From Corallococcus sp. AS-1-6 (GTDB taxonomy: Bacteria > Myxococcota > Myxococcia > Myxococcales > Myxococcaceae), in assembly GCF_020037015.1 (NCBI RefSeq), contig NZ_JAIQDE010000016.1, positions 1-64,000 of the forward strand: 64,000 nt of DNA, read 5' to 3'. Shown here one piece after another: positions 1 through 64,000 of this stretch (positions are counted from its first letter, which is position 1; every line of letters starts with the position of its first letter). Position numbers and translations under genes: made by a program. Under the pieces are notes generated by a model that made no database searches, was not told the DNA's origin, and saw only the letters and a program-made list of their open reading frames with translations.

Positions 1-1
1 C

Positions 2-46
2 TACCCGCTAATGGCGCAGGCGGCAGTAGACAAGGCCGCCGCCTGA
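2..46 (+). CDS. C-terminal end of an unidentified gene (partial)
   Basis: Reading from base 2 gives a short open tail, YPLMAQAAVDKAAA, that stops at TGA 44-46. It would be the last 14 codons of a gene lying to the left of the window and running towards the efflux operon. The Ala-rich end suits a real protein C-terminus, but the stretch is too short to test codon bias. It could equally be non-coding. Bases 47-73 hold no clear terminator. Confidence 0.3.
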   Translation, partial: YPLMAQAAVDKAAA

Positions 47-73
47 ACCATTCAGAATCCCTGTGTCGGCGTA

Positions 74-3000
74 CTAGCCGGCCTTGCGGAGACTCTTCGC
101 GCCGGGCACCACGCGCAGCAACTGCGCGGGCATCCGGTCCACGACCTGCTCCGTGAAGCGGGCGAAGATGCGGAAGAGCACCGGCAGCAGCACCAGCGTC
201 AGCGCGCACGCGGAGATGGTTCCGGACACGATGACGATGGCCAGGGGCTTCTGCATCTCCGAGCCGATGCCGTTGCTCAAGCAGGCCGGCACCAGGCCCA
301 GCGCCGCCAGCGCGGCGGTCATCAGCACCGGGCGCAGGCGTTCACGGCTGCCGTGGAGGATGGCGTCGTCCAGCGACTCTCCGGCCTCCCTCCGCTCCGC
401 GATGGCGCTCATCACCAGCACGCCGTTGAGCGCCGCCTGTCCGATGAGCGCGATGAAGCCCACCGCCGCCGCCACGCTCAGCGGCATGCCCGCCCAGTAC
501 AGGCCGAACACGCCTCCCATCAGCGCGAAGGGCACGTTGAGCAGCGTCACCACCGCGCGGCCGAACGAGTTGAAGGCCTTGAAGAGCAAGAGCAGCGTGA
601 GCACCAGCGCCACCGGCAGCACGGTGAGGAGCCGGTCCATCGCGCGCTCCTTGCTCTCGAACTCGCCGCCCCACTCGACGCTCGTCCCGGCGGGGGGCGG
701 GGCCTCCTTCTCCACCAGCGCCTGCGCGTCCTTCACGAAGGAGCCCAGGTCCCGGCCCCGCACGTTCATGCGCACGCCGATGTAGCGCCGGCCGTTCTCG
801 CGGTTGATGGAGGCCCGGCCGAAGCCCGTCTTCACCTGGGCCAGCTCGCTGAGCGGCACCAGCACGCCGCCCTCCACGGGCACGCGCAGGCGGGAGATCT
901 TCTCCACGTCGTCCCGGCTGGACATGGGCAGGCGCATCACCACGTCGAAGCGGCGCTCGCCCTCCCAGAACTCGCTGAGCGGCCGGCCGCCCACCGCCGT
1001 CTGGAAGACGTGCTGGAAGTCGCCCAGCGACATGCCGTGGCGGGCCAGCGCCACGCGGTCCGGGGTCACCTGGATGCTGGGGACCTCGCCGCTCTTCACA
1101 ATGCCCAGGTCCGCGACGCCGTCCACCTTCGACAGCGTGCGCTTCACCTTCTGCGAATACTCCTGGAGCACCTGGAGGTCGTCACCGAAGAGCTTCACCG
1201 CGAGCTGGCCCTGCTGGCCGCTGATGCTCTCGTTCACGTTGTCCCCGATGGGCTGGCTGAAGCTCACCTCCATGCCCGGGACCTCCGACACGGAGCGCTG
1301 GAGGACCTCCAGCACGTCGTCCAGCTTCGGCGTGCTCCTGGGCCACTCGGCGGGTGGCTTGAGCTTCACGAAGAACTCCAGGTTGTTGGTGAGCTTCGCG
1401 TCGGTGCCGTCCTCCGGGCGGCCCAGTTGGCTGAGCACTCCGTCCACCTGCGGCGCCTGGCGCAGCAGGCCTTCGATGCGCGGCACCAGCTTGCGGCCCT
1501 CCGACAGGGAGATGTTCGAGGGCATGGTGAAGGTCAGGTAGAGGCTGCCTTCGTTGAGCGCCGGGAGGAACTCGCTGCCCATGCGCGGCACGAGCGCCCC
1601 CGCGAAGAGCAGGCCCGCCGTGCACACCGCGACCACGGTGCCCGGGTGCTTGAGGCTCCAGGCCAGCACGGGGCCGTAGGCCTTGTCCGCGGCGCGCAGC
1701 ACCGGTGACTCCTTGTGCTTCACCGGCTTGCGGTAGACGAACGACGCCAGCACCGGGATGAGCGTGACGGAGAAGACGAGCGCGCCCAGCAGCGCCGCCA
1801 CCACCGTGTTCGCCATGGGCGCGAAGATGCGGCCCTCCACCCGCTGCAACATGAAGATGGGCAGGTACGCCGCGATGATGATGAGCAGCGAGAACACCGT
1901 GGGGCGCACCACCGCCTTCGTCGCGCGCTGGATGCGCTCGAGCGGGGTCTCTGCCTCGAACTGGTGGCCGGACATCCGCGCCAGGATGCTCTCGATGATG
2001 ACCACGCCTCCGTCCACGATGACGCCGAAGTCCACCGCGCCCATGGACAGCAGGTTGGCCGACATGCCCCGCATCTTCAGGTAGATGAACGACGCCAGCA
2101 GCGAGAGCGGAATCAGGACGCCCACGACGATGGCGGCCCGCAGGTCCAACAGGAAGATGAAGAGGACCAGCGTGACGAGCAGCGCGCCCTCCAGCAGGTT
2201 GTGGCCCACCGTGCGCAACGTCGTGTTCACCAGGTCCGTGCGGTCGTAGAACGGGTCGATGCGCGCGTCCTCCCCCTGGAGGCGGCCGTTCACCGAGTCC
2301 ACCGCGTCACGCACGCGGGAGAGCACCACGGAGGGGTTCTCTCCGCGGCGCATCAGCACGATGCCCTGCACCACGTCACCGTCGCCGTCGCGGCTGACCA
2401 CGCCCTGGCGGGGGGACCAGCCCTCGTTCACGTCCGCCACGTCCTTGAGGAACACGGGCGTGCCTTCGTGCGTGGCCACCCGCACGTCGCGGATGTCGTC
2501 CAGCGAGCGGAAGAGGCCCTCGCTGCGGATGACGAACTGCTCGGAGCCTCGCTCCAGCACGCCGCCGCTCGCGTTCTCCGAGCCGTCCTTCAGCGCGTCC
2601 TCCACGTCGTCCAGCGTGAGGCCGAACGCCGCGAGCCGGGCGGGGTCCGGCTGGATGTGGATCTCCTTGAGGAGGCCTCCGTAGCTGACGACGTCCGCGA
2701 CGCCGTCCACGCGCAGCAGGCCCGGCCGCACCACCCAGTCCTGGAGGGTGCGCAGCTTCATGGGGTCGCCCTTCGCGCCCTTCAGCGTGTAGCGGTAGAT
2801 CTCCCCGATGGGCGTGGCCAGCGGGCCCAGGGAGGGCGTGAGGCCGTCGGGCAGCTCCGCGTCGCGCAGGCGCTCCAGCACCTGGGCCCGGGCGAAGAGC
2901 ACGTCGGTGTTGTCGTTGAAGCTCAGCGTCACGAAGGACAGGCCGAACATGGAGAGGTTGCGCAGGCGCGTCAGGCCCGGGATGCCGTTGAGGGCGCGCT

Positions 3001-3208
3001 CCAGCGGGAGGCCAATCTGGCGCTCCACCTCTTCGGACGGCTGGCCCGGGTAGAGGGTGATGACGTTGACCTGCGTGTCGGTGGGGTCCGGGAAGGCCTC
3101 CACGGTGAGGTCGCGGAAGCAGAACCAGCCCCAGATGGCGGTCAGCAGCGTGAGGAACACCACCGCCGCGCGGTTCTTCAGACTGAAGTCGACGAGCTTT
3201 TCGAACAT
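74..3208 (-). CDS. czcA: Heavy-metal RND efflux transporter, CzcA/CusA family
   Basis: Inner-membrane proton antiporter of the HME-RND family, which moves divalent or monovalent metal ions through a tripartite pump. At 1044 residues it has the normal family length. An N-terminal TM segment (about residues 13-31) precedes a large periplasmic loop, and the first TM bundle carries the HME signature DFGVIVDGGVVIIE near residue 400. A second periplasmic loop starts after GSEFLPALNEGS, and a second TM bundle fills residues 860-1020. The metal (Zn/Co/Cd or Cu/Ag) cannot be assigned from motifs alone. It is the last gene of a czcC-czcB-czcA operon with a 28-nt gap to czcB, controlled by the sigma-54 promoter at 5822-5836. 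Confidence 0.93.
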   Translation of the reverse strand: MFEKLVDFSLKNRAAVVFLTLLTAIWGWFCFRDLTVEAFPDPTDTQVNVITLYPGQPSEEVERQIGLPLERALNGIPGLTRLRNLSMFGLSFVTLSFNDNTDVLFARAQVLERLRDAELPDGLTPSLGPLATPIGEIYRYTLKGAKGDPMKLRTLQDWVVRPGLLRVDGVADVVSYGGLLKEIHIQPDPARLAAFGLTLDDVEDALKDGSENASGGVLERGSEQFVIRSEGLFRSLDDIRDVRVATHEGTPVFLKDVADVNEGWSPRQGVVSRDGDGDVVQGIVLMRRGENPSVVLSRVRDAVDSVNGRLQGEDARIDPFYDRTDLVNTTLRTVGHNLLEGALLVTLVLFIFLLDLRAAIVVGVLIPLSLLASFIYLKMRGMSANLLSMGAVDFGVIVDGGVVIIESILARMSGHQFEAETPLERIQRATKAVVRPTVFSLLIIIAAYLPIFMLQRVEGRIFAPMANTVVAALLGALVFSVTLIPVLASFVYRKPVKHKESPVLRAADKAYGPVLAWSLKHPGTVVAVCTAGLLFAGALVPRMGSEFLPALNEGSLYLTFTMPSNISLSEGRKLVPRIEGLLRQAPQVDGVLSQLGRPEDGTDAKLTNNLEFFVKLKPPAEWPRSTPKLDDVLEVLQRSVSEVPGMEVSFSQPIGDNVNESISGQQGQLAVKLFGDDLQVLQEYSQKVKRTLSKVDGVADLGIVKSGEVPSIQVTPDRVALARHGMSLGDFQHVFQTAVGGRPLSEFWEGERRFDVVMRLPMSSRDDVEKISRLRVPVEGGVLVPLSELAQVKTGFGRASINRENGRRYIGVRMNVRGRDLGSFVKDAQALVEKEAPPPAGTSVEWGGEFESKERAMDRLLTVLPVALVLTLLLLFKAFNSFGRAVVTLLNVPFALMGGVFGLYWAGMPLSVAAAVGFIALIGQAALNGVLVMSAIAERREAGESLDDAILHGSRERLRPVLMTAALAALGLVPACLSNGIGSEMQKPLAIVIVSGTISACALTLVLLPVLFRIFARFTEQVVDRMPAQLLRVVPGAKSLRKAG

Positions 3209-3236
3209 GGGCGTCTTTCGATCCGGCGTGGGGGCG

Positions 3237-4430
3237 TCAGTCCGCCAGTTCGATCTGGTTCTCCAGGAGCAGCGCGCCCCGGGCGACGAACCGGTCTCCG
3301 GAGGCGAGACCTGCGCGCAGCTCCACCTCGCCGTCGCGGCGGCGGCCCGGCGTCACGGCGACGCGCTCCAGGCGGTTCGCGTCACGGGCGACGAAGACCA
3401 CGGAGCGCGCTCCGTCCGTCACCACCGCGCTGTCGGGGACGCGCACGCGCTTGACGCCCTCCGGCGCCGTGGGCGTCACCTCCACGAAGGCGTTGGGGCG
3501 GAAGCGGCGGTCCTGGTTGGGGACGCGCACGCGCACCTCCACGGTGCGGCGCAGCGGATCCACCACCTCCGACACGCGGTCTACCTTGCCGGCGCGGACG
3601 ATGCCGTCCCGCGTGGTGACCGTGACGTCCTGGCCGGGGGACATGTCCAGCGCGTCCGCCTCCTGGAGGTCCGCGACGACCATGACCTGATCCAGGTCGG
3701 AGAGGCGCACGAGCGGCCTGTCCCGGTCCGGCGTCACCTCCTGGCTGGCCACCACGTCCAGGTCCACCACCGTGCCGGAGCGCGGCGCGGTCACCCAGAA
3801 GAGGTTCTCGCCTCGGGAGGACACGCGGAGGCTGCCCTGCTTCGCCCTGGCGGCCTCCAGGGAGAGCTCCGCCTGGCGCAGCTCCGTCCGCGCGGCGAGC
3901 AGCTCCTTCTCCGGGGCGGCTTGCAGGGCCACCAGCGCCTGGAGGCGGTCCGCGTTGCGGCGCTTCTCCGCGAGCTCGGCCTCCGCGCCGCGCTGTTCGC
4001 GCACGAGCTCCGCGAACGCTCCGGAGCGCACGCTGAAGAGGTCGTCCCCCTGCTTCACGCGGTCGCCGGGGCGCACGCGGACCTCCTCCACCCGGCCCGC
4101 GAGCGGGGCGCCCACGGACGCGGTGCGCGCCTCGTCGAACTGCACGCGCGCGGGGGAGGGGAGCGGGGTGAGGGCGGTGCCCTCGGTGGCCACGGCGAGC
4201 TGCACGTAGTGCCACTGGGGGGCTTCGTCCGGCAGGTGCACCGTCTCGCCCTTCACGGTGGGGCCCTGGATGGCGCTCTCGCTCTCCGCGATGGAGTCGG
4301 TGGGGGCCAGCACGTAGAGCAGCGCGCCGGTGCCCAGCAGGCCCGCTCCCGCGAAGGCCATCCAGACCGGGGCGCGGCGCGAGGAGGTGTTGGTGGAGGT
4401 GGGGGCGGCGGAGGTGTCAGGGGTGTTCAT
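3237..4430 (-). CDS. czcB: RND periplasmic adaptor subunit, CzcB/HlyD family
   Basis: Membrane-fusion protein that links the inner-membrane pump to the outer-membrane channel. The 397-residue product has an N-terminal membrane anchor (about residues 22-41). A lipoyl/barrel-sandwich half-motif follows (VRPGDRVKQGDDLF), then a short alpha-hairpin rich in Glu, Arg and Leu (about residues 150-200) and the second lipoyl half (TAPRSGTVVDLDV). Beta-barrel and membrane-proximal domains complete it. I see no His-rich N-terminal metal-binding stretch of the kind known in some CzcB/CusB proteins. It lies 28 nt downstream of czcC and 28 nt upstream of czcA, so the three are almost certainly one transcript. 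Confidence 0.9.
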   Translation of the reverse strand: MNTPDTSAAPTSTNTSSRRAPVWMAFAGAGLLGTGALLYVLAPTDSIAESESAIQGPTVKGETVHLPDEAPQWHYVQLAVATEGTALTPLPSPARVQFDEARTASVGAPLAGRVEEVRVRPGDRVKQGDDLFSVRSGAFAELVREQRGAEAELAEKRRNADRLQALVALQAAPEKELLAARTELRQAELSLEAARAKQGSLRVSSRGENLFWVTAPRSGTVVDLDVVASQEVTPDRDRPLVRLSDLDQVMVVADLQEADALDMSPGQDVTVTTRDGIVRAGKVDRVSEVVDPLRRTVEVRVRVPNQDRRFRPNAFVEVTPTAPEGVKRVRVPDSAVVTDGARSVVFVARDANRLERVAVTPGRRRDGEVELRAGLASGDRFVARGALLLENQIELAD

Positions 4431-4458
4431 GGGAGGGCTTCCAGGGGAGGGAGGGGGT

Positions 4459-5784
4459 TCAGGAGCGGGGGTTGAGCAGCGTGTCCGGCGCGCGCGGTCC
4501 GGCGGCGCTGGCGCGGGCGATGGCGAGGGTGAGGCGGTAGGCGGTCTGGTCCAGGTCGGCCGCGTGCAGCACCAGCTCTCCGTAGGTCCGGCGCGCGAGG
4601 AGCAGGTCCTGCAGCGCCGCGCCTCCGGCCTTCACCGCCGCGTCCAGGCGCTTCACCACGCCCTCGGCCAGCGGCAGCGTCTGGGTGTGGAGCTTCTGGC
4701 GGCGCTCCTGCACCGCTCGCAGTTGCTGGGTCAGCGTGTCCGTCTCTCGCGAGGCCTGGGCCGTGAGCAGCTCCCGGGCGGTCCTCGCGGAGTGGGCGCT
4801 CGCGCTGGCGGCGTGCGCGTCCGCCTGGCCGTGGTCGAAGAGGGGGAGCGGAATCGACAGGCCCACGAAGAGGGAGTTCTGCTGGTTGCCGGAGATCATG
4901 AACTGGTCTCGCGTGTAGCCGGCGCGCACCGTCGGATCCGGGATCCAGCGGCGCCGCGCCAGCGTCAGCGAGGACCGCGCGGAGTCCTCCTGCGCGCTCA
5001 GGGCCCGCAGGTCCGGCCGCGACTCGATGGCGGCGGGCGCGGGCGCCTTGTCGAGCCGCGCGTGGAGGAAGGCCATGGCCCGCTCGTGGCTCCCGAAGGG
5101 CTCACACGGGATGCCCGCGAGCCGCGCGCAGGCGAGCAGCGCGTCCGTGAGCTTCACGCGCTCCTCTCCCAGCGACGCCTCCAGCGACTGCGCCTCCAGC
5201 GTGGAGCGGTCCACGTCCAGCCCCGCGGCGTCGCCGTGCTGCTGCCGGGCGCGTTGCAGGTCGGTGAGCTTCAGCGCGTCGTCGGTGAGCTTCGTCAGCT
5301 CCGCGACGCGCACCTCCGTGGCGGCCACCTCCGCCGCCTGCTCCAGCACGTCGTACGTGCGGGTCCTCAGCGCGGCGTGCACGTCCAGCGTGGTGGCGGA
5401 CAGCGCCGCCTTCGCCGCGTCCTGACGCGGGCCCCGCTTGCCCAGCTCCACCAGCTCCGACACGCCCACGACGTAGTTGGGCACGTCGTCCAGGCGGCGC
5501 AGGCCCGGCGGGTTCGTGGCGCCAATGGGGATGGTGTTCATCGACACGTCCAGCTCCGGGTTCGGCAGCAGGTGCGTGCGCTGGTGGTCCGCTCGCGACG
5601 CCGCGAGGCGGGCGCGGTCGTCCGCGAAGTCCGCGGAGCGCTCCCAGAGGAGCTCCGCCAGACCGTCGTCGTCCGGGAGGGTGGAGAGCAGCAGCGTGGC
5701 GGAGGAGGCGGGGTGCTGCTCGGCACCGGCGGTGAGGCCGAGCAGGGTGCCCAGGGCGAGGAGTGCGGGGAGGGAACGGCGCAA
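4459..5784 (-). CDS. czcC: Outer-membrane efflux protein, CzcC/TolC family
   Basis: Outer-membrane channel component of the metal pump, with two OEP repeats of long amphipathic helices typical of TolC-like proteins. I place the start at TTG 5784, not at the in-frame ATG at 5820. The sigma-54 promoter at 5822-5836 would start transcription near 5810, downstream of that ATG. The TTG has a GGAG eight bases upstream, and from it the protein begins with a clean signal peptide (RRSLPALLALGTLLGLTAGA). This gives 441 residues. First gene of the czcCBA operon. If transcription instead comes from further upstream, the ATG start (453 aa) would be possible. Confidence 0.85.
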   Translation of the reverse strand: MRRSLPALLALGTLLGLTAGAEQHPASSATLLLSTLPDDDGLAELLWERSADFADDRARLAASRADHQRTHLLPNPELDVSMNTIPIGATNPPGLRRLDDVPNYVVGVSELVELGKRGPRQDAAKAALSATTLDVHAALRTRTYDVLEQAAEVAATEVRVAELTKLTDDALKLTDLQRARQQHGDAAGLDVDRSTLEAQSLEASLGEERVKLTDALLACARLAGIPCEPFGSHERAMAFLHARLDKAPAPAAIESRPDLRALSAQEDSARSSLTLARRRWIPDPTVRAGYTRDQFMISGNQQNSLFVGLSIPLPLFDHGQADAHAASASAHSARTARELLTAQASRETDTLTQQLRAVQERRQKLHTQTLPLAEGVVKRLDAAVKAGGAALQDLLLARRTYGELVLHAADLDQTAYRLTLAIARASAAGPRAPDTLLNPRS

Positions 5785-5821
5785 GCGGCAGGCTCCGGTG
5801 AGAATCCGGAAGGCCCCCATC

Positions 5822-5836
5822 GCAAGCCGTGTGCCC
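5822..5836 (-). promoter_or_regulatory. Sigma-54 (-24/-12) promoter of czcCBA
   Basis: On the minus strand this reads GGGCAC-ACGGC-TTGC against the consensus TGGCAC-N5-TTGC. The -24 GG (5835-5834) and the -12 GC (5823-5822) are exactly ten bases apart. Transcription should begin near 5810. The gene directly upstream encodes an NtrC-type sigma-54 activator, which supports the call. Confidence 0.75.
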
Positions 5837-5874
5837 GGCCCGACCCCAGCAAATCCGCGCGGATGCGCCGCCGC

Positions 5875-5945
5875 GCGACTTCAAAATCCTTTCAGTGCCC
5901 GCGACTTCAAAATCCTTTCATCGCGGGCGCTGCAAATCCCTTCAC
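5875..5945 (-). repeat. Direct repeats, probable activator-binding sites (UAS)
   Basis: A 20-bp unit with core TTCAAAATCCTTTCA occurs perfectly at 5875-5894 and 5901-5920 (26-bp period, about 2.5 helical turns). A degenerate third copy lies at about 5927-5945 and overlaps the end of the regulator gene. The copies lie about 65-135 bp upstream of the predicted czcC start, the usual place for NtrC-family enhancer sites. The unit is A+T-richer than its surroundings. Binding by the adjacent regulator is inferred. Confidence 0.7.
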
Positions 5946-7309
5946 TCGTCGCCCAGGCGCTTGAGGAAGGTCGGGTAGGACAGCCCGAGCGCCTTCGCCG
6001 CCTCCATGCGCCGGCCGCCCAGCCGCTCCAGGGCCCAGCGCACGTACGCGCGCTCCAGGTCCTCCATGGGGACGGGCTCCGTGACGCTGAAGGCCCCCGG
6101 CGCCACCGCGGCCGGCGGCTCCCCCTTCACCGCGCCGCTCACGGAGGGCGCGCCGCCCAGCACCTCCAGCTCCAGCTCCGGTCCGGGCTCCAGCACCAGC
6201 GCCCGCTCCAGGATGTTGCGCAGCTCGCGCACGTTGCCCGGGAACGCATAGGCCCCGAGCCTCGCGCGGGCCTTCGCTCCCAGGGTGACGTCGCGCCGGC
6301 CCAGCTCGCGGCCCAGGTCCGCGAGCATCCCTTCCGCCAGCGGGAGGATGTCCTCGCGCCGCTTGCGCAGCGGGGGGATGTCGATGCGGAACACGCCCAG
6401 GCGGAACCAGAGGTCCTCGCGGAAGTTGCCGCCCGACATCTGCTTGGGCAGGTCCCGGTTGGTGGCGGCCACGATGCGCGCGGTGCTCGTCTGCTCCGTG
6501 GTACCGCCCAGCCGGCGGAACCGCCCCGAGTCCAGGAACGTCAGCAGCTTCGCCTGGAGCGGCAGCGGGAGCTCGCCCACCTCATCCAGGAAGAGCACGC
6601 CGCCGTGGGCCACCTCCACCAGCCCGCGCCGCGCGGCGCGCGCGTCCGTGAAGGCGCCCTTCTCGTGGCCGAACAGCTCGCTCTCCACGGTCTGCTCGGG
6701 CAGGGCCGCGCAGTTGATGTGCACGAAGGGCGCGCCCCCGTCCTTCGACGCGAGCGCGTGCAGGTGCCGCGCGAGCTGCTCCTTGCCCACGCCCGTCTCG
6801 CCCAGCAGCAGCACCGGGCTCCGCGGCGACGCGGCGATGCGCTCCAGCATCGCGAACACCCGCTGCATGGCGGCGGACGTAGGGGGCACCAGCCGGCGGC
6901 GGCCGGACAGCTCCGCCTCCGCCGTCTCCAGGCGGTCCCTCAGGCGGCTCGCGTCCACGGCCCGGCGCGCGCGCAGCACCAGGTCCGCCAGCTCCACGGG
7001 CTTGGCCAGGTAGTCCGCAGCGCCCGCCCGCACCGCGTCCACCGCGCTGGCGATGTCCCCGTGCGCCGTCACCATCACCACCGCCACGCCGGGCGCGTGC
7101 GTCCTCAGCTCCGGCAGGAACGCGAGCCCGTCTCCATCCGGCAGGCGGCGGTCCAGCACCACCAGCGCGGGCGTGGCCTTCGCCAGCGACGCGCGGGCCT
7201 CGTGCAGCGAGTGCGCCACCGTGAGGCTGAAGCCCTCGCGTTGCAGCGCCACCGCCGCGATGGAGGAGAAGGCGCGGTCGTCATCCACCAGGAGGACGGG
7301 GAGGCTCAT
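5942..7309 (-). CDS. NtrC-family sigma-54 response regulator of the efflux operon
   Basis: Two-component transcription activator of 455 residues. The receiver domain (1-120) has the acidic pocket DDD at 9-11 and phospho-acceptor Asp53 in VVLDRRLPDGDG. The AAA+ domain has Walker A GETGVGKE, Walker B GGVLFLDEVGE and the sigma-54 contact loop, here GAFTD rather than the usual GAFTGA. A Fis-type helix-turn-helix ends the protein (EAAKALGLSYPTFLKRL). The ATG overlaps the kinase stop codon by 4 nt (ATGA), so the pair is translationally coupled. The czcCBA promoter and repeats follow its stop codon, so this is very likely the operon's activator, in the style of ZraR. The altered GAFTGA loop deserves attention because changes there often impair open-complex formation. 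Confidence 0.92.
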   Translation of the reverse strand: MSLPVLLVDDDRAFSSIAAVALQREGFSLTVAHSLHEARASLAKATPALVVLDRRLPDGDGLAFLPELRTHAPGVAVVMVTAHGDIASAVDAVRAGAADYLAKPVELADLVLRARRAVDASRLRDRLETAEAELSGRRRLVPPTSAAMQRVFAMLERIAASPRSPVLLLGETGVGKEQLARHLHALASKDGGAPFVHINCAALPEQTVESELFGHEKGAFTDARAARRGLVEVAHGGVLFLDEVGELPLPLQAKLLTFLDSGRFRRLGGTTEQTSTARIVAATNRDLPKQMSGGNFREDLWFRLGVFRIDIPPLRKRREDILPLAEGMLADLGRELGRRDVTLGAKARARLGAYAFPGNVRELRNILERALVLEPGPELELEVLGGAPSVSGAVKGEPPAAVAPGAFSVTEPVPMEDLERAYVRWALERLGGRRMEAAKALGLSYPTFLKRLGDE

Positions 7310-8941
7310 GGCCGGGGGGCTCGGGGAAGGTGGAGGAGGAAGAGGCAGCCGTCGGGGAGGCGCTCGAAGGTGAGCTGTCCGCCCTGATGCTCCAGCGCCT
7401 GGCGCGTCATGGCCAGCCCCAGGCCGATGCCCTTGGGCTTGGAGGTGCGGAAGGGCTCGAAGAGGTGGCCTTCCACCTCCGGCGGCGGCCCGCCCCCGTT
7501 GTCCTCCACCGTCACCACCGCGGCGTCCGCGCCCAGGCGGGCGCGCACGCGCACCCGGGGCTCCGCCACCCTGCCCAGGTCCTTGGCCGCCACGGTGGCC
7601 TCCATCGCGTTGCGCACCAGGTTGTCCAGCGCGGTGGTGAGCAGCAGCGGGTCGCACGACAGGGGCGCGACATCCGGGGGCACGTCCACGTCCACGCGCA
7701 CCTCCGCCGCCTCCGGCAGCGAGCGCAGGCCCTCCACCACGTCACGCACCAGTTGCGACAGGTCCACGTCCACGCGGCGCACCACGGGCGGCTTGCCGAA
7801 GTGGAGCAGCGACGTGGCCAGGTGCGCCAGCCGGTCGATTTGACCGTGCAGCGTGCGCACCACGAGCCCGCCCTCGCCCTCCGGGGAGACGAGGCCGGTG
7901 GCGGCCTTGAGGCCGTTGAGGGAGTTCTTCACCTCGTGCGCGATGAGGCTGGCGGCGCTGCCCAGCGCGGCCATCTTCTCCTGCCGGGCGGAGCGCGATT
8001 CGACCTCGCGGAACAGGCCGTAGACGCGGCGCCAGTGGATGGTGAAGAGCACCAGCGTGCCCACCTGGAGCAGCGCCAGCACCAGGAGCTGCACGAGGAA
8101 GCGGTCGCGCAGCCCGGACAGCAGCGCGGTCTCGTCCGCGGCGAGCACCAGGTGCAGCCCCGTGCCGGGCACGGGCGTGGCGGTGAGGAAGGTCTCCCGC
8201 GCCGCGTCCAGGGATGGCGGCCGGACGCCCTCGCGGATGAAGTCGCGCAGCTCCCCGGACGCGCGCGACACGTTGGCCCAGGAGGGCGGCGCGCTCGGCA
8301 GGAAGAGGTCTCCGGAGGCGTTGAGGACGAGCAGCTCCAAATCGTCGCTCAGGGGCCGGCCGCCCGGCAGCGCCGTCCCCGTGTCCAGCAGGCCCGCGAG
8401 CACCGCGGTCGTCTGGCCCGCGCGCACCACCGGCACCGCGACGACGAAGAGGGACGCGCCCGGCGCGATGGCGTCCACCACGGACGTCTGGCGCGCGAGC
8501 ACCTGCTGGAACCAGGGGCGCGTGGCGAAGCCGCCCCGGGCCTGCGCCTCGTCGAGCGGCGGGTCGCTCCAGCGCAGCTTGCCCTGCGCGTCCAGCACCA
8601 TCACGCCCGCGTGGAAGAGGCCGGCGCGGGGCGTGGTGAGGTCCTGGAGGTCCTCGGTGGGCAGCTCGCGCTTCACGTCCGGGCCCACGCCTTCCGACAC
8701 GCGCAGCAGCTCCGTCTGGAGCAGCTTCAGGTGCAGGCCCAGCGCCTCCGCGTAGACGCGGGCCTCGCGCGTCATGCGGGACTGGAACTCCGCGCGGGCC
8801 ACGGCCACGTCGCCGCGGTAGGAGAGCAGCGGCCCCGCGACGGCGACCGCGCCCAACAACACCAGGCCCGCGACGACGGAGCGGACGAACTGCCGCTCCG
8901 CCTGGGCGAGCCCGGGCCGGCCCGAAGGCGCGGCTGGCGTC

Positions 8942-8964
<23 letters not shown>
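7306..8964 (-). CDS. Membrane sensor histidine kinase of the efflux operon
   Basis: Sensor partner of the adjacent NtrC-type regulator, 552 residues. TM1 lies at about residues 28-48. A periplasmic sensor region of about 230 residues (Cache-like by layout) follows, then TM2 at about 285-307. The HisKA domain has the phospho-acceptor His near residue 343 ([13 protein letters not shown]). The HATPase domain shows an N-box ([10 protein letters not shown]), a G1 box (VEDNGGG) and a G2 box ([12 protein letters not shown]). The GTG start lies inside the last 23 nt of purF and has only a weak ribosome-binding site, which suggests coupling to purF translation. The signal is probably periplasmic metal, inferred from the neighbouring pump. 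Confidence 0.9.
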
Positions 8965-10324
<1,360 letters not shown>

Positions 10325-10491
10325 GGCGCGCTGCCTTACCCCTTTCGACCGCGAAGCGGAACAGGAACGCACGCCTTGAAGGTGGGTATTCCACCATCAG
10401 CCGACGTCGGCCCTTGTAGGCCAGGCAAGGTGCCGTCGCCCGAAAGGTGGGAGCCGCCTGGAAGCGCCGAGGGGTTACGCTGCCCTCCGGC

Positions 10492-11808
10492 ATGTCCTCC
10501 TCCTGGCGCTCCCTCCTCCGTCCCTTGCTGCCCTTCGCCTTGCTAACGGCCGGGGCCGCCTACGCGCTCGCCTCCTGGAACTGGTGCGGGACGTGGGAGG
10601 AACGCACGCCCGAGGTGCTGTCACAGGTGCGTGGCGAAGGCCCCCTCAAGGCGGGCGCGGCGAAGGTGGCCCTCTCCCCCCCGTTCCCGGTGGTGGTGGC
10701 GGGCTACGTCCCACCCCGCCCCGAGGCGAGCCAGGCCGAGCTCCCCCTCCAGGCGAGGGCCCTGGTGCTGGAGGCCGGCGGCGCGCGCGTGGGCGTGGTG
10801 TCGCTGGAGCTGCTCCTGGTGACCCCGGAAATCACGGCGCGGGTGCGCGAGCGGGCCGCGAAGGCCGGGGTGGGGGAGGTGCTGGTGGTGGCCACGCACA
10901 CGCACTCCTCGTTTGGAGGCTACGACGCGCGGTGGGCGGCCCAGCTCTCCGGCACGGGGCGCTACCGGGAGGCGTCCGTGAGCGCGGCGGTGCAGGGCGC
11001 GAGCGAGGCGCTGGAGAAGGCCGCCGCCTCCCTGAAGGACGTGACGCTGGAGGTGGGCGGCGCGACGGAGGCGGGGCTCGTCCATTCCCGCTCCGGGGGG
11101 GATGCCCCGGACGGCCAGCTCACGCGGGCGGTGCTGCGCGGGGCGGAGGGGCCGGTGGCGGAGGTGCTGGTGTTCGCCGGGCACGCCACGCTCATCCCCC
11201 GGCAGCGGGCGCTGTTGGATCCGGACTTCCCGGGCCGGCTGAGCGCGCTGCGCGAGGAGGCGGGGAGCGGCGTCACGCTGTTCGTGCAGGGCAGCGAGGG
11301 CAACGCGTCCGTGTCCTTCAACGAAGGGCAGGGCCCCGAGCGCGCCCTGGGCTTCGCGCGCAAGCTGGCGGCGCTGGCGGACGGGGCGGCCCCGGCGTCC
11401 GTGGAGGCGCCGGTGCGGCTGGCGTTCGCGCGCGTCCAGACGGCGCTGCCCCGGCCGGACGCGTCGCGGCTGGTGCCCGCCTTCACCCGCGCGGCGGGGG
11501 ACAACTTCCTGTGCGGTTCGTCCCCGCGCGACGCGGAGGTGGACGCGCTGGCGCTGGGGCCCCTGGAGCTGCTGTCCATCCCGGGAGAGCCCACCGTGGG
11601 CGCGGGGAGGGCGCTGGCGGACCTCACCGGGGCCACGCACGTGCTGGGGCTCGCCAACGGCTACGTGGGCTACCTGGACACGCCAGAGCAGGTGCGCGCG
11701 GGGCAGGGGGAGTCCCGGCGCCAGTACTTCGGTCCCGCCCTGCTGGAGCGCCTGGGCGCCGCCGCGCGCGTGGCCTCCGGCGCGGTGGGCTTCTCTCCCG
11801 CCAGGTAG
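10492..11808 (+). CDS. Neutral/alkaline ceramidase-like protein, membrane anchored
   Basis: The 438-residue product has an N-terminal hydrophobic segment (about residues 9-27) and an exported domain that resembles the N-terminal catalytic part of neutral ceramidases. Supporting motifs are VVATHTHSSFGGYD (the metal-binding THTH segment), VHSRSG, FAGHAT and FVQGSEGNASVSF. Ceramidases are about 650 residues and also carry a C-terminal Ig-like domain, which is absent here, so the substrate may differ. An in-frame GTG at 10447 would lengthen the N-terminus; ATG 10492 was preferred because the hydrophobic segment then sits at the N-terminus. Diverges from purF with a short shared control region. 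Confidence 0.7.
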   Translation: MSSSWRSLLRPLLPFALLTAGAAYALASWNWCGTWEERTPEVLSQVRGEGPLKAGAAKVALSPPFPVVVAGYVPPRPEASQAELPLQARALVLEAGGARVGVVSLELLLVTPEITARVRERAAKAGVGEVLVVATHTHSSFGGYDARWAAQLSGTGRYREASVSAAVQGASEALEKAAASLKDVTLEVGGATEAGLVHSRSGGDAPDGQLTRAVLRGAEGPVAEVLVFAGHATLIPRQRALLDPDFPGRLSALREEAGSGVTLFVQGSEGNASVSFNEGQGPERALGFARKLAALADGAAPASVEAPVRLAFARVQTALPRPDASRLVPAFTRAAGDNFLCGSSPRDAEVDALALGPLELLSIPGEPTVGAGRALADLTGATHVLGLANGYVGYLDTPEQVRAGQGESRRQYFGPALLERLGAAARVASGAVGFSPAR

Positions 11809-11948
11809 GCGCGGCGAAGGCCCGGCCGCCCGCCTGCCTTGCGGACCTCCTGACGTCCGGATGCCCCGGGGTGGCACTGTCGCGGGCGGAGGGCCCGCTG
11901 CCTACCTTGGTCCTCGGATCGTCTTCTTCGCGAGACAGGGGGCACGGG

Positions 11949-12806
11949 ATGAGGTGGGAAGGCGGACGTCGCAGCTCGAACGTCGAGGACCGGCGAGGCG
12001 GTGGCTTCGGGCGCCCGCTCGCGGTGGGCGGTGGCGCCGCGTCACTGGTGGTGGCCCTGCTGGTGATGCTGCTGGGCGGCGACCCGTCCGACGTGCAGAT
12101 CGGCACGCGCACCTCCCCGTATTCGCAGCCGGGCACGGGCGGCTCCGGGAACGTGGACCCGCGGCAGGAGCAGTTGAAGGACTTCGCCTCCGTCGTGCTG
12201 GCGGACACGGAGGACACCTGGCCCGGGCTGCTGGAGCCCCAGGGCGTGCGCTACGTGCAGCCGCACCTGGTGCTCTTCTCGGACGCGGTGCAGTCCGCGT
12301 GCGGCATGCAGGAGAGCGCGGTGGGGCCCTTCTATTGTCCGGGCGACCAGAAGGTGTACCTGGACCTGCGCTTCTTCGACGAGCTGGAGAGCCGCTTCGG
12401 CGCGCCGGGTGACTTCGGCCGCGCGTACGTCATCGCGCACGAGGTGGGGCACCACGTGCAGAACCTGCTGGGCGTCTCCCGCAAGGTGCAGTCCCTGCGC
12501 AACCGCACGAGCGAGGAGCAGGCCAACCAGCTCTCCGTGCTGACGGAGCTCCAGGCGGACTGCTTCGCCGGCATCTGGGCCCACCACGCGCAGAAGGAGC
12601 GCAACATCCTGGAGCAGGGCGACGTGGAGGAGGGCCTGGGCGCCGCCAGCGCCGTGGGCGACGACACCCTCCAGAAGCGCGCCCGGGGCTACGTCGTCCC
12701 GGAGTCCTTCACCCACGGCTCCGCCGCGCAGCGCATGACCTGGTTCAAGCGCGGCCTGGAGCAGGGGACGCTGGAGGCGTGCGACACCTTCAACGCCCGG
12801 CGGTAG
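11949..12806 (+). CDS. Neutral zinc metallopeptidase, YpfJ family
   Basis: Family PF04228 protein of 285 residues, the normal length. A single TM segment lies at about residues 24-43, and the soluble part faces the periplasm. Zinc site: His164-Glu-Val-Gly-His168-His, with the third ligand in the downstream helix TELQADCFAG (Glu200/Asp204). The segment SACGMQESAVGPFYCPGDQ typical of the family precedes it. The physiological substrate is not known for the family. The gene stands alone on the plus strand, 140 bp after the ceramidase-like gene, and ends 9 bp from the convergent repeat-protein gene. Confidence 0.9.
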   Translation: MRWEGGRRSSNVEDRRGGGFGRPLAVGGGAASLVVALLVMLLGGDPSDVQIGTRTSPYSQPGTGGSGNVDPRQEQLKDFASVVLADTEDTWPGLLEPQGVRYVQPHLVLFSDAVQSACGMQESAVGPFYCPGDQKVYLDLRFFDELESRFGAPGDFGRAYVIAHEVGHHVQNLLGVSRKVQSLRNRTSEEQANQLSVLTELQADCFAGIWAHHAQKERNILEQGDVEEGLGAASAVGDDTLQKRARGYVVPESFTHGSAAQRMTWFKRGLEQGTLEACDTFNARR

Positions 12807-12815
12807 GCGGCGCGC

Positions 12816-13265
12816 TCAACGGCGCGGCAGCGGCTGCTGCCGCGTCCCCACGAGCGGCTGCTGGAGCTGATACGTCCCGTTCATCGGCTGCTGGAGCTGG
12901 TAGCTGCCGATGAGCGGCTGCTGCAGTTCGTACGTGCCGATGAGCGGCTGCTGGAGCTGGTACGTGCCGACCGGCGGCTGCTCGAGCTGGTACGTGCCGG
13001 CCATGGGCTGTTGGAGCTGATACGCGCCGGCCATCGGCTGTTCGAGCTGGTACGCGCCGGCGAGGGGCTGCTGGGGCGGCTGATACCAGTAATTGTCCCA
13101 GAAGGCGCCGTCGCCGGAATTGCTTGTCACTGATTGCCGGTCATCCAGGTTCTGCGAGTCATTGCCCTCCGGGGCCGTCATCGCTTCGTCCTGCTGCGCC
13201 AGGGCCGTCATGGCCGGACCTGACGCGAGCGCCACCACCAGGGTCACCAAAGGTCCGGTGCGCAT
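12816..13265 (-). CDS. Secreted protein made of eight 10-residue repeats
   Basis: The 149-residue product has a signal peptide (residues 1-23, cleavage after ALA) and an acidic linker. From residue 66 it carries eight near-perfect decapeptides of the form QP(L/M)(A/I)G(T/A)YQLQ. Every unit begins Gln-Pro and carries Gly-x-Tyr. The protein ends in Pro-Arg-Arg. I do not recognise a family. The regular Gln/Tyr/Pro pattern suggests a cell-surface or matrix structural role, but that is a guess. It faces the beta-helix lipoprotein gene across a 350-bp control region. Confidence 0.7.
   Translation of the reverse strand: MRTGPLVTLVVALASGPAMTALAQQDEAMTAPEGNDSQNLDDRQSVTSNSGDGAFWDNYWYQPPQQPLAGAYQLEQPMAGAYQLQQPMAGTYQLEQPPVGTYQLQQPLIGTYELQQPLIGSYQLQQPMNGTYQLQQPLVGTRQQPLPRR
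12834..13070. repeat. 30-bp coding tandem repeat, eight units
   Basis: In-frame 30-bp units encoding the QPxxGxYQLx decapeptides. Neighbouring units differ mostly at codons 3, 4 and 6, so the array looks maintained by duplication and diversification. Confidence 0.85.
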
Positions 13266-13617
13266 GGGCGTCCTCGTTCCTTCCGTCGCGGGAGAGGGAA
13301 ACCGCGCCGCGACCTCCTTCTCAAGATGACCGCGCGGGTCGGCTCCGGGGAGCGCGGCGCCCGCGCCCGGGGGCCTGCCCGGGGGCCGGTCATGGGGCCG
13401 TGCGTCATTCGCATTCCGGACACATTGCGAACGATAGGCTTACCGCGTGCGCGTGCTTTTTTGAGCGTGACTGAAGGGGCGCTGCGTCAAAACACAAACG
13501 TGAAACTTGTGCTTGTCGTCAGTGTGTCTTTGCTCCGAGCATGCCGCCTTCCCGCTGCTTCGCGGGCCGCGGGCGCTTCCCCGTGGCCCACGCGGAGCGG
13601 CCTCGCGGAGGAACGAC
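13266..13617. other. Divergent control region, no gene seen
   Basis: This 352-bp gap separates two divergent secreted-protein genes. It includes an A+T-richer stretch (about 13446-13520, with a run of six T and a run of four A) of the kind expected for promoters. A GGAGG ribosome-binding site lies six bases before the plus-strand gene. I could not place a -35/-10 pair with confidence. Confidence 0.6.
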
Positions 13618-15168
13618 ATGCCCCGTTTGCAGTGGACCCGCGCTTCGTGCGCGACCGTTCTGGCCCTGGTGGGGGCCCTCTCGCTGACCGCCTGCTCGGA
13701 TGATGAAGACACCACGCCGGACTCGGGCGTGAAAGTGGACGCGGGGACGAACACGGACGCGGGCAGCGACGCGGGTACGGACGCGGGCAGCGACGCGGGG
13801 AGCGTGGACACGGGCATCCCCTGGGACGGCGGCAGCGCGGGGACCTTCTCCTGCGAGGGCAAGACCCAGGCGACGCTGAACTTCGCGCCGGGCCAGGAGG
13901 AGGCGCTCCAGGACCAGGTGAACACGCTGGCCGAGTGCACCACCATCCAGCTCGCGGCGGGCACGTACACCTTCGACAACGCCATCACCATCCGCCAGAA
14001 CGGCATCACGCTGGTGGGCGCGGGCAAGGGCGCCAAGGGCGAGGGCACGGGCGGGGCGCAGAGCACGGTGCTGGTGTTCACCAACGCCGCGGCGAACTCC
14101 AACGGCCTGGACGTGGTGGGCAACCGCTTCACGGTGAGCGACGTGGCGGTGTGGAACGCGAAGAAGGACGCCATCCGCGTGGAGTCCTCCACGGACGTCG
14201 TCATGCGCCGCGTGCGCACGGAGTGGGCGGAGGCCGACAAGGAGAGCAACGGCAAGTACGGCCTGTACCCGGTGAAGTCCAAGTACGTCCTCATCGAGGA
14301 CTGCGAGGCCTACAACGCCGCGGACGCGGGCATCTACGTGGGCCAGACGGAGTACGCCGTCGTGCGCAACAGCGTGGCGAAGCAGAACGTGGCGGGCATC
14401 GAGATCGAGAACACGAAGTACGCCTACGTGCTGGGCAACACGGCCCAGGACAACACCACGGGCCTGGTGGTGTTCGACCTGCCGGGCAACCCCATCATGG
14501 GCACCGACATCCGGGTGAAGAACAACATCATCACCGGCAACAACCGGAACAACTTCGCCTCCGTGGCGAACAGCAGCAGCACGGTGTCGCAGGTGCCGGC
14601 GGGCACGGGCACGTTCATGCTGGCGTCGCGCCGCGTGGAGCTGACGGGCAACACCTGGGGCAACAACAACACGGTGGACGTGGCGGTGCTCAGCGGCCTC
14701 GTCATCGAGGATGACCCCGCGCTGTGGGCCGCGGGCGGCTTCAACTTCGCGAGCTCCGACATCTACGTCCACGGCAACACGTTCCAGGGCGGCAGCGGCG
14801 ACAACGTGGACAACGGCAAGCTGAGCCCGCAGTTGCGGCCCCTGGGCGCGGCGCTGGCGGCGCTCTACACCTACGGCGAGACGCAGGGCGCGGCGGGCGT
14901 GGAGCACCTGGTGTGGGACGGCGTGGACCCCTTCGGCCACGCCCGCACGCAACTGAACCCCATCAACATCTGCTTCGTCGACAACACGCTGCCCTCGGGC
15001 ACCGGCAACGTCATCGCGGACCTGGACCTGGTGGCGGCGGGCGCGGCCGCGGCCAAGGGTGACTTCGCGGGCGGGTGGGCCCTCACGCGGCACTACCCGG
15101 CCAACAAGGCGGAGTTCAACTGCGCCGGCTTCAGCCCCGCGCTGACGATTGGCGATTACATCCAGTAA
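13618..15168 (+). CDS. Parallel beta-helix repeat lipoprotein (TIGR03805-type)
   Basis: The 516-residue lipoprotein has a signal peptide with lipobox LTAC (Cys26). An Asp-Ala-Gly/Asn-rich linker (residues 35-65) with the pattern TDAGSDAGTDAG follows, then a right-handed beta-helix rich in N-x-I/V turns. The ATG has GCGGAGG upstream. It forms a two-gene unit with the diheme cytochrome that starts 24 bp later. This pairing of a beta-helix protein and a TIGR03806/SO_2930-type cytochrome is conserved across bacteria, and its function is not established. The helix could bind or cleave a polysaccharide, but no lyase active site was recognised. Confidence 0.8.
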   Translation: MPRLQWTRASCATVLALVGALSLTACSDDEDTTPDSGVKVDAGTNTDAGSDAGTDAGSDAGSVDTGIPWDGGSAGTFSCEGKTQATLNFAPGQEEALQDQVNTLAECTTIQLAAGTYTFDNAITIRQNGITLVGAGKGAKGEGTGGAQSTVLVFTNAAANSNGLDVVGNRFTVSDVAVWNAKKDAIRVESSTDVVMRRVRTEWAEADKESNGKYGLYPVKSKYVLIEDCEAYNAADAGIYVGQTEYAVVRNSVAKQNVAGIEIENTKYAYVLGNTAQDNTTGLVVFDLPGNPIMGTDIRVKNNIITGNNRNNFASVANSSSTVSQVPAGTGTFMLASRRVELTGNTWGNNNTVDVAVLSGLVIEDDPALWAAGGFNFASSDIYVHGNTFQGGSGDNVDNGKLSPQLRPLGAALAALYTYGETQGAAGVEHLVWDGVDPFGHARTQLNPINICFVDNTLPSGTGNVIADLDLVAAGAAAAKGDFAGGWALTRHYPANKAEFNCAGFSPALTIGDYIQ

Positions 15169-15192
15169 CCGTTGTCAGGGAGCGTGACACCC

Positions 15193-16377
15193 ATGTGGAC
15201 GCCGTTCGTGAGCCCCCGTCTTCCCGCGGTGCTGCTGGCGTTGACGCTGGCGGCCTGCGGTTCCTCCGACCCGGAAGTCCCCGGGCCCGCACCCGACTCG
15301 GGGACCCCCGTGACGGATGCCGGAACGGGGGACGCGGGGGTTCCGGACGCCGGTCCCGAGGACGCGGGTTCTCCGCTGGCCATCCCCAACGCGCTGTCGG
15401 GCTTCGGGCTGTTCACCGGGAGCCCGGCGGACGGGGGGCTGGTCCCGGTGGAGGGCAACGTGCCCTACACCCTGTCCACGCCGCTGTTCTCCGACTACGC
15501 GGTCAAGTCACGCACCCTCTACATCCCCCCCGGCAAGACGGCGCACTACGAGCCCGTGGCCGCGCTGGACCTGCCGGTGGGGACGCTCATCACGAAGACG
15601 TTCGCCTTCCCGGCGGACCTGCGGGCGCCGGACCAGGACGTGCGCTTCATCGAGACGCGCGTCCTGGTGCGCCAGCCCTCCGGCTGGGAGGCGTGGCCGT
15701 ACGTCTGGAACGCGGAGCAGACGGAGGCCACGCTGGCCACCGGCGGCCGCTCCCGCGACGTGACGTTCATCGACTCGGAGGGGGCCACCCGGTCGTTCCG
15801 GTACTCGGTGCCCTCCAAGAACCAGTGCCAGCAGTGCCACCACCTGGTGGATGAGAAGGGCGACCAGGTGCTGCACCCCATTGGCGTGAAGGCGCGCTAC
15901 CTGCACCGCGCGAACACCTACGGCGGCGTGGAGCACGACCAACTGGAGTACCTGGCTTCACTGGGCAAGCTGGACGGGCTGCCCGCCCCGGCGGAGCTGC
16001 CGAAGGCGCCGGACGCGTTCGACCCGCAGGCGGCGAGCCTGGACATGCGGGCGCGCACGTACCTGGACATCAACTGCGCGCATTGCCACAACCCGAAGGG
16101 CACGGCGGGCATCACCAGCCAGTTGTTCCTCAACTTCGACAACACCAGCCTGTTCAGCCTGGGCGAGTGCAAGCGCCCGGGCTCCGCGGGCGCGGGCGTG
16201 GGCGGCGAGTTCGACATCGTCCCCGGCAAGCACGACGAGTCCATCCTCTGGTACCGGCTGCACACGGAGGAGTCCGGCAAGATGATGCCGCAGATTGGCC
16301 GCACGATTCACCACGCGGAGGGCGCGCAGCTCATCGCGGATTGGATCGACGCGATGCCCCTGAAGGCCTGCAAGTGA
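15193..16377 (+). CDS. SO_2930-family diheme c-type cytochrome lipoprotein
   Basis: The 394-residue exported lipoprotein has lipobox LAAC, then an Asp-Ala-Gly linker. It carries two c-type heme motifs: CQQCH at residues 212-216 and CAHCH at 295-299. The N-terminal domain (FTGSPADGGLVPVEGNVPY, then LFSDYAVKSRTLYIPPG) is the conserved TIGR03806 signature. The final Met-Met-Pro-Gln-Ile-Gly segment could supply an axial Met ligand. ATG 15193 has AGGGAG upstream; a TTG at 15172 is in frame but less likely. Co-transcribed with the beta-helix gene. Electron transfer is certain in principle, the partner is unknown. Confidence 0.85.
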   Translation: MWTPFVSPRLPAVLLALTLAACGSSDPEVPGPAPDSGTPVTDAGTGDAGVPDAGPEDAGSPLAIPNALSGFGLFTGSPADGGLVPVEGNVPYTLSTPLFSDYAVKSRTLYIPPGKTAHYEPVAALDLPVGTLITKTFAFPADLRAPDQDVRFIETRVLVRQPSGWEAWPYVWNAEQTEATLATGGRSRDVTFIDSEGATRSFRYSVPSKNQCQQCHHLVDEKGDQVLHPIGVKARYLHRANTYGGVEHDQLEYLASLGKLDGLPAPAELPKAPDAFDPQAASLDMRARTYLDINCAHCHNPKGTAGITSQLFLNFDNTSLFSLGECKRPGSAGAGVGGEFDIVPGKHDESILWYRLHTEESGKMMPQIGRTIHHAEGAQLIADWIDAMPLKACK

Positions 16378-16394
16378 CGGCCTGCGAGTAGCGC

Positions 16395-17672
16395 TCAGGT
16401 GGCCGGCGACGGGGGCTCCTCCAGCCCCACGTTGCTGGACGCGCGGTTGTAGACGGCCAGGTCCAGGAGCCCCTCCTCGCGGGCCACCAGGACGGGCACC
16501 AGCATCTGCCCGGTGACGTTGGTGAGGGTGCGCATCATGTCCAGCACCCGGTCGATGGCCAGCAGGTAGCCCAGCCCCTCCAGGGGCAGCCCCGCGGCGC
16601 TGAGGACCACGGTGGTCATCACCACCGCCGTGCCGGGCACGCCCGCGGTGCCGAAGCTGCCCAGCACGGACGCCAGCAGGATGATGAAGAGCTGGGGCGC
16701 GGACAGCGTCAGGCCGAAGTACTGGGCGATGAAGAGCGACGTCATGGCCGGGTAGATGGCGCCGCAGCCGTCCATCTTGATGGTGGCGCCCAGGGGCACC
16801 GCGAACGCCGCGTAGTCCCGGTTGACGCCCAGGTTGTGGGTGACGCTGCGCAGGGCCACCGGCATGGACGCGAAGCTGGAGGAGCTGACGAACGCCACCT
16901 GCATGCCCGGCGCGGCGCCCCGGAAGAAGCGCAGCGGGTTGAGCCCGTGCGCGGCGAGCAGCCCGCCGTACACGAAGACGACGTGCACCGCGCACGCGAG
17001 GTACAGCGTGAGGACGAAGGTGCCCAGGGGCAGGAGGCGCTCGAAGCCGTAGGTGCCCACCAGCGCGGCGATGAGGCCGAAGGTGCCCAGCGGCGTCAGC
17101 TCCAGCACGAAGCGGGTGACCTGGATCATCGCGTCGCTGGCCTCGCCCACGAGCTGCCGCAGCCGCGCGGTGCGCTCCCCCAGCTTCACCAGCGCGAAGC
17201 CCAGGAGGCCCGCGAAGAAGATGACCTGGAGCATCTTGCCCTCCGCCAGCGCGGCGAAGGGGTTGGTGGGCACCACGTCCAGCAGCACCTGCACGGGGCC
17301 CGGCACCTGGCGGGGCTTGTAGTCACTGGCCGCCTGGAGCGTGCCCACGCCCACGCCCGGCTTCGTGAGCGCGGCGGTGCCCAGGCCCACGCCCACGGCC
17401 AGCGCGGCGGTGACGCCGAACCAGAGGAAGGTGCGGCCGCCCAGCGCCGCCACGCTCTTCTGGCCGCGCAGCGCGGACACCGCGTGGATGACGGCGAAGA
17501 ACACCAGCGGCGTGGCGATCATCCGGATGAGCTGCACGTAGAGCGTGCCCAGGGGCTGGAGCCACGTGCCGGCGCGGTCGCCCAGCGCCCACCCGGCGAG
17601 CGCGCCCAGCACGAAGGCGCCCAGCACGCGCTGCCAGAAGGGAATGCGGAACCAGCGGGCCCAGGGCTTCAT
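16395..17672 (-). CDS. Dicarboxylate/amino acid:cation symporter (DAACS family)
   Basis: Inner-membrane secondary transporter of 425 residues with the GltPh/DctA fold. The first hairpin carries SSSFASMPVALRSV (normally SSSxxTLP). The core TM7 motif is PLGATIKMDGCGAIYP (normally NMDG), and the second hairpin has GTAGVPGTAVVM. The last core helix carries AIDRVLDMMRTLTNVTGQ; the usual Asp that binds the amino group and the Arg that selects C4-dicarboxylates are both visible in this RxxDxxRTxxN-like segment. Substrate (glutamate/aspartate or succinate/malate) is not decided. Convergent with the cytochrome gene and divergent from the peptide gene. Confidence 0.9.
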   Translation of the reverse strand: MKPWARWFRIPFWQRVLGAFVLGALAGWALGDRAGTWLQPLGTLYVQLIRMIATPLVFFAVIHAVSALRGQKSVAALGGRTFLWFGVTAALAVGVGLGTAALTKPGVGVGTLQAASDYKPRQVPGPVQVLLDVVPTNPFAALAEGKMLQVIFFAGLLGFALVKLGERTARLRQLVGEASDAMIQVTRFVLELTPLGTFGLIAALVGTYGFERLLPLGTFVLTLYLACAVHVVFVYGGLLAAHGLNPLRFFRGAAPGMQVAFVSSSSFASMPVALRSVTHNLGVNRDYAAFAVPLGATIKMDGCGAIYPAMTSLFIAQYFGLTLSAPQLFIILLASVLGSFGTAGVPGTAVVMTTVVLSAAGLPLEGLGYLLAIDRVLDMMRTLTNVTGQMLVPVLVAREEGLLDLAVYNRASSNVGLEEPPSPAT

Positions 17673-17834
17673 CGCGAGACACCTCTCACACCGGTGGACG
17701 GGCGGACCCTAACCCCCTCGCGGGTCCGGCGCCGCGCTCCCCCGCGCGGGACGCCCCACATCATTGCGACCCGCTCCCCGGCCCCCTAGGCTCCGGACCG
17801 CTTTTCCCTCCAATCCAATGCCGGGAGTGCTCCC

Positions 17835-18029
17835 TTGAAATTCACGAGCAAGGACGTGTCGAAGCTGCTGGAGGACGTGAGCGGGTCCGAGGACCTCATC
17901 GGGTACGCCTGCGCCACGTCGTACATGAACGGCTACCAGTGGACCTGGAACGGCACCCAGTGGGTGGGCACCTACTACCCCACGTCGCTCAAGATGCCGG
18001 TGGGCGAGGACGCGTCCGGCTCCTGCTAG
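17835..18029 (+). CDS. 64-residue peptide gene coupled to a subtilase
   Basis: A TTG start with GGGAG seven bases upstream encodes a 64-residue peptide, followed after 3 nt by the subtilase gene. The N-terminal third (FTSKDVSKLLEDVSGSEDLI) is an acidic amphipathic helix like a RiPP leader. The rest is rich in Gly, Tyr, Trp and Thr and has Cys at 26 and at the very C-terminus (64). There is no signal peptide and I recognise no family. Possible roles are a precursor peptide processed by the protease, or an inhibitor/propeptide acting in trans. Ribosome-binding site, spacing and shared strand make it a real gene rather than a chance frame. Confidence 0.65.
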   Translation: MKFTSKDVSKLLEDVSGSEDLIGYACATSYMNGYQWTWNGTQWVGTYYPTSLKMPVGEDASGSC

Positions 18030-18032
18030 GCG

Positions 18033-18767
18033 ATGGCTCCAGGTCCTGCCCCCGTGAAGGTCGCCATCGTGGACAGCGGTGTGTCGGTGGGCTTCCTTCG
18101 CGGGGCGGGGCTGGCGCTCGCCGGGGGCGCGAGCTTCACGGTGGACCGGGAGGCGCGGCGCCTGGAGTCCCGCGTCCACTCGCGTGAGGAGCTGGCGGCC
18201 TGGCGCGGCGGCGACCGCGTGCTGGAGGACCTGGAGGACACGCACGGCCACGGCACCGCGGTGCTGAGCATCCTGATGGACCAGGGCCGTCCCGGCGCCG
18301 GCGTGGAGTGGTACGTCGCGCGCGTGCTGGACGGGCGGATGCGCGGCGATTCGCTGGGCCTGCTGGAGGCGCTGGAGTGGCTGACGCAGGACGTGCGGCC
18401 GGACCTCATCAACCTGAGCCTGGGCACCGTGGGCCGCGCCTTCGAGGCGCCCCTCACCGCGCTGCTGGACCGGGCGGTGGGGCAGGGCAGCCTGGTGCTC
18501 TGCGCCGCGGGGCCCGTGTCGGGCCTGCCGTCCGGGCTGCCGTCGGTGGTGACGGTGGCGGACGCGGCCACGGCCCACGCGCTGAGGAAGGGGGACCTCG
18601 TGGACCACGTCGAGCACGCGTCCAAGGTGCGGCTGTACGCGGACGGGGCCTGGGTCGAGCGCCCCATCACGACCAGCTATGCCTGCGCGCTGGCGGCGGC
18701 GCGGGTGCTGCGCGAGGGCTGTCCTCCCGGGTGGCGGCGCGTCACCGCGTCACAGCGGACGCGGTGA
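18033..18767 (+). CDS. Small cytoplasmic S8 (subtilisin-like) protease
   Basis: The 244-residue protein lacks a signal peptide and propeptide, so it should act in the cytoplasm. The subtilase triad is present: Asp14 (VAIVDSGV), His73 (THGHGTAV) and Ser215 (ITTSYACALA in place of GTSMAAPH). LINLSLGTVG matches the conserved strand before the oxyanion region. The oxyanion-hole Asn of the AAGN motif is replaced by Pro161 (CAAGPVSG), which should weaken or alter catalysis. The gene follows the 64-residue peptide gene by 3 nt, so the peptide is the obvious candidate substrate or partner. Convergent with the catalase gene. Confidence 0.8.
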   Translation: MAPGPAPVKVAIVDSGVSVGFLRGAGLALAGGASFTVDREARRLESRVHSREELAAWRGGDRVLEDLEDTHGHGTAVLSILMDQGRPGAGVEWYVARVLDGRMRGDSLGLLEALEWLTQDVRPDLINLSLGTVGRAFEAPLTALLDRAVGQGSLVLCAAGPVSGLPSGLPSVVTVADAATAHALRKGDLVDHVEHASKVRLYADGAWVERPITTSYACALAAARVLREGCPPGWRRVTASQRTR

Positions 18768-18788
18768 CGCCGCTCACCGGGTGGGGCC

Positions 18789-20903
18789 TCAGGCCGGGAC
18801 GCGGTCGTGGTCCTTGCGGTCCCAGTGCCGGTGCTTCGCGAGCGCCTGCGCGAACGCGGTGGCCAGCGCCGCTCCGGCCCCGGCCTTGGAGCCCGCGACG
18901 ACGCCGGGCGCGGCCGGGTCGATTTCACAGGCCTTGAGCAGCTCCTCCGCGTCCTTGGACGCGCCCACCGTCTTGCAGTGCAGGTAGGCCTCCTGGACGA
19001 AGTGGCGCGACTCGCCGTCCTTCTTCAGCGTGGCCACGCTCGCGGCGCCGCCGGGGATGAAGACGGCGTCGTACTCCACGGAGGCGGTGGTCATGGCGCT
19101 CTTGTCCACCGGCAGGTCCTTGCCGTTGGAGGCCTTCACGGTGCCCAGGCGCTTGGCGATGACCTTCAGTTGCGCGCCCCCCGCCTGCAGCTCCTTGCGC
19201 AGCGCCATCAGCTCGTCCGCGTCCACGCCGTCCGCGACGAGCACGCCCACCTTCCGCGTCTTGATGGACGGCGGCGTGGCCATCTTCATCGCCTCCATGC
19301 TCAGGGCCTTGGACGCGGGAGGGCCCTTGGGCGTGACGGGGGTGGCCTTGGGCGCGGGCAGCCCCAGCCCCTCCGCCACGGCGGAGACGAGCAGGGCGTC
19401 GATCTTCGCGAAGTGCTCCAGCACGCGCTCCTGGATGGCCTTCGTCTCCACCTTGCCCAGCTCGAAGCGGCACGCGTCGATGAGGTGCTGCTGCTCCGGC
19501 TCGGAGAGGCTGCGGAAGAAGAGGGCCGCCTGGCTGTAGTGGTCGTTGAAGGAGGCGGAGCGCTCGCGCACCTTCTTCCCGCTCACCTGCTCCGGGTGGT
19601 GCACGAAGCCGCCCTGCTGCTGGGACGCGAGGAACGGGCAGCCGCCGCCCAGCGAGTTGGGGAAGTAGTTGGCGCGGCCCACGTTGCTGGTGTGCCGGCC
19701 GAAGCCGTCCTGCTGGTGGTTGTGCACCGGCGCCACCGGGCGGTTGATGGGGATCTCCGCGAAGTTCGGCCCGCCCAGGCGCGTGAGCTGCGTGTCCAGG
19801 TACGAGAAGAGCCGCGCCTGCATCAGCGGATCATCCGTGAAGTCGATGCCCGGCACGATGTTGGACACGCAGAAGGCGACCTGCTCCGTCTCCGCGAAGA
19901 AGTTGGTCGGGTTGCGGTTGAGCGTGAGCTTGCCCACCGGCCGCACCGGGACGACCTCCTCCGGGATGAGCTTCGTCGCGTCCAGCAGGTCCACGCCCAG
20001 CGCCTGCGCGTCCTTCTCCTCCAGGATCTGGACGCCCAGCTCGTACTCGGGGAAGTCGCCCTGCTCGATGGCCTCGAAGAGGTCGCGGCGGTGGAAGTCC
20101 GGGTCCTTGCCGCCGAGCTTCTGCGCTTCATCCCAGACGAGCGAGTGCGTGCCCAGCAGCGGCTTCCAGTGGAACTTCACGAAGCGCGAGGTGCTCTTTT
20201 CGTCCACGAAGCGGAAGGTGTGGACGCCGAAGCCCTGCATCATCCGGAAGCTGCGCGGGATGGCGCGGTCGGACATGGTCCACATGACCATGTGCATCGT
20301 CTCCGGGACGAGCGACACGAAGTCCCAGAAGGAGTCATGCGCCGTCTGCGCCTGGGGAATCTCGTGGTGGGGCCCTGGCTTGGCGGCGTGGATGATGTCC
20401 GGGAACTTGATGCCGTCCTGGATGAAGAAGACGGGGATGTTGTTGCCCACCAGGTCCCAGTTGCCTTCTTCCGTGTAGAACTTCACCGCGAAGCCGCGCA
20501 CGTCGCGCACGGTGTCCGCGGAGCCGCGCGAGCCCGCGACGGTGGAGAAGCGCACGAAGACGGGCGTCTTCTTGGACGGATCCTGGAGGAACTTCGCGCG
20601 GGTGTACTTCGCCTGGGATTCGTACACCTGGAAGTAGCCGTGGGCGCCGGAGCCGCGCGCGTGGACGACGCGTTCGGGGATGCGCTCATGGTCGAAGCGG
20701 GTGAGCTTCTCGCGGAAGTGGAAGTCCTCCAGGAGCGTGGGGCCGCGCGCGCCAATCTTGAGCGAGTCGTCGGTGTGTTCGACGCGGATGCCCTGGTCGG
20801 TGGTGAGGAAGTTGCCCGTGGGCTCCGAGCGGTCCCGCGCGAGCTGCTGGTCCTTGCTCTTCTCATCGACGCGCACCGCGTCCGGCTGATTCTGTGAGGT
20901 CAC
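18789..20903 (-). CDS. katE: Large-subunit catalase with C-terminal DJ-1/PfpI domain (HPII type)
   Basis: Heme catalase of clade 2, 704 residues, decomposing hydrogen peroxide. The catalytic His81 lies in RVVHARGSGAHGYF, the distal Asn in VGNNIPVFFIQDG, and the proximal heme Tyr in LFSYLDTQLTRLGGPNF. After a linker at about residues 520-550, a flavodoxin-like DJ-1/PfpI domain follows (VGVLVADGVDADEL, FIPGGAASV), as in E. coli HPII. A normal large catalase. GTG start with AAGGAGG eight bases upstream. Like HPII it may be a stationary-phase or stress gene, which is not visible in the sequence. It lies 142 bp downstream of an oxidoreductase gene on the same strand. Confidence 0.95.
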   Translation of the reverse strand: MTSQNQPDAVRVDEKSKDQQLARDRSEPTGNFLTTDQGIRVEHTDDSLKIGARGPTLLEDFHFREKLTRFDHERIPERVVHARGSGAHGYFQVYESQAKYTRAKFLQDPSKKTPVFVRFSTVAGSRGSADTVRDVRGFAVKFYTEEGNWDLVGNNIPVFFIQDGIKFPDIIHAAKPGPHHEIPQAQTAHDSFWDFVSLVPETMHMVMWTMSDRAIPRSFRMMQGFGVHTFRFVDEKSTSRFVKFHWKPLLGTHSLVWDEAQKLGGKDPDFHRRDLFEAIEQGDFPEYELGVQILEEKDAQALGVDLLDATKLIPEEVVPVRPVGKLTLNRNPTNFFAETEQVAFCVSNIVPGIDFTDDPLMQARLFSYLDTQLTRLGGPNFAEIPINRPVAPVHNHQQDGFGRHTSNVGRANYFPNSLGGGCPFLASQQQGGFVHHPEQVSGKKVRERSASFNDHYSQAALFFRSLSEPEQQHLIDACRFELGKVETKAIQERVLEHFAKIDALLVSAVAEGLGLPAPKATPVTPKGPPASKALSMEAMKMATPPSIKTRKVGVLVADGVDADELMALRKELQAGGAQLKVIAKRLGTVKASNGKDLPVDKSAMTTASVEYDAVFIPGGAASVATLKKDGESRHFVQEAYLHCKTVGASKDAEELLKACEIDPAAPGVVAGSKAGAGAALATAFAQALAKHRHWDRKDHDRVPA

Positions 20904-21045
20904 CGCACCGCCTCCTTCAAAATGGGCGTGCAGGGTGCCGGACGCGGCGGAGGCCGCACGTCCTGTGTCCCGCGTCTGGGGAGTGCAGGACGCAAGACGG
21001 CGGCTGTGTCCGGTGGCGTTCGTTCGCGACGTTGGCCAGCGAGCG

Positions 21046-22068
21046 TCAGGCGTCCTTCGCCAGGCGCACCAGCATCTTGCCGGTGTTGTCCCCGCGCAGC
21101 AGGCCGATGAAGGCGTCGGGGGCCTTGTCCAGGCCGTCCACGATGGTGGACACGTCCTGGACCTTGCCCTCGCGGAGCCACTGGCCCATGTCGCGCAGGA
21201 AGTCCGGCCGGCGGGCCGCGTGGTCGCTGACGATGAAGCCCTGGAGGGTGAGGCGCTTGCCCACGGCGAGCCCCAGGTTGCGCGGGCCGGGCGTGGGGGC
21301 GGTGGCGTTGTACAGGGAGATGGCGCCGCACAGGACGATGCGGCCGTGGTTCTTCATCAGGCTGAGGGCGGCCTCCAGGTGGTCGCCGCCCACGTTGTCG
21401 AAGTAGACGTCGATGCCGTCCGGGCAGGCCCTGGCCAGGGACTCGGCGATGGGGGCGGCCTTGTAGTTGAGGGCGGCGTCGAACTTCAGGTCTTCGCGCA
21501 GGTGCTGCACCTTCGCGTCCGAGCCGGCGCTGCCCACCACGCGGCAGCCCTGGATGCGGGCAAGCTGGCCCACGACGCCGCCCACGGCGCCAGCAGCGGC
21601 GGACACGAAGACGGTGTCGCCGGCCTTCGGCTTGCCGATGTCGAGCAGGCCCACGTACGCGGTCATGCCCGGCATGCCGAGCACCCCGAGGTACGCGGAG
21701 AGCGGGCCCACGGACGGGTCGGCCTTCTGGTAGTGCTTCGCGGGGGCGACGGCGTATTCGCGCCAGCCGCCGCTGCCGGAGACGACGAAGTCCCCTTCCT
21801 TGAAGTCCGGCGAGCGCGAGCGGACGACCTGGCCCACGCTGCCACCGTCCAGGGCCTCGCCCAGCTTGAAGGGCGGGACGTAGGACTTCGCGTCGTTCAT
21901 GCGTCCGCGCATGTACGGGTCCACGGACATGAAGTGGTTGCGCACGAGGAGCTGGCCCTCGGCGGGTTCCGGGACGGAGACCGTGGCGAGCTCGAAGTTG
22001 TCCGGCGTGGGAGCGCCGTGCGGGCGGGACTTCAGGCGGATTTCACGTCCCTGGAGCGGCGTGGCCAT
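21046..22068 (-). CDS. NADP-dependent medium-chain oxidoreductase (curcumin reductase/YncB-like)
   Basis: Medium-chain dehydrogenase/reductase superfamily, 340 residues, without the zinc ligands of alcohol dehydrogenases. The N-terminal segment LKSRPHGAPTPDNFEL and the YMRGRMNDAKSYVPPF motif are typical of the curcumin reductase/leukotriene B4 dehydrogenase group. The nucleotide-binding motif is SAAAGAVGGVVGQLA. FDNVGGDHLEAAL follows, and the C-terminus has LQGFIVSDHAAR. Likely reduces the double bond of alpha,beta-unsaturated carbonyls with NADPH; the natural substrate is unknown. Same strand as katE, possibly in a shared detoxification context. Confidence 0.88.
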   Translation of the reverse strand: MATPLQGREIRLKSRPHGAPTPDNFELATVSVPEPAEGQLLVRNHFMSVDPYMRGRMNDAKSYVPPFKLGEALDGGSVGQVVRSRSPDFKEGDFVVSGSGGWREYAVAPAKHYQKADPSVGPLSAYLGVLGMPGMTAYVGLLDIGKPKAGDTVFVSAAAGAVGGVVGQLARIQGCRVVGSAGSDAKVQHLREDLKFDAALNYKAAPIAESLARACPDGIDVYFDNVGGDHLEAALSLMKNHGRIVLCGAISLYNATAPTPGPRNLGLAVGKRLTLQGFIVSDHAARRPDFLRDMGQWLREGKVQDVSTIVDGLDKAPDAFIGLLRGDNTGKMLVRLAKDA

Positions 22069-22263
22069 GAGGGGGACCTTTCGTGGGTGGATGGAGATGC
22101 GGGCCTCTTAACCGCCGGGTGCGGGCGCGGCAGGGAATTGGACGGGAACCTGTGGAAGATGTGTGGGGTAGGGTGTTGGGCGTGTGCCCTGTCATGTCGG
22201 ACGGGCGTGCTACCAACCGCCTTCATGGATAGAGTGATGGGCGGCGAGGACTGGGGAGACGTG

Positions 22264-22824
22264 ATGGGAAAGAAGCCCGCGACCTATGCGGACCTGGAGG
22301 CGCTTCCCGAGCATGTCGTGGGGGAGCTTGTCGCGGGAGAGCTGTACGCAAGCCCACGGCCGGCGATGCTGCATGGCGTGGTGTCCTCCCGGCTTGGGGG
22401 AGAGCTCATGGGCCCCTTCTCGCGGGGGCGAGGTGGGCCTGGGGGCTGGATGCTCCTGGACGAACCGGAGTTGCACTTCGGGGCTGACGTCGTGGTTCCG
22501 GATGTCGCGGGCTGGAGGCTGGAGCGGATGCCCGATGTTCCCGAAACAGCAGCGACGTCTCTTGCCCCGGACTGGGTCTGCGAGGTGCTGTCTCCGTCCA
22601 CCTGGAAGCTGGACCGCGAGGTGAAGCTGCCGGTGTACGCGCGCGAGGGCGTGCGGCATGTCTGGTTGATGGAACCGCGCACGCGAACGCTGGAGGTGTT
22701 CGGGCTGCGGGATGGAAGGTACGAAGCGCTGCTCACGCATACCGGGGATGCTCCCGTGCGGGCGGAGCCCTTCGACGCGGTGGAGCTGGACCTCGCGTTC
22801 ATCTGGGGGCGCACGGCGAGCTGA
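22264..22824 (+). CDS. Uma2-family (DUF820) putative endonuclease, copy 1
   Basis: A 186-residue protein with the PD-(D/E)xK-like core of the Uma2 family: EPELHFGADVVVPDVAGW, then WVCEVLSPST and the Lys-rich helix LDREVKLPVYAREGVRHVW. Members are widespread in myxobacteria and cyanobacteria, and their role is unproven. The start at 22264 (MGKKPATYADLEALP) has GGGAG just upstream. An upstream in-frame ATG at 22225 would add 13 residues (MDRVMGGEDWGDV). The same extension, identical in DNA, precedes copy 2, so it is either translated or a conserved leader. Confidence 0.8.
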   Translation: MGKKPATYADLEALPEHVVGELVAGELYASPRPAMLHGVVSSRLGGELMGPFSRGRGGPGGWMLLDEPELHFGADVVVPDVAGWRLERMPDVPETAATSLAPDWVCEVLSPSTWKLDREVKLPVYAREGVRHVWLMEPRTRTLEVFGLRDGRYEALLTHTGDAPVRAEPFDAVELDLAFIWGRTAS

Positions 22825-22937
22825 AAGGATGGGACCTCCAGGGTCCAGGGATGACCGTCCGCCCTGATACGTCAGACGGGTGTGCTACCTCCCCCGTCAT
22901 GGATAGAGTGATGGGCGGCGAGGACTGGAGGGAATCC

Positions 22938-23495
22938 ATGGGAAAGAAACCCGCGACCTACGCGGACCTGGAGGCGCTCCCGGAGCATGTCGTGGGGGAG
23001 GTTGTCGCAGGGGAGCTGTATGCGAGCCCGCGTCCGGCGTTTCCCCATCTCACGGCGGCTTCGTTCCTGATGGGGCTCTTGGGCAATCCCTTCGTCTTTG
23101 GACTGGGCGGCCCGGGAGGCTGGTACATCGTGAGCGAGCCCGAGCTGCGGCTGGGGGACGATGTCCTCATTCCGGACCTGGCGGGATGGCGGCGCGAGCG
23201 ACTCCCGAAGGCGCCGAAGGTCGCGGCCCTTTCCCTTCCGCCAGACTGGGTCTGCGAGGTGCTTTCTCCGTCGACGCGCCTCCTGGACCGCGAAGTGAAA
23301 CTGCCGGTGTTCGCGCGCGAAGGGGTGGGGCATGTCTGGTTCATCGACCCGGTCCTCCGCACCCTGGAAGTGTTCCGGTTGGAGTCGGGACAGTACGTGC
23401 AACTGGCGACCCACTCTGGAACCGACTCCGTGTCCGCCGAACCTTTCGAGGCAGTGGCATTGAGGCTCGCCGTGCTCTGGGACGAACTGGACTGA
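22938..23495 (+). CDS. Uma2-family (DUF820) putative endonuclease, copy 2
   Basis: Tandem paralogue of the gene 114 bp upstream, 185 residues. It has the same core: EPELRLGDDVLIPDLAGW, WVCEVLSPST and LDREVKLPVFAREGVGHVW. The first 30 residues are almost identical to copy 1, while the segment after SPRPA is highly diverged. The ribosome-binding site is GGAGG with a seven-base gap, which supports the MGKKP start. The duplication includes about 65 bp of upstream DNA, so both copies probably carry similar promoters. Confidence 0.8.
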   Translation: MGKKPATYADLEALPEHVVGEVVAGELYASPRPAFPHLTAASFLMGLLGNPFVFGLGGPGGWYIVSEPELRLGDDVLIPDLAGWRRERLPKAPKVAALSLPPDWVCEVLSPSTRLLDREVKLPVFAREGVGHVWFIDPVLRTLEVFRLESGQYVQLATHSGTDSVSAEPFEAVALRLAVLWDELD

Positions 23496-23567
23496 ACACG
23501 ACGGCGGGCGGACAGCCGAGCACGGATTCTGGTGCGCTCGGGTGGAAGGCGCGGGAGGCTTGGGCCC

Positions 23568-24737
23568 ATGCCGCTGTCTCCCTTCTCGCTCCTCATCGCG
23601 CTGGGTGCCGTGCTCGGGCACCTGTATCTGTTCCGGCGGCTTGTTTGGAACCTCACGTCCCGCCGTGGGGTCCGGATTCTCGCCGCGCTCGGGCTGGGGT
23701 TCATGACGCTGGTGCTGATTGCCCGGCGGTACCTGCAACGCACGCTTCCGGAGGCTCCTGGCGACGTCGTGGAGCTGGTGTCCTATTCGTGGATGGGCGT
23801 GGCGCTGTGCCTGGTGCTCGGGCTCGCGGGCGTCGACCTGGGACGTGCTGTGCTCGCTCTGGGACGCCGGATCCGGCCTGCTCCCGCCGCGCCCTCCGTG
23901 GATGTCGAGCGGCGGCGCTTCCTGTCGCAGGCGACCGCGGGTGGGGCGCTCGCGCTGGGTGGGGGACTGGCGGGGTATGGGAGCTGGCGCGCGTTCACCG
24001 TCCCCGAGGTCACGGAGGTGGTGGTCCGCATCCCGAAGCTGCCCCGCTCGCTGGACGGCTTCAGCATCGTGCAGCTCACCGACCTGCACGTGGGCCCCTT
24101 CATCCAGCGGCGCTTCATGGACGAGCTCGTGCGGCGGGCCAACGCGCTCAAGCCGGACCTGGTCGCCATCACCGGTGACATGGTGGATGGCACCGTGCCC
24201 CGGCTGGGCGGCTTCGTCGCGGCGCTCGGCAACCTCCACGCTCGCTACGGGAGCTTCTTCGTCACCGGCAACCATGACTATTCATCCGGCGCGGAGGCGT
24301 GGGTCGCCCACCTGGGCTCGCTGGGCATTCCTTCGCTGCGCAACCGGCACGTGCGCATTGGCGACGCGGGCGGCGCGTTCGACCTGGTGGGCGTGGATGA
24401 CTGGCACGGCGGCCGGCGCCTGGGCCAGAAGGGCTATGACCTGGACCTGGCGCTCGCGGAGCGTGACCCCGAGCGCGCCGCGGTGCTGCTCGCGCACCAG
24501 CCCGCCAACTTCAAGGTGGCCGCGGAGCGCGGCGTGGACCTCCAAATCTCCGGTCACACCCACGGCGGCCAGCTCTTCCCCATGACCGCGCTCATCGGGC
24601 TGAGCTGGGAGCACTCCGCCGGTCACTACCGGCACGGCGATTCACACATCTACGTCAGCCGGGGCTGCGGCTTCTGGGGGCCCCCCATGCGGCTGGGCAG
24701 CCCCCCGGAGCTCGTCAAGCTGGTGCTGACTTCGTGA
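23568..24737 (+). CDS. Membrane-anchored calcineurin-like metallophosphoesterase
   Basis: The 389-residue protein has three hydrophobic segments in residues 1-115. An RRRFL-containing hydrophobic stretch (about 125-150) resembles a Tat-type or anchor segment. The metallophosphoesterase domain carries all five metal motifs: TDLHVGP, ITGDMVDG, TGNHDY, LAHQP and SGHTHGGQ. This is the YkuE/YaeI arrangement, whose members hydrolyse phosphodiesters such as UDP-2,3-diacylglucosamine or act on lipids; the substrate here is not known. Its last 23 bp overlap the end of the convergent hydrolase gene. Confidence 0.88.
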   Translation: MPLSPFSLLIALGAVLGHLYLFRRLVWNLTSRRGVRILAALGLGFMTLVLIARRYLQRTLPEAPGDVVELVSYSWMGVALCLVLGLAGVDLGRAVLALGRRIRPAPAAPSVDVERRRFLSQATAGGALALGGGLAGYGSWRAFTVPEVTEVVVRIPKLPRSLDGFSIVQLTDLHVGPFIQRRFMDELVRRANALKPDLVAITGDMVDGTVPRLGGFVAALGNLHARYGSFFVTGNHDYSSGAEAWVAHLGSLGIPSLRNRHVRIGDAGGAFDLVGVDDWHGGRRLGQKGYDLDLALAERDPERAAVLLAHQPANFKVAAERGVDLQISGHTHGGQLFPMTALIGLSWEHSAGHYRHGDSHIYVSRGCGFWGPPMRLGSPPELVKLVLTS

Positions 24738-25833
24738 GGAACGCGTCCAGCGCGGCGTTCACCGCGTCCGGGTGGTCCAGGTGGATCCAGTGGCCGGCGC
24801 CCTCCACCACCTGGTGCGCCACGCCTTCCCCCAGCCGGTGGAGGCTGTGCGGCGTGTCGTTGTCCGGCGCCACGAGCGAGAACTTCGGCCCCGGGTAGCG
24901 CGCGAGCGCCGCCGTCAGGTCGAACCGCAGGCTGGAGCGCTGCACGGCTGTCACGGCGGACAAGGGCGTCGCGTCCAGGTCCGCCAGCAGCCGCTCGCGC
25001 ACGTCCGCGCGCGGCCCCGCCATCTGCGCCCAGTCCTGCCGCACCGCCTGCGCCACGTCCGGCGCGTCCAGTGAGGCGAGGTACGCGGCCACCTGCTCCT
25101 CGGGGTAACCGCGCGAGTCCGTCATCGGATCCACCAGGAACAGGCCCGCCACCTGCCGGGGGTTCTCCCCCGCGTACGCCAGCGTCACGCCTCCGCCGAT
25201 GCTGTGCCCCACCAGCACGAAGCGGCGCAGCCCCAGCGCTCGCACCACGGCGGAGATGTCCCCGGTGAGCGACTCCAGCGTGTAGTCCTCCGGCTCCGGA
25301 ACCGTGGAGCCCCCGTGGCCGCGCAGCTCCAGCGCGATGCCCCGGCGGCCCTGGCGGGACAGGTGCTCCAACTGCGCCTGCCAGTGGGACGCGTTGCCCG
25401 CGAGCCCGTGCACGAAGACGACGGGCAACGCCTTGCCGCCGCCGCCCGTGTCCACCAGCCGCAGGTCGCCCGCGGGCCCGGACACCCGGAAGTCGTCGAA
25501 GCGGATCCGCTGGGACTCGAAGGCCTGGCCCTCCGCGAAGGGGACCTCGTAGTGGGTGACGTGCAGGTCCCGGTCGATGAGGTAGCGGTCATCCTCCGGG
25601 AAGAAGGTGGCGCGCTCCGGCGAGTCCCCCGCGAAGCGCTTCACCGCGTCCATGGACTCCCAGAGGGTGACGAGGAGGAACTCCGCGCGCCCGTCCGCCA
25701 CCTTGCGCAGGCAGTACGCGGCCAGGTTGCCCGGCGTGCGCCGGTAGTGCGTGAGGCCCGTCTGGTGGAGATAGGCGAGGTAGGCGTCGGCGTCCTCCGC
25801 CTTCGTCACCCCGCGCCACGTGCGTGCGAGCAT
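24715..25833 (-). CDS. ABM-like domain fused to an alpha/beta hydrolase
   Basis: The 372-residue product has two parts. Residues 1-100 look like an antibiotic-biosynthesis-monooxygenase (ferredoxin-like) domain (ARTWRGVTKAEDADAYLAYL, TLWESMDAVKRFAG). Residues 120-372 are an alpha/beta hydrolase with VVFVHGLAGNASHW, the nucleophile elbow GHSIGG and the catalytic His in VEGAGHWIHLDHP. No signal peptide, so cytoplasmic. The fusion suggests that the N-terminal domain binds or oxidises the compound that the hydrolase cleaves. Tail-to-tail overlap with the phosphoesterase gene. Confidence 0.8.
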   Translation of the reverse strand: MLARTWRGVTKAEDADAYLAYLHQTGLTHYRRTPGNLAAYCLRKVADGRAEFLLVTLWESMDAVKRFAGDSPERATFFPEDDRYLIDRDLHVTHYEVPFAEGQAFESQRIRFDDFRVSGPAGDLRLVDTGGGGKALPVVFVHGLAGNASHWQAQLEHLSRQGRRGIALELRGHGGSTVPEPEDYTLESLTGDISAVVRALGLRRFVLVGHSIGGGVTLAYAGENPRQVAGLFLVDPMTDSRGYPEEQVAAYLASLDAPDVAQAVRQDWAQMAGPRADVRERLLADLDATPLSAVTAVQRSSLRFDLTAALARYPGPKFSLVAPDNDTPHSLHRLGEGVAHQVVEGAGHWIHLDHPDAVNAALDAFLTKSAPA

Positions 25834-25947
25834 TCCAGGTTCCTCGTGCCGCCCAAAGGAGGGAGCCGCGCATGTAGCGCGCCCGGTGGGAGGACGGCCA
25901 CTCCCCGGTGGCCGGGGCGTGGACGGGATGACACCGGGCTCGGTGCT

Positions 25948-26805
25948 TCAGCGAGGCGCGGGCGTCGCGGTGCTCGTGGCGCCGAACGCGGGCGGCGAGG
26001 CGTTCAGCGGTCCGACCGAGTAGGTCCCGTCGTAGCCGTCCGGATCCTCCGCCTTCTTCTGGAGCGTGATGCCCGGGGCCCGCGCTTCGCCCCGGCTTCG
26101 CAGGGGCTGCTGGCCACAGGTGTCCGCCGTCATGCCCCGGCAGATCCACGCGGAGCCCCCGGCGTTCACCAGGTCGAGCGACACCAGCCCGGGCACCGCT
26201 TCGAGCAACCGGTGCGTCATGAACTGGAGCTTCTCGTCCCAGGGCGCGCCCACGTCGCGGCGCGCGTGCAGGTTGCCCACGAGCACGATGAAGGTGTCCC
26301 CGCGCGCCTCGCTCCGCGCCTGACGGAGCCAGGCCGCCATCGTGTCGTCGCGGTCCTTGCCCCCCGCGTCGAACGCCACCACCCGCAGCGGCAGCCCCGC
26401 GCGCCGCCAGTCCCGCGCGCGCTCCAGCAACTGCCGCATGGCTTCGCTGCCGCGGCCGTCCTGCACCTCGCGGCGCCAGAAGGCGCTGTCGGGAGGGCCC
26501 TCGGCCTCACCCGCGACGAACGCGTCCAGGCGCGCCTGCTCCTCCACCGGGAGCTCCAACGCCAGGCGCACCGGCTGCCCCGAAGCCGCCGCGTGACACG
26601 CCAGCCGCGCGGCGAAGTCTGGCGCCTCCCGCGTGCCGTGGATCTCTCCCAGCACGACGAAGGCCGCGGGCTTGAGCACCGCCTCCATGCCGGGGATCAC
26701 CGGGCCGCAGTCCGCCTTCGCGGGGGCCGCCGGTGCTTCTCGCGCCGTCCGGCACCCGGTCAGCAGACAGATGGCCAACAGCAGGGACCTCGGGGAAGGG
26801 CGCAT
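25948..26805 (-). CDS. ChaN/Tiki-like lipoprotein
   Basis: The 285-residue lipoprotein has lipobox LTGC. The domain starts with VVLGEIHGTREAP, where the Glu and His match the first motif of the ChaN/TraB/Tiki superfamily, and continues with VRLALELP and FIVLVGNLHARRD. ChaN of Campylobacter binds heme as a dimer; other superfamily members are peptidases or esterases, so the function is open. ATG 26805 has AGGAGG ten bases upstream. It lies 139 bp after a membrane-protein gene with a terminator hairpin between them, so it is probably transcribed on its own. Confidence 0.65.
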   Translation of the reverse strand: MRPSPRSLLLAICLLTGCRTAREAPAAPAKADCGPVIPGMEAVLKPAAFVVLGEIHGTREAPDFAARLACHAAASGQPVRLALELPVEEQARLDAFVAGEAEGPPDSAFWRREVQDGRGSEAMRQLLERARDWRRAGLPLRVVAFDAGGKDRDDTMAAWLRQARSEARGDTFIVLVGNLHARRDVGAPWDEKLQFMTHRLLEAVPGLVSLDLVNAGGSAWICRGMTADTCGQQPLRSRGEARAPGITLQKKAEDPDGYDGTYSVGPLNASPPAFGATSTATPAPR

Positions 26806-26875
26806 GGGCAGGGTGCCTCCTGGGAGCAGAACGAGAGGCCCAGTCTCCTCCAGCCCCGCGCCCTTCGGAAACACG

Positions 26876-26906
26876 ACGGCCCGCCCCGGAAGCGGGAGCG
26901 GGCCGT
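26876..26906 (-). terminator. Strong hairpin after the membrane-protein gene
   Basis: A perfect 9-bp stem (ACGGCCCGC with GCGGGCCGT) encloses a second CCCG/CGGG stem. It lies about 40 nt beyond the stop codon of the minus-strand gene at 26945. A short T-containing stretch (CGTGTTTCC) follows. Probably an intrinsic terminator. Confidence 0.6.
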
Positions 26907-26944
26907 GGGTGGCTTCGCGCGCCGGCGCGGCGCGGCGGGCCGTG

Positions 26945-27835
26945 TCAGGCGGTGGGGATGACGACGCCCGGGTTCGACTGGCGCTGGGCCGACATGAGCG
27001 CCGAGCGCTGCAACCACCCGGCGAGCCCGAGCATCGCGAGCCCCGAGGTGCGCAGCGCGCGCAGCAGCTCCACCGCCTCCGCGGGATTGCCGGGCAACAG
27101 CGGCGCCAGCCACTCGCGCGCGTCGTAGAAGAGCCACACCGCGCCGGACACGCCCATGGCCCACCACACCCACGCGAGCCGCCCACCGCGGAGCATGTAC
27201 GCGACGCGGAGGATGGGCGCGACGAGCAGGATGGTCATCATGTCCGCCAGCGTGGAGGCCAGCGCGATGACCGCCGTGCACGTGGCCGCGAAGTCCTGGC
27301 CCAGGTGGCCCACCGCCGCGACGAGCGCCGGCCCACCCACCGCCAGCGCCGCCACCGCCGCCACCGCCCACAGCAGCGACGCGCGGGAGCTGGGCGGAGG
27401 CTGGAGGCCGGACTGCTTGTAGGTGCGCGACAGCAGCACCAGCGCGAACGTCGTGCACACGTTCGCCAGCACCACCACGCCCATGCGCACGGGCAACAGC
27501 GGCGACTGCGTGAAGGGCACGTCCGGCACCGCGTGCATCCAGTAGCTGCGCAGGGCCGTGCTGACGAGCGACAGCACCGCCCCCGCCGTCAAGAGCCCCC
27601 ACACGCGGCGCAGGTAGTCCCCCGAGCCGAACGACAGCGCCGCCGCCGCCGTGCCCAGCACCGCGAGCAGGCCCACCGTCCAGCCCGCCACGTCCCCCAC
27701 CAGCGCCAGCCGGTGCGGGTCCTGGAACGACGTGGCCACCGCGGACAGGTGCGCCACCTGGAGCACCGCGACGGCGCCCAGCCACGGCGCCACCCGCTTG
27801 AGGGCGCGGCCCGAAGAGGGACGGGGGGCGTTCAT
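26945..27835 (-). CDS. Polytopic membrane protein, unknown
   Basis: A 296-residue protein with about eight hydrophobic segments (roughly residues 15-33, 45-65, 75-93, 113-135, 150-168, 180-200, 205-225, 255-275). I recognise no transport or enzymatic motif. It overlaps the preceding small gene by 4 nt (ATGA), so the two are translationally coupled and likely work together. Pro/Arg-rich cytoplasmic N-terminus. Confidence 0.7.
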   Translation of the reverse strand: MNAPRPSSGRALKRVAPWLGAVAVLQVAHLSAVATSFQDPHRLALVGDVAGWTVGLLAVLGTAAAALSFGSGDYLRRVWGLLTAGAVLSLVSTALRSYWMHAVPDVPFTQSPLLPVRMGVVVLANVCTTFALVLLSRTYKQSGLQPPPSSRASLLWAVAAVAALAVGGPALVAAVGHLGQDFAATCTAVIALASTLADMMTILLVAPILRVAYMLRGGRLAWVWWAMGVSGAVWLFYDAREWLAPLLPGNPAEAVELLRALRTSGLAMLGLAGWLQRSALMSAQRQSNPGVVIPTA

Positions 27836-28098
27836 CGCAGCTTCTCCATGGCCTTCGAAAGCTCCGTGAGGGTGTTCGTCGTGCGCGCCGCGCCGATGAA
27901 GACGTTGAGCATGGGCTTGAGGCCCTCCAGCACCAGCGGCACGTCCTGAAGGCTCACCTGTTCCGGTGGGCGCTTCAGGACCCGCAACGCGGCGGTGTGG
28001 ATGGCCATCTTCGCGGTGAAGTCACCCAGGAGCGGCTCCAGGTGATGCATCAGCACGTCGTGCCAGCCGGGGGATGGGGAGGACGGGGAAGTCTGCAC
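27832..28098 (-). CDS. Small helical hypothetical protein
   Basis: About 88 residues from GTG 28098, which has the near-perfect Shine-Dalgarno GGAGGTGAT immediately upstream. An in-frame ATG at 28137 would give 101 residues. The body is a single helical domain (LEPLLGDFTAKMAIHTAALR, then VSLQDVPLVLEGLKPML). Short helical domains of this look recur in myxobacterial signalling proteins, but I cannot name a family. The stop overlaps the ATG of the downstream membrane-protein gene. Confidence 0.6.
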   Translation of the reverse strand: MQTSPSSPSPGWHDVLMHHLEPLLGDFTAKMAIHTAALRVLKRPPEQVSLQDVPLVLEGLKPMLNVFIGAARTTNTLTELSKAMEKLR

Positions 28099-28230
28099 AT
28101 CACCTCCGCGGGGGGAAGACCCCCAGCGTAGGGACATTTCGAACCCGGCACGAGGGCTCGCCTGCTCTCGGGCCCGCAGAAAGTGCTCGGGTTGGGCTGA
28201 TTTCCCCGTGACCCCCGGAAAACCGTGCGG

Positions 28231-28587
28231 CTAACGGCGGCGCGGCTTCTTCTCTTCGGCCGGCTTGGGCTCGGGGCGGGGCTCGTGCGGGCCCTTGAGG
28301 ATGTCCTCGAAGCGGGACTTCTGCTTGCGGCGCTTGAAGAAGAGGGCGGTGCGGCCCAGGAGCTGCGCGAGCTCCGAGCCGGTGGCCTCGGCGATGCTGT
28401 CGGCGCCTTCGTGGCGGCCTTCCGGGCCTTCGTTGATCTTGACCTTGATGAGCTCGTGGTCGTTCAGCGCCTGCTCGACGGCGGCGATGACGCCCTCGGT
28501 GACGCCGGACGAGCCGACGATGACCACGGGCTCCAGGTGGTGGCCGAGGGCCCGCAGGTGGCGGCGTTCTTTCCCGGTGAGGGGCAT
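28231..28587 (-). CDS. yhbY: YhbY-type CRM-domain RNA-binding protein
   Basis: A 118-residue protein with one CRM domain (residues 1-95): LTGKERRHLRALGHHLEPVV, the GSSGVTEG loop (GxxG RNA-binding motif), and HELIKVKI. YhbY associates with pre-50S ribosomal particles in E. coli and takes part in subunit assembly. A basic Lys/Arg/Pro tail of about 20 residues is added here. It is 30 nt after the J-domain gene on the same strand and could be co-transcribed. Confidence 0.9.
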   Translation of the reverse strand: MPLTGKERRHLRALGHHLEPVVIVGSSGVTEGVIAAVEQALNDHELIKVKINEGPEGRHEGADSIAEATGSELAQLLGRTALFFKRRKQKSRFEDILKGPHEPRPEPKPAEEKKPRRR

Positions 28588-28617
28588 GGGGGGTGTCTCC
28601 TTGAAAAGGCGCGCACC

Positions 28618-31464
28618 CTACTTCTTTTGCGACGCCATGCGGACCTCTCGCATCGCATCGATGTGGTCCGGTTGCAGCTCGACCGTCCGCTTGAAGTGCT
28701 TGAGGGCTCCGGTCGCGTCGCCGCACAGCTTGGCGATGACGCCCAGGAAGTAGTGGGCGGGGGCGCACCGCTCGTTGCGCTTGATGGCGCCCTGGATTTC
28801 GCGGAAGGCCTCCGGCTGGGCGGCCTTCTTGTCCGGAGCGGCGAGGAAGCGCGCGTAGCCCCGCCAGGCGAAGAACTCGGGCTCCTCGGCGTTGAGGGCG
28901 ATGGCGTCGTTGAGCATCTTCACGGCTTCCGGGTACTTGCGCGCCTTCACCAGGATGCAGGACTTCTGGAAGAGCTCCTCCGCCTGGAGGATGGACTGGA
29001 CGTCCACGCCGTCGCCGCCGCCGCTCTTGAGTTCCTCCAGGTAGGCCGCGCGGCTCTTGTCGTCGGAGAGGGCGCGGTAGGCGTCGCCGATGTACGCGAA
29101 CACCTCCGCCTTGAGCTTCTCCAGCTCCTGTGGGGCGCCCGGGGGCAGGGTGTCCGGGTGGTAGAGCTTGGCCAGGCGGAAGTAGGCGATCTTCACCGCG
29201 CTGCCTTCGGTCTGCTCGGTGAGGCCCAGCCGCTGGAAGTGGTTCTGGCCCTTCATGGTCACGGCGAGCTGGCGCAGTGCGGGCAGTTCTTCCGAACCGG
29301 GACCCGAAGCGGCCGGGGCCGCCGGAGCGGCGACGACGGGCGGGGCGGGGCGGGCGGCACCGGGGCCCGCCACGGGAGCGGCACCGGCTGGGGCACCCGG
29401 GGGACGCGCACCCGGGCCCGCGACGGGGGCGGCACCGGCGGGGGCACCCGGGGGACGGGGCGCGGCACCGGGGCCGGCCGTGGGCGCGGCGCCCGGACGC
29501 GCGGCACCGGGACCCGCCACGGGGGCGGCACCGGCGGGGCGGGGGGCTGCACCCGGACCCGCGACAGGCGCACCGGGGGCGGCACCCGGGCCTGCGACGG
29601 GGACACCGGATCCGACGGCTCCAGGGCCCGCGATGGGTGCGCCGGGTCTGGCTGCGGCGCTCGGGGCAGCGGGCGCGGCACCCGGGCCCGCGACGGGGGC
29701 ACCGGCTCCGGCGGCTCCAGGGCCCGCGATGGGTGCACCGGGTCTGGCGCCGGCGCTCGCGGCAGCGGGCGCGGCACCCGGGCCCGCGACGGGGGCACCG
29801 GCTCCGGTGGCTCCTGGTCCCACGACGGGCACGCCGGGTCTGGCTCCGGTGCTCGCTGCGGCAGGTGCGCCGGGCGCGGCGGCCGGGCCCACGGTGGGCA
29901 CGGTGCCGGACGGACGGGTCGGGTTGCCCGGGCCCGCCGTGGGTGCGGCTCCAGCGCCCACGGTGGGCACGGTGCCGGACGGACGGGTCGGGTTGCCCGG
30001 GACCGCCGTGGGCGCGGCTCCAGTGGCCACGGTGGGCACGGTGCCGGACGGACGGGTCGGGTTGCCCGGGACCGCCGTGGGCGCGGCTCCAGCGCCCACG
30101 GTGGGCACGGTGCCGGACGGACGGGTCGGGTTGCCCGGGCCCGCCGTGGGCGCGGCTCCGGGGGCTCTTGGTGCTGCTCCCGCCGCGGTGGGTCCGGTGG
30201 CCGGAGGCGGGGGCGCTGCCTGCGTGCGCGAGGCCGCCGCGAAGGAGACTCCGTTCAGCTCCTTCAACAGGAACGCCACTCGCAGCAGGTGCTCCGCGTC
30301 CTGCGGCACGTCCTGGAGCAACTGCCCCAGCGAGCGCACCCCGTCGATGAAGGAGAGCGCGCGGACCTCGTGCGGCGTCAGGCGCAGCTCGCTGGAGGCC
30401 ACCCGGCCCCCGGACTTCATGATGGGCATGGGCAGCACGAAGGCCAGCCGCCGCTTGAGGTCCGCCGTCGGCATGCGCCGCACCTGGTCGCTGAGCAGCG
30501 CCCAGCGGTTGCCCAGCGGCATCGCCTTCTGCGCGGGCAGGTCCCTCGCCTCGAAGGAGAACGTCCCGGACTCCGCCCGCAGCGCCTTGCCCAGGATGCC
30601 CAGCGCCCGCTGCGCAAGCTGCGTGAACGCCGTCGCCGGCTGGAGCAGCCCCAACCCGAACAGCGCCGCCAGCAGGTCTCCGCCGAAGCGCTCCTTGGAG
30701 CCCTCCGCCTGCTGGAGCTGCTCCGCCGTCAGGAGCCTCGCGCCCATCAGCGACACGCCCAGCGCGTCCTCCGCGTGCGACGAGTCCACGTACTCCGGAC
30801 TCCCCTTGCGGAAGTGGAGCCACAGCGTGCGGTCCGAAAGCCCCAGCGTCAGCAGGCCCGTCTGCTCGCCCGCGGCGATGCGCCCGTACAGTTGCAGGGG
30901 CGAGCACTGCTGGAGCTGCCCCTGCGGCGGCACCGTGTTGGTCCCGTCATCCGCCAGGGGCTGCGGTGCCTGCGCAGCCGCCGCGGCCGGAGCCGCTCCC
31001 GCCGGACGGGCCGCCGCGACCGGAGGCCCCGGAGGCCGCGCGGCCGCGACAGGGCGCCCCGCCGCGTCGACGGGGGCACGCACGGCGCCAGGCCCGGGCC
31101 GCATCGCGCCGGGGCCCGCCATGGGCATGGCGCCAGGACCCGCGGCGGGGGCCGCGCCAGGGCCCGCCATGGGCACCGCGGCCGGACCCGCGACGGGGCC
31201 GGGCGGCGGCGGAGCGATGACGGCGGGCGTGGAGGGCAGTTGCGACGCGGGCGCGCCGTCTCCCCACAGCTCCCGGGGGAACGCGTCCCGCACCTCGGGG
31301 AAGCGCCAGGGGAAGGCGAACTGCAGGCCATCGGTGGAGACCTGGAGCTTGCCCTCGATGGAGCCGCTGTCGATGAGCAGCTCGATGGTCGCGCCCGTCA
31401 GGGGCCCCCAGGTGGTGCCCCGATCGTTCCGCACCCAGTACTGCCGGACCTCGCCCTCCGCCAT
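28618..31464 (-). CDS. GYF-like/DUF4388-like/J-domain/TPR multidomain protein
   Basis: The 948-residue protein is built in blocks. Residues 5-50 form a GYF_2-like module ([16 protein letters not shown]). A Pro/Ala-rich linker follows. Residues 178-408 form a DUF4388/PATAN-like region ([19 protein letters not shown]). Residues 410-735 are a long Pro/Ala/Gly linker with tandem repeats. A J domain (about 740-800) has the HPD motif ([11 protein letters not shown]), and two to three TPRs reach the C-terminus. DUF4388 domains are frequent in delta-proteobacterial signalling proteins. The J domain should recruit Hsp70, and the TPRs bind partners. No TM segment or signal peptide. The specific role is unknown. 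Confidence 0.85.
29890..30160. repeat. 69-bp coding tandem repeat, about four units
   Basis: The motif gggttgcccg recurs at 29921, 29990, 30059 and 30128, an exact 69-bp period. On the minus strand each unit encodes 23 residues ([17 protein letters not shown] and variants). The units are almost identical, so the array is young or kept homogeneous and likely to vary in copy number. Confidence 0.9.
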
Positions 31465-31570
31465 GTGCCGTCCTGCTCCCGCTCCTTGGACCGCCGGGAA
31501 GATGGAATTTTACCGCCGCCCGTGCCCGCGTCCAAGCAGACGACGTCACGCGAGCGGCCGGGCGGGCGTT

Positions 31571-32383
31571 TCAGGGCGCGGCACCCTCCATCGCCGCCAG
31601 CCCCACGTTGGCCAGGCACGCCGCGTCCGCCTGCTGCTCGGCGGGCGGGTCGAAGCAGTACACCTCGCTGTCGAAGACCTTGCAGATGCCCGCCGGGGTC
31701 CCCGCGCACGCCACCTTCCCGTACGCCGTGGTGCAGTTGTAGCCGCACACCGGGCCCGTCTCACTGAGCTTGCACTGGGGCGCCGGCAGGCCCTTGCCCC
31801 ACGCGCAGAGCGCCGCGGGCGACGGGTCGAAGCAGGTGATGTGGCCGTTCTGCGCCTTGCACACGCCCATGGGCGTCTTCGCGCAGCGCACCCCCTCGGA
31901 GGCGTTCACGCAGTTGAAGCCGCACGCCATCTGCAGGCCGTTGCTGACGCACTGCGCGCGCGGCACCTGCCGGCCGAACACCGCGAACACCGCGGCGGGC
32001 GGGTCGAAGCACGTCACGTTGCCGCCCTGGCTGCGGCACACGCCCGCGGGCGTCTTCGCGCACTGCACCTTGCCGAAGTCCGTGACGCACCCGTACCCGC
32101 AGCCCACCACCCCGTCGATGGTCTTGCACTCCGAGTCCGGCAGCCCCGCGCCGTACGCCTTCACCACGTACGCCGGCGGGTCGAAGCAGGTGGCCTGCCC
32201 GTCGATGACGGTACAGCGGCCCTGGAGCGTCTGGGCGCACCGCACGCGCTGTCCATCCGACTTGCACGCGTAGCCACAGGACACGTGCCCGTCGATGGAG
32301 CGGCACGTGGCGGTGGTCGCGTCAGGCGGCGAGGGCGGCGCGGCGAGCGTCAGCGCCAGCACGGTCATCAGGGTCGCGAGCAT
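31571..32383 (-). CDS. Secreted protein of four 59-residue six-Cys repeats
   Basis: After a signal peptide the 270-residue product consists of four repeats of exactly 59 residues (the fourth slightly truncated). Each has six Cys at repeat positions 1, 10, 14, 23, 31 and 40. The shared pattern is C-x8-CGYxC-x8-CAxTPxGxC-x8-CFDPP. The even Cys count suggests three disulfides per unit. I recognise no named domain. The start is ATG 32383 or 32392. Divergent from the TauE/SafE gene, with almost no spacer. Confidence 0.7.
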   Translation of the reverse strand: MLATLMTVLALTLAAPPSPPDATTATCRSIDGHVSCGYACKSDGQRVRCAQTLQGRCTVIDGQATCFDPPAYVVKAYGAGLPDSECKTIDGVVGCGYGCVTDFGKVQCAKTPAGVCRSQGGNVTCFDPPAAVFAVFGRQVPRAQCVSNGLQMACGFNCVNASEGVRCAKTPMGVCKAQNGHITCFDPSPAALCAWGKGLPAPQCKLSETGPVCGYNCTTAYGKVACAGTPAGICKVFDSEVYCFDPPAEQQADAACLANVGLAAMEGAAP

Positions 32384-32445
32384 GGACCCCATTGACCCCC
32401 AAGCTTCGACCCCGCGCAAGTAAGGGTGATAAGCGGGGCGCCATC

Positions 32446-33231
32446 GTGGACCTGGACGTCAGCGCGTGGAAGCTGGGGCTGTTGTGTGTCGCCGCGTTGA
32501 GCGCGGGCTTCGTGGACGCCATCGCGGGGGGCGGGGGGCTCATCAGCCTGCCCGCGCTGCTGACGGCGGGCCTGCCCGCGCACGTGGCGCTGGGCACCAA
32601 CAAGGGGCAGTCCGTGTTCGGCTCGGGCGCGGCGCTGGTGCGCTTCGCGCGCGCGGGGCTGGTGGACGGGCGGCTGGCCCGCGCGACGTTCCCCTTCGGC
32701 CTGATGGGCGCGTTCGGCGGCGCGGCGCTGGTGATGCTGCTCAAGCCGGAGGTGCTCAAGCCGCTGGTGCTGGTGCTGCTCGTCGCGGTGGCGGTGTTCC
32801 TCGCCTTCCGCCGCGCGCCGCCGAAGCGGGACGGCGTGGAGCCCTCACCGCGTCCGCGCGCGCAGGCCATCGGGGCGCTCATCGCGCTCTGCATCGGCAC
32901 CTATGACGGCTTCTTCGGCCCGGGCACGGGCACCTTCCTCATCGTGGCGTTCTCGTCGCTGCTGGGCCACGGCCTGGCGCGCGCGTCCGCGGACGCGAAG
33001 GTGGTGAACTTCGCCTCCAACCTGGCGTCCGTGACGCTCTTCACGCTCCGGGGCGTGGTGCTGTGGAAGGTGGCGCTGCCCATGGCCGCCGCGCAGTTCA
33101 CCGGCGCGTGGCTGGGCGCGCACGTGGCGGTGAAGGGCGGCGACCGGGTGGTGCGCGTCGTGGTGCTCTGCGTGGTGGGCGCGCTGGTGCTGAAGCTGGG
33201 GCACGACGTGTGGCAGGGCTGGGCGGCCTGA
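32446..33231 (+). CDS. Sulfite exporter TauE/SafE family membrane protein
   Basis: About 261 residues from GTG 32446 with seven to eight TM helices. Family signatures are AGFVDAIAGGGGLISLPALL at the N-terminus and the duplicated half-site IGTYDGFFGPGTGTFLI in the second half. GTNKGQSVFGSGAALVRF and NFASNLASVTLF are also typical. Members export sulfite, sulfoacetate or other organic anions; the substrate here is unknown. A TTG at 32392 would lengthen the N-terminus but would overlap the divergent gene's start. Ends 1 bp from the convergent DUF1877 gene. Confidence 0.85.
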   Translation: MDLDVSAWKLGLLCVAALSAGFVDAIAGGGGLISLPALLTAGLPAHVALGTNKGQSVFGSGAALVRFARAGLVDGRLARATFPFGLMGAFGGAALVMLLKPEVLKPLVLVLLVAVAVFLAFRRAPPKRDGVEPSPRPRAQAIGALIALCIGTYDGFFGPGTGTFLIVAFSSLLGHGLARASADAKVVNFASNLASVTLFTLRGVVLWKVALPMAAAQFTGAWLGAHVAVKGGDRVVRVVVLCVVGALVLKLGHDVWQGWAA

Positions 33232-33232
33232 C

Positions 33233-33757
33233 TCAGCCGATGTGCACCAGCAGGCACAGGCCGCGCTTCGCCACCGCGGCGGTGAACTTCTGGAGCTCCA
33301 CGAAGTAGGAGAGCAGCTCCTCCAGCGGATCCACGTCCTCCTCCAGCTCCTCCTCCTCGTCCCAGGTGCCGGGGTAGATGTCCTCCGCCTGGAGCTTCGC
33401 GGGGTCGAAGCGCTGGCGCAGGGCCTCCACGGGGACCTGCTTCAGCGCCTCCGCCAGCGCCTTCACGGAAGGCGCGTCGAACACGCGCGCGGTGCCCTCA
33501 TCCGACGGGATGTCGCCCACGTCCTCGCCGCCGCGCACCAGGAAGTCCAGGGGCGGCCTGCCCTCCCACGCGGTGCCGGTGAGCAGGTACTGGAGGCCGT
33601 GCCACGCCTCGCCGATGTCCAGCTCCAGGAACGCCGCGCCCTTCGCGTCGCCGAAGTCCTCCTCGTCCTCCAGGAAGGGCTCCAGCGCCTTTGGCGCCTT
33701 GAACAGGGCCTGGCGCTGCGGCTCGGTGGTGCTGCGCAGCGTGCAGAGCATCTCCAT
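33233..33757 (-). CDS. DUF1877 (YfbM-like) protein
   Basis: A 174-residue acidic cytoplasmic protein of the YfbM/DUF1877 family. Evidence is LELDIGEAWHGLQYLLTGTA, the conserved WHgLhylLTG signature, and a C-terminal YFVELQKFTAAVAKRG. Function unknown. It starts 8 bp after the biotin carrier gene on the same strand, so it is likely the last gene of the acyl-CoA carboxylase operon, although nothing in its sequence links it to that enzyme. Confidence 0.75.
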   Translation of the reverse strand: MEMLCTLRSTTEPQRQALFKAPKALEPFLEDEEDFGDAKGAAFLELDIGEAWHGLQYLLTGTAWEGRPPLDFLVRGGEDVGDIPSDEGTARVFDAPSVKALAEALKQVPVEALRQRFDPAKLQAEDIYPGTWDEEEELEEDVDPLEELLSYFVELQKFTAAVAKRGLCLLVHIG

Positions 33758-33765
33758 GGGGCGGG

Positions 33766-34275
33766 CTACTCCACGACGACGAGCTTGGCGTTGTTCTCCA
33801 CGGCGGTGCCCTCCTTGGCGAACACCTCCGTGACCTTGCCGGCCTTGGGGCTCTTGAGCTCGTTCTCCATCTTCATGGCCTCCACGACCACGAGCCCCTG
33901 GCCCTCCTTCACTTCCTCCCCGACCTTGACCAGCACCTTCACCACCTTGCCGGGCATGGGCGCGAGGACGACCTGACGGCCCTCCACGGAGAAGCTGCTG
34001 GCGGCCGCGCGCATGCGCAGCTTGCGCTCATCCGCCACGTCGGTGCGGTTCACCTGCCCGCGCACCAGCGTGCCGATCTCGTCGCCGTTCTCCTCGAACT
34101 CGACGTTGTACGACTGGCCGTCCACCAGGAGCGACAGCGTGCCCGCTTCCACGGACAGCGCGTCCACCTGGAACGTCTTGCCGTTCACCGTGAGCCGGTA
34201 GCGGTCCTGGCCCAGCGACTCCAGGTCCACCGGCACCGCTTCCTTCTGGCCCTGCTGCTTCGTGAAGTAACGCAT
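33766..34275 (-). CDS. Biotin carboxyl carrier subunit of acyl-CoA carboxylase
   Basis: A 169-residue protein with a C-terminal biotinyl domain. The biotinylated Lys lies in VEAMKMENELKSP near residue 135, preceded by APMPGKVVKVLVKVGEEV. The N-terminal 90 residues match the BT (biotin-carrier linking) region found in the alpha chain of propionyl/methylcrotonyl carboxylases. The carrier is therefore a separate subunit, split from the biotin carboxylase 27 nt upstream. It swings CO2 from the carboxylase to the beta subunit encoded by the first gene of the cluster. Confidence 0.92.
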   Translation of the reverse strand: MRYFTKQQGQKEAVPVDLESLGQDRYRLTVNGKTFQVDALSVEAGTLSLLVDGQSYNVEFEENGDEIGTLVRGQVNRTDVADERKLRMRAAASSFSVEGRQVVLAPMPGKVVKVLVKVGEEVKEGQGLVVVEAMKMENELKSPKAGKVTEVFAKEGTAVENNAKLVVVE

Positions 34276-34302
34276 GGAGGAAAGGTCCTTGCGGGAGGAG
34301 GG

Positions 34303-35820
34303 TCAGCGGCGGCGGCTCTTCAACGCCAGACGCCACGGGCTGATACGGCCAGGGGTGTCACCGCCACCGGCGCGCGAGGGCAGCGTCTTGGCGCGCTTCT
34401 GGTCGCGCTGGAAGGCGTGCAGCGTGCTCGCGAGCAGCGCCACCTCGCTGAGCTTGGGGTCCTCCTCGCCCAGCAGCGCCGTGTGATGGCGGGTGAGGAA
34501 GCTGGTGTCGTAATCCCCGCCCACGAACTCCGGGTGGGACAGGATGCCGTGCAGGTAGCGGATGTTGGTGGTGATGCCCTTCACCACGTACTCGGACAGC
34601 GCGCGCTTCGCCCGCGCGATGGCCTCCTCGCGCGTGGCGCCCCACACGGACAGCTTCGAAATCATGGGGTCGTAGTAGTTGGGCACCGTGAAGCCGGCGT
34701 ACACGCCGGAGTCGTCGCGCACGTTCGGGCCGCTCGGCACGCGCAGCGCGTGGATCCTGCCCGGGCTGGGCATGAAGTTGCGCGCCGGGTCCTCCGCGTA
34801 CACGCGCACTTCAATCGCGTGGCCGCGCGGCGCGGGGGCCTCGAAGAGGGGCAGCTTCTCGCCTTCCGCGGCGCGGATCTGCATGGCCACCAGGTCCAGG
34901 CCGGTGACCCACTCCGTGACGGGGTGCTCCACCTGGAGGCGGGTGTTCATCTCCAGGAAGTAGAAGTTGCGGTGCACGTCCACCAGGAACTCCACCGTCC
35001 CGGCGCCCACGTAGTTGACGGCCTTGGCCGCCTTCACCGCGACCTCGCCCATCTTCGCGCGCAGCTCCGGCGTGAGGATGGGGCTGGGCGTCTCCTCCAC
35101 CACCTTCTGGTGGCGGCGCTGCGCGGAGCACTCGCGCTCGTTCAGGTGGATGGTGTTGCCGTACTGGTCGGCGAAGACCTGGATCTCCACGTGGTGCGGC
35201 TTCTCCAGGTACTTCTCGATGTAGACCGCGTCGTTGCCGAAGGCGTTGAGCGCCTCGCTCTTGGCGGAGCGCCACGCGGAGTCGAAGTCCGCCAGGCCCT
35301 CCACGCGGCGCATGCCCTTGCCACCGCCGCCGCCGGCGGCCTTGAGCATGATGGGGAAGCCGATGCCCTGGGCGTACTCGCGGGCCTCCTCGATGGTGCC
35401 GATGGGCTCCGTGGTGCCGGGGACGACGGGCACGCCGGCCTTGATCATGTTGGCGCGGGCGCGGGTCTTCTCGCCCATGGCGTCCATGGCGGCGGCCGGC
35501 GGACCGATGAAGGTGATGCCGGCCTTCTCGCAGGCGCGCACGAAGGACGCGTTCTCCGACAGGAAGCCGTAGCCGGGGTGGATGGCGTCCGCGCCGGACT
35601 GCTTCGCGACCTCCAGGATGCGCTCCTGCACGAGGTAGCTCTCGCGCGAGGGCGGGGGGCCGACGAAGTAGGCCTGGTCGGCGGTGCGCACGTGCAGCGC
35701 GGAGCGGTCTGCTTCGGAGTACACCGCCACCGTGGCGATGCCGAGGTCCTTGCAGGTGCGCATCACCCGGATGGCGATCTCGCCGCGGTTGGCGACGAGC
35801 ACTTTGCGGATCTTGGGCAT
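34303..35820 (-). CDS. Biotin carboxylase subunit of acyl-CoA carboxylase
   Basis: ATP-grasp enzyme of 505 residues that carboxylates biotin on the carrier subunit. KVLVANRGEIAIRVMRTCKDLG opens the N-terminal domain. The ATP lid is KAAGGGGGKGMRRV. Active-site segments are EKYLEKPHHVEIQVFAD, AQRRHQKVVEE, YVGAGTVEFLVD and EMNTRLQVEHPVTE. The C-terminal 40 residues extend past the usual AccC end and are basic. It forms a cluster with the beta subunit, a hypothetical gene and the biotin carrier, and probably makes methylmalonyl-CoA from propionyl-CoA or a related product. Confidence 0.94.
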   Translation of the reverse strand: MPKIRKVLVANRGEIAIRVMRTCKDLGIATVAVYSEADRSALHVRTADQAYFVGPPPSRESYLVQERILEVAKQSGADAIHPGYGFLSENASFVRACEKAGITFIGPPAAAMDAMGEKTRARANMIKAGVPVVPGTTEPIGTIEEAREYAQGIGFPIMLKAAGGGGGKGMRRVEGLADFDSAWRSAKSEALNAFGNDAVYIEKYLEKPHHVEIQVFADQYGNTIHLNERECSAQRRHQKVVEETPSPILTPELRAKMGEVAVKAAKAVNYVGAGTVEFLVDVHRNFYFLEMNTRLQVEHPVTEWVTGLDLVAMQIRAAEGEKLPLFEAPAPRGHAIEVRVYAEDPARNFMPSPGRIHALRVPSGPNVRDDSGVYAGFTVPNYYDPMISKLSVWGATREEAIARAKRALSEYVVKGITTNIRYLHGILSHPEFVGGDYDTSFLTRHHTALLGEEDPKLSEVALLASTLHAFQRDQKRAKTLPSRAGGGDTPGRISPWRLALKSRRR

Positions 35821-35860
35821 GGGCGCCCGTCTACCATGGGGCGCCCGGGATTGCCCGCCT

Positions 35861-36475
35861 CTACTTGCGCAGGTTCAGGTACTCATCCATCAGCAGCTTC
35901 GCCTGGGCCAGCTTCGCCTCGACGAAGCGGTCGTCCTCGTCCGGCTCCGGGGGCGGGGCGGGGTGGGAGGGGGCCTCCACGGCCTTGCCGTCCGGCCCGA
36001 AGTCCACCGCGGCCGCCAGCAGGTTGCGCGCGGCATTCCCGCTGAAGAGCCGGGCCAGGGCCGTCGTCTCCACGTCCAGCCAGCGCGCGGCCTGGCGCAG
36101 GACGTCCAGGTACTCGCCCTCCATGGCGCGGGGCGGGCGGCTGGGGGCGGCCATGCAGACGCGCGCGTAGCTGTGCTCCCGGTCCACGTACATGCCCATG
36201 GAGCGGTCGCGGAAGTCCCGGGAGAGCGCCTGCGTCATGGCGTCCACATGCTCCTCGGGGGAGGAGACCTTGCCGGACGTCTTGCCGGAGACGAGGGGAA
36301 TCTCCGCCACGTGCCAGCCGGTGTCGGCCAGCGACTCCGGACGGGGTTCCACCCACTTCACTTCAGGACACGGGAGGTCGAGCCCCTCGCACACGCCCTT
36401 GAGCGTCTGACGCAGGGCGGTGAGGTTTCCTTCGACGTCGGAGAGGAAGAGAACGAGTCGGCGCTGCTGGGACAC
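35861..36475 (-). CDS. Hypothetical protein inside the acyl-CoA carboxylase cluster
   Basis: A 204-residue cytoplasmic protein with no domain that I recognise. The N-terminal half is a plausible alpha/beta fold (RRLVLFLSDVEGNLTALRQTL). The second half is helical and ends in an acidic Pro-rich linker followed by a C-terminal helix (FVEAKLAQAKLLMDEYLNL). It lies between the beta-subunit gene and the biotin carboxylase gene, on the same strand with short gaps. A regulator or assembly factor of the carboxylase is possible but unproven. Confidence 0.7.
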   Translation of the reverse strand: MSQQRRLVLFLSDVEGNLTALRQTLKGVCEGLDLPCPEVKWVEPRPESLADTGWHVAEIPLVSGKTSGKVSSPEEHVDAMTQALSRDFRDRSMGMYVDREHSYARVCMAAPSRPPRAMEGEYLDVLRQAARWLDVETTALARLFSGNAARNLLAAAVDFGPDGKAVEAPSHPAPPPEPDEDDRFVEAKLAQAKLLMDEYLNLRK

Positions 36476-36544
36476 GGGGGGGGCTCCTTGAGTGGCCCCG
36501 TGAAAGCCCCGGCGTTACCTGAGAATTTCCGGAAGTCTCCACGC

Positions 36545-36563
36545 CCGCCTGCCCCCCAGGCGG
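36545..36563 (-). terminator. Intra-operon hairpin after the carboxylase beta gene
   Basis: Perfect 7-bp stem CCGCCTG/CAGGCGG with a 5-nt loop, flanked by ACGCCC and GGGCGT at 36541 and 36567 as a possible outer stem. It lies about 35 nt past the beta-subunit stop and has no T run. It may act as a partial terminator or an RNA-stability element between the beta gene and the rest of the cluster. Confidence 0.4.
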
Positions 36564-36596
36564 CGGGGGCGTGCGGGCGCGGGTCCGGGACTTCTC

Positions 36597-38159
<1,563 letters not shown>

Positions 38160-38332
38160 GGGGGGCCGCTCTAACACGATTGGCGGGCGCTGGCAGCGCT
38201 TCCCTTGCCTCTGGTGGGGTGGGCGGACGGCCGGGCCCCCCGTGCATGGGGCGGGGACGGGACGGAAGTTCAGGATTTCCGACACCGCGTCTCCTGGGCT
38301 CCGGGGCCGGGAGGCGGGCAGGGAGGTGGGCG

Positions 38333-39484
38333 ATGCGTTCGAGGCCGGGAGCACTGCAGGTGGGCTCTTTCCGGGGGGTGCCCATCCGGGTCCATGTCTC
38401 CCTGTTGATAGCGCTGCCCATCCTGGCGCTGTCGTTCGGCGGGGCGCTCCAGCAGGCGGCGGAGACGGCGGACGTGCCGCCGGGCGCGCTGGGCGGGCAC
38501 CCGTGGGCGTGGGGGCTGGCGGTGGCGGTGGGGCTGTTCGTGTCGGTGCTGCTGCACGAGATGGCGCACACCCTCTATGCGCTGCGGCATGGCGGCGAGG
38601 TGCACGGCATCACGCTGATGATTGTCGGAGGCGTGTCGGAGCTGGCGGAGGTGCCCAAGCGCCCCCGGGACGAGGCGGTGATGGCGCTGGTGGGGCCGCT
38701 GACGAGCCTGGGGCTGGCGGCGTTCCTGGGCGCGCTGACGTGGGTGATGCACGGCCTGGGGCTGTTCCAGGTGCAGTTCGCGCTCTTCACGCTGGCGATG
38801 CTCAACGCGGTGCTGGGGGGCTTCAACCTGTTGCCGGCGTTCCCCATGGACGGGGGGCGCATCGTGCGCGCGGCGCTGACGCCGAGGTTGGGGATGGTGC
38901 GGGCGACGAAGGTGGCGGCGGGGCTGGGGCGGGTGTTCGCGGTGCTGTTCGGCGTTTGGGGGCTGGCGACGCTGAACCCGTTCACGCTGGTGGTGGCGTT
39001 CTTCGTGTTGATGGGGGCGGAGGGGGAGTCGCGGCAGGTGCGGATGAAGGCGCTGCTGGAGCGCGTGAAGGTGGAGGCGCTGATGACGCCCCGGATGGTG
39101 GGCGTGGACCTGGACCTGTCCATGCAGGACGCGCACTGGGCGATGCGGCACGAGCACGTGAACGCGTTGCCGGTGACGAGCGCGGGGCGGCCGGTGGGGC
39201 GGGTGACGTGGGCGGCGGTGCAGGCGGTGCCGGAGGCGCAGCGCGCGGGCTACGTGGTGCGCGATGCGATGGAGGACGGGGTGGTGGCGGACCTGCGCGA
39301 GGACGGGTGGACGGCGCTGCGCAGGATGGCGGAGGCGCGCGTGCCCATGGCGTCGGTGGTGGATGAAGAGGGATTGCTCGCGGGGACGCTGGACTGGAAT
39401 GACATCCAGCGGGGGCTGGCGCGCGAGGAGGAGGCGGAGAAGAACCGGTCCCGGACGGGGTGGCCCCGGGAGCGGACGGCGTAG
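38333..39484 (+). CDS. M50 site-2-protease-like metalloprotease with CBS domains
   Basis: Intramembrane zinc protease of 383 residues. The zinc motif LLHEMAHTL (HExxH) lies in an early TM helix, and the third ligand is in [17 protein letters not shown] (LxPxxPMDGG). About six TM segments are present. A C-terminal cytosolic part from residue 240 contains two CBS-like modules ([35 protein letters not shown]). This matches the S2P family with regulatory CBS domains, which binds nucleotides. ATG 38333 has GGGAGG six bases upstream. Its last 35 bp are duplicated at 43041-43075. Confidence 0.9.
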
Positions 39485-39485
39485 G
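39451..39485 (+). repeat. Direct repeat DR1-left (3' end of the M50 gene)
   Basis: 35 bp that encode the last residues of the M50 protease (GWPRERTA) and its stop codon. They recur at 43041-43075 with one mismatch, and partial homology continues a few bases upstream with a one-base indel. Confidence 0.85.
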
Positions 39486-39523
39486 TTGGATGGGAGGCAT
39501 CCACCCTGGTAAGTGGGGGTGCC

Positions 39524-40453
39524 ATGTCCTCTTCGCTGTCGCTCAAGTGCGGCCTGCTGCTCGGCTTGTTGGCGTTTCCGGCGTTGGCCCGAGAGCTTGA
39601 AGAAAAGCTCAGGATCCGGACGCTCCAGGTTCCGGCCCATCCCGGGCAGGAAGCGCCGTCCATCTACGTCTCCGCGCAGGTGGCGAGCGTGCTGCGCTTC
39701 GAGCAGGACGTCGTGCCCGCGAAGACACGGCTTCTGGCCTGGGAGGGGCGGTTCGAACCGCTGCTCGTTGGAAGCAAGAAGGTGGTGGTCGAGCCGCTGC
39801 GCGACCTGGATGAGGGCGAAGCGTTGCCTCTCCTTGTGACGCTGGTGGATGGGACGGAGTTGACGTTCCTCGTGAGGCCGAAGCGTCGAGAGGACTGGGG
39901 GTGGATCGACTACCAGGTCAATGTGTTCAAGGACCGTGGCAGCTACAACGCGGTGCTTTCAGGGCTGTATGACGCGCTCAACAGAGAGCGTGAGCTGCGT
40001 GAGGAGAACGAGCGGTTCAAGAAGGAGGAGAACTCCATCGACCATGCCTACGCGACGCTTCTCTCCAACGGAGAGGTGGAGAAGACGCCGTTCCGGCGCA
40101 AGCGGGTCTTCCGCTTGAGGCACGAGGACATGGACATGGTGGTCGAGCTCTTCAAGGGCCCCGGCAAGGCAGCCGCCGTGGTGACGTTGCGGAACACCGT
40201 CCTCCAGGAGCCGTGGCGGTTCGAAGCGGCCTCCGTGACCCGTGAACTCTCTCCCACGGAGCGCCCGTTCGCGTTGCGCATGGAGCGGCCAGTCATCGTC
40301 CCTGGCCAGTCAGGGAGGATCGCCGTCGTCGTGGACAGGAGTTCCTTCGAAGTGGAGGGTGGTCAGTTGGCGGATCTGGCCCTTCAAATCTTCCGTGGGG
40401 ATGGGCTCCTCCAGGTCGCCGTGGCGATGGAACATGCACTCGTTCGGCAGTAG
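39524..40453 (+). CDS. DUF2381 (TIGR02268) secreted myxobacterial protein
   Basis: A 309-residue protein with a signal peptide ending in PALA. It fits the DUF2381 family, which is expanded in Myxococcaceae: QVPAHPGQEAPSIYVSAQVASV near the start, LAWEGRFEPLLVG, and a Glu/Arg-rich coiled-coil (NRERELREENERFKKEE) in the middle. Function unknown. These genes often stand beside lipoprotein or kinase genes; here a small lipoprotein follows after 13 bp. First gene after the M50 protease and within the bracketed block. Confidence 0.8.
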   Translation: MSSSLSLKCGLLLGLLAFPALARELEEKLRIRTLQVPAHPGQEAPSIYVSAQVASVLRFEQDVVPAKTRLLAWEGRFEPLLVGSKKVVVEPLRDLDEGEALPLLVTLVDGTELTFLVRPKRREDWGWIDYQVNVFKDRGSYNAVLSGLYDALNRERELREENERFKKEENSIDHAYATLLSNGEVEKTPFRRKRVFRLRHEDMDMVVELFKGPGKAAAVVTLRNTVLQEPWRFEAASVTRELSPTERPFALRMERPVIVPGQSGRIAVVVDRSSFEVEGGQLADLALQIFRGDGLLQVAVAMEHALVRQ

Positions 40454-40466
40454 AAAAGTCGCCCAC

Positions 40467-40955
40467 ATGCCCACGACACAGGCCCTGCTGCTCGGCACCT
40501 TCGTCCTGCTTGCTGCGTCTTCTGGATGTACGAGCAGCGGGGTGTTGCTGCGCCCCGATGGAACTCCCGGTCCGCAGGAGTGCTCGGAGGAAGCCAGGCG
40601 GACGATGCGTGCCTTGAAGTTGCGTGTGGGGGACGCGCAGTTGGTGGAGCTGGACGCGAACCAGATTGGCTCACGGCGTCCCACGCTCTACGACGGCCCG
40701 ATTGAAAGCATCTTGGAGGATGACTTCGGCACGCTGGAGGCAACGACCCGTTTGTATGGGCAGGTCTGGACGAGCGGTCCGCAGGTCGTCATCCGGTACT
40801 ACGAAGCCCATCCTCCGGACAGTGAGAAGTTCCCCATCTGCGCCGTGGCCCGGCTCAGCCAGGACCAGATGCGGAAGAGCCCGGACTCGAAGCCTGGGAC
40901 AGCCATCCTCGAAGGCTCCACCGCGGCGGCCTACGTCGTGGATGCGTTCCGGTAG
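40467..40955 (+). CDS. Small lipoprotein, unknown
   Basis: A 162-residue product with lipobox SSGC (Cys20), then a globular domain (VGDAQLVELDANQIGSRRP, RLYGQVWTSGPQVVIRYYE). It has only two further Cys. No family recognised. It follows the DUF2381 gene by 13 bp, so the pair is likely co-transcribed and exported together. The ribosome-binding site at the ATG is weak, which also points to coupling. Confidence 0.65.
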   Translation: MPTTQALLLGTFVLLAASSGCTSSGVLLRPDGTPGPQECSEEARRTMRALKLRVGDAQLVELDANQIGSRRPTLYDGPIESILEDDFGTLEATTRLYGQVWTSGPQVVIRYYEAHPPDSEKFPICAVARLSQDQMRKSPDSKPGTAILEGSTAAAYVVDAFR

Positions 40956-41028
40956 CGGACGGCGCGCTCCGAGGGAATAGGTCCGCGCTGGCTGTGTCGA
41001 GATGGGTGTTTCCCACAAGGAAGCCCCA

Positions 41029-41530
41029 TGAAGAGTGCTGGTTGGAAGGATGTTGGCGTCGACGCCAGCGAGGACATCGGCAACCAGAGTTCAAGCCGGG
41101 CCACGTGGCTTTGCTTCTTGCTCAGCCCAAGCGCATCAGGCAGTTCGAGTTCCACTTGAAGCGCCCCATGAAGGTCGTGCAACTGGAGTACCAGTGCCAC
41201 CTGCAGGGTCTGGGTAATTCGGGGTGGCTGCCCGAGGGCACGCCGCTCGGAACGCAGGGCGAGTCACGGCGCCTGGAGTCCTTCGTCGGCATCCGGCTGC
41301 GCGGCGAGGAGGCCCCTGTGCAAGGTGCGCTACTTGTGCAAAGTGAACGGCATAGCGTGTCCCATGGGCCCGCTCTCGGACGAAGCGATGTTCGGCACGA
41401 AGGGGGAGAGCCACAAGCTGTTGGGCATGCAGGTGGAGTTGGTGCGTAAGGAGCGACTGGATTGCTTCGGGAATACGACGGTTCGCCCTGGGGAAATCCC
41501 GGAGCGGGCCGTTGTCATTTCAGTTCACCT
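41029..41530 (+). pseudogene. Frameshifted ChW-repeat (hydrophobic W) protein gene
   Basis: Traces of three ChW-like repeats (PF07538) lie in different frames. The first begins at ATG 41029 (SAGWKDVGVDASEDIGN). A second, in another frame, reads VQLEYQCHLQGLGNSGW then GTQGESRRLESFVGIRL. A third, shifted again near 41305-41320, reads LCKVNGIACPMGPLSDEAM then FGTKGESHKLLGMQVEL. At least two frameshifts are needed to join them, and no signal peptide is left. A related fragment lies at 42915-43023. ChW domains are typical of secreted, surface-associated proteins. Confidence 0.6.
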
Positions 41531-41537
41531 TCGGCCT

Positions 41538-41605
41538 CGACCAGTTCATCTGGAGTCGGTGCGCGCAGTCGGGGCGCTGTCCATCCGCTCGGCCATGCTA
41601 GTGCT
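41538..41605 (-). repeat. DR2 copy A: degraded 3'-end fragment of the 45002-46381 gene family
   Basis: About 68 bp that align with 45024-45091, the 3' end of the minus-strand hypothetical gene. The shared cores are ccagttcatctgga, cggtgcgcgc and ggggcgctgtcca. Copy B (44135-44180) shares the first part of the same sequence. No protein is likely encoded. Confidence 0.6.
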
Positions 41606-41696
41606 ATCATTTGGTGCGCAAAGTGGGCGTTGGTGGCCGGTTTGAGCTGGGAGAGAGGGATGCTCTACTAGAGGCTTCACGAAGCCGGAGGAGTTT

Positions 41697-42879
41697 GTGG
41701 CTAAGAGGATGACTGGAGTCAAAAGGGCAAGGGTTCACTGGGAGCGGCCCGCCGTTTTTGTTTTTGGTGTCGCCATGTGTTTTCTCTTGGCGTATGCGGC
41801 GTTTCAGGATGCTCCGCTTGATCCACAGGATGGACGCTTTTTTTATCTTTCGGGTCCTGTCTGCGCTTTCGGCTGCTGGGATTGCTAGTTGTATCCCGGG
41901 GTTTCTCAATGTTCGAGTCGGGAGGGTTGTTAGGGCAGGAGGAGCACTTGCCGTGTTTGCTTTGGTTTATATGTACAATCCGCCCCTGATTGTTAGGCAG
42001 GTGGTTAGGGGGGAGGAGAATGCAAAACGTTCCGATGCTTATGGCGTGAGTGGTGGGAATGCTTATGCGGATTCATATGAGAGGCAGTTTCGGCGGGATG
42101 AGTTGCGTGGGAGCTTCGGGCCAGTAGACCCGATAGGTCGGAGTGGCGTTGGAAGAGAAGGGCGATATTTGAGTGATGAGGGAGTTCGAAATGACGCTGA
42201 AGATGAGGGGGGCTCAGGCTCAACATCGATCGGTTCCTTGAGCAGTGAGGATGTGGTGTCGACTCCGGTTGATGGGGCGGGCGAATGGGACGGAGAGGAT
42301 TATCTTGTTGCGTCAGCGATTTCATCTGTTGCGAGGATGTATTTCCCGCCTGGATGCCCAGATGGAATTTCTCTCGCTAAGGCTGCCAGTATGGGAAAGC
42401 CCCCTGAGCCGGAAGGAACAAGGGTGCTAGCTAATTTCCAAGTAAACTTTCGAAAGGGGGCTTGGGCAAGTGGTGGGTATTGCCCGGCGCTGATTCCAGT
42501 TGATGATGAGACTGAGATGCTGGTTCATGCCGAGGCTCGCTGTTCCACTGCGCCACTTGTAGTGGGGGATCAATATCCGGTTTATGCGCCTGCGTGGATG
42601 TTGTCTCAGAGCTTGAGTGTTTCGGTTTTTGGAGGGAAGGGAAGGGGGTTCTTTGGGTTGCTTTCCATTCCTTGTGATGGCGCTGTCCACTGGCAGGAGT
42701 GGGAGTTGGATAGGGAGAAGGTGTCTGCTTTTGTTGGTGACCTTGTGGATGGGGGGGCTCGAAGTGGTAGGATTTTTGTTGGGGCGAGTGCTAGCCATGT
42801 AGGGATGGTTCCTTTGTGGAGGGCGTACGTGACAGTGTCTTGGCGCCGGGCTAGTGGGGGAGGCTGGAGTGGGCGTTGA
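41697..42879 (+). pseudogene. Two-TM membrane protein gene, broken or slipped at a T7 run
   Basis: The gene starts at GTG 41697 with a strong GGAGGAG ribosome-binding site. The first 47 codons (VHWERPAVFVFGVAMCFLLA) give TM1 and reach a run of seven T at 41838-41844. The frame then closes after about 16 codons. Reading on in the +1 frame from 41839 gives FRVLSALSAAGIASCIPGFL and RAGGALAVFALVYMYNPP, which completes a TM hairpin typical of a recurrent bacterial membrane module. A soluble domain of about 280 residues follows to 42879 (393 residues in all). One T fewer, by polymerase slippage or sequencing error, restores it. G+C is near 50-55%, well below the window average. Confidence 0.65.
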
Positions 42880-42914
42880 CGTTTTTGTGGCAATGCTTGG
42901 GCGCGGCTTTTGGA

Positions 42915-43023
42915 TTTTGTGTCGAGTGGTGCAAGGTGGATGCATGGCGCGGCCTATGTATCCACTCACGGATACTGTGACGTGCGGCACTGCGGGCGAG
43001 AGCAGCAAGCTGTTGGGCATGTA
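42915..43023 (+). pseudogene. Second ChW-repeat gene fragment
   Basis: One frame reads MARPMYPLTDTVTCG then TAGESSKLLGM before a stop. It matches the third repeat of the pseudogene at 41029-41530 (ACPMGPLSDEAMFG, TKGESHKLLGM) at well over half the positions. No start or remaining gene surrounds it. It ends just before the copied M50 3' end. Confidence 0.55.
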
Positions 43024-43040
43024 GGCGGAGTGTCAGCGGT

Positions 43041-43075
43041 CCGGACGGGGTGGCCCCGGGCGCGGACGGCGTAGG
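43041..43075 (+). repeat. Direct repeat DR1-right (copy of the M50 3' end)
   Basis: Second copy of 39451-39485, 34 of 35 bases identical, including the stop codon. The rest of the M50 gene is absent here. The next gene starts 26 bp further on. Confidence 0.85.
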
Positions 43076-43100
43076 GGGCGTTCCGGTAACCTGGGCGCCC

Positions 43101-44132
43101 ATGAAGGACGCGTACATCGTTCTGGATTACTCGGCGCTGGAGACCCAGCTCTCCAGTGTCATGACGCCCCACCTGAAGGGGTACGTGACGGCGAAGGCCC
43201 GGGCCGCCCATGGAACCAAGTACTTCAACGCGTACAGGGCCACGGAGGCGGTGGGCTTCGTCTGTGACATGCGGCAGCCCCTCAAGGCGCTCCACGATGC
43301 CGTCCAGTTCATCAAGGGGCGGCTTTCGAACTTCCGCACCAGCCACGTGAAGATCCTCATCGCGGGCCACGGTCAGTTCAACGAGAACCGCGGCATCGTC
43401 CAGGGCGGCGCGAGCGGCACGGTGCTTGGCGTGGCGAACGAGCACATCGCCGAGCACATCCAGCGCATCACCTCCGCCCTCCAGGGACAGTGGATCCAAT
43501 GGTCCCTCTCCCTGTGCGTCTGCTTCGCCGCGAGGCCCAAGACCGACTACGCCGACCGCGTCACCGGGGACAGCGACGTCGGGGACAGCATGGCCGGGCA
43601 GTTGGCCCGGCTGCTGCGCAAGAAGCTCCCGGACTTCACCCTCAAGGCGAACTTCACCCCGGTCAGCATCGGGGACTCCGGGCACCTGAAGGCCAACCTG
43701 GAGCAGAGCCAGTTGCGCAAGTTCAGGCTCAGGCAGGCGGAGGAGCTGGCACGCAACCGGTACGCCCGCGGCTACGCGTTCTGGAGCAACCTGGACTCGA
43801 CGGAGCCGATGCCGCTCTGGAGCATCTGCTTCACCAGCGTGTATGCGGCGAAGGAGGATGAGGTCTCGGACGAGAACGTGACCTCCGCCGAGTTCCAGGA
43901 GTCCTTCCGCCAGGAGTTCCTGCAACTGGCGGAGGTCATGGCCGCGACGGAGCCGGACTTCGCGGAGTCGCTGGAGCGCAACACCGACGCGCTGGGCGAC
44001 ATCCTGAACTACCGCCTGGTGGACCTGCGGGTGCAGGCGCACCAGTCCAGCAGCATCGAGAAGGCGAACAAGGTGGTGTGGACGTGCACCAAGGGCCAGC
44101 TCTCCCACACGGTCATGATCCGCGAGTCGTAG
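43101..44132 (+). CDS. Hypothetical protein with a caspase/C80-like His-Gly...Cys pattern
   Basis: A 343-residue cytoplasmic protein with no family that I can name. The N-terminal half alternates strands and helices. KILIAGHGQFNENRGIVQGG (His90-Gly91) is followed about 45 residues later by WSLSLCVCFAARP (Cys139, Cys141). This spacing and the strand-HG-loop, strand-C layout resemble clan CD peptidases (caspase, C80). The C-terminal 170 residues are helical and charged. Codon use is normal for the host, unlike the preceding frameshifted gene. Starts just after the copied M50 end and stops 2 bp before the copied 3' end of the next resident gene. Confidence 0.6.
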   Translation: MKDAYIVLDYSALETQLSSVMTPHLKGYVTAKARAAHGTKYFNAYRATEAVGFVCDMRQPLKALHDAVQFIKGRLSNFRTSHVKILIAGHGQFNENRGIVQGGASGTVLGVANEHIAEHIQRITSALQGQWIQWSLSLCVCFAARPKTDYADRVTGDSDVGDSMAGQLARLLRKKLPDFTLKANFTPVSIGDSGHLKANLEQSQLRKFRLRQAEELARNRYARGYAFWSNLDSTEPMPLWSICFTSVYAAKEDEVSDENVTSAEFQESFRQEFLQLAEVMAATEPDFAESLERNTDALGDILNYRLVDLRVQAHQSSSIEKANKVVWTCTKGQLSHTVMIRES

Positions 44133-44134
44133 GG

Positions 44135-44180
44135 TTCAGTTCTTCTCCGGCAGAGCCCCGTTCATCTGGAAGCGGTGCGC
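44135..44180 (-). repeat. DR2 copy B: copied 3' end of the hypothetical gene at 45002
   Basis: 46 bp aligned with 45001-45046, 43 identical. On the minus strand it reads the same final residues (AHRFQMN...LPEKN) as the gene at 45002-46381, in another frame from the DUF5953-like gene whose stop lies inside it. Confidence 0.85.
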
Positions 44181-44929
44181 CCGCCGATTGCCGGGAAGCG
44201 CTCATAGGTTCGCAGGAGCGTTTCGAGATGGGTGGGGTCGTCGAGATCGAGTGGCTGCTCGGTGAGTCGCACAATCCATCCACCCGTCGCGGTGCGCCGG
44301 GCTCGTGACAGCAGCTCCGCGTCGCGTGCCGGGTCAGGGAACCCGATGTGGCGCGCGGTAGCGGCCGACCAGTAGTTCAGCCAGCCCAGGCGATGTGGAC
44401 ACTCGGGCGAGGGGATTTCCCTTGCGAGCTTGAGTGCCGGCAGCCCGCGAGGCGGAGGCTTCGGATTCGCTGCCTGATTCTTGGTCTGACGCGCGATCTC
44501 CACGACTGCGGGAAAAGGCGTCGCGTGACCCCAGAACGCGCGGGCGCCTTCCGCGATGCCTTCCAGCAGATCTCCTGCCGCCGTGAGGTGGACGGCATTC
44601 ATCGGCATCTCCGCGTGGACGTCGAACAACGGTTGGCCTCCCGGCCCGGAATCCGCTGAGATCTCCAGTCCGTAGACCGTCACGAGTTCACTGTCATCGG
44701 GGCCATTGCAGATGAGAGTGAACCCCGGCCCATCCGGCCTGCCACCGAGGACCCACGCGTCCCGTTGGGGCAGGGGGTATGGGTTCCCTTCGGGGGAGAT
44801 CGCCCAGTCCAAGCGCAGGCCGGGGAGCGCGCGCTCCATGCCGTGGACGACGGCAAGAGGGCGGCTGTCATTGCCTACGAGCGCGGGCGCGTAGGCCGTC
44901 ATGACCAGGTCATTCCGCCGCATCGCCAT
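44162..44929 (-). CDS. DUF5953-like protein, possible immunity-associated
   Basis: Cytoplasmic protein of about 255 residues from ATG 44929. The frame is open to GTG 44995 (277 aa), but that start has no good ribosome-binding site. Conserved-looking segments include MTAYAPALVGNDSRPLAVVHG, GARAFWGHATPFP, RGLPALKL and HRLGWLNYWSAATARHIGFP. From memory this matches DUF5953, a myxobacterial family often found near Imm52-type immunity genes; a profile search is needed to confirm it. The last codons come from the duplicated 3' end of the neighbour, so its C-terminus was probably recut on insertion. Confidence 0.65.
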   Translation of the reverse strand: MAMRRNDLVMTAYAPALVGNDSRPLAVVHGMERALPGLRLDWAISPEGNPYPLPQRDAWVLGGRPDGPGFTLICNGPDDSELVTVYGLEISADSGPGGQPLFDVHAEMPMNAVHLTAAGDLLEGIAEGARAFWGHATPFPAVVEIARQTKNQAANPKPPPRGLPALKLAREIPSPECPHRLGWLNYWSAATARHIGFPDPARDAELLSRARRTATGGWIVRLTEQPLDLDDPTHLETLLRTYERFPAIGGRTASR

Positions 44930-45000
44930 CCCTGCAACACATGCACGAGCGAGGTTGCGCTCGCGCAGTAACCCCATCACCTGCTGAACAGTCACCTTCC

Positions 45001-45046
45001 TTCAGTTCTTCTCCGGCAGAGACCAGTTCATCTGGAACCGGTGCGC
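45001..45046 (-). repeat. DR2 copy C: native 3' end of the hypothetical gene
   Basis: Parent copy of the 46-bp repeat, forming the stop codon and last residues (GAHRFQMNWSLPEKN) of the 45002-46381 gene. Copies B and A lie 866 bp and about 3.5 kb to the left, in the same orientation. Confidence 0.85.
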
Positions 45047-46381
45047 GCCGTTGGGGGCGCTGTCCAGCCAGCCGGTGATGCTGTCGCTCTTCGCGAGCAG
45101 GGGGCCCAGCTCCGTGCTCGCTCCGAAGAACGCGGCCAGGCGCTCGTCGCCCATCACGTCCATCAGCGACACCTGGGACAGGCCCCTGGCCAGCTTCTTT
45201 GGATCCAACGTGAACTCCACCGCGCGCTTCAGCGGCCCGCCCTTCTCCGGCAGCGCCGCGAGCATCGCCTGCGTCACCGTGGAGTCGTTGCCGAACACCA
45301 ACTGCTTGCCCTTGAGCCGCACGTAGACGCTGCCGCCCTTCGCCTCCATCGCGTAGCCGTCCTCCAGCGCCTTCGCTCCCGGGAACTTCGCCAGCGGCGC
45401 CAACGCCGCCTTCACCGCCGCCGCGTCCGTCACCTCCGCCGCCAGCGCCTGCTTCGCCGCGAAGAAGCGCACCTCCGGCTTGCGCAGCGACCCCCGCACC
45501 GCCACCGAGTCCACCCCGAACAACACCTGCCCCGTCAGTTGCTTCGCCAGCGCGTCCGTCACCGCCTTCACGTCCGCCGCCGGGCACGCGGGACACACCG
45601 TCCGCACCGCGTCCGCCACCGACTCCACCGCCTGCGCGACGCCCGTCGGCGCCACCTGCGCCCTTGCGAAGAGCAGGCCCGCGGGGGCCATGGCGCCGTA
45701 GGGACTCGTGCCCCTGGCCAGGAAGGGCGGCAGGGGCAGCTTCGCCGCCGTGCCCTCCACCTTCAGCCCCGTCGCCGTGCCGTCCAGCGCCAGCACGCCG
45801 TCCTTCGTGGACACGAACAGCACCCCCGGCACCGTGGCCATCCTCGCGTCCGAGGCCGGCGCCTTCTGCGCCACCAGCTTCGCGGCCTCCTTGCGGAGCG
45901 CGTCGTCTGAATCCGTGCTCAGGAAGGCGCAGGCCTCCTGGCCCTTGATGACGTAGCCCCCGAAGCCGCCCGTGGCGCTGGGGGCTCGCAGCGTCGTCAC
46001 GCCCTTCACCGTGCCCGCCTTCACGTCGCCGTTGCGCGCGAGCACGTTCGCCGTCGCTTCCTGGAACACCTTCGCGTCCTTCACCCGCGTGCACGCGATG
46101 CGGCCGTCCTGCCGCATGGACACCGTCAGCGGCCCCGTCACGTCGATGCCCTGTGCCTCCATCAACTCCGGCTTCCCCAGGTCGAGCTGGAGGATGGGGT
46201 GCAGCTCGCCGCGCCAGGCCTCCGGGTTCAGCATCTGCGAGGACGCCCCGGCCCGCGTCAGGAACGCGTTCAACCCCTGGAGCTTGTCCAACTGCGGAGC
46301 GTGGAGGACCGTCACCGTGGAGGCGGCGACGCGAGGCGCGGGTGCGGCCGCCAGCGTGGCGGCGAGTGCGAGGGCGAGCAT
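45002..46381 (-). CDS. Secreted Ala-rich hypothetical protein
   Basis: A 459-residue protein with a short signal peptide (LALALAATLAAAPAP). It has two similar halves by length but no domain that I recognise; DUF3352-like proteins have comparable composition. A Cys pair CPACP lies near residue 270. Other visible segments are MRQDGRIACTRVKD, GKQLVFGNDSTVTQAML and FTLDPKKLARGLSQV. It is upstream of the DUF5953-like gene on the same strand. Its 3' end supplied the repeats that bracket that gene, so it was the resident at the insertion point. Confidence 0.7.
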   Translation of the reverse strand: MLALALAATLAAAPAPRVAASTVTVLHAPQLDKLQGLNAFLTRAGASSQMLNPEAWRGELHPILQLDLGKPELMEAQGIDVTGPLTVSMRQDGRIACTRVKDAKVFQEATANVLARNGDVKAGTVKGVTTLRAPSATGGFGGYVIKGQEACAFLSTDSDDALRKEAAKLVAQKAPASDARMATVPGVLFVSTKDGVLALDGTATGLKVEGTAAKLPLPPFLARGTSPYGAMAPAGLLFARAQVAPTGVAQAVESVADAVRTVCPACPAADVKAVTDALAKQLTGQVLFGVDSVAVRGSLRKPEVRFFAAKQALAAEVTDAAAVKAALAPLAKFPGAKALEDGYAMEAKGGSVYVRLKGKQLVFGNDSTVTQAMLAALPEKGGPLKRAVEFTLDPKKLARGLSQVSLMDVMGDERLAAFFGASTELGPLLAKSDSITGWLDSAPNGAHRFQMNWSLPEKN

Positions 46382-46470
46382 GCCCCCACCTGAAAGCGCC
46401 CCACCGCCCCTGTCAAGGCACTCCCACCGGGGACGCCCACCACCAACGTCCGCGCGGCGCCCCGCCTGCC

Positions 46471-46863
46471 CTACGCCGGCAGGCGCCCCGTGTTGGCCCA
46501 GTCAATCATCCGCTCCGCCAGCTCCTCCGCGTGGCGGCGCAGGTAGGCCAACTGCAACACCTCGTCGTCCGTGCGCGCCAACGCCAGGCGCACCCGCAGG
46601 CTGTCCACGAACCGCAGCACCTGCCCGATGCTCAGCGACGCCCGGTCCTCCAGCGCCCCCGCGAACCCCGCCACCTCCGCCTCCGCCGTGAAGCCCTCCG
46701 CCAGCAGCGCCGCGACGAGCACCGGCCGCGCCACCCGGTGCTCATGCGCCCGCGCGTCCTGCAACTGGAGCCGCCATGGCTGCGCCTCCCACCGCGCCTC
46801 GCCTTCGACGTTCTCCGCCGGCTCCCGCCCGCCCTGCGTCCGCGATGCCATCGCTCGCGTCAT
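46471..46863 (-). CDS. Small hypothetical protein
   Basis: A 130-residue cytoplasmic protein from ATG 46863, which has GAGGGGG upstream. The frame is open further upstream, but codons there have poor composition. The C-terminal half is helical and ends IDWANTGRLPA. No family recognised. Divergent from the PRMT-like methyltransferase across a 450-bp gap. Confidence 0.55.
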   Translation of the reverse strand: MTRAMASRTQGGREPAENVEGEARWEAQPWRLQLQDARAHEHRVARPVLVAALLAEGFTAEAEVAGFAGALEDRASLSIGQVLRFVDSLRVRLALARTDDEVLQLAYLRRHAEELAERMIDWANTGRLPA

Positions 46864-47314
46864 CCGTGCCCCCTCTTCCAACGAGACCTGGGTCCATCCT
46901 CGGAAGTGACCCGCAGCCTTCTCCCCCTCGATGACCAGGGTTCGCGGATGGGCGGCTTTCCAGAAAAAACGCACTCCACCTGCTTTCTTGCCCACCCGGA
47001 GGGATGCTTGGACTGTCATTCGCGGACGCTCCCGTGCAGGGGGAAAGCCTCTCGCCGGCGACGTCTCCGGTTCGCCGGCGAGAGGTCACCGGGAGCCCGG
47101 TGCCTTCCTGCTTTGAGGGATTGTCGCGAGGCGCCGTGAGTGGATTCGGCCCCCGGTGCGGAGGCGGGTGTTCACGTGGGGACAGTGGGCGGCCCCCGGG
47201 ACGGATTGGGTTGGACCCTCGCTCTACCGCATCGTTCGGAGTCCGGTTCCGGGGGACGGGGTGGTCGACCGCGTCTTTGTCGGGACCCTCACGGCCTTCC
47301 GGGGGGAAGCCACC
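46864..47314. other. Long divergent intergenic region with a perfect hairpin
   Basis: 451 bp without a credible gene. A run of six A (46965-46970) within an A+T-richer segment may mark the minus-strand promoter. A 13-bp perfect inverted repeat lies at 47048-47085. The plus-strand mRNA leader could be more than 200 nt long. Confidence 0.5.
47048..47085. other. 13-bp perfect inverted repeat
   Basis: CCTCTCGCCGGCG (47048-47060) and its exact complement (47073-47085) with a 12-nt loop. No T run follows on either strand, so a terminator is less likely than an operator or an RNA structure in the leader of the methyltransferase mRNA. Confidence 0.65.
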
Positions 47315-48310
47315 ATGTCGAACCTGCTCGACCTGCCGCGTCAGGCATTGATGGATTTGCGCTCGCGCCTCAGCCACCTGCCGCTCGTGTCCCACTTGCA
47401 CCGACGGCACTCGCCCAACAGCCTGGCCCTGTCCAGTCCGTCACCGCAGGACTCGGTGCTGGCGGATCCGCAACGCGTGGAGACGTGGCGCCGCGCGGTG
47501 GAGCGCTACGTGCGCCCCAACCAGGTGGTGGTGGACGTGAAGGCCGGCACCGGCCTGCGCACCTTCCTCGCCGCGCACCAGCACCCGCGCAAGCTGTACG
47601 CGGTGGATGACTCGCGGCTGCTGGACACCACGCAGTGGGTGGCCCGCCGCAACGGCCTGGAGCGCATCGACTTCGTGCGCGAGCCCACCTGGCACTTCCA
47701 GCCGCAGGAGAAGGCGGACGTGCTGCTGCATGAGCTGCTGGGAGATGCGCTGCTCGACGCGGGGCTCGTGCCCCGGATGCTGGACTTGCGCTCGCGCCTG
47801 CTCAAGCCCGGCGGCCGCATCCTCCCCAACCGCTTCGAGGTCTACGTGGAGCCCGTGCAGCTCCGCGAGGAGGCGTGTGTCCCGTTCATCTGGACGCAGC
47901 ACCTGCCGCACGTGGACTTCCGCTGCCTCCAGTCGCTGCGCGAGGCGATGAGCCCGTCGTACTTCACGCGGCTGGTGCGCTCGTACGAGGTGGACCACCT
48001 GCTGTGCGAGCCGGAGCCCGCGTTCGGGTTCGACCTGGAGACGATGCGCGCGGAGGGGCTGCCCTCGCGCGTGCGCATCCAGCGGCCGGTGGAGGAGGAC
48101 GGGCGGGTGGACGGCTTCTGCCTGTTCTACAAGGTCGCCTTCGACGCGGAGCTGGCCTTCGACGTGTCCCCCATGCGCGAGCGCAACACCACGGCGATGA
48201 CGCTCCTGCGCGTGGAGCCTCGCGAGTTCAGCCGCTACGACACGCTGGACTTCGAGCTGGAGCTGCCCAATCCGTCCGACCCGCGCACCTGGCGGTGGCA
48301 GTTCACCTGA
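47315..48310 (+). CDS. PRMT-like SAM-dependent methyltransferase
   Basis: A 331-residue class I methyltransferase. Motif I is VVDVKAGTGLRTFLAA with Lys in place of the first Gly, and the acidic end of strand 2 is YAVDDS. The PRMT-type loop reads LLHELLGDALLD, which keeps the first Glu of the double-E loop but has Asp near the second. LLKPGGRILPNRFEVYVEP and a beta-barrel C-terminal part also fit protein arginine methyltransferases. ATG 47315 has GGGGGGAAG upstream. A protein substrate is likely but not certain; Arg specificity needs testing. Confidence 0.7.
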   Translation: MSNLLDLPRQALMDLRSRLSHLPLVSHLHRRHSPNSLALSSPSPQDSVLADPQRVETWRRAVERYVRPNQVVVDVKAGTGLRTFLAAHQHPRKLYAVDDSRLLDTTQWVARRNGLERIDFVREPTWHFQPQEKADVLLHELLGDALLDAGLVPRMLDLRSRLLKPGGRILPNRFEVYVEPVQLREEACVPFIWTQHLPHVDFRCLQSLREAMSPSYFTRLVRSYEVDHLLCEPEPAFGFDLETMRAEGLPSRVRIQRPVEEDGRVDGFCLFYKVAFDAELAFDVSPMRERNTTAMTLLRVEPREFSRYDTLDFELELPNPSDPRTWRWQFT

Positions 48311-48404
48311 CGGCAGTGCCGGAGCCTGGAGTGATGCCCGGTGGACAGCCTTCCTGTCTCCGGGTGTCGCCGCGGGTGGGCGCACTGCCTAGCTTGCAGG
48401 GCGC

Positions 48405-49208
48405 ATGCGACCGCTCCGGCTCCTCGTCCCGCTCCTCATGTCCGCCGCCGCGCTGCCCGCGGCGGCCCAGGCTCCGCGCACCGTGGCGGGCGTGTGTGGC
48501 CGCACCAACTGGGTCTGCGTGGCGGAGTGCATCGACGCGGAGTGCGTCGACAAGTGCATGCGCGAGGGGTGCGAGGACGCGCTCAAGCGGCTGAAGGCCT
48601 GCACCAGCAAGGCGGCCTGCGCGCCGGATGACTCGGCGTGCGCGGCGAAGTCGTGCGGCCTCACCTGCGAGCGGTCCTTCGAGCCCGCGCCCAAGAGCCC
48701 GGAGAAGCTGGTGACGAACCCGTGCGAGGGCGACAAGGCCCCGAAGGGCACGGCGGTCCCCAGGGAGCTGGTGGGCACGTGGGTGCTGTCCGCGGCGAGC
48801 ATCCCGGACACGGACCAGGGACAGGAGGAGCGCATCGACGTGCAGCCCCGGTCCGACTACGCGCGGGCGCTGCAGGTGACGCCGGAGGGCTGCTTCGTGC
48901 TGCGCACGAAGCTGGATGACGCGACGCTCGGGCGCGGCAGCACGCTGGACGTGCGCGCGTGGGGCCGGGTGGAGGTGAAGGACAAGAAGCACCTGGCGCT
49001 GCGCACGCAGGACGGTCAGGCGGTGGGCCCGGTGTGCGGCAAGCAGCGCGTGGTGCCCCTGTCCCAGGGGAAGTTCAAGGGCGGGGAGTTCACGTACGCC
49101 TTCGAGGAGAAGGACTCGCTCGTCCTCACCGTGCCGGGCGCCACGCGGCAGACGTTCCAGTTCGAACGGGAGAAGCAGGAGGCGCCGGAGCCGCCGCCCA
49201 AGCCTTGA
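48405..49208 (+). CDS. Secreted Cys-rich hypothetical protein
   Basis: A 267-residue protein with a signal peptide ending AAAQA. A compact Cys-rich segment (about residues 31-90, with about a dozen Cys, including ECIDAECVDKCMREGCEDAL) follows, then a beta-rich C-terminal domain (LVGTWVLSAASIPDTD) of possible lipocalin-like type. It ends in a Glu/Pro tail. No family recognised. It lies 95 bp after the methyltransferase gene and 44 bp before the WS/DGAT gene. Confidence 0.65.
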   Translation: MRPLRLLVPLLMSAAALPAAAQAPRTVAGVCGRTNWVCVAECIDAECVDKCMREGCEDALKRLKACTSKAACAPDDSACAAKSCGLTCERSFEPAPKSPEKLVTNPCEGDKAPKGTAVPRELVGTWVLSAASIPDTDQGQEERIDVQPRSDYARALQVTPEGCFVLRTKLDDATLGRGSTLDVRAWGRVEVKDKKHLALRTQDGQAVGPVCGKQRVVPLSQGKFKGGEFTYAFEEKDSLVLTVPGATRQTFQFEREKQEAPEPPPKP

Positions 49209-49252
49209 GGAGGACCTTGCCCCCACCGGGGCGCACGGGTGAGAAGGACGCC

Positions 49253-50644
49253 ATGGCAGGCCGCGAGCGGATGGCGAGCATGGACGCGGCGTGGCTCCAG
49301 ATGGAGGAGCCCGCGAACCTGATGATGATCACCGCGGTGCTGTGGTTCGACGGCGCCATGGACCTGGAGCGCCTGCGCGCGGTGGTGCGCGAGCGGCTGG
49401 TGGAGCGCTACCCGCGCTTCCGGCAGCGGGTGGTGCCCGGGCCGCTGGGCGCGCCGCACTGGGAGGACGCGCCGGACTTCGACCCGGACGCGCACCTGTC
49501 CACGCTGCGCGTGCCGGAGTCCGCGGGACACGCGGGGCTGGAGGCGCTCGTCGGGGACTGGCTGGGCGTGCCGCTGGAGCGCTCCCGTCCGCTGTGGCAC
49601 CTCCACCTGGTGCGGGGCGCGCCGGGCGGGGACGTGCTGCTCGCGCGGCTGCACCACTGCATCGCGGATGGCATCGCGCTCGCGCGGGTGCTGCTGTCCC
49701 TCACGGATCCGGTGGAGGTACCCGGGGCGCCCGGGCCGCGCGCGGTGGAGCTGGAGGAGGGGAGTGAAGTCACTCCGTCCGGACCGGAGCGGCCGCCGGG
49801 CGCTCCGGGCTGGCTGCGGCTGGCCCGGGGTGCCCGCTCCGCGCTGCGCAAGGGCGCGGAGCTGGTGCGCGAGCCCATCCTCGCGGGCGATCTGGTGCGC
49901 GAGGGCGCGAGGGGTGCGGCGGCCCTGGGCAAGCTGCTGGTGCTGCCGCCGGATCCCCGCTCTCCGTTGCGTGGGCCGCTGGGCCCCCGGAAGCTCGCCG
50001 CGTGGTCGGAGCCCATCGAGCTGGAGCGGGTGAAGGCCGTGGGCCGGACCCTGGGCGGCACGGTGAACGACGTGCTGCTCACGGTGGTGACGGGCGCGCT
50101 GCGGCGCTACCTGGACGCGCGCGGCGCCCCGCCGGAGGACGTGCACGCGCTGGTGCCGGTGAACCTGCGGCCCCTGGACGTGCCGGTGCCTCGCGAGCTG
50201 GGCAACCGCTTTGGCGTCGTGTTCCTGCGGCTGCCCGTGCACCTGGCGGAGCCGCGCCGCCGCTTGCGCGAGGTGGCGAAGCGGATGGAGCAGCTCAAGC
50301 GCTCTCCGGAGGCCGTGGTGACGTTCGGCGTGCTGGAGCTGCTGGGGCGCACGCCCGCGGCGCTGGAGCGCGCCGTCGTGGACGTGATGGGCACCAAGGC
50401 GTCGCTCGTCGCCACCAACGTGCCCGGGCCGCGCCAGCCGGTGTCGCTCGCGGGCAGCCGGCTGGAGGGGCTCACGTTCTGGGTCCCCCAGGCCGGCCAC
50501 GTGGGCCTGGGGGTCAGCCTCTTCAGCTACTCGGGGCGGGTGACCGTGGGCGTGGCCTCGGACGCGTCCCGCGTGCCCGACCCGGGGGCCCTCGTCGCCG
50601 CGTTCCAGGACGAACTGGACGCGCTGGCGGCGCTGGCCCCCTGA
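49253..50644 (+). CDS. WS/DGAT wax ester synthase/acyl-CoA:diacylglycerol acyltransferase
   Basis: A 463-residue bifunctional acyltransferase with the active-site motif HHCIADG at residues 134-140, where the second His is the catalytic base. MDAAWLQMEEPANLM at the N-terminus matches the MSPxDaxfl pattern. NVPGPRQPVSLAGSRL and the C-terminal YSGRVTVGVASDA are family signatures. It joins acyl-CoA to fatty alcohol or diacylglycerol, and myxobacteria are known to build lipid bodies during development. ATG 49253 has GAAGGA upstream. Convergent with the FAD oxidoreductase gene. Confidence 0.9.
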   Translation: MAGRERMASMDAAWLQMEEPANLMMITAVLWFDGAMDLERLRAVVRERLVERYPRFRQRVVPGPLGAPHWEDAPDFDPDAHLSTLRVPESAGHAGLEALVGDWLGVPLERSRPLWHLHLVRGAPGGDVLLARLHHCIADGIALARVLLSLTDPVEVPGAPGPRAVELEEGSEVTPSGPERPPGAPGWLRLARGARSALRKGAELVREPILAGDLVREGARGAAALGKLLVLPPDPRSPLRGPLGPRKLAAWSEPIELERVKAVGRTLGGTVNDVLLTVVTGALRRYLDARGAPPEDVHALVPVNLRPLDVPVPRELGNRFGVVFLRLPVHLAEPRRRLREVAKRMEQLKRSPEAVVTFGVLELLGRTPAALERAVVDVMGTKASLVATNVPGPRQPVSLAGSRLEGLTFWVPQAGHVGLGVSLFSYSGRVTVGVASDASRVPDPGALVAAFQDELDALAALAP

Positions 50645-50661
50645 AGGGCCTTCGCTGGCGG

Positions 50662-52002
50662 CTACTTCGCGGCGAAGAGCTTGTGCGGGTCGTACTTGCC
50701 GCGCACTTCCTTGAGCTTCGCGCGGATGGCGTCCGGCCAGGCGCTGTCGAAGTGCGCCGCGTCGCGGACCTTGCCCATGAAGTTGATGGCCATCTCCGGC
50801 GACAGCCACGACTTCAGCTCCGCGCGCAGGCCCTCCGTGGCGCCGGGCAGCACCGCCTCGAACAGCGGCGGGTGCATGCCCACCAGCCCGATGAGGAAGT
50901 TGCCGTTGCGGCCGCCCACCGCCGAGCCGCCCGCCACGTCCTTCTGGCTCGCGCCGCCCAGGTGCCGCAGCTCCAGCATGAAGTACGGCGTCTGCGCGCC
51001 CGCGCCCACGTGGCGCAGCAGCGTGGTGACCAGGTCCTGGTCCACGTGGCTGAGCATCATGCCGCTGGTCCACACGGGGCTGGGCTGGTCCGGATCATTG
51101 TGGATGCGCGCCATCTGGGTCGCGGGCAGCTCGCCCAGCATGTCCAGGTAGAGGGGCGCCAGCGCGCGCAGGGGCGCCGCCAGCTTCGCGCCCTCCTCCA
51201 TGGAGCCCGGGTAGGCGAAGCGCAGGTTGATGACCGTGCGGCCGCGCAGCGGGGGCGGGATGAAGTCGAACGGCGGGAAGCGCATGACGGCGATGCTCGT
51301 GGACACGCGCGCGTCCGCCTCCGACGTCCACTTCACCCAGCCGCGCAGCACGGCCTCGATGTGCTGCTCCTCGAAGAAGAGGCTGCCCGCGTAGAGCGAG
51401 CGCAGCTCCACCAGTTGGACCTTCACCTCCGTCACGATGCCGAAGCCGCCCTTGCCGCCGCGCAGGCCCCAGAACAGGTCCGGGTGCTTCTCCGCGCTCG
51501 CCTCCACCGTCTCCCCGTCACAGGTGACGAGCGTGTAGCCCACGACATAGTCGGAGCTGACGCCGTGGCTGCGCACCAGCGGCCCGAAGCCGCCGCCCAG
51601 CAGGTAGCCCACCACGCCCACGTTCAGGGACGAGCCGGCGATGGGCGCCAGGCCGTGCTTCGCCGCCTCCGCGACGACCGGCTCCCAGCGCGCGCCCGCG
51701 CCGATGGTGGCGACGCGCGTCGCCGGGTCGATGCTCACGTGGTTCATCGCCTTCGTGGAGAGGAGCACGCCGGAGGTGATGGGCACGTCCGTCCCGTGCC
51801 CCGTGGCCTGCACCGACACGGGCAGGTGGTTCTCCCGGGCGAAGCGGATGGCCTCCACCACGTCCTGCGTGGACTTCACCGCCACCACGTACTGCGGCGA
51901 ATGGGTGACCACGACGTTGAAGCCGGCACACTCCGGGGCATAGCCCGCGTCGTTGGGGGTGTAGACGGGGCCGCTCACGCGGCCGGCGAGGGTCTGGGTC
52001 AT
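50662..52002 (-). CDS. FAD-linked oxidoreductase, PCMH/berberine-bridge family
   Basis: A 446-residue flavoprotein. The PCMH FAD-binding domain includes SVQATGHGTDVP (the His normally bonded to the FAD 8-alpha position). IGAGARWEPVVAEAAKHGL and LLGGGFGPLVRSHGVSSDYVVG follow; GG at this second site replaces the Cys of bicovalent members. DLFWGLRGGKGGFGIVTEV continues the domain. The C-terminal BBE motif is GKYDPHKLFAA, lacking the final Asn/Ile. The substrate is unknown. Its neighbour on the left is the wax synthase; no other link is visible. Confidence 0.85.
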   Translation of the reverse strand: MTQTLAGRVSGPVYTPNDAGYAPECAGFNVVVTHSPQYVVAVKSTQDVVEAIRFARENHLPVSVQATGHGTDVPITSGVLLSTKAMNHVSIDPATRVATIGAGARWEPVVAEAAKHGLAPIAGSSLNVGVVGYLLGGGFGPLVRSHGVSSDYVVGYTLVTCDGETVEASAEKHPDLFWGLRGGKGGFGIVTEVKVQLVELRSLYAGSLFFEEQHIEAVLRGWVKWTSEADARVSTSIAVMRFPPFDFIPPPLRGRTVINLRFAYPGSMEEGAKLAAPLRALAPLYLDMLGELPATQMARIHNDPDQPSPVWTSGMMLSHVDQDLVTTLLRHVGAGAQTPYFMLELRHLGGASQKDVAGGSAVGGRNGNFLIGLVGMHPPLFEAVLPGATEGLRAELKSWLSPEMAINFMGKVRDAAHFDSAWPDAIRAKLKEVRGKYDPHKLFAAK

Positions 52003-52147
52003 GGGGCGTTGCTCCTTCGTGTCAGCCAGCCCCTGGGGGCTGGGAGGGGGACTCGGGTGCGCTGCGGTGCCGCGTCCAGGGAGTACGAGCGCGAAGCAGC
52101 ATAAACCTGGAAGTCAGGTCCGTACACGGAAGCGCGGTGTGAAAACA

Positions 52148-52169
52148 CGGCCCGCGCTCCAGCGGGCCG
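52148..52169 (-). terminator. Intrinsic terminator of the NtrC regulator gene
   Basis: An 8-bp stem (CGGCCCGC with GCGGGCCG) and a 6-nt loop lie 15 nt past the regulator's stop codon. The minus strand continues TGTTTTCAC, a T-rich tail. Confidence 0.75.
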
Positions 52170-52183
52170 GCCCCCCGGCACCC

Positions 52184-53575
52184 CTACAGCAGGCCGTGCT
52201 CCTCCAGCTTGTTGTAGAGCGTGCGCCGGCTCACCCCGAGCAGCCGCGCCGCCAGCGTGCGGTTGTCCCCCGAGCGCTTCAGCGCGTCCGCCAGCGCCTC
52301 CTTCTCCACGTCCTTGCGCCGTGACTCCAGCGTGACGGAGTCGGACGGCGACGGAGGCGGCGGCGCGGCGACGGGCGGCGGCGCGAGCCCCGGCTGGCGG
52401 GAGAGTTCGCGCGCCACGTCCTCGCCGGAGAGCACGGGCCCGTCGCAGAGCACCACCAGCCGCTCCAGGAAGTTCTGCAACTGGCGCACGTTGCCGGGCC
52501 ACGGCTGGGCCTGGAGCGCGCGCAGGCCGTCCTCGCTCAGGGTGAAGGGAGGCCGGCCGTTGGTCTTCGCGTGCACGTCCAGGAAGTGGCGGGCGAGCGG
52601 CGCGATGTCCTCCGGGCGCTCGCGCAGCGTGGGCAGCCAGAGGGGCACCACGTTGAGCCGGTAGAAGAGGTCCTCGCGGAAGGTGCCCCGGCGCACGCCG
52701 TCCTCCAGCGCCTGGTGCGTGGCCGCGACGAAGCGCACGTCCACCTTCACCGTCTGGGTGCCGCCCAGCCGTTCGAACTCGCGCTCCTGGAGCACGCGCA
52801 GCAGCTTCACCTGCACCGCGGGGGACACGTCGCCAATCTCGTCGAGGAACAGCGTGCCGCCGTGCGCCAGCTCCACGCGTCCGGGCTTGCGCGTGGCCGC
52901 GCCCGTGAAGGCGCCCTTCTCGTAGCCGAACAGCTCGCTCTCCAGCAGCGTGTCCGGGAGCGCCGCGCAGTGCAGCTTCACGAACGGCCCCGCGCGCCGG
53001 GGGCTGTGCTCGTGCAGGGCCCGCGCGGCCAGCTCCTTGCCCGTGCCGGACTCGCCGCGCAGCAGCACCGTGGCGGTGCCCTGGGCGGCCTTCACCAGCA
53101 GGGCCTTCACCTGCGTCATCGCGTGGCTTGCGCCCATGAGCAGGCTGTCCAGGCCGTCCGGCGCCTTGCCGGTGCCGCGAGTGGGCTCCGGGTCCCGGCT
53201 CGCGTGGAGCAGGGCCTTCCTCAGCGTGAAGAGGAGCTCCTCGCGGTCGAAGGGCTTGAGCACGAAGTCCGCCGCGCCCGCCTTCATCGCCTCCACCGCG
53301 AGCGGCACCGTGCCGTGCGCCGTCATCAGCAGCACGGGCACGTCCGGCCAGCCGCGCCCCACCTGCGCGAGCAGCTCCATGCCGCTCATGCCCGGCATGC
53401 GCACGTCGCTCAGCACCACGTCGATGGGGCGGCGCGCGAGCAGGGCCAGGGCGTCCTTCGCGCTGGAGGCCGGATGCGGCGTGAGGCCCGCCTGGGTGAG
53501 CAGCGCGCCCAGCACCTTGAGCAGCGCGGGATCATCGTCGACCACCAGGACGTGGCCCTTCAGTGCGTCGCTCAC
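52184..53575 (-). CDS. NtrC-family sigma-54 response regulator
   Basis: A 463-residue activator from GTG 53575, which overlaps the kinase stop by 4 nt (GTGA). The receiver domain has phospho-acceptor Asp57 ([13 protein letters not shown]). The AAA+ domain has Walker A GESGTGKE, an intact sigma-54 loop [10 protein letters not shown] and Walker [13 protein letters not shown] Pro-rich linker leads to a Fis-type HTH ([21 protein letters not shown]). It pairs with the multi-TM kinase upstream. Its target promoters are unknown; the upstream RDD and GspE-N/HEAT genes are candidates. Confidence 0.93.
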
Positions 53576-55113
53576 GCGGCTTCTCCCTCGGATTGCGGGG
53601 CCTGGGAGGCGGGGGCCGCCGGCAGGCGCAGGCGCAGGAGGGTGCCATGGCCCTCGCCGCTCGTCAGGGACGCGGTGCCGCCGTGCGCCTCCGCCACGCG
53701 CCGCACGAAGGCCAGCCCCAGGCCGCTGCCCGTCGCCTTGGTGGTGAAGAAGTCGTCGAAGGCCCGCTCCCGCGTGCGCGCGTCCATGCCGGCGCCGGTG
53801 TCCCGCACCTCCACCACCACCGCGTCGCCGTCCCGCTGCGTGCGCACGGTGAGGGTGCCGCCTTCGGGCATGGCCTCGAAGGCGTTGCGCACCAGGTTCT
53901 CCAGCGCGTTGGCGAGCAGGTCCTCGTCGCCCGCGCACGCGGGCAGGTCGGGGGCGAGCTCCTTCTTCAGCTCCACCGCGCCCGGCGTCGCGAAGGCCTG
54001 GAGCGACAGCACGCCCTCCACCAGCCGGTTCAGGTCCAGCGGCCGGCGCAGCGGCTCCACTCGCGCGAGGCGCTGGTAGGTGCCCGCCACGCGGTCCAGG
54101 CGCTCCACCTGCTCCAGCAGCAGGTCCAGGAAGTCCCCGTGCGCGTCCCAGGAGTGGCCGCGCGCGTGCTCCTCCTTCAGGTACTGCGCGGCGCCCTTGA
54201 GCGCGGCGATGGGGTTCTTCAGGTCGTGCGCCATCTGCGCGGAGAAGCGGCCCAGCGTGGCCAGTTGCTCCAGGCGCTCGCGCTGGGTGACGAAGGCGGT
54301 GACGCCCCGCCGCGCCGCCGCCAGCAGCGAGAAGGTGATGGCGGTGGTGCCCACGACGAGCGCGCCGGACTCGGCGGCGAAGACGCGGAAGAGCGTGAGG
54401 TAGGCGAGCACGCCCACCAGCGCGAGCACGACGGCGTGCATGGCCGCGTTCGTGGCGCGCGCGTCCTTGCCGAAGAGCTGGAAGCGCAGCGACGCGGTGG
54501 CCATCACCGGCAGGCCCAGGAGCGTGCCCACGTTGCCCAGCTTCGGCACGGGCAGGGCCATGTCCGCCGCCAGGTCCGTGAGCAGCAGCGCGACGAGCAG
54601 CGTGAGCCCCAGCAGCATCAGGCCCGCTCGCGCGCGTTCGTCCGGGGAGCCCTCCGCGCTGGCGTGGCGCAGGTGGCGCGTGAGCAGCACGAAGCCCGTG
54701 GCGAGGATGGGGATGACGCCCACGGCGACCGCGAGCCCGAAGCGGAAGGTGTTGATGCGCTCCTCCAGCGCGGGCACGCCCATGGCGATGAGCATGGTCA
54801 GCGCGAGCGCGCCCATCACCGCGTAGGTGCCGTAGAGCACGCGGGCGGAGCGGCGGCGGCGGCCCACGAACGCGAGGATGAAGTGCACCGCGCACGGCAG
54901 CGTCATCAGCGCCGCGGCGAAGCCCATCAACCGCCAGCCCGTGTCCCCCGAGCGCGCCAGTCCGAAGGCGGAGAAGTTCCAGGTGGACAGCGCGATGGAG
55001 AGCAGGGACAGCGGCAGCGCGAGGGGGCTGCGTCCCACGCGGGCGAGCGCGATGCCGGCGAGCGCGAGCTGCCCCGCGCACGCCAGCAGGCTGAGCCACA
55101 TGGCGCCCGTCAT
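53572..55113 (-). CDS. Multi-TM sensor histidine kinase
   Basis: A 513-residue kinase. Residues 1-250 form seven to eight TM helices with very short loops, so the signal is likely sensed in or near the membrane. The HisKA domain has its His near residue 296 (FSAQMAHDLKNPIAALKG). The HATPase domain has N-box ENLVRNAFEAMP, G1 VRDTGAGMD and G2 GSGLGLAFVRRVAEAHGG. The stop overlaps the regulator's GTG. It starts 16 bp after the GspE-N/HEAT gene on the same strand, so the four genes from the RDD protein to the regulator look like one operon. Confidence 0.9.
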   Translation of the reverse strand: MTGAMWLSLLACAGQLALAGIALARVGRSPLALPLSLLSIALSTWNFSAFGLARSGDTGWRLMGFAAALMTLPCAVHFILAFVGRRRRSARVLYGTYAVMGALALTMLIAMGVPALEERINTFRFGLAVAVGVIPILATGFVLLTRHLRHASAEGSPDERARAGLMLLGLTLLVALLLTDLAADMALPVPKLGNVGTLLGLPVMATASLRFQLFGKDARATNAAMHAVVLALVGVLAYLTLFRVFAAESGALVVGTTAITFSLLAAARRGVTAFVTQRERLEQLATLGRFSAQMAHDLKNPIAALKGAAQYLKEEHARGHSWDAHGDFLDLLLEQVERLDRVAGTYQRLARVEPLRRPLDLNRLVEGVLSLQAFATPGAVELKKELAPDLPACAGDEDLLANALENLVRNAFEAMPEGGTLTVRTQRDGDAVVVEVRDTGAGMDARTRERAFDDFFTTKATGSGLGLAFVRRVAEAHGGTASLTSGEGHGTLLRLRLPAAPASQAPQSEGEAA

Positions 55114-55129
55114 CGCGCGCCTCCGTGGC

Positions 55130-58100
55130 TCAGAGCATGCCCAGCCGGCGGGCGTTGGCGGGGTCGACCGCCGCGGACTCCCAGCGCCGCACCGCGGCCT
55201 CGCGCTCCGCGTCGGGCGAGTCCGCGTAGTAGCCCAGCGTGTCGTGCAGGGCGCGGCTCAGCTCCTCGATGGCGGCGAGCCGCACGTCCAGCTCGCGGTG
55301 GCGCAGCGCGGCCACCAGCCAGTCCGCGCGGCGGCGGCTGCGGTTCTCCGCCCACCACGCCGACCACTGGCGCGGCTGGAGCCCCAGCGTGGCGCGGGTG
55401 ACTTCGCGCAGGGCCTCCGCGGCGGCCTGCGCGCACATGGCGTCATCGCTGCCGGTGAGGTTGATGAGGCCCTCGATGGCGTCGCGGTCGTGCAGCGTGC
55501 CCAGGGCGCGGGCCGCCAGCGAGCGGCGGAGCGCGTCCCGGCTGGCCAGCTCCTGGCGCAGGTCGCGCAGGGACGCGTCCAGGCGCGGCAGGTGCTTGAG
55601 CGCGGCGGCCGCGACCCGGGCGGCGCTGGAGATGTCCGGCTCCATGTCGAACAGGCCGCGCAGCACGCCGTCCACCAGCTCCGCGTAGGGCAGGTTGCCC
55701 GCGGTGAGCAGCGCCAGGTAGCGCGTGTCCGCGTCGTTCGAGTCCAGCAGCGGCGCCAGCGCGACGGCCGCGGGGCGGCCCAGGCGCGACAGGGCGGCGG
55801 GGATGGGGCCCAGCTCGTCCGCCTCCGGCAGCTCCACGACGGGCAGGCGGCTCCAGGCGGTGGGGCCGGGGAAGTGCTGCGCGAGCACCCGGGCGCTGGC
55901 TTCCGGCGAGCGGGCCAGCTCCGCGATGGCGCTGGAGCGCAGGGACGCGTCCGGGCCGGTGAGCCGGCGCAAGAGCGGCGTGAAGTCCGGCGGCGGGCGC
56001 TCCTCCGGGGACAGCACGCGCGGGGGCAGGGCGGCGGCACGGCCCAGGTTGGCCACGCCGCCCCGGCCGAAGACGGGGTTCCACCCGAGCCCCGCGACCA
56101 CGGCGGGCGCGGGGGCGGGCTGGACCGGGGCCGGGAAGCCGGGCACGTCCACGTCGATGCTGATGTCCTCTTCGGGCGCGCGCAGCTCGGACACGCGCTG
56201 CTTGCGGAAGAGGATGAGCTCCTGGAAGGCGGCCGGCAGGTCCTGGCAGAACAGGATGTAGTCGCTCAGCCGGCGCTGGCTCATCGGCTTCTGGCCGCAG
56301 TCGCCGTAGAGGATGGCCACGAGGCGGCCCTTCACCTCCACCGGGTACAGGAAGACGGTGCGCGGGGCCTGGCGGCCGAAGAGCTCCAGGTAGTGCCGCG
56401 TGAGCGCGTCCGGCGGCAGCGGGCCCGCGTAGCTGCCGCGCGTGACGGCGACGGTGCGGAAGACGCTGCTCGCGTCCAGGGGGATGGAGACCTGGGCCAG
56501 GGCGTTGGCGTCCCAGCCCTCGCCGCGCGAGTCCCAGCCACCGGCGGCGCCGCGCACGACGGCGAAGGCGGCCACATAGTCGAACGTGCGGCGGCCGAAG
56601 CGCAGCGCCACGTCCAGCAGGCGGTCCAGGTCCCGCGTCGCCTCGCGCAGCGCGGAGCGGGCCTGGGGCAGCGTCCACTCCGGCACGGCGGCATCCGGCG
56701 CGCTGGAGGCACCCGGGACGGGGGCGGGCTCCGGCGCGCGGGGACGGTTCGCGCCCTGCGCGGACGCGGGGTTGCTGAAGATGATGAAGGACGGCTCGCC
56801 CCGGGGCGGCGCCGGGGGAACGGGAGGCTGGGTCGGCGTGGCGGCCTGGGCCGCGCGGGCCTGCTGCTCGGGCGCGGGAGGCCACACGGCGGGACGGGCT
56901 CCCGGGGGCTGCGAGGGGGCGCCGGTGCGGTTCGCGGACGGAGGCGTGCCCTGCGGGCCCTGGACGGCGGTGCCCGGTCGGGCGCCTTGTCCCGCTGTCG
57001 AGGGACCTTGAGGACCCGCGCCCTGCACGGTGGTGCCCTGGCCTCCGAAGCCCTGCGCGCCCGCGCCCTGCACGGTGGTGCCCGGTCCGCCAAAGCCTTG
57101 CGTCGCGGGACCCTGCGCGCCTCCGCCCTGCACGGTGGTGCCCGGACGGCCCGCGGCCTGTGGGGGCGTGGCGAACGCACCGGGCGCGGTGGGTCGACCA
57201 CCCTGGGCGGAGCCCTGCGGCGCCGCGGCGGGCGTGCCGGCCGGACCCACGGGCAACAGCACGGGCACGGGCTGCGGCGGCGGGAGAGGACGCTCTCCCG
57301 GCGGATAGAGCGTCGGCGGCCCGGCGTTCGCTGCCGCGCCCCGGGTCGGGGCCTGCGTGGGCGCCGTGGCGCGCGCGGGCGTGCCCGGCATGTTCAGCCG
57401 CAGCGGCTCGCGCGTGTACGCGGGGGGCGGGATGTCCGTGGGCGTCGGCGGCGGGGTGGGGCGCTGGACCGCGCGCGCCGTCGTCACCGGCCCCGCGGAG
57501 GTGTTCAGGCGCAGCGGCTCGCGCACGTACGCGGGCGGCGGGATGTCGGCGGGCTCGGGCTCACGCGAGGCGGCGGGACGGGCCGCCGCGGGCACGGGCT
57601 CCTGGGCCACGTTGCGCGCCAACTGCTCCACCATGTCCACCGTCATCGACTCGTCGTCCGGCGGCGGTGGCGGAGGCGGCGTGAGCGCTCCGGCCTGCTG
57701 GGCGACCGCCTCGGCCAGTTGCACGAAGCGGGGCGGCAGCGGCTGGCGGTAGATGATGGAGATCCACTCGCGCACCCGCAGCTCGATGGCGACCCACAGC
57801 TCCAGCGGCTTGCCCAGGAGGAAGCCGACTTCGTCCAGCTCCTTCTTGGGCACCGGATAGGCGCACGCCACGTGCAGCGTGTTGCCGTCCAGGGACAGGG
57901 GGACGACGCTGAGGCGCTCGGCGATTTTCGGGGGGATGAAGCTGGCGACCTCGAGGTTGGGCTCGAAGTCCACCAGGTTCACGGGCCGGAAGCCGGAGAC
58001 CTCGCCCAGCATCGCGAGGACATCCGCTTCGGAGAGGCCGCGCTCCAGGAGCACGGTGTCCACGTGGCCACCCTGGGCCTGGTGCAGACGCAACAACTCC

Positions 58101-58162
58101 CCGGCCTGCTCCTGGGTCAGGAGGGCGCGCGAGACGAGGTGCTGGGCAAGACGCGAAGGCAT
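55130..58162 (-). CDS. GspE-N/HEAT-repeat multidomain protein
   Basis: A 1010-residue cytoplasmic protein. Residues 1-150 resemble the N-terminal domain of GspE/PilB ATPases (LLTQEQAGELLRLHQAQGGH, VNLVDFEPNLEVASFIPP), without the ATPase. A long Pro/Gly/Gln-rich segment (165-495) contains short repeats with GTTVQG. Residues 500-665 look like a GAF-type sensory domain (TFDYVAAFAVVRGAAGGWD, VEVKGRLVAILYGD). The last 290 residues are HEAT/PBS-lyase-like helical repeats. The combination suggests a scaffold or sensor linked to a secretion or pilus machine or to the downstream kinase; nothing shows which. Confidence 0.8.
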   Translation of the reverse strand: MPSRLAQHLVSRALLTQEQAGELLRLHQAQGGHVDTVLLERGLSEADVLAMLGEVSGFRPVNLVDFEPNLEVASFIPPKIAERLSVVPLSLDGNTLHVACAYPVPKKELDEVGFLLGKPLELWVAIELRVREWISIIYRQPLPPRFVQLAEAVAQQAGALTPPPPPPPDDESMTVDMVEQLARNVAQEPVPAAARPAASREPEPADIPPPAYVREPLRLNTSAGPVTTARAVQRPTPPPTPTDIPPPAYTREPLRLNMPGTPARATAPTQAPTRGAAANAGPPTLYPPGERPLPPPQPVPVLLPVGPAGTPAAAPQGSAQGGRPTAPGAFATPPQAAGRPGTTVQGGGAQGPATQGFGGPGTTVQGAGAQGFGGQGTTVQGAGPQGPSTAGQGARPGTAVQGPQGTPPSANRTGAPSQPPGARPAVWPPAPEQQARAAQAATPTQPPVPPAPPRGEPSFIIFSNPASAQGANRPRAPEPAPVPGASSAPDAAVPEWTLPQARSALREATRDLDRLLDVALRFGRRTFDYVAAFAVVRGAAGGWDSRGEGWDANALAQVSIPLDASSVFRTVAVTRGSYAGPLPPDALTRHYLELFGRQAPRTVFLYPVEVKGRLVAILYGDCGQKPMSQRRLSDYILFCQDLPAAFQELILFRKQRVSELRAPEEDISIDVDVPGFPAPVQPAPAPAVVAGLGWNPVFGRGGVANLGRAAALPPRVLSPEERPPPDFTPLLRRLTGPDASLRSSAIAELARSPEASARVLAQHFPGPTAWSRLPVVELPEADELGPIPAALSRLGRPAAVALAPLLDSNDADTRYLALLTAGNLPYAELVDGVLRGLFDMEPDISSAARVAAAALKHLPRLDASLRDLRQELASRDALRRSLAARALGTLHDRDAIEGLINLTGSDDAMCAQAAAEALREVTRATLGLQPRQWSAWWAENRSRRRADWLVAALRHRELDVRLAAIEELSRALHDTLGYYADSPDAEREAAVRRWESAAVDPANARRLGML

Positions 58163-58212
58163 GAAGGCCGCGGCATCTTACGGCCGCGGCCGCAAGGCAC
58201 AATGAGCCGGTT

Positions 58213-60150
58213 TCAGCTCGGTTGGACGACGAAGGTGGACGTCAGCTTGTCATGAAGCGTCTGTCCGCGCCGGTCGAACAGCGCCATCCAGAAGCCGCCC
58301 AGGAAGAGAACAAAGGAAAGCCCGGCGAGCAGCGCCCGGAAGATGGCCCGGCCCGGGGTGGGTGCCATGCCATGGGTGTCCACCAACCGCAGGCCCAGGA
58401 GCAACCGTCCCAGGGTGCGTCCATTCCACAGGAAGGCCGCGACCGCGCAGTACACGGTGGCGAGCACCAGCACCAGGACCACGCCCGGCAGCAGCACGGA
58501 GTGCAGCGCGCGCAGCCAGGCGACGAACGCGTCCAACCCGGTGAGTCCCGGCTGCGGCCCCTTCACTCCCGCGACCGACGAGGCCAGGGTGATGTAGGCC
58601 GCCGCCACGGCGCTGATGGCCGCGGTGTCGACGGTGAAGGACAGCAGCCGGCGCCACAGCGAGGCGGGCCGTGCGTGGACCTCGCCAGCGGCCGGGACCG
58701 CCGAGGGCGCGGGGGCCTTCGACTTCGCGGGGGCGGCGGGGGCGGGGACGGGCGAGGCTTCCATGCGGGACACTCCCGGAGCGGGCGCCGGGGACGTCGC
58801 GAAGGCCGGCGTCTCCAGCGGGGGCAGGATGGCCGGGTCCACCATGAGGGGAAGGCCCGGAGCGGCGTCCCGGTGAGCATCCATCAAGGGCAGGCCGGAC
58901 GAGGCGTGGGCCGCCTCCCAGTGCTCGGCGGCCGACGGTCCGGGGGCGGCCGGATGGGGAAGACCGGACGAAGCCGCCTGCGGAAGACCGGAAGCGGGGG
59001 CCTGCGCGCCACCCATCCGGGGCAGACCGGGGGCCTGCGCGGGCGCGTCCATGCGAGGCAGACCGGGCGCCCCCTGGACGGGGTTGCCGCGAGGTGCACC
59101 CGAGGCGGCCTGCGCGTGGGGGCGAGGAACGTGCGGCTCGGTGCCGTAGGCCGGCGTGGGCGCGGAGCCCGGACGGGGCTCCATGGGAGCCACAGGAGGC
59201 GGCGCGGCGCGAGGCGCGGCGACGCCAGGGTTCTGGAAGCTCGCCTCGGACAGGGCCGAGGTGGGCGCGGCGCGCGGAGGCACGGGGGCGGCGGCCATCG
59301 GTGGCACGCCCGGAGGCGGCGCGGCGGGGCGCGGAGGCTGCACGGCGCCCGCGGGAGCGTTCCCGGCGGGAGGCGTGGCGCGCGGAGGCATGGGAGCCGC
59401 GGCCCGGGGTGCCTGCTGCGCGGGAGCTGCCGCACGAACCGTCGCATCGGCCTGGGGCGGAGCCGTACGCGCAGCGGGAGCCGCCGTGCGAACCGGCGCA
59501 TCGGCCTGGGGCGAAGCAGGACGCGCCGCGCGAATCGTCGCATCCGCGTGAGCGGCATCGGCCTGGAGCGAAGCAGGACGCGCCGTGGGCGCCGCCGCGC
59601 GAATCGTTGCATCCGCGTGAGGGGCCTCGGCCTGGGGCGAAGCAGGACGCGCAGCGGGCGCCGCCGCGCGAATCGTCGCATCCGCGGGGCGAGCCACAGG
59701 CTGCGCGTTGGACGCGGCGGGGCGACCCGTCACGTCACCCTGGGGCGCGGACGCGCGCACGGCCGCATCCGTCGGTGGCACGGCGGCACGCGGCGCGGCG
59801 ACCGGCGCCTGCGCGGGCGGACGTGGCGCGGCGGCGCGCGGCGCCATTCCCGGACGCACCGTCGGCGTCATGCCCGGCGGGGTGATGGGGCCGCGCGGCG
59901 GCTCCATCGCGAAGGCCGGCGTGCCGCGCAGCGTCTCCGGCTCCATCGGTTCGCTGTTCAACGTGATGGGGTCGTCGCCGCCAGCGTCCTGGGCCACACG
60001 GTCGCCGGACCTGCGGCGATCAATGTGGATGTCGCGGTCGAGCAGGCTGGGGACGGGGGCCACCGCGGGTGGGCGCGCGGCATTGGCGGCGCAAGCGGGG
60101 CAATCTCCGACCGGCGGCAGCGAGGCGCCGCACTTCAGGCACTTGGACAA
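58213..60150 (-). CDS. Zinc-ribbon/RDD-family membrane protein with a long low-complexity linker
   Basis: The 645-residue protein opens with a zinc ribbon (CLKCGASLPPVGDCPACA). It continues with about 480 residues of Ala/Pro/Arg-rich low complexity that include repeats with ADATIRAAAP (DNA 59440-59700). It ends in an RDD domain (about 510-645) with three TM helices: RPASLWRRLLSFTVDTAAI, WNGRTLGRLLLGLRLVD and FDRRGQTLHDKLT. RDD proteins may be cation exchangers or membrane anchors. It heads the minus-strand group that includes the GspE-N/HEAT gene (50-bp gap) and the kinase pair. Confidence 0.82.
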   Translation of the reverse strand: MSKCLKCGASLPPVGDCPACAANAARPPAVAPVPSLLDRDIHIDRRRSGDRVAQDAGGDDPITLNSEPMEPETLRGTPAFAMEPPRGPITPPGMTPTVRPGMAPRAAAPRPPAQAPVAAPRAAVPPTDAAVRASAPQGDVTGRPAASNAQPVARPADATIRAAAPAARPASPQAEAPHADATIRAAAPTARPASLQADAAHADATIRAARPASPQADAPVRTAAPAARTAPPQADATVRAAAPAQQAPRAAAPMPPRATPPAGNAPAGAVQPPRPAAPPPGVPPMAAAPVPPRAAPTSALSEASFQNPGVAAPRAAPPPVAPMEPRPGSAPTPAYGTEPHVPRPHAQAASGAPRGNPVQGAPGLPRMDAPAQAPGLPRMGGAQAPASGLPQAASSGLPHPAAPGPSAAEHWEAAHASSGLPLMDAHRDAAPGLPLMVDPAILPPLETPAFATSPAPAPGVSRMEASPVPAPAAPAKSKAPAPSAVPAAGEVHARPASLWRRLLSFTVDTAAISAVAAAYITLASSVAGVKGPQPGLTGLDAFVAWLRALHSVLLPGVVLVLVLATVYCAVAAFLWNGRTLGRLLLGLRLVDTHGMAPTPGRAIFRALLAGLSFVLFLGGFWMALFDRRGQTLHDKLTSTFVVQPS

Positions 60151-60222
60151 CGGATCCTCCCGGTGACGCGGACAACCGTCGCCATGAAAGGCCGCATTCA
60201 GGCCTGTAGCAAGAAAAGGACA

Positions 60223-60262
60223 AGCCCCCGCCGGTCCCTCGGCCGAGGAACCGTCAGGGGCT
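60223..60262 (-). terminator. Intrinsic terminator of the GlsB/YeaQ gene
   Basis: A long imperfect stem (AGCCCC...GGGGCT, 18 positions with few mismatches) around a GGCC loop. The minus strand then reads TTGTCCTTTTCTTGC. It lies about 55 nt past the GlsB/YeaQ stop codon and separates that gene from the RDD gene. Confidence 0.7.
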
Positions 60263-60317
60263 CGTTCGCACCAGCACCACCGCCCCTCGGGGAACGGCGC
60301 GTGTGGGGCGCCTCACG

Positions 60318-60584
60318 CTAGGCGTGGACGCGGCGCCGTCCCGCTGCTCCCACCAGGAGAAGCACGATGATGGATCCCACGACGGACATGATGATGCCCG
60401 AGGCATGCAGGTCGAACAGCCGGCCGTTGCGCTCGAAGAGCGAGCCGATGAGACCGCCCACCAGCGAACCCACCATGCCCAGCAGCGTCGTGGCCACCAG
60501 CCCCATGCTCTGCTTGCCCGGCAGGATGGCCCGAGCAATGAGGCCCGCGATGAGGCCGATGATGATGAATGCGATGATCCCCAT
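60318..60584 (-). CDS. GlsB/YeaQ/YmgE-family stress membrane protein
   Basis: An 88-residue integral membrane protein with three TM helices. Family signatures are GIIAFIIIGLIAGLIARAIL, LPGKQSMGLVATTLLGMVGS and a conserved Gly-zipper in GSLVGGLIGSLF. ATG 60584 has GGGAGAG upstream; codons before it lack support. E. coli homologues are stress induced, and their role is poorly defined. Monocistronic by its position and terminator. Confidence 0.9.
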   Translation of the reverse strand: MGIIAFIIIGLIAGLIARAILPGKQSMGLVATTLLGMVGSLVGGLIGSLFERNGRLFDLHASGIIMSVVGSIIVLLLVGAAGRRRVHA

Positions 60585-60693
60585 GAGAGTCTCTCCCGTG
60601 TGAGGGACCCGCGAGGTCCCGAATGGCAGAAACGTAGGAATCACCACAAGGATCCGTGACCCGGGATGCAGGGAGGGACTGTCCGCCCGCCTG

Positions 60694-61428
60694 CTAACCG
60701 AGCGACCCGTCCAGGTGCTGCATCACCGCGAGCGCCGCCAGCGCCGCCGTCTCCGTGCGCAGGATGCGCGAGCCCAGCGTCACCGGCCGCGCCCCCAGCT
60801 CCCTCAAGCCCTCCACCTCCTCACGAGCGAGCCCGCCCTCGGGGCCAATCACCAGCGCCACCGGCGTCCCCGGCGCCACGCTCCGGAACGCCTCGCCCAG
60901 CGGCACCGCGGACTCCTCCTCATCCAGCACCAGCAGCAGCGTGCCCGGCGTCAGCGCACGCGCCGCGTCCAGCAGCGGCCCGGGCGGATGCACCACCGGC
61001 ACGTCGTCGCGCCGGCACTGGCGCGCGGCCTCCTCGACGATCTTCGCCCACCGCTGGGTGCGCTCCCCGGCGCGCTTCGGCTCCAGCTTCACCACGCTGC
61101 GCGCCGTGGCCACCGGATGGAACGCGGTGGCGCCCAGCTCCGTGCCCTTCTGCAGCACCAGCTCCAGCTTGTCCCCCTTGGGCAGCCCCTGGAGCACGCG
61201 CATCTCCCGCGCGGGCGGCGTCACCCGCACGGCCCCCAGCACCAGCCGCACGGACTCCGCGCCAAGCCCGGTGACGCGCGCCTCGAAGGCGCGGCCCTTG
61301 CCGTCGAACACCTCCAGCGCGTCGCCGTCCGCCAGCCGCAGCACGTGGACGAGGTAGTGGCGGCGCTCGCCCGTCAGCGTCACGTCGGCGGGGGCGGGGT
61401 CGGGCAGGGGGACGAAGAGGCGGACCAC
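60694..61428 (-). CDS. rsmE: 16S rRNA m3U1498 methyltransferase
   Basis: A 244-residue SPOUT methyltransferase that methylates U1498 of 16S rRNA. Evidence: RLFVPLPDPAPADVTLTGERRHYLVHVLR at the PUA-like N-terminus (shown here in pieces: RLFVPLPD, HYLVHVLR), KGDKLELVLQKGTELGA, and the knot motifs LVIGPEGGLAREEVE and LGSRILRTETAALAAL. GTG 61428 has AAGGA seven bases upstream and gives the family length; the ATG at 61473 would add 15 residues. Divergent from the asparaginase gene. Confidence 0.93.
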   Translation of the reverse strand: MVRLFVPLPDPAPADVTLTGERRHYLVHVLRLADGDALEVFDGKGRAFEARVTGLGAESVRLVLGAVRVTPPAREMRVLQGLPKGDKLELVLQKGTELGATAFHPVATARSVVKLEPKRAGERTQRWAKIVEEAARQCRRDDVPVVHPPGPLLDAARALTPGTLLLVLDEEESAVPLGEAFRSVAPGTPVALVIGPEGGLAREEVEGLRELGARPVTLGSRILRTETAALAALAVMQHLDGSLG

Positions 61429-61476
61429 GGCGGCTTCCTTGAAGGGGAGGGCGCCCGGAGGATAGCCCTCCATGCT

Positions 61477-62490
61477 ATGGCGCGCGAAACGCCCATGGCC
61501 ACCCTCGTCATCGAGTCCACCCGCTCCGGCTTCGTCGAGTCCCTCCACACCGTGTCCGTCGCGGTGGTGAACGCGGAGGGCGCGCGCGTCGCGTACGCGG
61601 GCGACCCGGAGCGCGTCACCTTCTGGCGCTCGGCGGCGAAGCCCTTCCAGTCCCTGCCCATGGTCCAGGACGGCGCGGCGGACCGCTACGGCTTCGGCCC
61701 GCGCGAGCTGGCGCTCTCCTGCGCGTCCCACTCCAGCGAGCCCGAGCACCGCGCCCTCGCCATGCGGATGCTGAGCGCCTCCGGCTGCGAGGAGCGCCAC
61801 CTGGCGTGCGGCCCGCACCCGCCGCTGTCTCCCGCGGTCGCGGAGGAGGCGCTGAGGGCGGGCGTGGTGCTCACGCCCCGGTGGAACAACTGCTCCGGCA
61901 AGCACGCGGGGATGCTCGCGCTGGCGCGGCACCACGGCTGGGACGTCCACGGCTACGCCAGCGACGGCCACCCGGTGCAGGAGCGCATCCAGGACGAAAT
62001 CGCGAAGTGGACGGGCCTGCCGCGCGACGCGCTGGTGAAGGCCGTGGATGGCTGCCTCGCCGTCTGCTTCGGTCTTCCGCTCAGCGCCATGGCCACCGCG
62101 TGGGCCCGCTTCGGCGTCTCGGAGGCGCCCGCGGCCCGGCGCCTGCGCGAGGCCATGCTCGCGCACCCGGAGCTGGTCGCGGGCAGGGGCCGCGCGTGCA
62201 CGGACATCATGACGGCGCTGGGGGGCGAGGCCGTGGTGAAGATTGGCGCGGAGGGCGTCTACTGCGCCGCGCTGCCCCGGGCCCGCCTGGGCGTGGCCGT
62301 CAAGGTGGAGGACGGCGACGCCCGCTGCGCCGCGCCCGCCCTCCTCGCCGTGCTGCGCCTCGTCGCGGAAGCGCACGGCCTGTCCCTGCCCATGACGGGC
62401 CTGGAGCACCACGCGGAGCCGCGCATCCTCCACACCCGGAACGAAGTCGTGGGCTCCCTGCGCGCGGCCGGAACGCTCGCGTTCGTCTGA
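61477..62490 (+). CDS. Rhizobium-type (PF06089) L-asparaginase
   Basis: A 337-residue protein of the asparaginase II-like family known from Rhizobium etli, which hydrolyses asparagine to aspartate and ammonia. The Ser/Lys motif is FWRSAAKPFQSLP, a second Ser segment is LSCASHSSEPEH, and the Cys/Lys zinc-binding motif is NNCSGKHAGML. The C-terminal AGTLAFV matches as well. No signal peptide, so cytoplasmic. ATG 61477 has GGAGGA 14 bases upstream; ATG 61495 is an alternative. Unrelated to the classical AnsA/AnsB amyloid-like amidases. Confidence 0.88.
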   Translation: MARETPMATLVIESTRSGFVESLHTVSVAVVNAEGARVAYAGDPERVTFWRSAAKPFQSLPMVQDGAADRYGFGPRELALSCASHSSEPEHRALAMRMLSASGCEERHLACGPHPPLSPAVAEEALRAGVVLTPRWNNCSGKHAGMLALARHHGWDVHGYASDGHPVQERIQDEIAKWTGLPRDALVKAVDGCLAVCFGLPLSAMATAWARFGVSEAPAARRLREAMLAHPELVAGRGRACTDIMTALGGEAVVKIGAEGVYCAALPRARLGVAVKVEDGDARCAAPALLAVLRLVAEAHGLSLPMTGLEHHAEPRILHTRNEVVGSLRAAGTLAFV

Positions 62491-62627
62491 GGCCCGCTGT
62501 AGCGCGGAAGGTCACACGCGCCGCGCTCCCCGTAACCCGCCCCGCTACAACCGCGCCCGCGTCCTCTTGGAACGGCAAGGCCCCGGCGTCAGGCACGCGG
62601 GCTGCAATGTCCGCCAGGCACACGGCG

Positions 62628-62672
62628 GGACTCGCGAGGTCCTGACGCCAAGGGGGAAAGCCTCGCGAGTCC
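62628..62672. other. 12-bp perfect inverted repeat
   Basis: GGACTCGCGAGG (62628-62639) and its exact complement (62661-62672) with a 21-nt loop. Each arm contains the palindrome CTCGCGAG. It lies between convergent genes just before a second hairpin. Confidence 0.6.
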
Positions 62673-62676
62673 AGAT

Positions 62677-62715
62677 GGGGTCGGGATGGCGAACCAGTTT
62701 TCGCCGCCCGACCCC
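62677..62715. terminator. Bidirectional terminator hairpin between convergent genes
   Basis: Perfect 9-bp stem GGGGTCGGG/CCCGACCCC with an inner GGCGA/TCGCC stem, followed on the plus strand by CTCTTGTTTC. It ends 9 bp from the prmA stop codon and serves the asparaginase gene on the other side. Confidence 0.75.
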
Positions 62716-62724
62716 CTCTTGTTT

Positions 62725-63591
62725 CTAGCGCTTCAAGTCGATGCGCACCCACTCGCCCTGCTGCGCGCCCTCCAGCACGGTGCACCCCAGGGCGCGGTAC
62801 GCGGCCTCCACGTCCGCGCGCTGGTGCGCGAGCACGCCGGCCAGCACCAGCCGGTCCTTCGCCTTGGGGACGATGAGGGGCGCCAGCTCAATCAGGGTGT
62901 TGGCCAGGATGTTCGCGAGCACCAGGTCGAAGGTGCCCGGCACCTCCGTCAGCTCGCGCCCGGAGATGTCCAGGTCGGGCGTCTGGTTGTCCGCGCAGTT
63001 CTCCTGGGCCAGCTCCACGGAGGTGGGGTCATTGTCGGTGCCCACCACGTGGCCCGCGCCCAGCTTCTTCGCCGCGATGGCGAGCACGCCCGTGCCGGTG
63101 CCCACGTCCAGCACGCTCGCGCCCGGGTGCGTGGCCATGAAGTCATCCACCGCCGCCAGGCACAGCGACGTGGTGGGGTGGTCCCCCGTGCCGAAGGCCA
63201 TCTTCGGCTCGATGACCAGCTTCACCTTGTCCGCGGGCGCGTTCGCCACGTCCCAGGGCGGGCCCACCCACAGGCGGCCCACCTGCACGGACTTGATGAG
63301 CGACTTCCACTCGTTGCTCCAGTCCTGCTGGGGCTGCTCGTCCAGGGACAGGCGCGCGGTGGGGTGGCTCTCCGCCACCGCGTCGCGGGCCTCCTCCGCG
63401 CTCTCGCGGTCCTCGAAGTAGGCCACGACGATGGACTCGCCCTTCGCGGGGGCGCGCACGCCCGGCATGGTGGGCGTCTCCGTGTCGCGGACCTCCAGGC
63501 CCAGGGCGCCGGCCTCATGGAGCAGGTCCTGGAGGATTTCGGAGGCCTCCTCCGCGATATCGACGGTGAGTGACAGGTAGGTCTGGGACAT
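62725..63591 (-). CDS. prmA: Ribosomal protein L11 methyltransferase
   Basis: A 288-residue SAM enzyme that trimethylates L11. Evidence: QDWSNEWKSLIKSVQVGRLWVGPPW, the segment IEPKMAFGTGDHPTTSLCL, motif I VLDVGTGTGVLAIAAKKLGA, and the active-site LVLANILANTLIELAP (NILA motif). The N-terminal domain (YLSLTVDIAEEASEILQDLL) binds L11. A normal length and full set of motifs. Upstream of it on the same strand lies an M16 peptidase gene, with a 75-bp gap. Confidence 0.95.
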   Translation of the reverse strand: MSQTYLSLTVDIAEEASEILQDLLHEAGALGLEVRDTETPTMPGVRAPAKGESIVVAYFEDRESAEEARDAVAESHPTARLSLDEQPQQDWSNEWKSLIKSVQVGRLWVGPPWDVANAPADKVKLVIEPKMAFGTGDHPTTSLCLAAVDDFMATHPGASVLDVGTGTGVLAIAAKKLGAGHVVGTDNDPTSVELAQENCADNQTPDLDISGRELTEVPGTFDLVLANILANTLIELAPLIVPKAKDRLVLAGVLAHQRADVEAAYRALGCTVLEGAQQGEWVRIDLKR

Positions 63592-63666
63592 GGCGCCCCT
63601 TCTACCGCACCCGGTGCGGCGTGGAAGCGCCGTCGTCGTGACGCTTCCACGCTCGCGCCGCGGGCC

Positions 63667-64000
63667 TCAGGGCCCGACGATGGCCGTGGCCATGCGGTCG
63701 AAGTCGATGACCCGGCGGGCCACCTCCCGCACGTCCTCCGCCGTCACCTTCGCCACGCGCTCGGAGTAGTGCAGGAAGTTGTCCAGCCCGATGCCGTAGC
63801 AGGTGTCCAGCGCCAGCAGCGTCGCGCGGGCGCTGTTGCGCTGCAGGTCGATTTCATACGCCCCGATGATGTGCTGCTTGGCGCGCTCCAGCTCCGCGGC
63901 CGGAATCGGCTCGTCGCGGATGCGCTGCAGCTCGCGGCGCATGCCCTCCACCGCGGCGTCCACCTTCTCCGGGCTGGTGCCCATGTAGACGGCGAAGTAG
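63667..64000 (-). CDS. M16 family peptidase, C-terminal part (partial)
   Basis: The last 110 or so residues of an M16 zinc peptidase gene that continues past the right edge (reading on as YFAVYMGTSPEKVDAAVEGM). The C-terminal M16 half shows RIRDEPIPAAELERAKQHII, then NSARATLLALDTCYGIGLDN and VTAEDVREVARRVIDFDRM. The catalytic HxxEH motif would be in the missing N-terminal part, and this end would be the inactive, substrate-clasping domain if the protein has two domains. The gene ends 75 bp before prmA. Confidence 0.85.
   Translation of the reverse strand, partial: YFAVYMGTSPEKVDAAVEGMRRELQRIRDEPIPAAELERAKQHIIGAYEIDLQRNSARATLLALDTCYGIGLDNFLHYSERVAKVTAEDVREVARRVIDFDRMATAIVGP

Follow-up and report, generated by a model that had tools for sequence, protein, structure and literature searches.

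A peptide gene and an adjacent compact subtilase gene in Corallococcus, a probable satellite of a RiPP-like cluster

The peptide gene and its adjacent subtilase

The window, which is the whole 64,000 nucleotide stretch of DNA analysed from the 9.5 Mb genome of the predatory soil bacterium Corallococcus sp. AS-1-6, contains a plus-strand gene for a small peptide and, directly after it, one for a compact subtilase (Table 1). As the original prediction had it, the peptide frame starts with TTG, encodes 64 residues and ends in a cysteine, with the subtilase ORF next. Of the neighbouring genes, the one upstream is presumably symporter-like and the one downstream catalase-like. Both run on the opposite strand, therefore the peptide and protease genes are an isolated two-gene unit. 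A scan of positions 17600-18900 for promoters and terminators found nothing.

Table 1. Features of the peptide and subtilase locus
Feature	Position	Strand	Basis
GGGAG, likely ribosome-binding site, 7 nt 5' of the TTG	17823-17827	+	Read in the sequence
Precursor-like peptide gene, 64 aa, TTG start	17835-18029	+	ORF; orthologs with intact frame at 12/12 loci; family profile 79.8 bits
Compact subtilase gene, 237 aa, GTG start	18054-18767	+	PF00082; ortholog-based start; triad and Pro; fold

The first 23 residues of the window peptide are leader-like, and the core that follows has Cys26, Cys64, a tryptophan, a tyrosine and a GED motif. The peptide has no Pfam match at E-values up to 10. GGGAG or AGGAG is present at the ribosome-binding site position in all six of the orthologous upstream sequences compared. 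The GGGAG of the window lies within a short inverted repeat, GGGAGTGCTCCC (17823-17834), which ends just before the TTG; this repeat is identical or nearly so in the same six orthologous upstream sequences.

The original prediction depended on the peptide frame being conserved between species. The frame is intact at all 12 orthologous loci, each in a different Corallococcus genome, where it encodes 62-64 aa from a TTG (seven species), ATG (three) or GTG (two) start codon, and, per site, non-synonymous changes in it are fewer than synonymous ones. Over 66 pairs the peptide has a median dN/dS of 0.59 and the protease one of 0.41, and within a nine-species clade their pN/pS values are 0.45 and 0.36, respectively; these ratios may be overestimated, as the high GC content probably damps synonymous change. 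Within the window-type peptides, pN is 0.115 over the first 23 codons (pS 0.25) and 0.181 over the remainder (pS 0.24).

The protease had been predicted to start at the ATG at 18033, leaving a 3 nt gap and a protein of 244 residues. This ATG is not conserved among the orthologs, which align instead from MK(V/I)A(I/V)VDSG. In the window this corresponds to the GTG at 18054, 24 nt past the stop codon of the peptide. The gap at the 12 orthologous loci is 24-26 nt in nine species and 106-160 nt in three. With the start moved, the residue numbers of the original prediction, which are kept here, fall by 7.

Against PF00082 the window protease scores 31.8 bits (cut-off 21.8), which places it in the Subtilase family S8. 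Asp14, His73 and Ser215 were correctly assigned and align with the subtilase catalytic triad. Likewise, Pro161 is in the column of the oxyanion Asn. The model of the protease, made from 35 sequences, has a subtilisin fold at a mean pLDDT of 92; compared with known folds, its best Foldseek E-value is 1e-12 and its VIA-align Z is about 20 over about 195-200 residues. Since only seven residues precede the first strand of the model, there is no propeptide or signal segment, as had been proposed. Some of the other compact subtilase relatives in the alignment also have no oxyanion Asn, while most of the actinobacterial ones keep it. The missing Asn is thus common to several compact subtilases of the cytoplasmic type, and its absence is not proof of inactivity.

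The position of the pair is stable. The catalase-like gene flanks it at all 12 loci and the symporter-like gene at nine; of the others, G016 and G029 have a different gene of the window neighbourhood upstream and one further locus is at a contig end. In Corallococcus genome G025 the symporter and catalase genes are about 90 bp apart. About 1.3 kb separates them in G021, G024 and G026, with no match to the pair (ORFs were read in G021). The pair is either an old unit held at one place or has been lost from these four genomes. Elsewhere in the window, a 149 aa ORF on the minus strand (12816-13265) has a signal-like N-terminus and seven xxGxY(Q/E)LxQP repeats. On the plus strand, at about 22240-22824 and 22851-23495, lie two related ORF parts in tandem; they share MGKKPATYADLEALPEHVVGE, and we take them to be Uma2-like.

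A paralogous cluster with a fusion enzyme

A search with the window protease gave 30 strong matches (identities of 51-100%, E-values below 1e-60) in 18 of 96 genomes of the family, 12 of the window type and 18 of a second type; matches in 14 other family genomes were weak (E-values of 5e-8 to 8e-6), lay in long ORFs and were excluded as other subtilases. The second type belongs to a gene cluster, and its copy in the window genome is 54% identical to the window protease. The cluster has one to three peptide genes, a GH57+DUF1611 enzyme of about 1000 aa, a 600 aa ABC exporter, a small membrane protein and the subtilase, in that order. This order was read directly in the window's own genome (L069) and in L071. 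In G005 it was followed over a contig break, in G034 it was read for the parts other than the exporter, and contig breaks split parts of the cluster in some draft genomes. The cluster peptides begin MRYTRKN(V/I)SELL. The small protein, of 76-94 aa, apparently spans the membrane once. In L071 the start of the subtilase overlaps the preceding gene by 4 nt. Past the protease, the four loci have a convergent gene whose product carries repeats of the carboxypeptidase regulatory-like type, by a domain scan of the L071 protein.

The triad motifs are kept in all 12 window-type and all 16 distinct cluster-type subtilases examined. The oxyanion Asn position is Pro in every window-type subtilase; in the cluster type it is Gly in 15 and Ala in one.

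The large enzyme of the cluster appears to join two domains. Its residues 3-431 align with structure 2b5d (E 1e-41), which we take to be a GH57 enzyme, as we do 1ufa. The motifs around Glu202 and Asp363, presumably the catalytic GH57 residues, are kept and also align with 1ufa. The GH57 family (PF03065) is matched at 50.9 bits (cut-off 21.2). Residues 790-881, with a P-loop-like GTDTVQGK motif, align with structure 2g0t (E 4e-7), presumably a DUF1611 protein; the score against DUF1611 itself (PF07755) is 24.9 bits, just under the cut-off of 25. The model of the C-terminal half, built from eight sequences, has a mean pLDDT of 38.6. The fusion enzyme is a candidate modifying enzyme of a RiPP-like cluster, although it could have another role.

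The exporter matches the bacteriocin-exporter model TIGR03796 from position 140 of 710. The first 139 positions are uncovered; as this first part of the model is presumably the peptidase, the peptidase part is missing from the exporter. No C39 peptidase domain was among the best 25 of 28 Pfam families, and the exporter was not recognised as a peptidase-containing ABC transporter (PCAT), which would have such a domain at its N-terminus.

Full-length matches to the fusion enzyme, at identities of at least 77%, are present in 18 of 142 genomes of the class; matches to the GH57 part alone, in 19 of the 142, were excluded. The peptide family profile finds the same 18 of the 142 genomes, and so does the cluster-type subtilase among the 96 family genomes searched. 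Of these, 15 are from the 16 Corallococcus; G005 and G006 belong to a second genus, and G034 represents a third. The remaining Corallococcus, G025, has no match for the subtilase, the fusion enzyme or the peptide profile. A wide scan of genome contigs gave none outside the Myxococcaceae among the matches listed. A search with the C-terminal half of the fusion enzyme found matches in 19 of 195 Myxococcota genomes, these being the 18 and G080, from another genus. In G080 the end of a contig carries a 53% identical DUF1611 part (L221:3277-5907) next to an ORF that resembles an ABC exporter. This is perhaps a variant of the cluster. A plasmid search with the fusion enzyme returned two partial matches, both to the GH57 part.

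The peptide family has 65 matches, of which 12 are of the window type and 42 are in clusters. One more is partial and adjoins a cluster peptide, and the other 10 are solitary, in ten genomes. Around four of the solitary peptides (G000, G029, G030 and G006) there is neither a protease of this type nor a fusion enzyme, and the protease search of the 96 family genomes gave no match near any of the ten. The window's own genome has a solitary cluster-type peptide at L076:7911-8144, with no protease or fusion enzyme seen nearby.

A total of 57 distinct peptides were extracted from the loci by pattern, by which unlike peptides would escape; 56 have exactly two cysteines and one has three, none of them among residues 1-23. 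C(S)ED, together with two or more ED, is found in each of the 45 cluster-type and solitary peptides, and all 12 window-type peptides have GED and the C-terminal Cys. Mean identity is 78% in the leader against 51% in the core of the cluster-type and solitary peptides, and 81% against 75% in the window type. On sequence comparison, the combination of a conserved leader with a variable core, a trait of RiPP precursors, thus appears in the family but is weak in the window type alone.

The pair as a satellite of the cluster

The gene order, the conservation of both genes, their paralogy with the peptide and subtilase genes of the cluster, the co-occurrence, the fold, the triad and the missing Asn together make it probable that the window pair is a precursor and its dedicated QhpE-like leader protease, a satellite of a Myxococcaceae RiPP-like cluster from which modification and export would be supplied in trans. 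The conserved leader, the more variable core and the two cysteines in nearly all of the peptides support a precursor and leader-protease reading. The original prediction had the peptide as the dedicated substrate of the protease, or else its inhibitor or propeptide in trans. The first of these is probably right, as all 12 close orthologous subtilases have an intact peptide gene upstream. Nor are homologous subtilases without a peptide gene the rule, as the 18 paralogous ones are in genomes where related peptides are clustered with the protease.

The window peptide would be a precursor with an N-terminal leader of about 23 residues and a core with two cysteines, aromatic residues and a Glu-Asp motif. 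It would be modified first, by the GH57+DUF1611 fusion enzyme supplied from the paralogous cluster. The leader would then be removed, presumably at a cut site that follows it, by the adjacent subtilase acting as the peptide's own cytoplasmic leader protease, QhpE-like and possibly slow or single-turnover. As the exporter of the cluster has no recognisable leader peptidase, this role is left for the subtilase. The product would be exported through the ABC transporter of the cluster as a secreted peptide, and the two cysteines may form a disulfide after export. In the window pair both the leader and the protease have diverged; the solitary precursors whose surroundings were read have a cluster-like leader and no adjoining protease. 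This would be expected if a leader and its protease have to fit each other and the remaining steps are common to all. The window-type core has no C(S)ED of the cluster type and its leader is different, therefore its recognition by the cluster enzyme is uncertain.

It had also been proposed that no other RiPP enzyme is adjacent and that a protease-only system would be new. The first part is correct at the window locus. It does not extend to the family, which has a cluster with a candidate modifying enzyme. An autonomous system, in which the subtilase cuts the peptide, a general route takes up or secretes the product, no further enzyme is needed and the cluster is merely an evolutionary relative, would account for a pair that stands alone between opposite-strand genes, at a fixed place, with leader and core diverged from the cluster type. 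Such self-sufficiency is nevertheless rather unlikely. All 12 genomes with the pair have kept the cluster, which contains another protease of this kind as well as the candidate modifying enzyme, while six genomes carry the cluster only; this co-occurrence fits dependence but is statistically weak, because the 12 genomes are of one genus and do not represent 12 independent events. In addition, the W, Y, Glu-Asp and late Cys of the window core are in register with those of the cluster peptides. A protease-only system was rejected as the first choice because the family shows the full cluster.

The other original proposal, that the peptide is a trans-acting propeptide, as a folding helper, or an inhibitor of the subtilase, is improbable. 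The window peptide is close in size to subtilisin propeptides, and a propeptide is absent from the protease itself. Against this, a single protease is accompanied by two or three peptides in several clusters, ten genomes have a solitary peptide without a protease nearby, the C-terminal half of the peptide is the more variable, and there is the lack of any Pfam match. It is also improbable that, in the manner of qhp, the peptide once processed serves a larger enzyme as a subunit or as the carrier of its cofactor and is not a free product. The nearest functional analogue, QhpE, does process a subunit precursor (PMC7876137, in the portion of the article consulted). The several diverging copies per genome and the solitary copies, however, better suit a diversifying product, and no partner enzyme was recognised in the cluster. 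That the window pair is a decaying, functionless remnant, as the survival of just two cluster components at this locus might indicate, is scarcely credible when both frames are open, the triad motifs are kept throughout and the median dN/dS of each gene is below 1.

If the satellite reading is extended to the whole family, a tentative proposal follows, which is possible but for now the less probable outcome. The family may be an undescribed RiPP-like class of Corallococcus and two related genera, its sole recognisable modifying enzyme being the GH57+DUF1611 fusion, which would act on two-Cys, Glu-Asp-rich precursors, for example by glycosylation or by carboxylate chemistry driven by ATP. Scattered precursors would be served by one central cluster, and the window pair would be a split-off satellite whose Asn-less subtilase is its own and acts stoichiometrically, possibly a single time. 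This would be a new class of peptide maturation, with a candidate enzyme in which a P-loop domain is fused to a glucan-enzyme fold. To our knowledge, neither the glucan-enzyme (GH57) fold nor such a P-loop domain occurs in RiPP pathways. The detached pair would be a natural case of a pathway splitting through divergence of leader and protease while enzyme and exporter are shared, which could be tested within one genome.

Comparison with known subtilase systems

The cluster was not found described in the open-access literature searched. In that literature, no paper joining Corallococcus, RiPP and subtilisin was found, DUF1611 was not mentioned together with RiPP among the matches listed, and DUF1611 was not found with Corallococcus. 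The single paper that combines GH57 with a precursor peptide appears to be unrelated, and the papers listed for DgcN or DUF1611 deal with other subjects. A graspetide assignment was rejected, since the Corallococcus graspetide cluster in the consulted portion of PMC13097080 differs and has a graspetide synthetase. Compared with the GH57 enzymes 2b5d and 1ufa and the DUF1611 protein 2g0t, the cluster enzyme fuses both and is tied to peptide clusters.

At 8 of the 18 scanned loci with compact subtilases of the actinobacterial type, an ORF has at least two D(V/I)(E/A)(G/A)H motifs, mostly DDVEGH: L114:10725-11090, L116:11031-11342, L119:10747-11037 and L131:1751-2416 (after the protease, on the same strand), and also L118, L129, L130 and L132, with L129 and L130 being two scaffolds of one strain that have identical hits. 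A literature search gave nothing relevant among the matches listed.

NisP, ElxP and PatA/PatG are subtilisin-family leader proteases of RiPP pathways, of which ElxP is cytoplasmic, as outlined in the consulted portion of PMC10885120. As in those pathways, there are small precursors with leader and core and a subtilase, here a candidate, for leader removal. In contrast to them, there is no recognised RiPP modifying enzyme, the protease is without the oxyanion Asn, and the precursors are spread over several loci.

Membership of the QhpE family was rejected on score. Against the QhpE profile NF049966 (cut-off 165) the window protease reaches 58.8 bits and the cluster type 72.4, and other subtilases score as high. 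The profile matches subtilases in 132 of 147 genomes of the class, at up to 97 bits with none over the cut-off, and is therefore no evidence for a QhpE assignment. A plasmid carries an unannotated QhpE-like region, which was read as ORFs.

The resemblance to QhpE is one of arrangement. QhpE is reported to be a single-turnover cytoplasmic leader protease encoded beside an exporter gene, and its substrate is a subunit precursor in the quinohemoprotein amine dehydrogenase pathway (both from the consulted portion of PMC7876137). The cluster differs from qhp in having the GH57+DUF1611 enzyme, and its peptides are unrelated in sequence by eye. Neither QhpC nor a radical SAM enzyme was recognised among the window neighbours or among the five cluster-region proteins and one peptide from L071 and L069, nor was a flavin enzyme recognised in the cluster. 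Like QhpE in its qhp operon with QhpC and QhpF, however, the window subtilase is compact, is without signal peptide or propeptide, and adjoins its presumed peptide substrate. The cluster version, like the QhpE-type locus L151, has an exporter-like gene shortly upstream of the protease. The oxyanion Asn is absent from the QhpE-type proteases of L151/L231 and L268 (Glu there), as it is from the window subtilase; L151/L231 score above the NF049966 cut-off, and L268, itself unscored, is 59% identical to them over the match. The missing Asn may be linked to single turnover, a question that would become testable on a small protein if the satellite reading is correct. The pairing of a cytoplasmic, Asn-less subtilase with the substrate it cuts, as in QhpE, would then reach beyond amine dehydrogenase.
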